Source of the DNA: Acidithiobacillus ferruginosus
GTDB lineage: Bacteria; Pseudomonadota; Gammaproteobacteria; Acidithiobacillales; Acidithiobacillaceae
Assembly (NCBI RefSeq): GCF_018854495.1
Contig: NZ_JABBDR010000229.1
Coordinates: 1 to 32,903, forward strand
Length of the DNA stretch: 32,903 bases
Direction of reading: 5' to 3'
How positions within the stretch are numbered: the stretch's first letter is position 1; each line of letters starts with the position of its first letter. A model generated the notes under the pieces. That model searched no databases. It worked only from the letters and a program-made list of their open reading frames with translations, and was not told the origin of the DNA. The translations under genes and the position numbers were made by a program. Positions 1-32,903 of the stretch are shown here, in pieces.

Positions 1-272
1 GATAATCCACTTTCCGCCCCCGCTCTACGACTTACTCCATTTCAGAGAGGCGACAACTACCCTGACACCGGGGGGGTCTGAAGGAAGTCCAATCCGAAAT
101 TGCGGGGCGATGAACAAGAAGCGGATAGGAGGCGTGATGCACCCGGGACGAACGGGCACATGACCGCGAAGTCCTCGACGGGCAACCAGCATTGAAAGCC
201 ATGGAGAAGTCAGCAATCATAGGACCATCAATTTGCTTGATCACACTCACCCCTATCCCGAATAGATGTTAG
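1..272. other. Gene-free left edge; possible mobile-element remnant
   Basis: No convincing gene is seen here. Two overlapping minus-strand frames are open (about 25-216 and 32-250), but their translations are rich in Arg, Ser and Pro, have no recognisable motif, and neither has a clear ribosome binding site. The wording of these translations resembles spurious peptides often produced by non-coding sequence near mobile elements. That is only an impression from memory. No terminal inverted repeat or target duplication is visible inside the window, so a remnant cannot be proved. Confidence 0.3.
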
Positions 273-881
273 ATGACCGACCCCGCAACGTATGGTGATC
301 CCCTCGCCGCGCTACTCACCCGTGTTCGCGAATGCGAACTTTGCGCCGGGCACCTGCCCCTTGGTGCGCGTCCGGTACTGCAGATGGATTCGCGCGCCCG
401 TATTTTGATCGCTGCGCAAGCACCGGGCAGGAAGGTGCACGAAACAGGTATCCCCTTCAACGATGCCAGCGGCGATAGGCTTCGTGTCTGGCTGGGTATC
501 TCCCGAGAGGTGTTCTACGACGCCCGACAGGTGGCGATCGTGCCCATGGGATTCTGTTACCCAGGCACCGGAACGTCCGGAGACTTGCCGCCGCGGCCAG
601 AGTGCGCTCGTGCCTGGCATGGGGAATTGCTGCCGCATTTGCAGCATCTGCAACTCACCCTGGTCATCGGCCAGTATGCCCGGGCTTATCACCTTCCCGC
701 CGAGGCCGGAACGCTGACGGAGGTGGTTCATGCATGGCGCGAAAACTGGCCCAACCGGATACCGCTGCCGCATCCCAGCCCGCGTAATAATCTGTGGCTG
801 AAGCGCAATCCGTGGTTCGAGGAAGAACTCATTCCGGTGCTTCAGGCGCGCGTGGCCGAAGTGCTTGCGCAGGACCGTTAA
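273..881 (+). CDS. Uracil-DNA glycosylase superfamily protein, family-4-like with Fe-S cysteines
   Basis: A 202-residue protein that probably removes uracil from DNA as the first step of base-excision repair. The N-terminal glycosylase motif is visible as QAPGRKVHETGIPFND (residues 49-64). A C-terminal HPSPRN motif (about 167-172) matches the second active-site loop of the superfamily. Four cysteines at 21, 24, 95 and 111 have the CxxC...C...C spacing of family 4 enzymes that bind a 4Fe-4S cluster. Length fits the family (about 200 residues). The ATG at 273 has no strong Shine-Dalgarno sequence, so the start is less certain than the function. It converges on selO with 33 bases between. Substrate preference (uracil or other deaminated bases) cannot be read from sequence. 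Confidence 0.82.
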   Translation: MTDPATYGDPLAALLTRVRECELCAGHLPLGARPVLQMDSRARILIAAQAPGRKVHETGIPFNDASGDRLRVWLGISREVFYDARQVAIVPMGFCYPGTGTSGDLPPRPECARAWHGELLPHLQHLQLTLVIGQYARAYHLPAEAGTLTEVVHAWRENWPNRIPLPHPSPRNNLWLKRNPWFEEELIPVLQARVAEVLAQDR

Positions 882-914
882 CGTGGCGTTCAGGAACGGC
901 GTTATGGTAATGCG

Positions 915-2390
915 TTACGTCCCGCAAAAGGTTTTGAATGGCCCGAAATCCTCTGGGGCGGGCTGGGCATAGCTCTCCAGCCCCGGACGCTCCGCGAAGG
1001 GCTGTTCCAGCACGGCGAGCAGCGCTTTAAACGGGGTGAGGTCCTGGTCCAGCGTGGCGGCGGCCAAGGCTTCCTCCACTTTGTGGTTGCGGGGTATGTA
1101 GAGCGGGTTGACCTGATCCATAGCCGCGGCGCGCGCCGCCGCGGTGGTGTTTTCGTGCGCCAGCCGGGCCTGCCATTGTACCAACCAGAGATCAAACGGT
1201 GCCGGATTAGCAAAGTGGGCCCGGACCTGCGCCGGATCACCGCGCGCTGCCGCTGATAAACCGCGGAAGACCTGGGTGTAGTCGGCATTCTGGCCTTCCA
1301 TGGCGGACAAAAGAGCTTGCGCCAGCGCGAGGTCACCGTCCTCCGACGTGGCCAGGCCCATCTTGGCGCGCATGCCATCGAGCCAGTGGCGGGTGTAGAG
1401 CTTGGGAAACTCGTTGATCTGTTCGGTCAGCAGGCGCACGGCCTCATCGCGGTCGGGGTGAACCAGATCCATCAGGGTTTCGGCGAAGCGCGTGAGATTC
1501 CACTGTGCAATCAATGGTTGGTGGGCGTAGGCATAGCGGCCATGGGCGTCGATGGAGCTGAAAACGGTCTCCGGATCGTAGTTATCCATGAAGGCGCAGG
1601 GGCCGTAATCGATGGTCTCGCCGGCGATGCTCATGTTGTCCGTGTTCATCACACCGTGAATGAAACCGATCAGCATCCAGCGCGCGATCAGGGCCGACTG
1701 TGCGGCGGATACCGCCGCAAACAGCTCCAGATAGGGATTGTCCGCACCTTTCAGGGTGGGATAGTGGCGGGCAATGGTGTAATCAGCCAGTTGTTTGACC
1801 CTGGCGTTTTCGTTGCGTGCGGCAAAGAACTGAAAGGTGCCGACGCGAATATGGCTGGCGGCGATGCGGGTGAGGATGGCGCCGGGGAGCCATGTTTCCC
1901 GACGGACGGTTTCCCCTGTCGTGACGGCGGCCAGCGCGCGGGTCGTGGGTATGCCCAGCGCATGCATGGCTTCGCCGATGACATATTCGCGCAGCACCGG
2001 CCCCAGTACCGCCTTGCCATCGCCACCCCGCGAAAAGGGCGTGCGACCAGAGCCTTTCAGTTGCATATCCCGGCGCCGACCATGGCGATCGATCAGCTCG
2101 CCGAGCAAGAGGGCGCGGCCATCGCCCAATTGCGGGGAGAAATGACCGAATTGGTGCCCCGCATAGGCCTGGGCGAGCGGATGCGATCCTTCCGGCACTT
2201 GGTTTCCCGAGAAAATGGCAGCGCCGAGATCGCTATCCAGCGCCACGCTATCGAGCCCCAGTTCTTCGGCTAGCGCGTAGTTCAATAGCAGCAATCGGGG
2301 CGCCGGAGCAGCGGCGGCCTGCCACGGGGTGAAAAACCCCTCCAGGTCGCGCGCATAGGTATTGTCAAAATGTAATAATGCCTTATCCAT
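915..2390 (-). CDS. selO: Protein adenylyltransferase SelO (YdiU)
   Basis: A 491-residue pseudokinase-fold enzyme of the SelO family. It transfers AMP from ATP to Ser, Thr or Tyr of target proteins and is linked in other bacteria to redox and stress responses. Visible motifs are QLGDGRALLLGE (87-98), the nucleotide-binding MQLKGSGRTPFSR (109-121, Lys112), HGVMNTDN (245-252, with Asp251 as catalytic-type base and Asn252) and DYGPCAFMD (261-269, metal-binding Asp261). The C-terminus ends in Phe-Cys-Gly-Thr, keeping a Cys near the end where animal homologues have selenocysteine. The start codon lies 3 bases after the clpA stop, so it is very probably translated from the clpS-clpA message. Length is normal and no key residue is missing. 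Confidence 0.95.
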   Translation of the reverse strand: MDKALLHFDNTYARDLEGFFTPWQAAAAPAPRLLLLNYALAEELGLDSVALDSDLGAAIFSGNQVPEGSHPLAQAYAGHQFGHFSPQLGDGRALLLGELIDRHGRRRDMQLKGSGRTPFSRGGDGKAVLGPVLREYVIGEAMHALGIPTTRALAAVTTGETVRRETWLPGAILTRIAASHIRVGTFQFFAARNENARVKQLADYTIARHYPTLKGADNPYLELFAAVSAAQSALIARWMLIGFIHGVMNTDNMSIAGETIDYGPCAFMDNYDPETVFSSIDAHGRYAYAHQPLIAQWNLTRFAETLMDLVHPDRDEAVRLLTEQINEFPKLYTRHWLDGMRAKMGLATSEDGDLALAQALLSAMEGQNADYTQVFRGLSAAARGDPAQVRAHFANPAPFDLWLVQWQARLAHENTTAAARAAAMDQVNPLYIPRNHKVEEALAAATLDQDLTPFKALLAVLEQPFAERPGLESYAQPAPEDFGPFKTFCGT

Positions 2391-2393
2391 CCG

Positions 2394-4652
2394 TCAGTCT
2401 TGATGCACGGGCAGCGGTATTTCCAGTTTTACCGCACCGTTCTCCAGGCGCGCAGTGATTCGCGTGCCCTTGGGCAGGTCACCAAAGAGGATATGCTCCG
2501 CCAGCGGCTTCTTCAGGTGCTCCTGAATCACCCGCGTCATTGGCCGTGCGCCCATCTGTGGGTCGTAGCCCTTGTCCGCCAGCCATTGCCGAAGTTCAGC
2601 GCTGATTTCCAGGCTATAGCCCTTTTGCAGCAACTGCTCGTCCAGCTCCATGACGAACTTGTCCACCACGTGTAGCACCGTCTCCTTGGAGAGCGGTGTG
2701 AAGGGTACGACGGCATCCAGGCGATTGCGGAACTCCGGCGCGAAGACCCGGCGGATGGTTTCCATTTCCTGTCCGCCATCACTCTGGGGGGCGTTCATGA
2801 AACCAATATTCGCCTTGCCGCGCGCCTCCGCCCCCGCATTGGTGGTCATGATCAGCACCACATTGCGGAAGTCCACCGTGCGGCCGCCGGCATCTGTCAG
2901 CTTGCCGTGATCCATCACTTGCAGGAGCACATTGAAGATATCCGGGTGGGCCTTCTCAATTTCATCCAACAACAGCACCGCATGTGGATTACGGCTCACC
3001 GCCTCCGTCAGTTGTCCAGCCTGATCATGCCCGACATATCCTGGCGGTGCACCGATGAGTCGTGACACCGTATGCCGTTCCATGTATTCACTCATGTCGA
3101 AGCGCAGTAGCGGAATGCCGAGCAGACTGGCCAACTGCCGGCTGAGTTCGGTCTTACCCACGCCGGTCGGGCCGGAGAAGAGAAAACTCCCCACCGGCTT
3201 TTCATGGTGGCGCAGGCCTGCCCGCGCCATTTTGATGGCCGCAGAGAGTTCGTGGATGGCCTTTTCCTGACCATAGATGACGAATCCCAGATCCCGTTCC
3301 AGATTTTTCAGGGCCTGCCGATCATCGGTAGAGACGCTCTTACCCGGAATACGGGCCACCCGGGCGACCATTTCTTCGATGTCATGCACACCGATGCTCT
3401 TCTTGCGTCGGGAGGCTGGCAAAAGCGCTTGCGCGGCACCTACCTCGTCGATGAGGTCAATGGCCTTGTCGGGTAGATGACGATCGTGGATGTGCTTGAC
3501 GGACAGCTCCACCGCCGCGCGCAATGCCGTGTCGGTATAACGCAGGCCATGATGCTGTTCAAATTGTCCCTTCAGTCCGCGCAAAATCTGCACGGACTCT
3601 TCCTGAGAGGGCTCCGGCACGTCAATTTTCTGGAAGCGGCGGGTTAGCGCGCGATCCTTCTCAAAATACTGGCGGAACTCCTGATATGTGGTCGCCCCGA
3701 TACATTTCAGTTCACCGGAGGCGAGAGCCGGCTTCAGCAGATTGGAGGCATCCATGGCGCCACCCGAAGCGGCCCCGGCGCCGATCAGGGTGTGAATCTC
3801 GTCGATGAACAGGATGCTGTTGGGTTTTTTGCGCAGCGCCTTCAGCACCCCTTTCAGGCGTTCTTCAAAGTCACCCCGGTAGCGGGATCCGGCGATCAGC
3901 GCCCCCAAATCCAGGGCATAAATCGTCGCGTTTTCCAGCATCTCCGGCACCTTGCCGGCGACAACGGCACGCGCAAGGCCCTCGACGATGGCGGTTTTCC
4001 CGACACCTGGTTCACCGACGAAGAGGGGATTGTTTTTCCGGCGCCGTGCCAGCACCTGCAGGGCCCGGATCAACTCCTCCTGGCGTCCTATCAGCGGGTC
4101 CAGCCGTCCTGCCCGTGCCATGGCGTTGAGGTTGCGCGCATAGGCTGTGAGCGGATCCTTGCTGTCTCCCTTCTTTTCCGTGGTACCCTCGACTTCCTCT
4201 TCTTCCTCATCCATGACTTCATCCTTGCGCATGCCGTGCGCCAGAAAATTGACCACATCGAGTCTTGTCACATGTTCTTTCTGTAGGAAATAAACAGCGT
4301 GGGATTCCCTTTCGGCGAAAATGGCGACAATGACGTTCGCCCCCGAAACCGCATCCTTACCCGCCGACTGCACATGGTAGAGAGCGCGCTGAATGACCCG
4401 CTGAAAACCTATGGACGGCTGGGTATTGACGGTGCCCGCCGGACCCATGGCGGGCACTTTGCGTTCCAGAAACTGCCGTAGTTCCACAGACAGATGGCTG
4501 CGGTCGGCGCCACAGGCGCTGAGCACATCCATACCGTCGGGGTTGTCCAGCAGGGCCAGTAGGAGATGTTCCACGGAGGCATATTCATGTCCGTACTGGC
4601 GGGCAATCTGGAAGGCCTGATTGATGGACTGTTCCAGGGGTTTGTCGATCAT
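2394..4652 (-). CDS. clpA: ATP-dependent Clp protease ATP-binding subunit ClpA
   Basis: A 752-residue AAA+ unfoldase that feeds substrates to the ClpP peptidase in the cytoplasm. The order is: N-terminal Clp repeat domain (1-140), an acidic linker (147-156), AAA domain 1 with Walker A GEPGVGKT (213-220) and Walker B LFIDE (281-285), and AAA domain 2 with Walker A GPTGVGKT (494-501) and Walker B LLLDE (560-564). Pore loops GSRYRG (255-260) and GYVG (538-541) are present. An Ile-Gly-Phe ClpP-docking tripeptide sits at 616-618. There is no long coiled-coil middle domain, which separates it from ClpB and ClpC. It begins 3 bases after clpS and ends 3 bases before selO. clpP is not in the window. 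Confidence 0.97.
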
Positions 4653-4655
4653 GGT

Positions 4656-4964
4656 TTACTCCTTTTCCATGATACAGCGTAGCGGATGCTGATGTTGCCG
4701 TGCGTCGGCGGTGACCAGGGCCACCTTGGTTTCTGCGAGATCATAAGGAAAAATCCCGCACAATCCCCTACCCTGCTGATGGACGGCCATCATCACTGCC
4801 ACTGCCTCGTCATGGGGCTTATGAAAATACGCTTCGAGAATATGCACGACATAGTCCATGGGCGTGAAATCATCATTTACCAGTAGTACCCGGTACATGC
4901 GGGGCTCCTGTGCCTGCGGTTCGCGCTCCAGGATGGTACTGCGACGATGTTGCGTTCTACCCAT
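4656..4964 (-). CDS. clpS: ClpS adaptor protein of the N-end rule pathway
   Basis: A small cytoplasmic adaptor that binds the ClpA N-domain and delivers N-degron substrates. The core has the family signature VLLVNDDFTPMDYVVHIL, with the Asn-Asp-Asp triad of the N-degron pocket, then AVHQQGRGLCG and ETKVALV. I chose the ATG at 4964 (102 residues) because GGAG lies 8 bases upstream and the resulting length matches known ClpS proteins (about 106). An in-frame ATG at 5000 would give 114 residues, but it has only a distant AAGG and overlaps the -10 of a plausible promoter (4999-5027). First gene of clpS-clpA-selO. Confidence 0.93.
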   Translation of the reverse strand: MGRTQHRRSTILEREPQAQEPRMYRVLLVNDDFTPMDYVVHILEAYFHKPHDEAVAVMMAVHQQGRGLCGIFPYDLAETKVALVTADARQHQHPLRCIMEKE

Positions 4965-4998
4965 GACCTGCACTCCATAACGTTTACTATTCGCTGTC

Positions 4999-5027
4999 AT
5001 TGTGGCGCCTGCCTTCTGCGCTGGCAA
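4999..5027 (-). promoter_or_regulatory. Candidate sigma70 promoter of clpS-clpA-selO
   Basis: On the minus strand TTGCCA (5027-5022) and CACAAT (5004-4999) are separated by 17 bases. The -35 matches 5 of 6 and the -10 matches 4 of 6 consensus positions. Transcription would begin near 4992, downstream of the ATG at 5000 and upstream of the ATG at 4964, which supports the shorter ClpS. Prediction only. Confidence 0.4.
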
Positions 5028-5092
5028 GGTGTCCCATGAGCCAGTTCCGCATCAGCCACGTCCTTCGAAGATGGGCGCGCGGGCGGTGAAAA

Positions 5093-5122
5093 AAAAGCGC
5101 CGGGAATCTCCCGGCGCTTTTT
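5093..5122 (-). terminator. Intrinsic terminator of the ppiC operon (symmetric)
   Basis: A perfect 9-bp stem GCGCCGGGA / TCCCGGCGC with a 3-base loop (5097-5117), flanked by A-runs on the left and T-runs on the right, so it can work in both directions. It lies 18 bases past the PpiC stop codon and closes that minus-strand operon before clpS begins. Confidence 0.9.
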
Positions 5123-5140
5123 GTTTGGGCGATACCAAAA

Positions 5141-5917
5141 TTACTTGGTGATATTGATCTTCGCCTGGCTGCGCAGGTTGGAGACGAACTTGGCGGCCTC
5201 CTGCTGCTGCAGTTGCATCTTGATGCGATCCTTCATGGTACTCAGCGGCGGGGGGGTCAGGGCACGCGTCGCCTGTACCTCGATCACATGGTAGCCGAAC
5301 TGGGTCTGCACCGGGCCAACGGGCTTGTCGATAGGAGCAGTCTCAATGGCCTGAGCGAAGGGTGGAACGACCATGCCAGGGACAATCCAGCCCAGCTCGC
5401 CACCATGAGCGGCGCTGGCCTTGTCGATGGAGTATTTTTCCGCCAGAGCGGAGAACTTCTGACCGGCCTTGAGATCGCCCATGACCTTGTCGGCCTCGGC
5501 CTTCGTCTTCACCAGGATGTGACGCACTTCAAATTCCTTCTTGCCCATGGCCTGAACGAATTTGTTGTAGGAGTTCTGAATGTCGGTTTCCGGAATGGGG
5601 TGCTCTTTCACGTACTGTTCGACCGCCGCATCGGCTAGAATCTGACGCTTGGCCATAGCCAGGCGCTCTTTCACGTCAGCGGTCTGGCCCAGCTTGTGAT
5701 TGACGGCGTACTGCGAAAGCACTTCCATGTTGACCAGATTCTGCACCACCTGCTCGCGGGCATTGGGCTCCTTGGCGAGCGCCGGGCTCATGGACATGAT
5801 GGCCTGCACCTCGCTGTTATCAATGGTGGCGCCATTGACGGTGGCGACGGGGGCAGCAAAAGCAGGTATAGCAAAAGCGCTGACAGTGGCAGCAAGAATG
5901 ACCACGCGAAGTTTCAT
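5141..5917 (-). CDS. Periplasmic PpiC-type (parvulin) peptidyl-prolyl isomerase
   Basis: A 258-residue exported foldase of the SurA/PpiD/PrsA group. Residues 1-21 form a Sec signal peptide ending Ala-Phe-Ala. Residues 23-125 resemble the SurA-type N-terminal chaperone region. A single parvulin domain spans about 129-215 with RHILV (132-136), HGGELGW (171-177) and FGYHVI (207-212). It probably catalyses prolyl isomerisation and assists folding of periplasmic or outer-membrane proteins. The start is supported by AAGGA about 6 bases upstream. It lies 15 bases after the DJ-1 gene, so the two are likely co-transcribed and end at the terminator at 5093-5122. Full SurA has two parvulin domains; this has one, so I do not call it surA. 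Confidence 0.9.
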   Translation of the reverse strand: MKLRVVILAATVSAFAIPAFAAPVATVNGATIDNSEVQAIMSMSPALAKEPNAREQVVQNLVNMEVLSQYAVNHKLGQTADVKERLAMAKRQILADAAVEQYVKEHPIPETDIQNSYNKFVQAMGKKEFEVRHILVKTKAEADKVMGDLKAGQKFSALAEKYSIDKASAAHGGELGWIVPGMVVPPFAQAIETAPIDKPVGPVQTQFGYHVIEVQATRALTPPPLSTMKDRIKMQLQQQEAAKFVSNLRSQAKINITK

Positions 5918-5932
5918 AAATTTTCCTTCAGG

Positions 5933-6544
5933 TTAAGTGATGCTGGCCCTATTATCCATAGTGGCGGACAAAGGGGAAGTCTCAGGGGTGCTACGTTGCA
6001 GTGGTGCCTCCGTTTCCTGACGTTTTTCAGGGCCGAGAAGGAGTTCCACCAGGGTAAGGGCAAAATCCATGGCTGTACCCGGTCCGCGGGATGTGATCAG
6101 AGGACCGTCGACCACTACGGCATTTTCCTGGTAGGTATAATCCCGGCTCTGCGGATCGAGGGTGCCGGGATAAGCGGTGACCTGACGGCCATCGAGCAGG
6201 TGATGGGCCGCCAGCAAGCCGGGTGCGGCACAGATGGCGGCTATGATCTGCCCCTGCCGGGTTCTTTCCTGCAGGAGCCCGATGAGCGGCTGATGCTTTG
6301 CCATGCGCTCTACACCCCCGATCCCGCCGGGAAGCAGAATCACATCGATATCCGCGTCGGCCACATCGGCCAACAGCGCGTCTGGTTGCAGGCGCAGGCC
6401 CCGTCCACCGGTGACCAACCCGTTTTCCAGTCCGGCGAGGACCACATGCAAACCCGCCCGTCGCAGAATATCGCAGGAGATCACTACCTCCATATCCTCA
6501 AAACCATCCGCTACGGGGATCAGCACCTGTATCGCAGAAGTCAC
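5933..6544 (-). CDS. DJ-1/PfpI family protein
   Basis: A 203-residue cytoplasmic protein of the DJ-1/YajL/ThiJ group. The family nucleophile is Cys105 in AAICAAPGLLA, and the partner acid is Glu16 in DGFEDMEV. LLPGG (70-74) forms the usual glycine turn. Members are reported as glyoxalases, protein or nucleotide deglycases, or redox-stress chaperones; which applies here is not visible. A tail of about 25 residues, rich in Glu, Thr and Ser (about 175-203), extends past the usual domain end. The start is a GTG at 6544 with AGAGGAG about 10 bases upstream. The next Met (residue 18) would remove the Glu16 strand, so the GTG is preferred. Confidence 0.88.
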   Translation of the reverse strand: MTSAIQVLIPVADGFEDMEVVISCDILRRAGLHVVLAGLENGLVTGGRGLRLQPDALLADVADADIDVILLPGGIGGVERMAKHQPLIGLLQERTRQGQIIAAICAAPGLLAAHHLLDGRQVTAYPGTLDPQSRDYTYQENAVVVDGPLITSRGPGTAMDFALTLVELLLGPEKRQETEAPLQRSTPETSPLSATMDNRASIT

Positions 6545-6680
6545 TGGCGTCTTGCTCCTCTTGAGAAAAAATGCACGACCGCCTCCCGCCCACCAATCGG
6601 GAAATCATATTGGATTGGACCATGTTGGCGCAGAATTTATCCATGCTCAAGGCATATAGAACAAAACAGTCCTGGCCGGA

Positions 6681-8129
6681 TCATTGTCCCACTGCCTTCG
6701 GAAGGGGGATCACCATGGTGACGCTATGCCCCTTTTCCTGCACCGGGACCGCCTGGTTTTGCAGAATGGCGAGCGCTTCGCGCAAGGGGTAATCCTTCAC
6801 CAGATTCGGTTTCAGGATGCTGCTGGCGGCTATGGCCTCGTCTGCGGCCGTGGATTCGGTAGCGGCGGTCGGTGTCGCCACTGTGGCGGAAGCCGGCAGG
6901 GCGATGGTGTACCGGGGTGTGGCCTTGCGGCACTCGTCCGGCGCTTTCAGCACGCCATGTAGTTCCGACTCCTTCAGGAGATCCGCATCCAGTGCGCGCA
7001 GCCGCGCATTGGATGGCTGCACCTCGATGTTGGGGACGATGCCCTCGCTCTGGATGGAGCAGCCCGCTGGGGTGTAATAAAGTGCCGTCGTCAGTTTGAG
7101 GGCGCCGCCGTTGCTCAGCGGTATCACCGTCTGTACCGATCCCTTGCCAAAGGTGCGCTGACCCATGATCAGGGCGCGGTGGTCATCCTTGAGCGCGCCG
7201 GTAACGATTTCCGCTGCCGAAGCCGAGCCGCCATTGACGAGTACGATCATGGGGGCGCCGTGGAGGTAATCGGGTCCGTGGGCGGAGAAACGCATATCGC
7301 TGTCGTCGGTGCGCCCTTTGGTATAGACGATCAGCCCTTTGTTGAGGAAGGTGTCCGCTGTCTCGACCCCTGCTCCGAGCACCCCCCCCGGATTGTTGCG
7401 GAGGTCGAGGATCAGACCTTTGAGGTGCCCGTTGGCTTCCTGCTCCAGATGCTCCACCGCCTTGCGGGTTGCGCTGCCGGTGTTTTCCTGAAACTGACTG
7501 ACGCGGATGTAGCCATAACCGGGCGCCAGCATGGCAGAGCGCACGCTCTGCACCTTGATGATGGCGCGGGTCAGGGTCAGGGTCAGGGGTTGTGTCTGAT
7601 GCGGCCGCAAAATAGTCAGGGTTACCGGTGTTCCGGGCTTGCCACGCATCATGTCCACGGTTTTCTGCAGGGCGATGCCCTGCAGGGCCTTATGGTCAAT
7701 TTTGATAATGATATCGCCTGGTTCGATGCCAGCCTTGGCGGCCGGCGTACCGTCAATGGCGCTGATGACCTTGAGTACGCCATGCTCGCCGGTCACTTCA
7801 ATGCCCAGCCCGCCAAATTTGCCGTTGGTGAACACCTGCATTTCCTTGAATTCTTTGGGCGTTAGATAGGCGGAGTGGGGGTCCAGGGCGCTGACCATGC
7901 CGTTGATGGCGCCATCCATCAGTTTTTTGTCGGAAGTGGGGTCGACGTAATGAGATTTGACGATCCCGAAGACCTGACTAAAAGTCTGGATCTGTTCCAA
8001 AGGGATGCTATTTTGATCCTTTGCCGCGTGAACGGTGACGGCAAAACTGGCGCTGACACCCAGAACGAGCCCGACGCTGACGCCCAGCAGGGTACCGGAG
8101 CGCGGCTTGGGGAAGCGGGGAACGGACAT
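6681..8129 (-). CDS. ctpA: C-terminal processing protease CtpA/Prc family (S41)
   Basis: A 482-residue exported serine protease. A signal or membrane anchor lies at 12-36. A PDZ domain (about 105-185) binds substrate C-termini. The S41 catalytic domain carries the nucleophile Ser302 in NGGSASAAE and general-base Lys329 in TFGKGSVQ, with LDLRNNPGG (241-249) as the conserved core. The C-terminal tail (about 415-482) is Ala/Thr-rich. I chose the ATG at 8129 because GGAG lies 9 bases upstream; a TTG 15 bases earlier is in frame but has poorer support. It lies 62 bases after envC, a neighbour order (gpmI-envC-ctpA) common in proteobacteria and consistent with control of peptidoglycan hydrolases in the periplasm. 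Confidence 0.94.
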   Translation of the reverse strand: MSVPRFPKPRSGTLLGVSVGLVLGVSASFAVTVHAAKDQNSIPLEQIQTFSQVFGIVKSHYVDPTSDKKLMDGAINGMVSALDPHSAYLTPKEFKEMQVFTNGKFGGLGIEVTGEHGVLKVISAIDGTPAAKAGIEPGDIIIKIDHKALQGIALQKTVDMMRGKPGTPVTLTILRPHQTQPLTLTLTRAIIKVQSVRSAMLAPGYGYIRVSQFQENTGSATRKAVEHLEQEANGHLKGLILDLRNNPGGVLGAGVETADTFLNKGLIVYTKGRTDDSDMRFSAHGPDYLHGAPMIVLVNGGSASAAEIVTGALKDDHRALIMGQRTFGKGSVQTVIPLSNGGALKLTTALYYTPAGCSIQSEGIVPNIEVQPSNARLRALDADLLKESELHGVLKAPDECRKATPRYTIALPASATVATPTAATESTAADEAIAASSILKPNLVKDYPLREALAILQNQAVPVQEKGHSVTMVIPLPKAVGQ

Positions 8130-8191
8130 AGATAAAATCTCCAAAGTGTGGGTCCAGCGCAGGGGGTTTGGCAGAACCGGCAGCGTGATTC

Positions 8192-9610
8192 TCAGTTGTG
8201 GATGTAATCCAGCGGATTGACCGGGCGGCCAGCATTCCGCATCTCGAAATAGAGACCATCGTTCCCCAGTTCGCCGCCGCTGCCCACGCTGCCGACTTGG
8301 CGTCCGGTAGAAACCTGCTCTCCAACGTGGACATCGGTAGCGCCCAGGTGCCCGTATATAGACAATAAACTATGTGCGATCTGCACGATGACAATCTGCC
8401 CATAGCCGCGCAAAGGCCCCGCATAAAGTACCATGCCCGGCGCGATGGCGCGAACCTCCGTCCCTACCGGGGCCTGAAAGGTGATACCCTGCCAGTCGAG
8501 TCCGCCAGTCACCCGGGGCGCGCCGAAACGCGCGGTAACCGGACCGGTTACCGGCGCGGGGTAGTTGCCGTGCCCGACGATGGGGGTTGCAGGCAATGCG
8601 GGAGCGGGGGTGGCGGCTATCACCGGCGGACGAACTACGGTGGTGGGTGGCTGCTTTTGTGCATTCGCCGCACGTTGAACCTGTCGTGCCCGCTCTGTTT
8701 CCTGTACCCGCTGCGCCTGCCGTTCCGCCTGCCTTTCCTGGGCCAGATGATGTTGCGCGACAGCGGCCCGTTGCGCGGAGATTGCCGCCGCACGACGGGC
8801 CGCAGCAGCGGCAGCGGCCTTGCGTCGTGCTTCGGCGGCAGCCTTGGCGCGGGCGACTTCTTCCTGATGACGGAACTGAACGGTCAGACGGCTCACCAAT
8901 CCATTGAGAATATTGGCATTCGCCTGTAACTCTGCGATCTTGGTCTGGTCGGCGGCAATGCGGGCTGCGAGCTGGTTTTCCAGCGCGGCGTGAACCTCAC
9001 GCTGTTGCCGGAGCGTTTGTTCCTGCGCGCTGACCTGTTGTGCCAACTGAGCGAGATGGGTCTCGTGGATTTGCACCTCGTGCCGAGTCTTCCGTATCTG
9101 TTGCGCGGTGCCTTGGGTTTTGACGATCAGTGCGCTGCGCGCCCTGGCCAGAGACTCGTAAAAGACGCTCATGCGCCCCAGTTCTCCCGGGCGTTCCGTT
9201 TGCAGCCAGACGGCCAGTGGGGTAACTCCGCCGAGCATGTATGCGCCGCGAAGCTGTCGGGCGAGGATACCTTTCTGTTGACCCAGTTCCGCCTGCAATG
9301 CGTTGATTTTTAGCCGCAGTTCGGCCAGTTGTGCCTGTGCCGAGTGTTGCTGCTGCTGGATTCCGACCAGCTTCTTTTGTGTCGCAACAACCCGCTGATC
9401 GAGTGCGCTGATTTCTACGCGCAGTTGCGCCTGGGTTTTCTGCCCCGCCGCGAGATGCGCCTGTACCTGCCCTAGATTCTCGTGTATATGCTCCAGTTTT
9501 TTCTGGCTATTTTGTATTTTTTCCTGAAGCGTTGCCGCTCCCGCACCGGCCGGAAGGAGAAAGATCAAGGCAAGCAGCGCGCCGACGCGGGGACGGGACA
9601 GAAGGGACAT
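8192..9610 (-). CDS. envC: EnvC-like murein hydrolase activator (degenerate LytM/M23)
   Basis: A 472-residue periplasmic protein. Residues 1-25 are a signal peptide. Residues 27-250 are a long Gln/Leu-rich coiled coil, followed by an Ala/Arg/Gln-rich helix (about 251-320), a Pro-rich linker (321-355) and a LytM domain (356-470). Metal-binding residues of active M23 peptidases are missing: the expected HxGxD is GGLDW (369-373), and the HxH before the FE motif is replaced by GLYFE (452-456). This loss is typical of EnvC, which activates cell-division amidases and does not cut peptidoglycan itself. It starts 3 bases after the gpmI stop, so translational coupling is likely. Known EnvC proteins are recruited by FtsEX; that gene pair is not in the window. 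Confidence 0.92.
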   Translation of the reverse strand: MSLLSRPRVGALLALIFLLPAGAGAATLQEKIQNSQKKLEHIHENLGQVQAHLAAGQKTQAQLRVEISALDQRVVATQKKLVGIQQQQHSAQAQLAELRLKINALQAELGQQKGILARQLRGAYMLGGVTPLAVWLQTERPGELGRMSVFYESLARARSALIVKTQGTAQQIRKTRHEVQIHETHLAQLAQQVSAQEQTLRQQREVHAALENQLAARIAADQTKIAELQANANILNGLVSRLTVQFRHQEEVARAKAAAEARRKAAAAAAARRAAAISAQRAAVAQHHLAQERQAERQAQRVQETERARQVQRAANAQKQPPTTVVRPPVIAATPAPALPATPIVGHGNYPAPVTGPVTARFGAPRVTGGLDWQGITFQAPVGTEVRAIAPGMVLYAGPLRGYGQIVIVQIAHSLLSIYGHLGATDVHVGEQVSTGRQVGSVGSGGELGNDGLYFEMRNAGRPVNPLDYIHN

Positions 9611-9613
9611 GGG

Positions 9614-11143
9614 TCAGAGGAACTGCACCAGGTTTTTGCCGCCCATTTCAGGAGGCACCGGCAAGCCCATGAGCCGGAGCAAGGTGGGCGCGAGGTCCTC
9701 CAGCGCCCCCCCGGATATAATCTCCGCAGGGCGTCCAATGTAGAGCAGGGGCACCGGGTTACAGGTGTGGGAGGTGTGCGCCTGACCGCTCCCGACATCC
9801 AGCATCTGCTCGACATTGCCATGATCCGCTGTGATCAGCGCTTCGCCGCCTACGGCGCGCACGGCACTGACAATACGCCCGAGGCTGCGGTCTACCGCCT
9901 CGACCGCGGCAATGGCGGCAGCCAGTTTACCACTGTGGCCGACCATATCGGGATTGGCGATATTGCAGATGATGGTATCGTACTGGCGACTTTCAATGCG
10001 GGCGACCAGGGCATCGGTCAGCTCATTCACGCTCATTTCCGGTTGCAGATCGTAGGTGGTGACCTTGGGAGACGGGATCAATACGCGATCTTCGCCGGGG
10101 AATATCTGTTCGTCACCGCCACTCAGGAAAAAGGTGACATGGGCGTACTTTTCGGTTTCGGCAATGCGCAACTGATGCAGGCCGAATTGGGATACCCATT
10201 CGCCAAAGGTGTTTTTCAGACGGGTGGGGGGGTAAGCGACCCGTGCATCAAAGTGCTCACTGTATTCTGTGAGGGTGACGAAGTCTGCGAGTCGGGGTTT
10301 GACCTGTCGGGTGAAGCCGTCGAAGTCTGCCTCGACAAACGGTCGGGTGATCTGGCGGGCGCGATCGGAGCGGAAGTTCATGAATAACACTGCATCGTGA
10401 TCGCCGATGCAGGCGGGGTTGGCACCAATCCGTGATGGGGCGACAAACTCGTCGCTTTCGCCACGGAGGTAGGCGGCGCCAAGCGCCTCTAAACCCGTGG
10501 CATAGTGCTCCCCCTTGCCGAGGGTAAGCAGATCATAGGCCTGCTGGACTCGATCCCAGCGGTGGTCACGATCCATGGCGTAAAAACGGCCGATCACCGA
10601 TGCCAGAGCGCCACCGTAGGTGCTTATCTCGGCATCCAGTCGTTTCAGAGATGACTCCGCGCAGCGCGGCAGGGTATCGCGGCCATCCAGAAAGGCATGC
10701 ACATAAACCCGTTCAGCGCCCCGGCCCCGCGCTAGACGTAGCGCGGCGAGGATATGTTCTTCGTGAGAATGCACCCCACCCGCTGAAAGCAGGCCCAGGA
10801 TATGGACGGCACCGCCCTGTGCCCCGGCGGCATCCACCGCTGCACAGAGCGCGCTGTTGGTGTAGAAACTGCCGTCGGCGATGGCAAGATTCACGCGCTC
10901 GTACTCCTGGTACACCACGCGGCCTGCTCCGATATTGATATGCCCGACTTCGCTGTTGCCCATCTGTCCGCCGGGAAGCCCCACAGAAGCCCCGGAGGCG
11001 TTGATGAGACCATGGGGACAATTTTGCCACCAGCCATCCCAGTTTGGCGTGCGCGCCTGGGCAATGGCGTTATCTTCAGAATCCTCCCGGTAGCCCCATC
11101 CATCAAGGATCAGGAGCAACACCGGACGTGGTTTTTGAGTCAT
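9614..11143 (-). CDS. gpmI: 2,3-bisphosphoglycerate-independent phosphoglycerate mutase
   Basis: A 509-residue cytosolic enzyme interconverting 3- and 2-phosphoglycerate in lower glycolysis and gluconeogenesis. Near the N-terminus LLILDGWG carries the metal ligand Asp14, and [17 protein letters not shown] carries the phosphoryl-accepting Ser64. The C-terminal ADHGNVEQM supplies further Mn/Zn ligands of the alkaline-phosphatase fold. I chose the ATG at 11143, preceded by GAGGAAA at proper spacing; an in-frame GTG 15 bases upstream would add five residues. It follows glgP on the same strand (67 bases between) and precedes envC by 3 bases. In an autotroph it sends Calvin-cycle 3-phosphoglycerate toward pyruvate (inference). 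Confidence 0.97.
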
Positions 11144-11210
11144 CAGTTTCCTCTGCACAGCGAACGCACCCCGTTAATGATGCGCATTAGAACAGATCAG
11201 GCGAATGCTG

Positions 11211-13697
11211 TCATGGGGTCATGACCAGAGGTGTGAGGTGCCAGATGTCCGTATTGTACTGAGCAATGGTCCGGTCGCTGGAAAAAATCCCGCTGGCCGC
11301 AGTGTTGAGAATGCTCATCCGTTGCCATTCGGTCTGATCATGCCAGACATCTGCCGCCTCCCGTTGCTTGACTTTATAGCTGGTGAAATCGGCGAGCACC
11401 ATCCACGGGTCATGGGGATGGGTGACGGCGTGGACGATGGGGTCGAAAATGCCCGGTTCGAACGCGTTGAAATAGCCGCTCTGCAACAGGTCCATGACCC
11501 GTGCCAAATCGTGGTCCGCCTGGATATATAGCTCCGGATGGTAATGCCCGCGCAATTGGCTGACCTCTTCGGCATTCAACCCGAAAAGGAAAAAGTGCTC
11601 GGCGCCGACCGCGTCGCGGATCTCGATGTTGGCGCCATCCAGGGTGCCGATGGTCAGGGCTCCGTTCATCATAAACTTCATGTTGCCGGTGCCGGAGGCC
11701 TCCTTGCCTGCCGTGGATATCTGCTCGGAGAGGTCGGTTGCCGCGCAAATCTGCTCCATGAGGGAGACCCGGTAATCTGGTAGAAAGCTCACGCGCAACA
11801 AGCCTTCCGTATCCGGATCATGATTGATGACATTGGCGATATTGTTGATGAATTTAATGGTGCGCTTGGCCATGAAGTAACCGGGCGCCGCCTTGCCCGC
11901 AAACAGGACGTTGCGCGGAGTCACCTGGTTCGCTTCGCCGCGCTTGATGCGGTCGTAGAGATGGATGACATGCAGCGCATTGAGCAGTTGCCTTTTATAT
12001 TCATGGACGCGCTTTACCTGCACGTCCACCAGGGCGTCGGGGATGAAAGTGACGCCGGTATGCTGATGCACCAGTGTCGCCAGCCGTTCCTTATTGGCGC
12101 GGCGTACCTCCGCCCAGCGCTTGCGGAACTTCGCATCGTCCGCTGCCGGCTCCAGATCCCGCAGCCGTTCCAGGTCGTGCTTCCAGTCCGGGCCGATGCG
12201 CTCGGTAACAAGGTCGCGCAGCCCGGGGTTGGCCCATTGCAACCATCGTCGCGGTGTCACACCGTTGGTTTTGTTGTTGAATTTCTTCGGCCAGAGGTGG
12301 TGGAAGTCGGCAAAAAGATCCTCACAGAGGAGCTTGGTGTGCAGGGCCGCGACCCCGTTTACCGAAAAGCTGCCCACCACGGCGAGGTGCGCCATGCGCA
12401 CCATCTGCTCGTCGCCTTCCTCGATGATGGACAATCGTTGCAGCAGGCCGGTGTTGCCCGGTGCGCGCCATGCCACTTCCTGCAGAAAACGTGCGTTGAT
12501 TTCCATGATGATTTCCAGCAGGCGCGGGAGGAGCTGCCGGAATAAACGCACCGACCACCGTTCCAGTGCCTCGGGCAGCAGGGTGTGGTTGGTGTAGGCC
12601 ATGGTATGGCTGGTGATGTCCCAGGCTTCCTCCCATTCCAGGCCGTGTTCGTCCATCAGCAGGCGCATCAGTTCTGGCACGGCACAACTGGGATGGGTAT
12701 CATTGAGCTGGAAGCAGTGATGTTTGGCAAAATTGCGGAAATCTTCACCGTGGATGGCAACCCAGTCCGCAACCACATCCTGAAGGCTCGCGGAAGCCAG
12801 GAAATACTGCTGGCGCAGGCGCAGTTCCTTACCGTTCTCACTGCTGTCATTGGGATAGAGCACCATGCTGATGTGCTCGGCGTTGTTTTTGGCTGCGACG
12901 GCTTCCGGGTAGGCGCCGGCGTTGAATTCGCCGAGATCAAAGATGTCGGTGGCCGTCGCCCGCCAGAGACGCAGGGTATTGACCACCTCGTTGCGATAAC
13001 CGGGGATGGGAATGTCGTAAGGTACGGCAAGCACGTCGTGGGTGTCGACCCAACGCTGATGGAACCTTCCCTGGGCATCGTAATAACCGTCGCTGCGCCC
13101 GAAAAAGTGAACGCGGCGTACCCGTTCCGGTCGTTTCAATTCCCAGGGGCAACCATTCCTCAGCCAGTGGTCAGGTTCCTCCACCTGTTCGCCCCCGCGA
13201 ATTTCCTGACGGAACATGCCGTAGCTGTAGCGAATGCCATAACCCGTGACCGGCAGACCGAGGGAGGCGCAGCTATCGAGAAAGCAGGCTGCAAGACGGC
13301 CCAGCCCACCGTTACCCAGACCAGCGTCGGGCTCAAGTTCCATGATGTCCACCAGCTCGCGATGCTCCCAGGTCAACGCCTCGCGCGCCGCGTCTTCCAG
13401 ACCCAGGTTCAGCAGGGTGTTGCCCATGGCCCGCCCGAGCAGGAACTCCAGGGAAAGATAAAAGGTGCGCCTGCCGCTTTCGGCGGCCACCTTTTTCTGG
13501 GTGTTTTTCCAGCGTTCGACCAGACGGTCACGCAGGCTCATGGCCAGCGCCGTATAAACGCTGTTGACAGGCTCTGCTGTTTCTTCGGCACCCAATGTGC
13601 GCAGCAGATAATGGCAGGTGTCCATACGCAGACTGAGGGCGTCCATGCCCAAGGGCGGTAGGGGGCATGCGGTTTTGCTAAGGGGTTGGGAGGGCAC
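11211..13697 (-). CDS. glgP: Glycogen/starch/alpha-glucan phosphorylase
   Basis: An 828-residue PLP enzyme that cleaves terminal alpha-1,4 glucose from glycogen with phosphate, giving glucose 1-phosphate. The PLP lysine is Lys674 in EASGTGNMKFMMNGAL. GNGGLGRLAACFLDS near the N-terminus and DTHDVLAVPYD are family signatures. Length matches the family (about 815-840). The start is uncertain. A GTG at 13697 has GAGGA 10 bases upstream. An ATG at 13646 would give 811 residues but lacks a visible ribosome binding site. The first 25 residues are poorly conserved in the family and do not decide. The protein indicates carbon storage as glycogen. No other glg gene is in the window. Confidence 0.95.
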   Translation of the reverse strand: MPSQPLSKTACPLPPLGMDALSLRMDTCHYLLRTLGAEETAEPVNSVYTALAMSLRDRLVERWKNTQKKVAAESGRRTFYLSLEFLLGRAMGNTLLNLGLEDAAREALTWEHRELVDIMELEPDAGLGNGGLGRLAACFLDSCASLGLPVTGYGIRYSYGMFRQEIRGGEQVEEPDHWLRNGCPWELKRPERVRRVHFFGRSDGYYDAQGRFHQRWVDTHDVLAVPYDIPIPGYRNEVVNTLRLWRATATDIFDLGEFNAGAYPEAVAAKNNAEHISMVLYPNDSSENGKELRLRQQYFLASASLQDVVADWVAIHGEDFRNFAKHHCFQLNDTHPSCAVPELMRLLMDEHGLEWEEAWDITSHTMAYTNHTLLPEALERWSVRLFRQLLPRLLEIIMEINARFLQEVAWRAPGNTGLLQRLSIIEEGDEQMVRMAHLAVVGSFSVNGVAALHTKLLCEDLFADFHHLWPKKFNNKTNGVTPRRWLQWANPGLRDLVTERIGPDWKHDLERLRDLEPAADDAKFRKRWAEVRRANKERLATLVHQHTGVTFIPDALVDVQVKRVHEYKRQLLNALHVIHLYDRIKRGEANQVTPRNVLFAGKAAPGYFMAKRTIKFINNIANVINHDPDTEGLLRVSFLPDYRVSLMEQICAATDLSEQISTAGKEASGTGNMKFMMNGALTIGTLDGANIEIRDAVGAEHFFLFGLNAEEVSQLRGHYHPELYIQADHDLARVMDLLQSGYFNAFEPGIFDPIVHAVTHPHDPWMVLADFTSYKVKQREAADVWHDQTEWQRMSILNTAASGIFSSDRTIAQYNTDIWHLTPLVMTP

Positions 13698-13841
13698 TGT
13701 TAGAGATTCCTCAAGGACATGTAGCAGGCAAGACCATCATAGAATGATTCTACAAATCAGGGAAGGAAAAAACCGTTGCTTGTTTTTTGTCATTGCCGTA
13801 TCCATCTATGTCAGGGATCAGTCGAAAAAGGAGGATGTGAG

Positions 13842-14291
13842 ATGGCTACGGTGACTTGGGTACTGGTGAGTAACGCCGCAGAGGCGCGCCTTTTTAAAAG
13901 TGAGGGCTGCAATACCGGGCTGCATCTGGTACAGGATTGGCAGCATCCCGACAGCCGCAAGCACCAGGACGAACTGGTGACGGATGCGGGAGGGCGCGTT
14001 CAGCAGAGCTTCGCAGCGGGAGCACGGCCTGGTATCGAATGGCAAACCAGTCCTAAGGAGGCGGAAATGCAGCATTTCGCCAATGAGCTGGCGACCTATT
14101 TGGGCGCGGCGCGAAAGCAGAATGCTTTCCAACACCTGGTGCTCGTCGCTTCTCCGCATATTCTGGGCTTGCTGCGCGAAAAACTGGATGCACCCACCAG
14201 TGCAATGATTTCAGGCACTTTGAGCAAGGATTATACCTATGTCGGTATCGAGGAGCTCAGTAAGCATCTCGCCGAGGTCATGTGTCCATGA
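13842..14291 (+). CDS. Host-attachment-family protein (eRF1/Pelota-like fold)
   Basis: A 149-residue protein matching the family named 'protein required for attachment to host cells'. Visible landmarks are VTWVLVSNAAEARLFKS at the N-terminus, the central RPGIEWQTSPKEAEMQHFANEL stretch, and LVLVASPHILGLLREKL. The name comes from an Agrobacterium phenotype and is probably misleading in a free-living organism. Related domains have been grouped with archaeal release-factor-like folds with possible RNA or ribosome links. There is no signal peptide or membrane segment. The start at 13842 has a strong AGGAGG-type site 7 bases upstream. It is divergent from glgP and 21 bases before the rhodanese gene. 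Confidence 0.75.
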   Translation: MATVTWVLVSNAAEARLFKSEGCNTGLHLVQDWQHPDSRKHQDELVTDAGGRVQQSFAAGARPGIEWQTSPKEAEMQHFANELATYLGAARKQNAFQHLVLVASPHILGLLREKLDAPTSAMISGTLSKDYTYVGIEELSKHLAEVMCP

Positions 14292-14312
14292 GGGCGGGCC
14301 GCTTTTAGTGCG

Positions 14313-14711
14313 ATGGGGAAGGTCATGGGGAAATCTCTTGCAGACTTTATACGGGCGGCGCGCAGTCAGATTCGCGAAATAGACTGCGATACGTTGGAGG
14401 ATTGGCTGCGGAGCCGGGACGATGTGCTGGTGGTGGATGTCCGAGAGTCCAGTGCTTTTCTGGAGGGGCATCTGCCGGGCGCTATCCATGTGCCTCGCGG
14501 TTATCTGGAGGCACTGGCGGACCCCGATTACGGCCATTGCCATCCGGAGTTGGCCGTTGCGCGCGATCGGGTCGTTGTCCTTTACTGTGACGGCGGAACA
14601 CGTTCGGCGCTGGCCGCGGTGACCTTGCAGGAGATGGGCTTCACCGAAGTCTATAACCTTGGTGGCGGTATCCATGTCTGGGATGCCGAGGATAAGCCGG
14701 TCGTTTCCTGA
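14313..14711 (+). CDS. Single-domain rhodanese (sulfurtransferase)
   Basis: A 132-residue rhodanese-like protein. DVRESSAFLEGHLPGAIHVPRG (about 42-63) is the conserved first half. The active-site loop is CDGGTRSA, with the persulfide-forming Cys followed by the six-residue loop typical of thiosulfate or protein-persulfide sulfurtransferases. EMGFTEVYNLGGGIHVW closes the domain. No signal peptide is seen, so it is likely cytoplasmic. Single-domain rhodaneses are plentiful in sulfur oxidisers, but this sequence alone gives no substrate. Two ATG codons are possible: 14313 (no clear ribosome binding site) and 14325 (GGGGAAGG just upstream). The shorter form (128 residues) is plausible. Probably co-transcribed with the preceding gene. 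Confidence 0.88.
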   Translation: MGKVMGKSLADFIRAARSQIREIDCDTLEDWLRSRDDVLVVDVRESSAFLEGHLPGAIHVPRGYLEALADPDYGHCHPELAVARDRVVVLYCDGGTRSALAAVTLQEMGFTEVYNLGGGIHVWDAEDKPVVS

Positions 14712-14723
14712 GCCGGCCGGGGC

Positions 14724-15665
14724 CTAGCCGATCGTCTCGCCGAAGTTCTCGCGATAGCGAGCCTGGAATTCCGGCCAGGTAAAGCGGTGATTCTGGGTGC
14801 CTGCTTGTTCAATTTTGTAGGCGCCCATCAGTGAGGCGACCCTGCCGCTGGTTTCCCAGCCGAGTTCGTGTTCCAGGCCGTACAGCAGCCCCGCGCGATA
14901 GGCATCCCCGCATCCGGTGGGGTCTGTAACCGCCTTGGGCCTGGCCGCTGGAATGGTCGTCTCCCGGCCGTCATGATAGATCACCGAGCCATGCTCGCCG
15001 CGAGTGACGATCAGGGCCTTGAGGCGCTGGCGAAGTTCGTTGAGGTCGAGGCCGGTGCGCGCCTGTACCATCTGGCATTCATAATCGTTGACCGTAAGGT
15101 AATCTGCCCGGTCAATCAGGCGGGTCAGGGTTTCCGCATCGAAGAGTGGCAGACCCTGACCCGGGTCAAACAGTGTGGGAATGCCGGCATTCGTAAGGTC
15201 TTCCAGATGCTGCACCATGGCGCCGAGTCCATCCGGTGCGACAATGGCCCAACGCACATTCTCGGGGATACGTCCGGCCAGGTGGTTTTCCTGGGCCTGA
15301 AACATCGCGCCGGGGTGAAAGGCGGTGATCTGATTGTCGTCCAGATCGGTAGTGATGAAGGCTTGCGCAGTGTAGTGGTCCGGGAGAATCCGCAGCAGGG
15401 TGGTGTCTAATCCCTGTGCCTTCAGGTGATCAAGATAAGGCGTGAAGTCCTGACCTGCTGTGCCGACGATCAGCGGATTGGCGCCCAGCAATTTGAGGTT
15501 GTATGCGATGTTGCCGGCACAGCCGCCGAAGTCGCGCCGCATTTGCGGGACAGTAAAGGACACGTTCAGCATATGTACCTGATCAGGCAGAATGTGCGCC
15601 TTGAAGTGGTCCTGAAAGACCATGATGGTATCAAAGGCCAGAGAACCGCAGACGAGAGTGGACAT
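14724..15665 (-). CDS. PfkB-family kinase, adenosine-kinase-like
   Basis: A 313-residue cytosolic sugar/nucleoside kinase of the ribokinase fold. The N-terminal GGCAGNIAYNLKLLG (47-61) is the substrate-side glycine motif. The C-terminal signature DPTGCGDAYRAGLL (248-261) provides the anion hole and catalytic Asp254. The Cys-Gly-Asp variant and overall pattern resemble kinases annotated as adenosine kinase. The start at 15665 is fixed by AAGGAG 5 bases upstream; the frame stays open further but without a site. Its place just before metK-ahcY suggests a role in phosphorylating adenosine released by AhcY, which would pull SAH hydrolysis forward. This is inference: it is on the opposite strand and may use another nucleoside or sugar. 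Confidence 0.82.
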   Translation of the reverse strand: MSTLVCGSLAFDTIMVFQDHFKAHILPDQVHMLNVSFTVPQMRRDFGGCAGNIAYNLKLLGANPLIVGTAGQDFTPYLDHLKAQGLDTTLLRILPDHYTAQAFITTDLDDNQITAFHPGAMFQAQENHLAGRIPENVRWAIVAPDGLGAMVQHLEDLTNAGIPTLFDPGQGLPLFDAETLTRLIDRADYLTVNDYECQMVQARTGLDLNELRQRLKALIVTRGEHGSVIYHDGRETTIPAARPKAVTDPTGCGDAYRAGLLYGLEHELGWETSGRVASLMGAYKIEQAGTQNHRFTWPEFQARYRENFGETIG

Positions 15666-15785
15666 GAAAGCTCCTTGTTGGTTTTTCGGCAAAGCGGACA
15701 GAGACTTGTGGTAAATGTATCTAAATCGGGCTATGATCATAACAGGTTTTATTGGGCGGTGCTGCCATATACGAGGTGCAAGGTC

Positions 15786-16391
15786 ATGAAGTGGGGGGGG
15801 CGCGCGGTGCTGGTGTTCATCGGTCTTGTCCTCGCCGTTCCGGCGTGGGCGGCCGGGCGGCCCGTGCGTGATGAAACCTACATCAACCTCTTTGGAGGGA
15901 ATACCTTTTTTGATGCCTCAAGCGGTCTGGACAACGGTGGCAATGCCGGGGTCGTCGGCTTGCGCATGGGGCGTCGGATAGATGCGCACGTGGGAGTGGA
16001 GGCGCAGGTGGCAGCAGCCTTTGCCCATCTGCAGGGCCCTGCACATGTCGTCGGTGCCAATCAGTACAGTGGTGCGATCCTAGGTAACCTTTACGCGCTT
16101 GGCAGCCCTGACACCCCCTATCTCTCCTTGGGTTTGGGGGCGTCCAGCGACCTGTTTAACAGCCGGTTCGGCCGGGGAACCTCGTTGATGGGCGTCTTCG
16201 GTGTAGGCTATCAGTATCTCGTTAATGATCACCTGGGGCTGCGCCTGGATGTGCGGGATCAACTGCTCTTCAATACTCCTACGCCGAATGCTTCCAACCT
16301 CAACGAGGTCCAGGTGACCGGTGGTATTTCCTATTTTTGGGGTGGCGGCAAGAAGTCCTCCTTCCCGGTAGTTGGTCCGGCGCGCTCTTGA
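15786..16391 (+). CDS. Small outer-membrane beta-barrel protein
   Basis: A 201-residue exported protein. Residues 1-22 form a Sec signal peptide ending Ala-Trp-Ala-Ala. The mature part alternates hydrophobic and polar residues in amphipathic strands with Gly/Asn-rich turns. Examples are NAGVVGLRMGRRIDAHVGVEAQVAAAF, PYLSLGLGASS and GVFGVGYQYLVNDHLGLRLDVRD. It ends with GGISYFW, a strand with terminal aromatics typical of barrel assembly, followed by an unusual basic/Pro tail of about 17 residues. This fits an eight-stranded OmpA/OmpW-type barrel domain. No catalytic or peptidoglycan-binding motif is seen. The ATG at 15786 has AGG 3-5 bases upstream; the frame is open far upstream only because it runs antisense through the kinase gene. 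Confidence 0.75.
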   Translation: MKWGGRAVLVFIGLVLAVPAWAAGRPVRDETYINLFGGNTFFDASSGLDNGGNAGVVGLRMGRRIDAHVGVEAQVAAAFAHLQGPAHVVGANQYSGAILGNLYALGSPDTPYLSLGLGASSDLFNSRFGRGTSLMGVFGVGYQYLVNDHLGLRLDVRDQLLFNTPTPNASNLNEVQVTGGISYFWGGGKKSSFPVVGPARS

Positions 16392-16401
16392 GGCCGCACT
16401 T

Positions 16402-16443
16402 CCGCTCCGCTTGAGCCAATTTTGCCTTTGCGGTGAGCGGGTT
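16402..16443 (+). terminator. Possible weak terminator after the outer-membrane protein gene
   Basis: CCGCTC-CGC (16402-16410) can pair with GCG-GAGCGG (16430-16432 and 16435-16440) across a 19-base loop, followed by only three T residues. The long loop and short T-tract make this a weak candidate. Confidence 0.25.
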
Positions 16444-16448
16444 TCACT

Positions 16449-16477
16449 TCGCTTGTGGCGCTTTCCTTTGATATAGT
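16449..16477 (+). promoter_or_regulatory. Candidate metK promoter
   Basis: A good -10 TATAGT (16472-16477) with a poor -35 (TCGCTT, 16449-16454) at 17 bases. Transcription would begin near 16485, giving a leader of about 50 bases that starts almost directly with the hairpin at 16488-16506. Confidence 0.35.
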
Positions 16478-16487
16478 GCGCGCTGTC

Positions 16488-16506
16488 CCTGTCGCGCTGC
16501 GACAGG
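16488..16506 (+). other. Perfect stem-loop in the metK 5' leader
   Basis: CCTGTCGC and GCGACAGG form a perfect 8-bp stem with a 3-base loop, 28 bases before the metK ATG. There is no T-tract, so it is not a terminator. It could stabilise the mRNA 5' end or be part of a leader control element. I do not recognise any known SAM riboswitch class here. Confidence 0.55.
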
Positions 16507-16534
16507 TCGGCCTAGCTATTGAGGAGCCCAGTGC

Positions 16535-17704
16535 ATGTCCAAAAGTCATCTTTTCACCTCTGAATCCGTTTCCGAAGGTCACCCCGATAAAGTCGCGGAT
16601 CAGATTTCCGATGCCATCCTCGACGCGATTCTGGCTCAGGACCCCCGCGGTCGCGTGGCGGCCGAGACGCTGATTACTACCGGTCTGATCGTGCTCGCGG
16701 GTGAAATTACCACCACAGCGGTGGTGGACTATGCGGACGTGGCGCGCCAGACCGTGCGCCGGATCGGTTATAACTCCTCGGACATGGGTTTTGACTGGGC
16801 CTCCTGCGCGGTGGTGCAGACCTTGGACAAGCAATCCCCTGACATCGCCCAAGGCGTGGACGAAGGTGCCGGCCTTGACCTCGATCAGGGCGCTGGTGAC
16901 CAAGGCTTGATGTTCGGCTTTGCCTGTGACGAGACGGACGTGCTGATGCCGACGCCCATCTATTTTGCCCACCGTCTGACCGAGCGGCAGGCGATGGTGC
17001 GCAAGGATGGTCGCCTGCCCTGGCTGCGTCCCGATGCCAAGAGTCAGGTGACGGTACGCTATGAGGATGGTCGCCCGGTCGCCATTGATACCGTGGTGCT
17101 TTCCACCCAGCATAGCCCGGATATCAGCCATGCAGATCTCGTCGAAGCCGTGCGTGAGGAAATCATCAAGCCCGTCCTACCTCCTGAGATGATCCATAAG
17201 GATACCAAGTACCTCATCAATCCCACCGGCCGTTTTGTGATCGGCGGGCCCGTGGGTGATTGTGGTTTGACCGGGCGCAAAATCATTGTGGACACTTACG
17301 GCGGTCAGGGCAGTCACGGCGGCGGCGCGTTCTCCGGCAAGGATCCTTCCAAGGTAGATCGTTCCTCTTCCTACGCCGGACGCTATGTGGCGAAGAATAT
17401 CGTGGCCGCAGGCCTGGCCAGGCGTTGCGAAGTGCAGGTGGCCTACGCCATCGGCGTCTCGCAGCCGGTGAGCCTGATGGTGGATACTTTTGGTACTGGC
17501 GTGATCGATGACGACCGGATTGCCGCTCTGGTGCAGGAGCACTTTGACCTGCGCCCCAAAGGCATCATCCAGATGCTCGACCTGCTGCGGCCTATCTATG
17601 CCAAAACGGCTGCCTATGGTCACTTCGGTCGCGAAGAGCCGGAGTTTACTTGGGAGCGGACCGACAAGGCCGCCGTCTTGCGTGACGCTGCCGGACTACG
17701 GTAA
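16535..17704 (+). CDS. metK: S-adenosylmethionine synthetase
   Basis: A 389-residue cytosolic enzyme making SAM from methionine and ATP. Signature motifs are [14 protein letters not shown] (13-26), the hexapeptide-type [12 protein letters not shown] (119-130) and [17 protein letters not shown] (261-277), all intact. The residues before the second signature (GGQGS) differ slightly from the commonest forms but keep the glycine loop. GAGGAG lies 8 bases before the ATG. It is followed after 187 bases by ahcY, with an SAH riboswitch between, so the methyl-cycle genes are contiguous but separately adjustable. Confidence 0.98.
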
Positions 17705-17714
17705 AAATGCCTTG

Positions 17715-17732
17715 GCGGGGAGTCGTCCCCGC
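17715..17732 (+). other. Stem-loop between metK and the SAH riboswitch
   Basis: GCGGGGA and TCCCCGC form a perfect 7-bp stem with loop GTCG. It is followed by TGGAAG and not by a T-tract, so it is not a standard intrinsic terminator. It may protect the metK 3' end or insulate the riboswitch fold. Function unknown. Confidence 0.5.
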
Positions 17733-17742
17733 TGGAAGATCG

Positions 17743-17837
17743 GGTCGAGGGGCGCTGCAGTCGTCATGCCTCCTGCGCTGATCCGGCCGGATGATTCCCC
17801 GGCCGGGAAGGCGTCGGAGTGACGATCAGGCTCGGCC
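17743..17837 (+). promoter_or_regulatory. SAH riboswitch upstream of ahcY-metF
   Basis: The leader matches the SAH riboswitch architecture. P1 is GGTCGAG (17743-17749) pairing with CTCGGCC (17831-17837). The conserved core GAGGGGCGCTGCAG (17747-17760) follows, and CAGGCTCGG (17827-17835) closes it. P2 is TCGTCA (17761-17766) with TGACGA (17820-17825), extended by TGCC (17767-17770) with GGCG (17810-17813). A GC-rich arm CCGGCCGG/CCGGCCGG (17783-17806) tops it. This class binds S-adenosylhomocysteine, usually lies before ahcY and turns expression on. Here it lies 54 bases before the ahcY start. I see no obvious terminator after it, so control of ribosome access is more likely, but the switching partner is not clear. 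Confidence 0.88.
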
Positions 17838-17891
17838 TATGCTTCCCATCTGTAAAACCGCGCTCGCTTTCATGCTCAAGGAATGACTTAC

Positions 17892-19298
17892 ATGAATGCT
17901 GTGCTCAAAAATTCTGCTGATCACAAAGTCTCCGATATTTCCCTCGCTGCCTGGGGACGTAAAGAAATCCGCATTGCCGAAACAGAAATGCCGGCACTGA
18001 TGACCATTCGCCGCAAATATCAGGCGCAACAGCCTCTCAAGGGTGCGCGTATCGCTGGCTGCATCCACATGACCATCCAGACCGCGGTGCTCATTGAAAC
18101 GCTGGTGGCGCTCGGCGCGGAAGTGCGTTGGTCCTCCTGCAATATTTTCTCCACCCAGGATCAGGCGGCGGCGGCCATCGCGGCGGCGGGCATCCCGGTT
18201 TTTGCCTGGAAAGGTGAGACGGAAGATGAATATTGGTGGTGTGTCGAGCAGACCATCACCGGCCCGGATGGCTGGCGCCCGAACATGCTGCTGGATGACG
18301 GCGGCGACCTCACTGGCCTGCTGCACCAGAAACACCCGGAATTGCTGGCTGGCGTCCATGGCGTCTCCGAGGAAACCACTACCGGCGTGCATCGCCTCTG
18401 GGAAATGGCCCGGGAAGGGAGCCTGAAAATCCCCGCCATCAACGTCAACGACTCTGTGACCAAGAGCAAGAACGACAACAAGTATGGTTGCCGCCATTCT
18501 CTGAGTGATGCCATCAAGCGGGCCACCGATCATCTGCTCTCCGGTAAGCGCGCGTTGGTGCTGGGTTATGGTGACGTGGGCAAGGGTTCGGCGGCCTCCC
18601 TGCGTCAGGAAGGGATGATCGTCCGCGTCACTGAGGTGGATCCCATCTGTGCCATGCAGGCCTGCATGGATGGTTACGAAGTCGTATCGCCCTATCAAAA
18701 CGGCATCAACGATGGCACGGATGCCTGCATCGATCGCGGCCTGCTTGGCCAGATAGATTTGCTGGTGACCGCGACCGGCAACTTCAACGTCTGTGATGCC
18801 GGCATGCTCAAGGCGCTCAAGAAGGGCGCAGTGGTCTGTAACATCGGCCATTTCGATAACGAAATCGATACCGCTTTCATGCGTAAAACCTGGGCCTGGG
18901 ACGAAGTGAAGGCGCAGGTTCACAAGGTCTATCGGGATACGGATGCGGGCAAGTCCTTTGATCCCGATAGTGATGATTACCTGATCCTGCTTTCTGAGGG
19001 GCGTCTGGTGAACCTGGGCAATGCGACGGGTCACCCCAGCAGAATCATGGATGGTTCTTTCGCCAACCAGGTGCTGGCGCAGATTCATCTGTACGGCGAA
19101 CGTTTTGCCGATCTGCCTGCTGCGGAGAAGGCCGGTCATCTCTCCGTTACTGTCCTGCCCAAGGCGCTGGATGAAGAGGTGGCCCGCTATATGGTGGAAG
19201 GCTTCGCGGGGGTGTTGACCCGTTTGACCGACGCGCAGTCCAGGTACCTTGGCGTGTCTGTCGATGGCCCCTTCAAAGCGGATGCGTACCGCTACTGA
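17892..19298 (+). CDS. ahcY: S-adenosylhomocysteine hydrolase
   Basis: A 468-residue NAD-dependent cytosolic enzyme. It reversibly splits S-adenosylhomocysteine into homocysteine and adenosine, relieving product inhibition of methyltransferases. NAD binds at [13 protein letters not shown] (225-237). The substrate region includes [16 protein letters not shown] (57-72), [10 protein letters not shown] (160-169) and [16 protein letters not shown] (184-199). The C-terminal KADAYRY is the conserved tail that reaches the neighbouring subunit. I chose the second ATG (17892) because AAGGA lies 9 bases upstream; an ATG at 17883 abuts that site. Expression is probably controlled by the SAH riboswitch. 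The stop overlaps the metF start (TGATG). Confidence 0.98.
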
Positions 19299-20116
19299 TG
19301 GCGCATTCCGTCGAGTTCTTTCCCCCCAAAAATGCCGCGGGTGAGGAACGTCTGCGGGAGGCGATAACCGCGCTTCTCCCCTTGGGTCCCGAGTATGCTT
19401 CGGTGACCTTCGGGGCGGGCGGGTCCACCCGTGAACGTACTTTTGCGACGGTGACCATGATCCGCCAGGATTATGATCTGGAGGCGGTGCCGCATCTCTC
19501 GTGCATTGGATCTACGGAAGCCGGGATACGGGAGATTCTCGAAGATTACCGAAAGCAGGGCATACGCCGTATCGTGGCCCTGCGCGGTGATTTGCCGGAA
19601 GGCATGGAGAATCCCGGCCACTTTCAGCAGGCTGCGGATCTGGTTGCGTTTATCCGTCATTTCGGGGGCTTCGAGGTGTATGTGGCGGGCTATCCGGACA
19701 TCCATCCCCGCGCGACTTCCGCCCGGAATGATGTGATGCACTTGGCCGCCAAGGTGCGGGCCGGGGCGGATGCGATTATCACCCAGTACTTTTTCAATCC
19801 CGACGCCTACTTGCAGTTGCGCGACGAGTTGCAACGGGAGGGCGTTGAAGTGCCGTTAGTGGTCGGCGTCATGCCCATCACCAATTTTGAACAGATCTCC
19901 CGTTTTTCTGCCATGTGCGGCGCCGATATCCCCCAATACCTGCGGCGGCGGATGGATGCGTACGCCGCCGATCCGCAGTCCCAATATCAGTTGGGAATCG
20001 AGTTGTTGAGCAGGCAGTGTCAATTACTGTTGCGGGAGGGGGCACCGAGCCTGCATTTTTACACCCTGAATCAGGCCGAGGCGACGGCGGCGATCTGGCG
20101 TAATCTCGGTTTTTAG
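19298..20116 (+). CDS. metF: 5,10-methylenetetrahydrofolate reductase
   Basis: A 272-residue flavoprotein that reduces methylene-THF to methyl-THF, the methyl donor for remaking methionine from homocysteine. The N-terminal VEFFPPKN holds the catalytic Glu6. VTFGAGGSTRERT (36-48) and VALRGDLP (93-100, Asp98) are FAD/folate site signatures. ITQYFFN and LVVGVMPI follow the family order. It is shorter than E. coli MetF (about 296) but covers the whole barrel. Its ATG overlaps the ahcY TGA by one base, so translation is coupled and the SAH riboswitch likely governs both. This joins SAH removal with homocysteine remethylation. Confidence 0.96.
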   Translation: MAHSVEFFPPKNAAGEERLREAITALLPLGPEYASVTFGAGGSTRERTFATVTMIRQDYDLEAVPHLSCIGSTEAGIREILEDYRKQGIRRIVALRGDLPEGMENPGHFQQAADLVAFIRHFGGFEVYVAGYPDIHPRATSARNDVMHLAAKVRAGADAIITQYFFNPDAYLQLRDELQREGVEVPLVVGVMPITNFEQISRFSAMCGADIPQYLRRRMDAYAADPQSQYQLGIELLSRQCQLLLREGAPSLHFYTLNQAEATAAIWRNLGF

Positions 20117-20122
20117 CCAATA

Positions 20123-20150
20123 TTGACGAGACGGCACCCTTTGTTAAACT
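20123..20150 (+). promoter_or_regulatory. Candidate promoter of the phosphoribulokinase gene
   Basis: TTGACG (20123-20128) and TAAACT (20145-20150) are 16 bases apart, matching 5 of 6 and 4 of 6 sigma70 consensus positions. It lies just past metF and would give a leader of about 60-65 bases. This would let phosphoribulokinase be expressed apart from the methyl-cycle genes. Confidence 0.45.
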
Positions 20151-20220
20151 GGCGCGAAGGATGTTTTTATCCACAGCCCGGGTCGCTGCAGGTTTTCTTC
20201 ACCAAAGAGGTTATATTTCC

Positions 20221-21093
20221 ATGTCCAAAAAACATCCCGTCATTGCCGTGACTGGTTCCTCAGGGGCGGGTACCACCACCGTCAAACATGCCTTCCATGA
20301 CATTTTCCGGCGCCTGAAAATTGACCCGGTCGTCATTGAAGGCGACAGCTTCCATCGTTACAACCGCAACGAGATGCGCGACGCCATTGCCAAGGCTGCG
20401 GCCGATGGTAAAACCATCAGTCATTTTGGGCCGGAAGGCAATGATTTTGACGCATTGGAGCGCCTGTTCCGCGAGTATGGCGAGAGCGGCCATGGGCAGA
20501 TGCGCTACTACGTCCACGACGAACCGGAGGCAGAACTGCGGGGTAGCGCACCGGGCACCTTCACCCCCTGGCAGGATATCCCTCAGGGGACCGACTTGCT
20601 GTTTTACGAAGGATTACATGGTGGCGTGAAGACGGGCGCTGTCGATGTAACCAATTACGTCGATCTGCTGGTGGGTGTGGTGCCGGTGGTCAATTTGGAG
20701 TGGATTCAGAAGATTCACCGTGACAACGCCCAGCGCGGCTACTCGGCCGAGGCGATTGTAGATACCATCCTGCGCCGTATGCCTGACTATATCCACTACA
20801 TCACCCCGCAGTTCTCCCGTGCGCACATCAATTTCCAGCGCGTACCGCTGGTGGATACCTCCAATCCTTTTATTGCCCGCGACATCCCGACCCCGGACGA
20901 AAGCATGGTGGTCATCCGCTTCCGGGATCCCAAGGAAGAGAATTTCCCCACCCTCCTGCAGATGTTGCCGGGCAGTTTTATGTCGCGTTCCAACACCCTG
21001 GTGATCCCAGGGACGAAGATGGGCTATGCGATGGAACTCATTCTCGGCCCGCGTATCGAGCGGATGCTGGAGGATATGCATCTCACCATTTAG
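20221..21093 (+). CDS. cbbP: Phosphoribulokinase (class I, proteobacterial type)
   Basis: A 290-residue enzyme that phosphorylates ribulose 5-phosphate to the Rubisco substrate ribulose 1,5-bisphosphate. The N-terminal P-loop is GSSGAGTTT (12-20). EGDSFHRYNRNEM (40-52) is the sugar-phosphate and catalytic Asp segment. FYEGLHGG, VDLLVGVVPVVNLEWIQKIHRD and YITPQFSRAHINFQRVP are strongly conserved. It is very like the 289-residue E. coli PrkB, so sequence alone does not prove a Calvin-cycle role; methyl-cycle neighbours are unusual for a cbb gene. In an autotroph it is likely the working enzyme. The ATG at 20221 has AGAGG about 10 bases upstream. Confidence 0.95.
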   Translation: MSKKHPVIAVTGSSGAGTTTVKHAFHDIFRRLKIDPVVIEGDSFHRYNRNEMRDAIAKAAADGKTISHFGPEGNDFDALERLFREYGESGHGQMRYYVHDEPEAELRGSAPGTFTPWQDIPQGTDLLFYEGLHGGVKTGAVDVTNYVDLLVGVVPVVNLEWIQKIHRDNAQRGYSAEAIVDTILRRMPDYIHYITPQFSRAHINFQRVPLVDTSNPFIARDIPTPDESMVVIRFRDPKEENFPTLLQMLPGSFMSRSNTLVIPGTKMGYAMELILGPRIERMLEDMHLTI

Positions 21094-21113
21094 GGCCGCA
21101 GACTTTCTGGCTT

Positions 21114-21908
21114 TTGAACAATGATCCCGTGGTGGCTGTAGCCGCCGCGGGATTGCTGGTTCTGGCAGGGATATATTGGCGCCCCGAGTTTCCACCAACC
21201 ACCGGTAATGAACCGATATCCCCTGGAGAAGAAGCCTTGAATGAAAACCATCGGGAGAGGCCATGGTACCGCCAAGCTGCAGAGGTGATCCCCAGGCATG
21301 TGTATCTCAAATTTGTCGGAACGACGACGTTTATCAGCATATTTTTCGTTGCTTACTTTTATTTACTCAAAGATCCGGCATACCCGGTAACGGTGATGCC
21401 GAGAATCTGGCTGGATCACCTGATCGGCTTTCAGCCACTGTCATTACCTTTCTACCTATCGCTGTGGTTTTATGTTTCCCTTCCCCCGGCATTATTGGCC
21501 ACGCGGCGCGAACTGGTTGACTATGCCATGAGCATAGCTGGAACCTGCCTTGCGGGGTTGATCATCTTTTACTTCTGGCCCACCGCGGTGCCCGTGGCCC
21601 ATATTGACTGGGCTCTGTATCCAGATGTGGACTTCCTGAAACACATGGACGCCTCTGGCAATGCCTGCCCTTCGCTACACGTCGCTACAGCGGTTTTTTC
21701 GGGTATCTGGCTACATTATTTGCTGCGACGCTTCGGTGCGCCGCTGTGGATAATCCTCTGCAATTGGATTTGGTGTGCGGGCATCTTATATTCCACCCTG
21801 GCTCTACGCCAGCATGTGGCCGTAGATGTGCTGGCGGGACTGGTGCTTGGGGTGCTGGCTGCTTACCTGTCGTTGCGGAAGCCGCGGAGCAGAGACGTCT
21901 TTTATTGA
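21114..21908 (+). CDS. PAP2-superfamily (inositolphosphotransferase-like) membrane protein
   Basis: A 264-residue inner-membrane protein with about six membrane segments. The superfamily active-site motifs are present in altered form: CPSLHVATAVF (His189) where classic phosphatases have PSGH, and RQHVAVDVLAG (His234, Asp238) for the last motif. The PSLH form is typical of the Aur1/inositolphosphotransferase-like PAP2 branch, so it may act on lipid phosphates or transfer phospho-headgroups. The start is unsure. A TTG at 21114 gives an extra N-terminal hydrophobic segment. A TTG at 21237 (223 residues) has GGAG 8 bases upstream and may be the real start. It follows phosphoribulokinase by 20 bases and converges on the NFACT gene. 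Substrate unknown. Confidence 0.78.
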   Translation: MNNDPVVAVAAAGLLVLAGIYWRPEFPPTTGNEPISPGEEALNENHRERPWYRQAAEVIPRHVYLKFVGTTTFISIFFVAYFYLLKDPAYPVTVMPRIWLDHLIGFQPLSLPFYLSLWFYVSLPPALLATRRELVDYAMSIAGTCLAGLIIFYFWPTAVPVAHIDWALYPDVDFLKHMDASGNACPSLHVATAVFSGIWLHYLLRRFGAPLWIILCNWIWCAGILYSTLALRQHVAVDVLAGLVLGVLAAYLSLRKPRSRDVFY

Positions 21909-21933
21909 ATGTCTCTCTCCGGCATGGTGCCCG

Positions 21934-23460
21934 TCAGCCGTCGCGACGTACCCGGATGCTCTGAAAGTGGCGGTAGGTCACCTGTCCGGGTCCGCCGCTC
22001 GGTTTACGGTGGACATGGCGGATTTCCGTCCAGTCCACCTCGCCGCTGATGGCGCGGGACTGGCTTTGCTGCAGGGCGATGCGTGCGGTGGCGGCGAGCA
22101 CCGGCTCGGGCACCGGCGTCTGACTGTTCTCCCGGCGCAGCACCACATGGCTGCCGCCTAAATCCTGAATGTGAAACCATAGGTCCCAGGATTTGGCTGT
22201 GCGGAAGGTCAGGCGGTCATTCTCCCTGGCATTTTTCCCCCAGAGGATCGTAAAGCCGTCGATGACGGTTTGACTGAATGTGGCATCCTCCGGTTTCCCT
22301 TTTTTTGCCGGGTTTCTGGACGTGAGCGACGTGTGGGTTGCCGAACCGTCCACGGACGGTGGCGGTGGCTCGCCACCCGCAAGGCGTTCCAGCAGCTTCT
22401 CTGCCTCCTGCAATCGGCTGGTGATTTCCCGCCGTGCGCGCTGACTGCGTTGCGCCTGCTGCATATACCACTGCGCCTGCTGGTGCAGATACTTGCCCGG
22501 TGTTACGGCAATAGTCAGGAGCGCACCTGCTGCACTGGTGTGGTCTGGGGCGCTGATCCGAGTGTCTGACGCCATCGTGTCAGGCAGGGCGAAGAGGGCG
22601 AAGGCCTGGGTACGATACACCTTCGGGTCCTCCCAGCGCGCCATATCCTGGCGCATGTTCCGGATGCGGTGTTGCAGGCGTTCCCGCTGCAAGGCGAGGG
22701 TCCGTTCCTGTGCCGAGGATGCCGGGTGTGCGGCGGGGAGCGCAAAGCGCAGCGCTTGCTGTGCCAGAATCTCCTGCATCGGTGCCCAGTCGGGTAGGGG
22801 CACAGGGTAGAGGACGGGCTGGTCGGCTTCCGCCGAAGACCGCCACCAGGGCGCGCAGGGGTCTGCGCGCTGCAACCAGGCCTCCTGCATGGCCTGCTGC
22901 TCGGCCGTGTGCTGCGGGCGATAACGGGGTGCGACGCGGCGCAGCCAGGCGGCGGCACTCGGTAAGGGCTGCGCAAAGGGCAGGCTATCTTCCGGCGGTA
23001 CATACACCACGCCGGGCAGGAAGCGCGGCGTGGCCTTACCGTCGAGACTGTCCCAGCGCCAAGCCCAGCGAATACGCTGCGCCGCGTCGAGCAGGGCGAT
23101 ATTGCCGCGTCCACCAAAGCATTCGGCAATCAGACTGACCTGGTCCACCCGCTTGCTGATATGAACGCGGCGGCAATCCATGCGCACGATGCGATCCGCC
23201 CAGGGCACGCTGATGCGCTGAATGCGAAAACCCGCCAAACGCTGATTGAGCGGACTACTCCAGGTGGTTAAGGCGTCCGACTTATGGAATGCGGTATCCT
23301 GCCAGAGCCCCAGGGGCGCGCGCTGCGCGATCAGCGCAAGATGCGCTTTGGCGGTGTGCAGATAAATCCCGCCTGGCGCATCGCTGATGCCCTGGATGGC
23401 CTGCTGCGCGAGTTGGCTGTCCAAGCACTGGGCGGCGGCGGCGAGTTGCAAGGTGTCCAT
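21934..23460 (-). CDS. rqcH: NFACT-family RqcH/Rqc2 homologue
   Basis: A 508-residue homologue of RqcH/Rqc2/NEMF (formerly 'fibronectin-binding protein'). In other bacteria RqcH binds obstructed 50S subunits with tRNA-Ala and adds alanine tails to stalled peptides. The NFACT-N domain (1-170) keeps the DR dipeptide (Asp89-Arg90 in WADRIVRMD) needed for tailing and the glycine-rich LIAECFGGRGNIALLD (110-125). A helical coiled region lies at about 245-360. The NFACT-R domain (403-508) has GKNARENDRLTF and DLWFHIQDLGGSHVVLR. All domains are intact, but no obvious RqcP partner is in the window. It starts 35 bases after sat-cysC, probably in that operon. Enterobacteria such as E. coli lack it. Confidence 0.9.
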   Translation of the reverse strand: MDTLQLAAAAQCLDSQLAQQAIQGISDAPGGIYLHTAKAHLALIAQRAPLGLWQDTAFHKSDALTTWSSPLNQRLAGFRIQRISVPWADRIVRMDCRRVHISKRVDQVSLIAECFGGRGNIALLDAAQRIRWAWRWDSLDGKATPRFLPGVVYVPPEDSLPFAQPLPSAAAWLRRVAPRYRPQHTAEQQAMQEAWLQRADPCAPWWRSSAEADQPVLYPVPLPDWAPMQEILAQQALRFALPAAHPASSAQERTLALQRERLQHRIRNMRQDMARWEDPKVYRTQAFALFALPDTMASDTRISAPDHTSAAGALLTIAVTPGKYLHQQAQWYMQQAQRSQRARREITSRLQEAEKLLERLAGGEPPPPSVDGSATHTSLTSRNPAKKGKPEDATFSQTVIDGFTILWGKNARENDRLTFRTAKSWDLWFHIQDLGGSHVVLRRENSQTPVPEPVLAATARIALQQSQSRAISGEVDWTEIRHVHRKPSGGPGQVTYRHFQSIRVRRDG

Positions 23461-23495
23461 CTGTCGAAGCTAAGCCGCGCGCACTGGCAACGTGC

Positions 23496-25169
23496 TCATG
23501 CCTCTTTGCGCGCCTCGATCACCACCGGCTTATCCGTCACCGCGCCCAAGCTGCGCAGCACTCCCATCAGTATTGCCAACGCTGCCGGCGGATTTTGCAG
23601 GCTGGCGTCCAGTACACACTCCGCATGCTCCGGCGCCTCGTAGGGGTCGTCCACACCCGTAAAGCCGGTGATTTCGCCGCGCATGGCCTTGGCATAAAGA
23701 CCTTTGGGATCGCGCTCGGCACAGACCTCCAGCGGGGTAGCCACATGGACTTCGATAAATAGGCCACCCGCTTCTTCCACCAGACGACGCGCATCAGCGC
23801 GGGCCTGACGATAGGGCGAAATGGCAGCGACCACCGCAATGCCGCCATGGCGTGCCACCAGACTGGCGACGAAGCCGATGCGGCGGATATTCTCGTCGCG
23901 GTCTTCGCGGCTGAAACTCAAACCTTTGGACAGAAAACGCCGCACCACATCGCCATCCAGCAGGGTCACGGCGCGCTCATCATCCGCTTCCAGAGTGCGG
24001 GCCAGCATCCCCGCCAAAGTGCTTTTGCCGCTGGCAGACAGTCCGGTAAACCAGATGACCAGTCCGCGCCGGTCCGCACCGCGGTAGGCCTGGCGCAATA
24101 TCTGAATGACCTCCGGCGGGGAGAACCACTCGGGGATGTCCTCCCGGCTGGCCAGTCGCCGCCGCAACTCCGTACCGGAAATGCCCGCCAGGGCCTCGCC
24201 GTTGGCCTCCTCCACCGGCACATAACGGCGCCGGGTGCGGGAATACGCATACTCGGGCAGAAAAATGCCGGCAATACCCATTTCATCGGCGTGCCGGGCA
24301 AAAAGCTCCTGTGCCGCAAAGGCCGGGTAGAACAGACCACCCGCCGCTGCGCCAGGGTCGGCATGGCCGCGACCGATGATGAAATGGGTGGCGCCATAAT
24401 TGCGGCGAATCAGCGCGTGCCAGAGCGCCTCCCGCGGGCCGGCCATACGCATGGCCAAGGGCAGGGGCGAGAGCAGGGCGGTCGTCTTGGGATAATGGCC
24501 CAGCACCGCACGATACACGCGCATGCGGTAGGATGCCTCCACATCACCGGGCTTGGTGGGGCCAATGGCCGGATGCAGCAGCAGACGCGCGCCCGCACCC
24601 GCCTGTTCCAGCCCCGCCTGAGTCACGGCGATGTGGGCGTGATGGAGAGGGTTGCGGGTCTGAAAGGCGACAACCGGGTGCGTTCCGCTCCAGTGCCTTT
24701 GCAGCATGGCCGGGGTCTGATACTCGGGCGGAAATTCGACGGCGGCGGCGCGAGTCAGGGTGTTCGCATCCCAAGCCGACACGCGCCCTGCCACATAGTA
24801 GGGGCCGCGCGCCAGCAACTCGGCCACACCCGGATGGCTGGGGTCGGTCGTTCCATACACCGCCGAGGCTTCCAGCAACTTATCTGGACGATAGCAGGCG
24901 CTGACGGCAACGGATCCGAGGGGGGTGCCGTCACTGCGCTCCAGCCGCAAAGTATCCCCTGCCGCCAAAGACTGGCCGAGAGCCGCGCCGACATCGAGCA
25001 CCACGGGAATGGGCCAAAGCGCGCCGTTACCCAGACGCATGTGTTGCAGCACGGACTGCCAGTCCGTTGCATCCAGGTACCCCTCCAATGGGGCAAAAGC
25101 GCCGGTCAGCAACAGCTCTAGATCGCAGCGCTGGCGCGCCGTCAGTACATGAACCAATGGAATGGACAT
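23496..25169 (-). CDS. sat: Fused ATP sulfurylase / APS kinase
   Basis: A 557-residue bifunctional enzyme. Residues 1-360 are ATP sulfurylase (sulfate + ATP to APS and pyrophosphate) with QTRNPLHHAH (170-179) and GRGHADPG (266-273). Residues 368-545 are APS kinase (CysC) with P-loop GLSASGKST (376-384), DGDVVRRFLSKGLSFSREDRDENIRR (405-430) and CAERDPKGLYAKA (483-495). Both active sites look complete, unlike fungal fusions where the kinase part is a dead regulatory domain. The order and length resemble the Aquifex-type bacterial fusion. It may make PAPS for sulfate assimilation; the sulfurylase half could also run in reverse to gain ATP during sulfur oxidation. AAGGA lies 7 bases before the ATG. 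Confidence 0.95.
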   Translation of the reverse strand: MSIPLVHVLTARQRCDLELLLTGAFAPLEGYLDATDWQSVLQHMRLGNGALWPIPVVLDVGAALGQSLAAGDTLRLERSDGTPLGSVAVSACYRPDKLLEASAVYGTTDPSHPGVAELLARGPYYVAGRVSAWDANTLTRAAAVEFPPEYQTPAMLQRHWSGTHPVVAFQTRNPLHHAHIAVTQAGLEQAGAGARLLLHPAIGPTKPGDVEASYRMRVYRAVLGHYPKTTALLSPLPLAMRMAGPREALWHALIRRNYGATHFIIGRGHADPGAAAGGLFYPAFAAQELFARHADEMGIAGIFLPEYAYSRTRRRYVPVEEANGEALAGISGTELRRRLASREDIPEWFSPPEVIQILRQAYRGADRRGLVIWFTGLSASGKSTLAGMLARTLEADDERAVTLLDGDVVRRFLSKGLSFSREDRDENIRRIGFVASLVARHGGIAVVAAISPYRQARADARRLVEEAGGLFIEVHVATPLEVCAERDPKGLYAKAMRGEITGFTGVDDPYEAPEHAECVLDASLQNPPAALAILMGVLRSLGAVTDKPVVIEARKEA

Positions 25170-25179
25170 GGGGCAGTCC

Positions 25180-25749
25180 TTACGCGGAGAGCGGAAAGAG
25201 CGGCAGGTGCGCGAGGGCGATCACTTCCGACCACTGGGCCATATCGCCTTCCGTACAAATGGCCGCGACGGCGGCAATCTCCGCCTCGGCTTGCGCCATA
25301 AGCGCGCGCATGGCCGCCAGGGTCGAGCCGGTGCTCACCACATCATCCACCAGCGCCACCCGCCTGCCGCTGATCGCTGCGCGATCTTTGGCATCCAGAT
25401 ACAGGGTTTGGGGCTTGCCGGTGGTGATGGACAGGGTCTCCGTGGACAAGGCCTCGCCCATGTAGGACTTGTAGTTCTTGCGCAGGACGATATACGGGCG
25501 CCCACTATGCACCGACAGTGCGTAGGCCAGGGGAATACTCTTGGCCTCCGCAGTGACGATCACATCGTAGGAGATGTCCGCCATGCGCCCGTTCAGCGCA
25601 TGGGCTGCGGCCTCCGTCAGTTCCGTATCGCCGAGGATGTTGAGGACGGCGATGGCCAGGTCCGACTGCACTTTGAAGAGGGGGAGGTGGCGCTGCACTC
25701 CGTTGATGTTGAGGGGGTAGGTGCTGCTGTGGCTATCGGTGTGGGTCAT
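25180..25749 (-). CDS. Purine-type phosphoribosyltransferase (Apt-like)
   Basis: A 189-residue type-I phosphoribosyltransferase. The PRPP-binding signature VALVDDVVSTGSTL (131-144) is clear. YDVIVTAEAKSIPLAYALS (61-79) and RPYIVLRKNYKSYMGEAL (84-101) resemble adenine and xanthine phosphoribosyltransferases. It probably joins a free purine base to PRPP to give a nucleotide. Adenine is possible, but the specificity is not readable. The start is fixed by AAGGAG a few bases before the ATG at 25749; the frame stays open upstream without a site. It leads the operon with sat-cysC (10 bases) and the NFACT gene. Its neighbours suggest adenylate salvage beside an ATP/AMP-linked sulfur step (inference). 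Confidence 0.85.
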   Translation of the reverse strand: MTHTDSHSSTYPLNINGVQRHLPLFKVQSDLAIAVLNILGDTELTEAAAHALNGRMADISYDVIVTAEAKSIPLAYALSVHSGRPYIVLRKNYKSYMGEALSTETLSITTGKPQTLYLDAKDRAAISGRRVALVDDVVSTGSTLAAMRALMAQAEAEIAAVAAICTEGDMAQWSEVIALAHLPLFPLSA

Positions 25750-25856
25750 GGATGCTCCTTTTACGCGCATTCTGCCACAGGGGAGGGGGGGTGGATAGCT
25801 TGGGGGTATCGTTTGCGCCACGGTAGGAGTCCAATGGGTGTGAAACTCATGACCCA

Positions 25857-25886
25857 CCAAAAAGCCGGCCCCGAAGGGCCGGCTTT
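25857..25886 (-). terminator. Intrinsic terminator of groES-groEL
   Basis: An 11-bp stem AAAGCCGGCCC / GGGCCGGCTTT (25861-25886) with a tetraloop (TTCG on the minus strand), followed on the minus strand by a run of five T residues. It starts 30 bases after the groEL stop. The T-tract on the minus side assigns it to groESL. Confidence 0.92.
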
Positions 25887-25915
25887 CTGATACAACAGAC
25901 GTTGGGGAGTAAGGC

Positions 25916-27580
<1,665 letters not shown>

Positions 27581-27617
27581 TCAAAATGGGTGAAATGGTT
27601 GGGATATTCAGCAATGC

Positions 27618-27908
27618 TTACTTTTCGATGACCGCCATGATGTCGTCTTCACGCATCACCAGCAGTTCTTCACCTTCGACCTTGATCTCGGTGCCGGCAT
27701 ATTTGGCGAAGAGCACCTGATCACCAGTTTTGACGTCGAGGGCACGCACTTTGCCGTCTTCGAGAATTTTGCCATGGCCGGCAGCGACGATTTCGCCCCG
27801 TACCGGTTTTTCTTTGGCGGTGTCGGGAATGATGATCCCACCGGCAGTCTTCTGCTCTTCTTCCAGACGACGAATGACGACGCGATCATGTAAAGGACGC
27901 AGTTTCAT
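27618..27908 (-). CDS. groES: Co-chaperonin GroES
   Basis: A 96-residue lid protein of the chaperonin. It begins [35 protein letters not shown], including the mobile loop (GGIII) that docks on GroEL. The start is the ATG at 27908, with a GAGGAAAT ribosome binding site upstream. The frame stays open 69 bases further, but that part overlaps the leader and gives no family sequence. The 52 bases between start and operator form the transcribed leader. Confidence 0.99.
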
Positions 27909-27960
27909 TGAGCATTTCCTCGTTTTTACAAGTGAATGGATGACTTCATCCTGGGTGTTG

Positions 27961-27987
27961 TTAGCAGTCACACCCATCGAGTGCTAA
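27961..27987 (-). promoter_or_regulatory. CIRCE operator (HrcA-binding inverted repeat)
   Basis: Plus-strand TTAGCAGTC - 9 bases - GAGTGCTAA is the CIRCE inverted repeat with one departure from the consensus (TTAGCACTC) in one arm. On the minus strand it begins at the last base of the groES -10 and runs over the transcription start, as expected for HrcA repression that is relieved by heat. hrcA is not in the window. Confidence 0.95.
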
Positions 27988-28014
27988 TCATAGGCGCTGA
28001 GAATGTCCTGTCAA
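27987..28014 (-). promoter_or_regulatory. sigma70 promoter of groES-groEL
   Basis: Minus-strand TTGACA (28014-28009, perfect) and TATGAT (27992-27987, 5 of 6) are 16 bases apart. Transcription starts near 27980, inside the CIRCE element. I see no separate heat-shock-sigma (RpoH) promoter, so repression by HrcA may be the main control. Confidence 0.85.
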
Positions 28015-28035
28015 GGGGCGGGTGTTACAGGGTAC

Positions 28036-28812
28036 TCAGGAGATGCGGGTCCAGAGGGATTGCAGGCTGCGCAGGAGCGTGGCATCGGCGCCTCGTAGGC
28101 GATGATCGACGCCTGGTAAGGGGCGGATGGCCAGTTCTGGCGCATGGGTGCGGGCGGCGAACCGATAGCTGAGGGCGAGGGGCACGGCCTCATCGGCGCT
28201 GCCGTGCAGAATCTCCACCGGACAGTGCAGGTGCGGCGGAAAGCGCAGCAGGTCGTAGCGCCAGCTGTCCGCGACCAGATCGAAGCGCATGTGCAACTCA
28301 CCGAGCCCGTAAGGATCCTCCCAGCTGCGCAGATTGCTGTCCTCCCAGGCTTGCCTTTCGGCAGCGGGCAAACGCCGGAAAATTTCCTGAATGAAGTTGT
28401 AAGCGGGGGCAATGAGCAGCAGGGCGCGGATCTGTTCCGGCCATCGGGTGGCAGCGATGGTGCCCAGCCATCCGCCCATGCTGGAACCTACCAGCAGCAC
28501 CGGACGATCCTGCAGCATATGATGTAGAATCAACCGGAGGTCGGCCAGGTACCGGGACAGGGTCAGCGCCTGGAATGGTCCATCGGAGCGACCGACGCCA
28601 CGTGGATCAAAGCGTACCCAGGACCAGCCTTGCGCCTGCGCGTTGCGGGCGAGGATCTGCGATTTGGTGCCTTCCATATGGGAGGCGAAGCCAGGAAGGA
28701 AGATGCCGACGGGGTCGGTATGGGTTTCGTGAATGAGTCCGCAGACGCGGTCGCCATTGGGGTGAACCAGAGTAAAAGCTCTTTCGGCCGACGAGGACAC
28801 AGGCTGCTCCAT
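28036..28812 (-). CDS. Alpha/beta hydrolase (ABHD10/BEM46-like)
   Basis: A 258-residue cytosolic hydrolase with a full catalytic triad: Ser111 in the nucleophile elbow GSSMGG (109-114), Asp207 in HGSADEAVP and His237 in GVDHRL. FLPGFASHMEGTKSQ (38-52) forms the oxyanion side and FDPRGVGRSDG (68-78) is a typical early motif. Similar proteins are esterases or acyl-protein thioesterases; the substrate is unknown. The start is odd. The ATG at 28812 lies 2 bases after the T-run of an intrinsic terminator and has no ribosome binding site. A GTG at 28800, with GGAG 6 bases upstream, would shorten the protein by 4 residues and is a good alternative. The next gene on this strand is groES, which has its own promoter. 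Confidence 0.88.
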   Translation of the reverse strand: MEQPVSSSAERAFTLVHPNGDRVCGLIHETHTDPVGIFLPGFASHMEGTKSQILARNAQAQGWSWVRFDPRGVGRSDGPFQALTLSRYLADLRLILHHMLQDRPVLLVGSSMGGWLGTIAATRWPEQIRALLLIAPAYNFIQEIFRRLPAAERQAWEDSNLRSWEDPYGLGELHMRFDLVADSWRYDLLRFPPHLHCPVEILHGSADEAVPLALSYRFAARTHAPELAIRPLPGVDHRLRGADATLLRSLQSLWTRIS

Positions 28813-28814
28813 GT

Positions 28815-28839
28815 AAAAAAGGGCAACCCGGAGTCGCCC
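28815..28839 (-). terminator. Intrinsic terminator of small-RNA unit 2
   Basis: Minus-strand GGGCGAC-TCCGG-GTTGCCC (7 bp with one G-U pair) is followed directly by six T residues. On the plus strand no T-run follows, so its direction is minus. It ends 2 bases before the first possible start codon of the hydrolase gene. Confidence 0.75.
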
Positions 28840-28840
28840 T

Positions 28841-28877
28841 AAAACCACAAAGGAGAAAAGAAACATGCGCTCGCAAC
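28841..28877. repeat. Direct repeat copy A (core of small-RNA unit 2)
   Basis: A 37-base copy of the element also found at 28982-29018. The two agree except for one substitution and two single-base indels; the last 17 bases or more are identical. On the plus strand it reads as AGGAG, a purine spacer and ATGCGCTCGCAA, starting a possible 28-codon frame (28865-28951). On the minus strand it is the unpaired centre of the small-RNA candidate. Confidence 0.9.
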
Positions 28878-28898
28878 CAGCTACTGGCTGCAATCGGA

Positions 28899-28927
28899 AT
28901 ATTAGCAAAATGCGGAAGGGCTGGCAA
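28899..28927 (-). promoter_or_regulatory. sigma70 promoter of small-RNA unit 2
   Basis: Minus-strand TTGCCA (28927-28922) and TAATAT (28904-28899) with the ideal 17-base spacing, matching 5 of 6 and 4 of 6 consensus bases. The predicted start, about 28891-28894, coincides with the foot of the 5' hairpin. Confidence 0.65.
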
Positions 28928-28934
28928 GTTACAT

Positions 28935-28948
28935 TCCGACCGGTCGGA
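28935..28948. promoter_or_regulatory. 14-bp perfect palindrome, possible operator
   Basis: TCCGACCGGTCGGA is a perfect 14-bp palindrome lying 7 bases upstream of the -35 of small-RNA unit 2 and directly after the T-run of unit 1. Its form resembles operators of TetR-family regulators, but no such regulator is in the window. It might also be a hairpin that helps unit 1 end. Confidence 0.45.
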
Positions 28949-28949
28949 T

Positions 28950-28981
28950 AAAAAGAAAGGGCGGAACCAAACGGCCCGCCC
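28950..28981 (-). terminator. Intrinsic terminator of small-RNA unit 1
   Basis: Minus-strand GGGCGG pairs with CCGCCC (28981-28959), with GCC/GGT extending the stem inside, and is followed by TTTCTTTTT. It differs in sequence from the unit 2 terminator but sits at the same place in the unit. Confidence 0.75.
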
Positions 28982-29018
28982 AAAACCACCAAAGGAGGAA
29001 GAAACATGCGCTCGCAAC
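28982..29018. repeat. Direct repeat copy B (core of small-RNA unit 1)
   Basis: Second 37-base copy, 141 bases from copy A. On the plus strand AGGAGG (28993-28998) stands 7 bases before ATGCGCTCGCAA, which starts a 12-codon frame with the same first four residues (Met-Arg-Ser-Gln) as the frame in copy A. On the minus strand it carries CCTCCTTT. Confidence 0.9.
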
Positions 29019-29179
29019 TATCACAGCCGCTTGCAAAGGATTAGAGAACAGGGGCAGCAGAAAGTTCCATGCGTCTGTGATTTCTTTCCCGGACCCCGTA
29101 TCCTCGGTGTGGTGGCGTAGGTCCTGCGGTCTTCAGGAACGAATCGGCTGTGGAACCTGTCTCTATGGGTGAGGAAAAA

Positions 29180-31030
29180 ATGGCGAGGAGCGACGTGGGT
29201 ATGAGAGCCGGAAACGGGAGAAGGGCCGGTTGGGCCATGGGTGTCCAGTTGTGGAGCGGAATTTGCGGTGTCCTGCTGTTGTCCTGGCTGTCTCTCGGCT
29301 ATGCCGGTACGTTCCTGACGCCGGATCAGGCATTTCATTTTGAAGCGCGGCTGAGTGGCCGACACCAGTTGCAACTGCGCTGGGATGTGGCGCAGGGATA
29401 CCACCTGTACCGCGACCGGATCAAGTTCTCCGTGACGCCGGACAATGTGCTGCTAGGGCACTATACATTGCCCGCAGGGGTGGAGCTGAACGACCCGGTT
29501 TTCGGCAAGACACGGGTATTGGAAGGGAAAAATACCCTCACGGTACCTTTTACCGTCCAGGGAACCGCCCCTGCTTTCATTGAACTGAAATCCACCTATC
29601 AGGGCTGTGCCAATGCGGGTGTTTGCTACCCAGAGCAGGTCAAGACGATCACACTGGCCTTGACCCAGCAGGCCGTGGCGCCCCCGGCTGCGACGCCTGT
29701 CGCGCCCCCGCCGGGGGCGGCTGTCCCGGCTGCGGCGGTCAGCCCCGTGAATGATGCCGGGGCGCTGGCAGGGGCTTTGCGTGACAGCTTCTGGCTCACC
29801 TTGGGTCTCTTTTTCATCTCCGGACTGGGCCTGGCCTTTACGCCCTGTATTTTTCCCATGATTCCTATCCTCTCCGCCCTGATCGTCGGTAAGGAGGCAG
29901 GGCGTGGCCCGCAACGGTCACGCGCCCTGGGACTTTCTGTCGCCTATGTGCTGGGAATGTCACTGACCTACAGTATTGCCGGGGTGCTGGCGGCGGTGAG
30001 CGGCGCCTATCTGCAGGCGGCCTTCCAGAGTCCCTGGGTGCTGGGGGCTTTTGCCTTTGTTTTTGTGCTGCTGGCGCTGTCCATGTTCGATTTTTACGAG
30101 CTGCAAATGCCGAGTGGTATTCAGACACGTCTGGCCGGCATGGGACGGGGCGGGCATCTGTTCAGTACCTTTGTCATGGGGATACTGTCGGCGCTGATCA
30201 TCGGGCCCTGCGTGGCAGCCCCCCTGGCAGGCGGGCTGCTCTTCATTTCCCAGACGGGAGATGTTTTTCTTGGTGGGTTGTCACTTTTCGCCCTGAGCCT
30301 GGGGATGGGCGTGCCCTTGCTGATCATTGGCACTTCCGCCGGGCATTTTCTACCGCGGGCTGGTGCCTGGATGAATGCCGTTAAGGCGGTTTTCGGTGTA
30401 GTGCTGCTGGGCGTCGCCATCTGGTTACTGACACGAGTTCTGCCGGGGTCCGTCAGCTTGGCCCTATGGGCGGCGCTGGCAGTCATTAGTGCCATCTATC
30501 TCGGGGCTTTGGATGCAATCCCGGCGGGTGCTTCGGGTTGGCGTCGTTTCTGGAAAGGCCTCGGAGTGCTCATGCTGGTGTACGGCCTGGTCATGGGTGT
30601 GGGGGCGCTGGGTGGCGCCAGCGATCCCCTGCAACCCCTGGCAAGCTATACGGCGGCGGTGCCGCCCGAAAACCGGGCCGAGGCCCTGCATTTTACTACC
30701 GTGAAAACCCCCGAGGCCTTGCAGACCGTACTGGCGCAGGCCAAGGGCAGACCGGTGCTGGTGGATTACTGGGCAAGCTGGTGCGTGGAATGTCTGCGCA
30801 TGGATAAAGTCACGTTTGCCGATCCGCAGGTGGCGGCCGCCCTACGGAAGCGGCTGCTGATCCGCGTGGATGTGACTCAGGACGACGCTGCCAGTCGCGC
30901 CCTCCTGAAGCGTTACAACCTGGTGGGTCCCCCGGCTTTCATCGCTGTAGCCGCAGATGGCAGGACGACGGCACAGCAGGAGGGATATCTGGGGCCGGAG
31001 GCGTTTATGGGGTGGTTGCACAAATCCTAG
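29180..31030 (+). CDS. dsbD: Thiol:disulfide interchange protein DsbD
   Basis: A 616-residue inner-membrane protein that carries electrons from cytoplasmic thioredoxin to the periplasm, keeping DsbC-type isomerases and cytochrome c maturation proteins reduced. A signal anchor (about 19-42) is followed by the periplasmic alpha domain (43-165) with Cys143 and Cys149. A Pro/Ala linker leads to eight membrane segments (about 205-480) with Cys223 (FTPCIFP) and Cys344 (GPCVAAP). A C-terminal thioredoxin domain (505-616) carries CVEC (535-538). All six functional cysteines are present. I chose the ATG at 29180 because GAGGA lies 4-5 bases upstream; earlier in-frame starts at 29150 (GTG) and 29165 lack this. 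It converges on the zinc-finger gene with 19 bases between. Confidence 0.96.
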   Translation: MARSDVGMRAGNGRRAGWAMGVQLWSGICGVLLLSWLSLGYAGTFLTPDQAFHFEARLSGRHQLQLRWDVAQGYHLYRDRIKFSVTPDNVLLGHYTLPAGVELNDPVFGKTRVLEGKNTLTVPFTVQGTAPAFIELKSTYQGCANAGVCYPEQVKTITLALTQQAVAPPAATPVAPPPGAAVPAAAVSPVNDAGALAGALRDSFWLTLGLFFISGLGLAFTPCIFPMIPILSALIVGKEAGRGPQRSRALGLSVAYVLGMSLTYSIAGVLAAVSGAYLQAAFQSPWVLGAFAFVFVLLALSMFDFYELQMPSGIQTRLAGMGRGGHLFSTFVMGILSALIIGPCVAAPLAGGLLFISQTGDVFLGGLSLFALSLGMGVPLLIIGTSAGHFLPRAGAWMNAVKAVFGVVLLGVAIWLLTRVLPGSVSLALWAALAVISAIYLGALDAIPAGASGWRRFWKGLGVLMLVYGLVMGVGALGGASDPLQPLASYTAAVPPENRAEALHFTTVKTPEALQTVLAQAKGRPVLVDYWASWCVECLRMDKVTFADPQVAAALRKRLLIRVDVTQDDAASRALLKRYNLVGPPAFIAVAADGRTTAQQEGYLGPEAFMGWLHKS

Positions 31031-31049
31031 AGAAGCCAGCGTGGGTTTT

Positions 31050-31262
31050 TTAGTGCCCGGCCGCCTGCTTCAGCGGCCCGCCTTTCAGCACATAAAGCGT
31101 TCCGCAATACGGGCAGCGGACCTCCCCGGTCTCTTCGATTTTGAGGAAAACGCGGGGATGCCCGTCCCAGCGGCTCATGCCGGGCGTGGGACAGCAGAGG
31201 GGGAGATCTTTGGCTTCGATCTCTGTGTAGTTCTGGTCACAGCACTTGCCGGGGCTGGTCAT
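31050..31262 (-). CDS. Small CHCC-type zinc-finger protein
   Basis: A 70-residue protein of the zf-CHCC family, related to the NDUFS6 subunit of mitochondrial complex I. Zinc ligands are a Cys at 23 or 24 (LCCP), His35 (DGHPRVFLKI), Cys50 and Cys53 (CPYCGTLYVL). The HPRVFLKI...CPYCG spacing is diagnostic. The start lies 4 bases after the ilvE stop, suggesting coupling. Similar genes commonly follow ilvE in proteobacteria. The bacterial role is unknown. A second vicinal Cys pair at 7-8 (KCCDQ) is extra to the family motif. Confidence 0.88.
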   Translation of the reverse strand: MTSPGKCCDQNYTEIEAKDLPLCCPTPGMSRWDGHPRVFLKIEETGEVRCPYCGTLYVLKGGPLKQAAGH

Positions 31263-31266
31263 ACGG

Positions 31267-32190
31267 TCAGCCTACGTGGTGCAACCATTCCGGGTGGTCC
31301 TCACGGCGCCCGGCAACGGTGTCGAAATAGCGACTTTGCAGCATTCCTGTGATCGGGCCGCGACACCCTTCGCCAATGACCCGACCATCGATTTCGCGGA
31401 TGGGGGTGACTTCGGCAGCGGTGCCGGTAAAGAACGCTTCGTCGGCAATGTAGAATTCATCACGGGTCAATTGCTTCTCGACGACGGGAATGCCGGCATC
31501 GCGGGCAAAACGCAGGATGGTGTCGCGGGTGATGCCTTCGAGGGCGCTGGTCAGCGTTGGCGTATAAAGAATGCCGTCACGAACCATGAAAACATTTTCA
31601 CCGGAACCTTCAGACACATAACCCTCGCGGTCCAGTAACAGGGCCTCGTCGTAGCCGCAGGAGGCCGCCTCACGCTGGGCCAGCATGGAGTTCATGTAGT
31701 TGCCGGTGGCCTTGGCCTTGCACAGATGTATGTTGACGTGGTGGCGGCTGAAGGAACTCACCTTGACGCGGATGCCCTTTTCCAGTGCCTCCTGGCCCAG
31801 ATAGCTGCCCCAGCTCCAGGCGGCAATGAGCACATGGACTTTGAGTCCCTTGGCGGATAAGCCCATACCTTCGGCGCCATAGAAGAACAGGGGGCGGATA
31901 TAGGCGGATTCCAGATGATTGACGCGGATGACTTCCTTGGTGGCGTCGTTGATCTGGTCCTGGGTGAAAGGGGTATCCATCTGCAAAATCTTGGCGCTGT
32001 TAAAGAGACGGTTGGTGTGCTCCGGCAGGCGGAAAATAGCGGTACCCTGCGGCGTGGCATAGGCACGTTCCCCTTCGAAACAGCCCATGCCGTAGTGCAG
32101 GCTGTGGGTAAGACCGTGCACGGTGGCCTCCCGCCAAGGGACCATCTTGCCGTCAAACCAGATAAAACCGTCGCGTTCCGCCATGGACAT
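31267..32190 (-). CDS. ilvE: Branched-chain amino acid aminotransferase
   Basis: A 307-residue fold-type IV PLP enzyme making or degrading Leu, Ile and Val with glutamate/2-oxoglutarate. The PLP lysine is Lys160 in CKAKATGNYMNS. LHYGMGCFEGERAY (32-45), EGYVSEGSGENVFMV (189-203) and FFTGTAAEVTPI (253-264) are family signatures. The start was chosen at the ATG 32190, with AAGGAG 8 bases upstream; a GTG at 32196 is too close to that site and an ATG at 32184 too far. It begins 12 bases after glnE, an arrangement also known from other proteobacteria, tying amino-acid transamination to nitrogen control. Confidence 0.97.
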   Translation of the reverse strand: MSMAERDGFIWFDGKMVPWREATVHGLTHSLHYGMGCFEGERAYATPQGTAIFRLPEHTNRLFNSAKILQMDTPFTQDQINDATKEVIRVNHLESAYIRPLFFYGAEGMGLSAKGLKVHVLIAAWSWGSYLGQEALEKGIRVKVSSFSRHHVNIHLCKAKATGNYMNSMLAQREAASCGYDEALLLDREGYVSEGSGENVFMVRDGILYTPTLTSALEGITRDTILRFARDAGIPVVEKQLTRDEFYIADEAFFTGTAAEVTPIREIDGRVIGEGCRGPITGMLQSRYFDTVAGRREDHPEWLHHVG

Positions 32191-32202
32191 CGTCACATCT
32201 CC

Positions 32203-32903
32203 TTAATCGGTATAACTGCCAATGAGTTCCTGCCAAATCTTCCGCACCCCGTGCGCGGCGGCTTGCAGCGTATCCCAGTCGGGGATTTCCGCGGCACGGA
32301 CGATGGGATCCTGTAAGCCCAGCCAGCGTCGGTTTTCCATCTCTCGGTACAGATGCCAGGCCTGCCCGAGGACAACACCCTGCTCCGTGCTCCAGGTGCC
32401 GGCGCGGGTCAGTGCGGCTATGCCAGCGGCAGTCCCGGTGCCCTGGCACAGGACGGGCTGCTGCGAGCAGGCCCCTAGCATAGCAAATTGTACGAGAAAC
32501 TCGATATCCGTGAGGCCGCCGGGGCTGAGTTTCAGATGAAAGGTGTCCCGGGCGATGCTTTTGCTCTGGTAAATGCGCTGCCGCATGCTGCGAATATCTT
32601 CTCTCAGTTGTCCGGGGTCGCGTGGCCGGGACAGGATTTCTGTGCGCAGGGCGGCGAAACGGGCGCCGAGCTCGGCATCCCCTGCGACCCATCGGGCGCG
32701 GGTGAGGGCCTGATGTTCCCAGGTCCAGGCCGATTCGCGCTGATAGCGGCCGAACGCATCCAGAGTGGTAACCAGAGGGCCGGACTGACCGCTGGGGCGC
32801 AGGCGCATGTCGATTTGATAGAGCAATCCGGCGCGGGTGAGGGTACTGAGGATGTGGATGAGTCTTTGTCCGAGGCGGGCGAACCAAGTCGGGGCCGGGA
32901 TCG
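32203..32903 (-). CDS. glnE: GlnE glutamine synthetase adenylyltransferase (partial, C-terminal part)
   Basis: The 3' portion of glnE; the reading frame remains open to the window edge, giving about 233 residues. The full enzyme, near 950 residues, adds AMP to glutamine synthetase and removes it again in answer to PII and glutamine. Visible here is the end of the second nucleotidyltransferase domain, LLYQIDMRLRPSGQSGPLVT, then AWTWEHQALTRARWVAGD, the helical GGLTDIEFLVQFAML and the final helical domain. In the E. coli enzyme this C-terminal half carries the adenylylation activity. The 5' part lies outside. It ends 12 bases before ilvE. Confidence 0.95.
   Translation of the reverse strand, partial: IPAPTWFARLGQRLIHILSTLTRAGLLYQIDMRLRPSGQSGPLVTTLDAFGRYQRESAWTWEHQALTRARWVAGDAELGARFAALRTEILSRPRDPGQLREDIRSMRQRIYQSKSIARDTFHLKLSPGGLTDIEFLVQFAMLGACSQQPVLCQGTGTAAGIAALTRAGTWSTEQGVVLGQAWHLYREMENRRWLGLQDPIVRAAEIPDWDTLQAAAHGVRKIWQELIGSYTD

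Follow-up and report, generated by a model that had tools for sequence, protein, structure and literature searches.

Two similar units lie side by side on the minus strand of the window, that is, the whole stretch of 32,903 nucleotides of Acidithiobacillus ferruginosus DNA that was analysed. The question raised by this locus is whether these units are RNA genes and, if so, what their RNAs do. The reading preferred here, with a probability of about 0.7, is that they are predicted sibling sRNAs acting in trans through an anti-Shine-Dalgarno word, that unit 1 is driven by envelope stress, and that the RNAs would block the ribosome-binding sites of selected mRNAs.

The two units are paralogous and can be read directly from the minus strand of positions 28815-29034. 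Both follow a common plan of a 5' hairpin, a CU-rich core, and an intrinsic terminator. From the 5' end, the hairpin is followed by GCGAGCGCATGTTTC, the anti-Shine-Dalgarno word (CCTCCTTT or TCTCCTTT), GTGGTTTT, and the terminator hairpin with its T run (Table 1). The CU-rich core resembles the anti-Shine-Dalgarno end of 16S rRNA. The original prediction described this core as unpaired. The anti-Shine-Dalgarno word is indeed present, and the core would be mostly single-stranded, although weak local pairs are possible within it. The limit of unit 1 also had to be moved: it had been placed at 29032, whereas unit 1 begins a few bases further 5', near 29034. The dsbD gene (NF001419) is on the plus strand at one side of the units and an alpha/beta hydrolase gene is at the other; groES and then groEL come after the hydrolase gene, as judged from reading frames by eye. 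Elsewhere in the window, there are an SAH riboswitch at 17741-17872 on the plus strand (RF01057, 47.2 bits) and, at the window edge (58-232, plus strand), a match to Group II intron D1-D4-3 (RF02001, 43.5 bits).

Table 1. Features of the two units and their surroundings (positions in the window)
Feature	Position	Strand	Basis or remark
Unit 1	about 29034-28950	-	predicted sRNA of ~84 nt
Unit 2	about 28893-28815	-	predicted sRNA of ~79 nt
Sigma-E (RpoE)-type promoter of unit 1, GGAACTT-N16-TCTAA	29041..29068	-	present in 25/25 unit-1 family loci
Predicted RNA start of unit 1	near 29034	-	inferred from promoter position
5' hairpin of unit 1, GCAAGCGGCTGTGATAGTTGCGAGC	29010..29034	-	helices 1 and 2 of covariation analysis
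Core of unit 1, GCATGTTTCTTCCTCCTTTGGTGGTTTT, with anti-Shine-Dalgarno CCUCCUUU	28982..29009	-	mostly invariant across 53 units
Intrinsic terminator of unit 1, T run interrupted	28950..28981	-	helix 3 of covariation analysis
12-bp palindrome CCGACCGGTCGG between the units	28936..28947	-	candidate regulator site for unit 2
Sigma-70-type promoter of unit 2 (TTGCCA ... TGCTAATATT, extended -10)	28898..28927	-	consensus scan, TTGCCA-17-TAATAT
5' hairpin of unit 2	28873..28891	-	covariation, locus alignment, folding
Core of unit 2, GCATGTTTCTTTTCTCCTTTGTGGTTTT, with anti-Shine-Dalgarno UCUCCUUU	28841..28868	-	mostly invariant across 53 units
Intrinsic terminator of unit 2 with T6	28815..28840	-	terminator scan (9 pairs), covariation
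Alpha/beta hydrolase gene (Pfam PF12146, E 5e-20)	28036..28800	-	directly downstream of unit 2

The case for RNA genes rests on comparative evidence, since the folding energies of the single sequences, which are mildly unusual (z of -1.35 for unit 1 and -2.73 for unit 2), would not by themselves prove an RNA. Early alignments of all units (A1 and A2) placed the terminators wrongly, so that the covariance model R1 was restricted to the 22 rows of alignment A3. These comprise unit 1 and the units of the sister family; unit 2 of the family, identical rows, and unit 1 of locus L024 were excluded. The 53 units were then realigned by R1 (alignment A6) and counted for covariation. Among the 48 distinct sequences, 643 of the 658 stem cells (97.7%) are paired, and 8 of the 14 stem pairs show changes on both sides. 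In the terminator helix of unit 1 (helix 3), all of the cells (100%) are paired and five of the six pairs are changed on both sides. The covariation score was 0.365, compared with 0.183 in shuffled alignments (0 of 500 reached 0.365) and 0.031-0.082 in controls with slid partners; an alignment fitted to the structure, as this one is, leans towards it, but the margin over the controls is large. The stems contain 90 G-U pairs when the minus strand is taken as RNA and 1 when the plus strand is taken. This wobble asymmetry indicates that the minus strand is the RNA strand. The pattern of a selected RNA that had been proposed is thus borne out by the covariation and the G-U counts, and it is as good as certain, as far as sequence comparison goes, that two sibling RNA genes under RNA-level selection are present on the minus strand. 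Decay of the stems with retention of the plus-strand frames had been named beforehand as the opposite outcome; instead, the stems are kept across the 48 sequences.

Search with the covariance model, which the original prediction had proposed, recovered the units across the family and the sister family with their stems kept. A DNA search of 57 relatives gave matches in 27. Both units are present in 24 of the 29 family genomes, unit 1 alone in one (G006), and neither in four; three of these four genomes are 61-71% complete and the fourth (G024) is 99% complete. Both of the sampled genomes of the sister family have the unit pair at the corresponding place, in addition to a third, diverged copy on a contig other than that of the pair (L155 on C7 of G029; L156 on C39 of G030). 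The two copies of the pair within one sister-family genome are nearly alike, which means that an old single duplication and a repeated or homogenised duplication are both possible. In the genome of A. ferruginosus itself, only the two window units were matched by R1 at E up to 0.1. Spread of the units by viruses or plasmids was rejected: no exact 22-mer match was found in viral contigs, and a 60-base relative had no match in plasmids.

The regions upstream of the two units differ. GGAACTT-N16-TC(T/C)AA precedes unit 1 in all 25 family loci, with a spacing of 16 and a near-constant distance to the RNA, and a promoter of this type is upstream of unit 2 in 0 of 24 family loci. A looser form, GAACnn-N16-TCnnA, is found at all four sister-family units. 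We take GGAACTT-N16-TCnnA to be the sigma-E consensus. Unit 2 is preceded by a putative sigma-70-type promoter, whose extended -10 element GCTAATAT is kept across the family loci. The palindrome CCGACCGGTCGG is present between the units in family loci, exact or slightly changed, with few matches elsewhere; it was not seen in the sister-family loci and is decayed in L025, the sole family locus without unit 2. Comparison of the family loci thus shows that the two copies have predicted promoters of different types. This means that the units have their core in common and not their control.

In a near relative (G014), RpoE is encoded (equivalog TIGR02939, 348 bits; cut-off 236), followed by a 220-residue frame at the position of the anti-sigma factor (no Pfam match) and then by a trypsin/PDZ protease of the DegP type. 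No sigma-E-type promoter was found upstream of rpoE or of the protease gene in G014. In addition, both strands of 400 kb of this relative (800,000 bases) contained no strict match, against a chance expectation of about 0.4, and the loose form gave 10 matches in the 400 kb versus 19 when read backwards. In view of these regulon negatives, the sigma-E reading is based on the conservation of the promoter at this locus, and the probability of the main reading, like that of the class-wide reading discussed below, was lowered. Sigma-E control of unit 1 would be a new and testable point, predicted from this locus. It should be mentioned that neither this promoter, nor the downstream hydrolase, nor the class-wide likeness was part of the original prediction. 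MicA, RybB, and MicL are sigma-E-dependent sRNAs of enterobacteria. Unit 1 resembles such RNAs as a short predicted sRNA behind a GGAACTT-type promoter and in its envelope-stress logic; the enterobacterial RNAs use other seeds and act mainly on envelope-protein mRNAs.

The hydrolase gene adjoins unit 2 in 24 of the 24 family pair loci and is also present in both sister-family loci (in L150, as judged by eye from the N-terminus). In a collection of named genomes, its closest relatives are encoded in loci of Acidithiobacillus ferriphilus, A. ferrivorans, and A. ferrianus and in genome bins. In the window, translation of the hydrolase more likely starts from the GTG at 28798-28800, which follows GGAG, than from the ATG near the terminator edge, which has no Shine-Dalgarno site (28798-28813 region). 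The gap from the T run of unit 2 to the hydrolase start is about 8-21 nt in the family (by eye) and ~36 nt or more in the sister family. In L159 (G006), unit 2 is missing, the palindrome is decayed, and a TTGTCA...TAGTAT-like stretch precedes the hydrolase (by eye), resembling a promoter of the gene itself.

With such a constant neighbour, the units might instead serve as attenuators in a 5' leader of the hydrolase gene: transcription from the promoters ahead of them would mostly end at the terminators of the units, and read-through would give the hydrolase mRNA. The short gap in the family leaves little room for a separate hydrolase promoter, and the gap is longer in L159, the locus without unit 2; both points, together with the invariable adjacency, agree with this idea. 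It seems unlikely nevertheless, because there are two units, each with its own promoter-like site and a full terminator, because the core is fixed beyond the needs of an attenuator, and because the third copies of the sister family have the same core on contigs apart from the pair. A leader role for the hydrolase and an sRNA role do not exclude each other, and the closeness of the end of unit 2 to the gene makes a cis role of unit 2 possible. Far less probable still is a function of the plus strand, on which AAAGGAGG(A)AGAAACATG would be the ribosome-binding site and start codon of small proteins. The Shine-Dalgarno spacing ahead of the ATG is good, and a 12-residue frame starting with MRSQ or MRLQ is found in 15 of the 27 first units. 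This recurrence was given little weight, because the frame lies wholly within the conserved core and hairpin and would recur anyway. The frames starting from the core ATG in the other units range from 7 to 188 residues, or are open past the 600 bases read (in one of 27 first and one of 26 second units), so that there is no common product. Furthermore, 84% of the stem cells pair on the plus strand compared with 98% on the minus strand, and the terminator runs and promoter-like sites are oriented to the minus strand. Small genes on the plus strand were therefore rejected on the basis of their variable frames and the strand-specific pairing and G-U wobbles. The two neighbouring genes very probably give short regulatory RNAs able to pair with ribosome-binding sites.

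Possible targets were sought at several levels. A rough rule applied to 400 kb of DNA from a relative gave 316 predicted genes. The core of unit 1 is predicted to bind their start regions more strongly than coding interiors by 2.46 kcal/mol, compared with a mean of 0.62 and a maximum of 1.34 kcal/mol for 30 shuffled cores. A preference of this kind is to be expected of any anti-Shine-Dalgarno word. Among single sites, the most stable duplex (-38.8 kcal/mol) was at the start of an aldehyde dehydrogenase gene, and its start-spanning form is present in one of 29 family genomes. None of the sites spanning a start codon was conserved family-wide; the matched genes differ by genome, save for near-relative pairs with a common site. 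No strongly complementary target conserved across the family was found. In the A. ferruginosus genome outside the locus, the complement of neither core had a match of 16 or more of 18 bases, up to three mismatches being allowed, and a single long near-perfect target was therefore rejected. Two partial matches to the core of unit 1, with up to three mismatches, can be regarded as leads: a site ACAGGAGAAAGAAATATG at the gene for the HU protein in 10 of 17 genus genomes, and a site at a moeA-like gene in 7 of 17. Both genes were read in the A. ferruginosus genome; HU was confirmed by Pfam, and moeA was named by eye. The duplex of the HU site with the core of unit 2 is -27.7, a value equalled by 2.5% of the sampled start regions. 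The target prediction proposed at the outset thus yielded HU and the moeA-like gene as candidates and no conserved start-spanning target. Of the duplicated trans-acting sRNAs repressing many mRNAs that had been proposed, the duplicated RNA genes are upheld by the covariation, while for repression of many mRNAs in trans these searches gave only leads.

On the preferred reading, envelope damage would release RpoE (sigma-E) and so switch on unit 1, and unit 2 would be transcribed from a promoter of the housekeeping type, which a protein bound to the palindrome CCGACCGGTCGG might tune. The core, probably helped by Hfq, would pair with ribosome-binding sites in selected mRNAs and stop translation. 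The pair would then reduce the synthesis of a set of proteins in normal growth and envelope stress alike. At the very low pH at which Acidithiobacillus grows, its envelope is always at risk of damage. The pair would be a concrete regulator with a predicted inducer. Regarding Hfq, a query with the E. coli protein had no match in the DNA searched, which consisted of parts of genomes; the Hfq of A. caldus is reported, in the available part of the source, to complement an E. coli hfq mutation (PMC13029372). The literature search, limited to listings of papers, gave no paper on a base-pairing sRNA of Acidithiobacillus and no description of such RNAs in this lineage, in line with the earlier suggestion that it may be undescribed in this lineage.

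No sRNA family of Rfam matched the window units at curated cut-offs. The units are nevertheless related in plan to two known groups. With the NmsRb model (RF02877), both window units align over the full length at 28.3 and 21.9 bits, below the gathering score of 52. This likeness agrees with the proposed kinship to tandem sibling sRNAs of other proteobacteria. The Neisseria RNAs NmsRA and NmsRB (also RcoF, NgncR_162/163) are, like the window units, tandem siblings with a 5' hairpin, an anti-Shine-Dalgarno stretch, and a terminator; unlike the window units, they have two anti-Shine-Dalgarno stretches and a second stem-loop. Their expression is reported, in the part of the paper available, to be under RelA (PMC5362039), in contrast to the sigma-E-type promoter at unit 1. 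According to the same text, these siblings lower enzymes of the TCA cycle via the anti-Shine-Dalgarno stretches, and nmsRB plasmids could not be introduced into E. coli (PMC5362039). The gonococcal siblings are reported, in the excerpt available, to block ribosome-binding sites (PMC9973317).

The other group is RF02278 (Betaproteobacteria toxic small RNA; cut-off 50 bits), to which neither window unit gave a match at E values of up to 10. Its double-hairpin RNAs (ncS03, ncS05, ncS27, ncS62, and bdhR1) have a CU-rich stretch complementary to ribosome-binding sites and a terminator and occur in several copies per genome, as here. Judging from the available sections, the CU-rich stretches of the Burkholderia RNAs are predicted to lie over ribosome-binding sites (PMC5688073; also PMC4603805), overexpression of ncS27 slowed growth, and the authors point to the likeness with the tandem NmsRs (PMC5688073). 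The Burkholderia copies are described there as non-tandem (PMC5688073), whereas the window units are tandem. S17S of Bordetella pertussis, by its description in the available text, is like the window units in having a conserved CU-rich 5' region of 27 nt, a terminator, and targets with complementary ribosome-binding sites; it reportedly arises by cleavage of a longer RNA, unlike the predicted window units (PMC11722255). In the same portion of the paper, the S17S region is described as conserved in Betaproteobacteria and as kin to bdhR1 of RF02278, and BP2158 as directly repressed (PMC11722255). As far as these partial sources go, laboratory-tested relatives repress via such stretches (PMC5362039, PMC9973317, PMC11722255). 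By this kinship and by the core, repression in trans through the anti-Shine-Dalgarno word is the likely mechanism of the window RNAs. Because the scores are below the cut-offs, the window units were filed in neither RF02278 nor RF02877.

Is the family part of a wider group? In a phylum sample of 398 genomes, R1 had matches in 7 at an E value of 0.01 or lower, the A. ferruginosus genome included. R1 also gave weak matches in further families of the class. From these came an exact 16-mer, CCTCCTTTGGTGGTTT, which is present in 45 of 369 class genomes, compared with 1 of 369 for the reversed control. In 20 of 31 copies (29 loci), CTCCTCCAT is directly ahead of CCTCCTTTGGTGGTTT, mostly before a GC-rich terminator; three copies have no clear T run. 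An Rfam scan covered 20 of the 29 class-level 16-mer loci. At E up to 0.02, 14 of these loci had 17 matches to RF02278, with scores of 32.5-48.5 bits that do not reach the cut-off of 50, and the other six had none. In a separate locus of the A. ferruginosus genome, L031 (C38 of G000, 19874-19919, plus strand), a different short CCTCCCTTTGG stretch precedes a strong terminator; RF02278 gave 27.8 bits (E 0.002), below the cut-off and the best in this genome.

A second model, R2, was built from 25 copies chosen from 30 extracted sequences, and none of these copies is from Acidithiobacillia. Two sister-family copies were left out as members of the order under test, and L180-L182 because of odd long loops; the three copies without a clear T run (two of the three in L171 and one in L183) and L162, which belongs to the family, were never taken. 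R2 nevertheless matched both window units, unit 1 with 34.3 bits (E 4e-7) and unit 2 with 26.3 bits (E 7e-5) in 105 kb; the remaining two matches in the window had E values above 0.5. Against the whole A. ferruginosus genome, unit 1 had an E value of 1.1e-5 and unit 2 was absent at E 1e-3. At E up to 0.001, R2 matched 144 of the 369 sampled class genomes, the 25 seed copies matching by construction. In ten loci scanned among the 30 strongest R2 loci, Rfam release 15 gave no sRNA at the cut-off. In the R2 alignments of four Acidithiobacillia copies, the window units not among them, one pair is broken in the small hairpin around the anti-Shine-Dalgarno loop, which together with the terminator makes up the double hairpin of RF02278. 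A 23S signature that separates beta from gamma lineages was readable in 12 of 80 R2-matched genomes; 11, including that of A. ferruginosus, had the gamma form and one the beta form. This suggests that the putative group is not mainly betaproteobacterial. Given the class-wide likeness, the wider group as delimited by these models reaches beyond the Acidithiobacillus lineage.

Convergence of real RNAs on an anti-Shine-Dalgarno word before a terminator might explain why the units resemble RF02278, NmsR, and the wider group. Since the core is CU-rich, part of the wider-group match could have arisen in this way; the lack of RF02278 matches at the window units, the GCATGTTTC part, which is seen in this taxonomic order only, and the absence of the sigma-E-type promoter ahead of wider-group copies (0 of 49 regions) also agree with independent origins. 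Yet the common stretch CCTCCTTTGGTGGTTT goes 8 bases past the anti-Shine-Dalgarno word, and the reversed sequence used as a control has next to no matches. Furthermore, the third copies of the sister family are intermediate: L155 and L156 scored 54.5 and 52.0 bits with R2, and their CTTGTTCCTTCCTCCTTTGGTGGTTT form bridges the units of the order and the class copies. Convergence is thus considered a minority explanation, although it is a more serious one than the leader role. Common descent would place the units in a class-wide superfamily of sRNAs mimicking the 16S tail, which would extend across Gammaproteobacteria and in which one Acidithiobacillia copy would be under sigma-E, with a sibling for unstressed growth; this extended reading is tentative, with somewhat less than an even chance. 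If it is true, RNAs so far filed as betaproteobacterial (the toxic sRNA, the double-hairpin RNA, and S17) and as neisserial (NmsR) would form one superfamily, and damage to the envelope of an extreme acidophile would directly set off an RNA brake on translation initiation. The findings in Burkholderia, Bordetella, and Neisseria could then, if the family is one, be joined and transferred to many genomes with unannotated RNA.

Tandem arrangement is also found in the wider group: two or three copies, ~100-150 bases apart, are present in L171 (G693), L183 (G563), and L170 (G591). One genome, G712, has six R2 matches.
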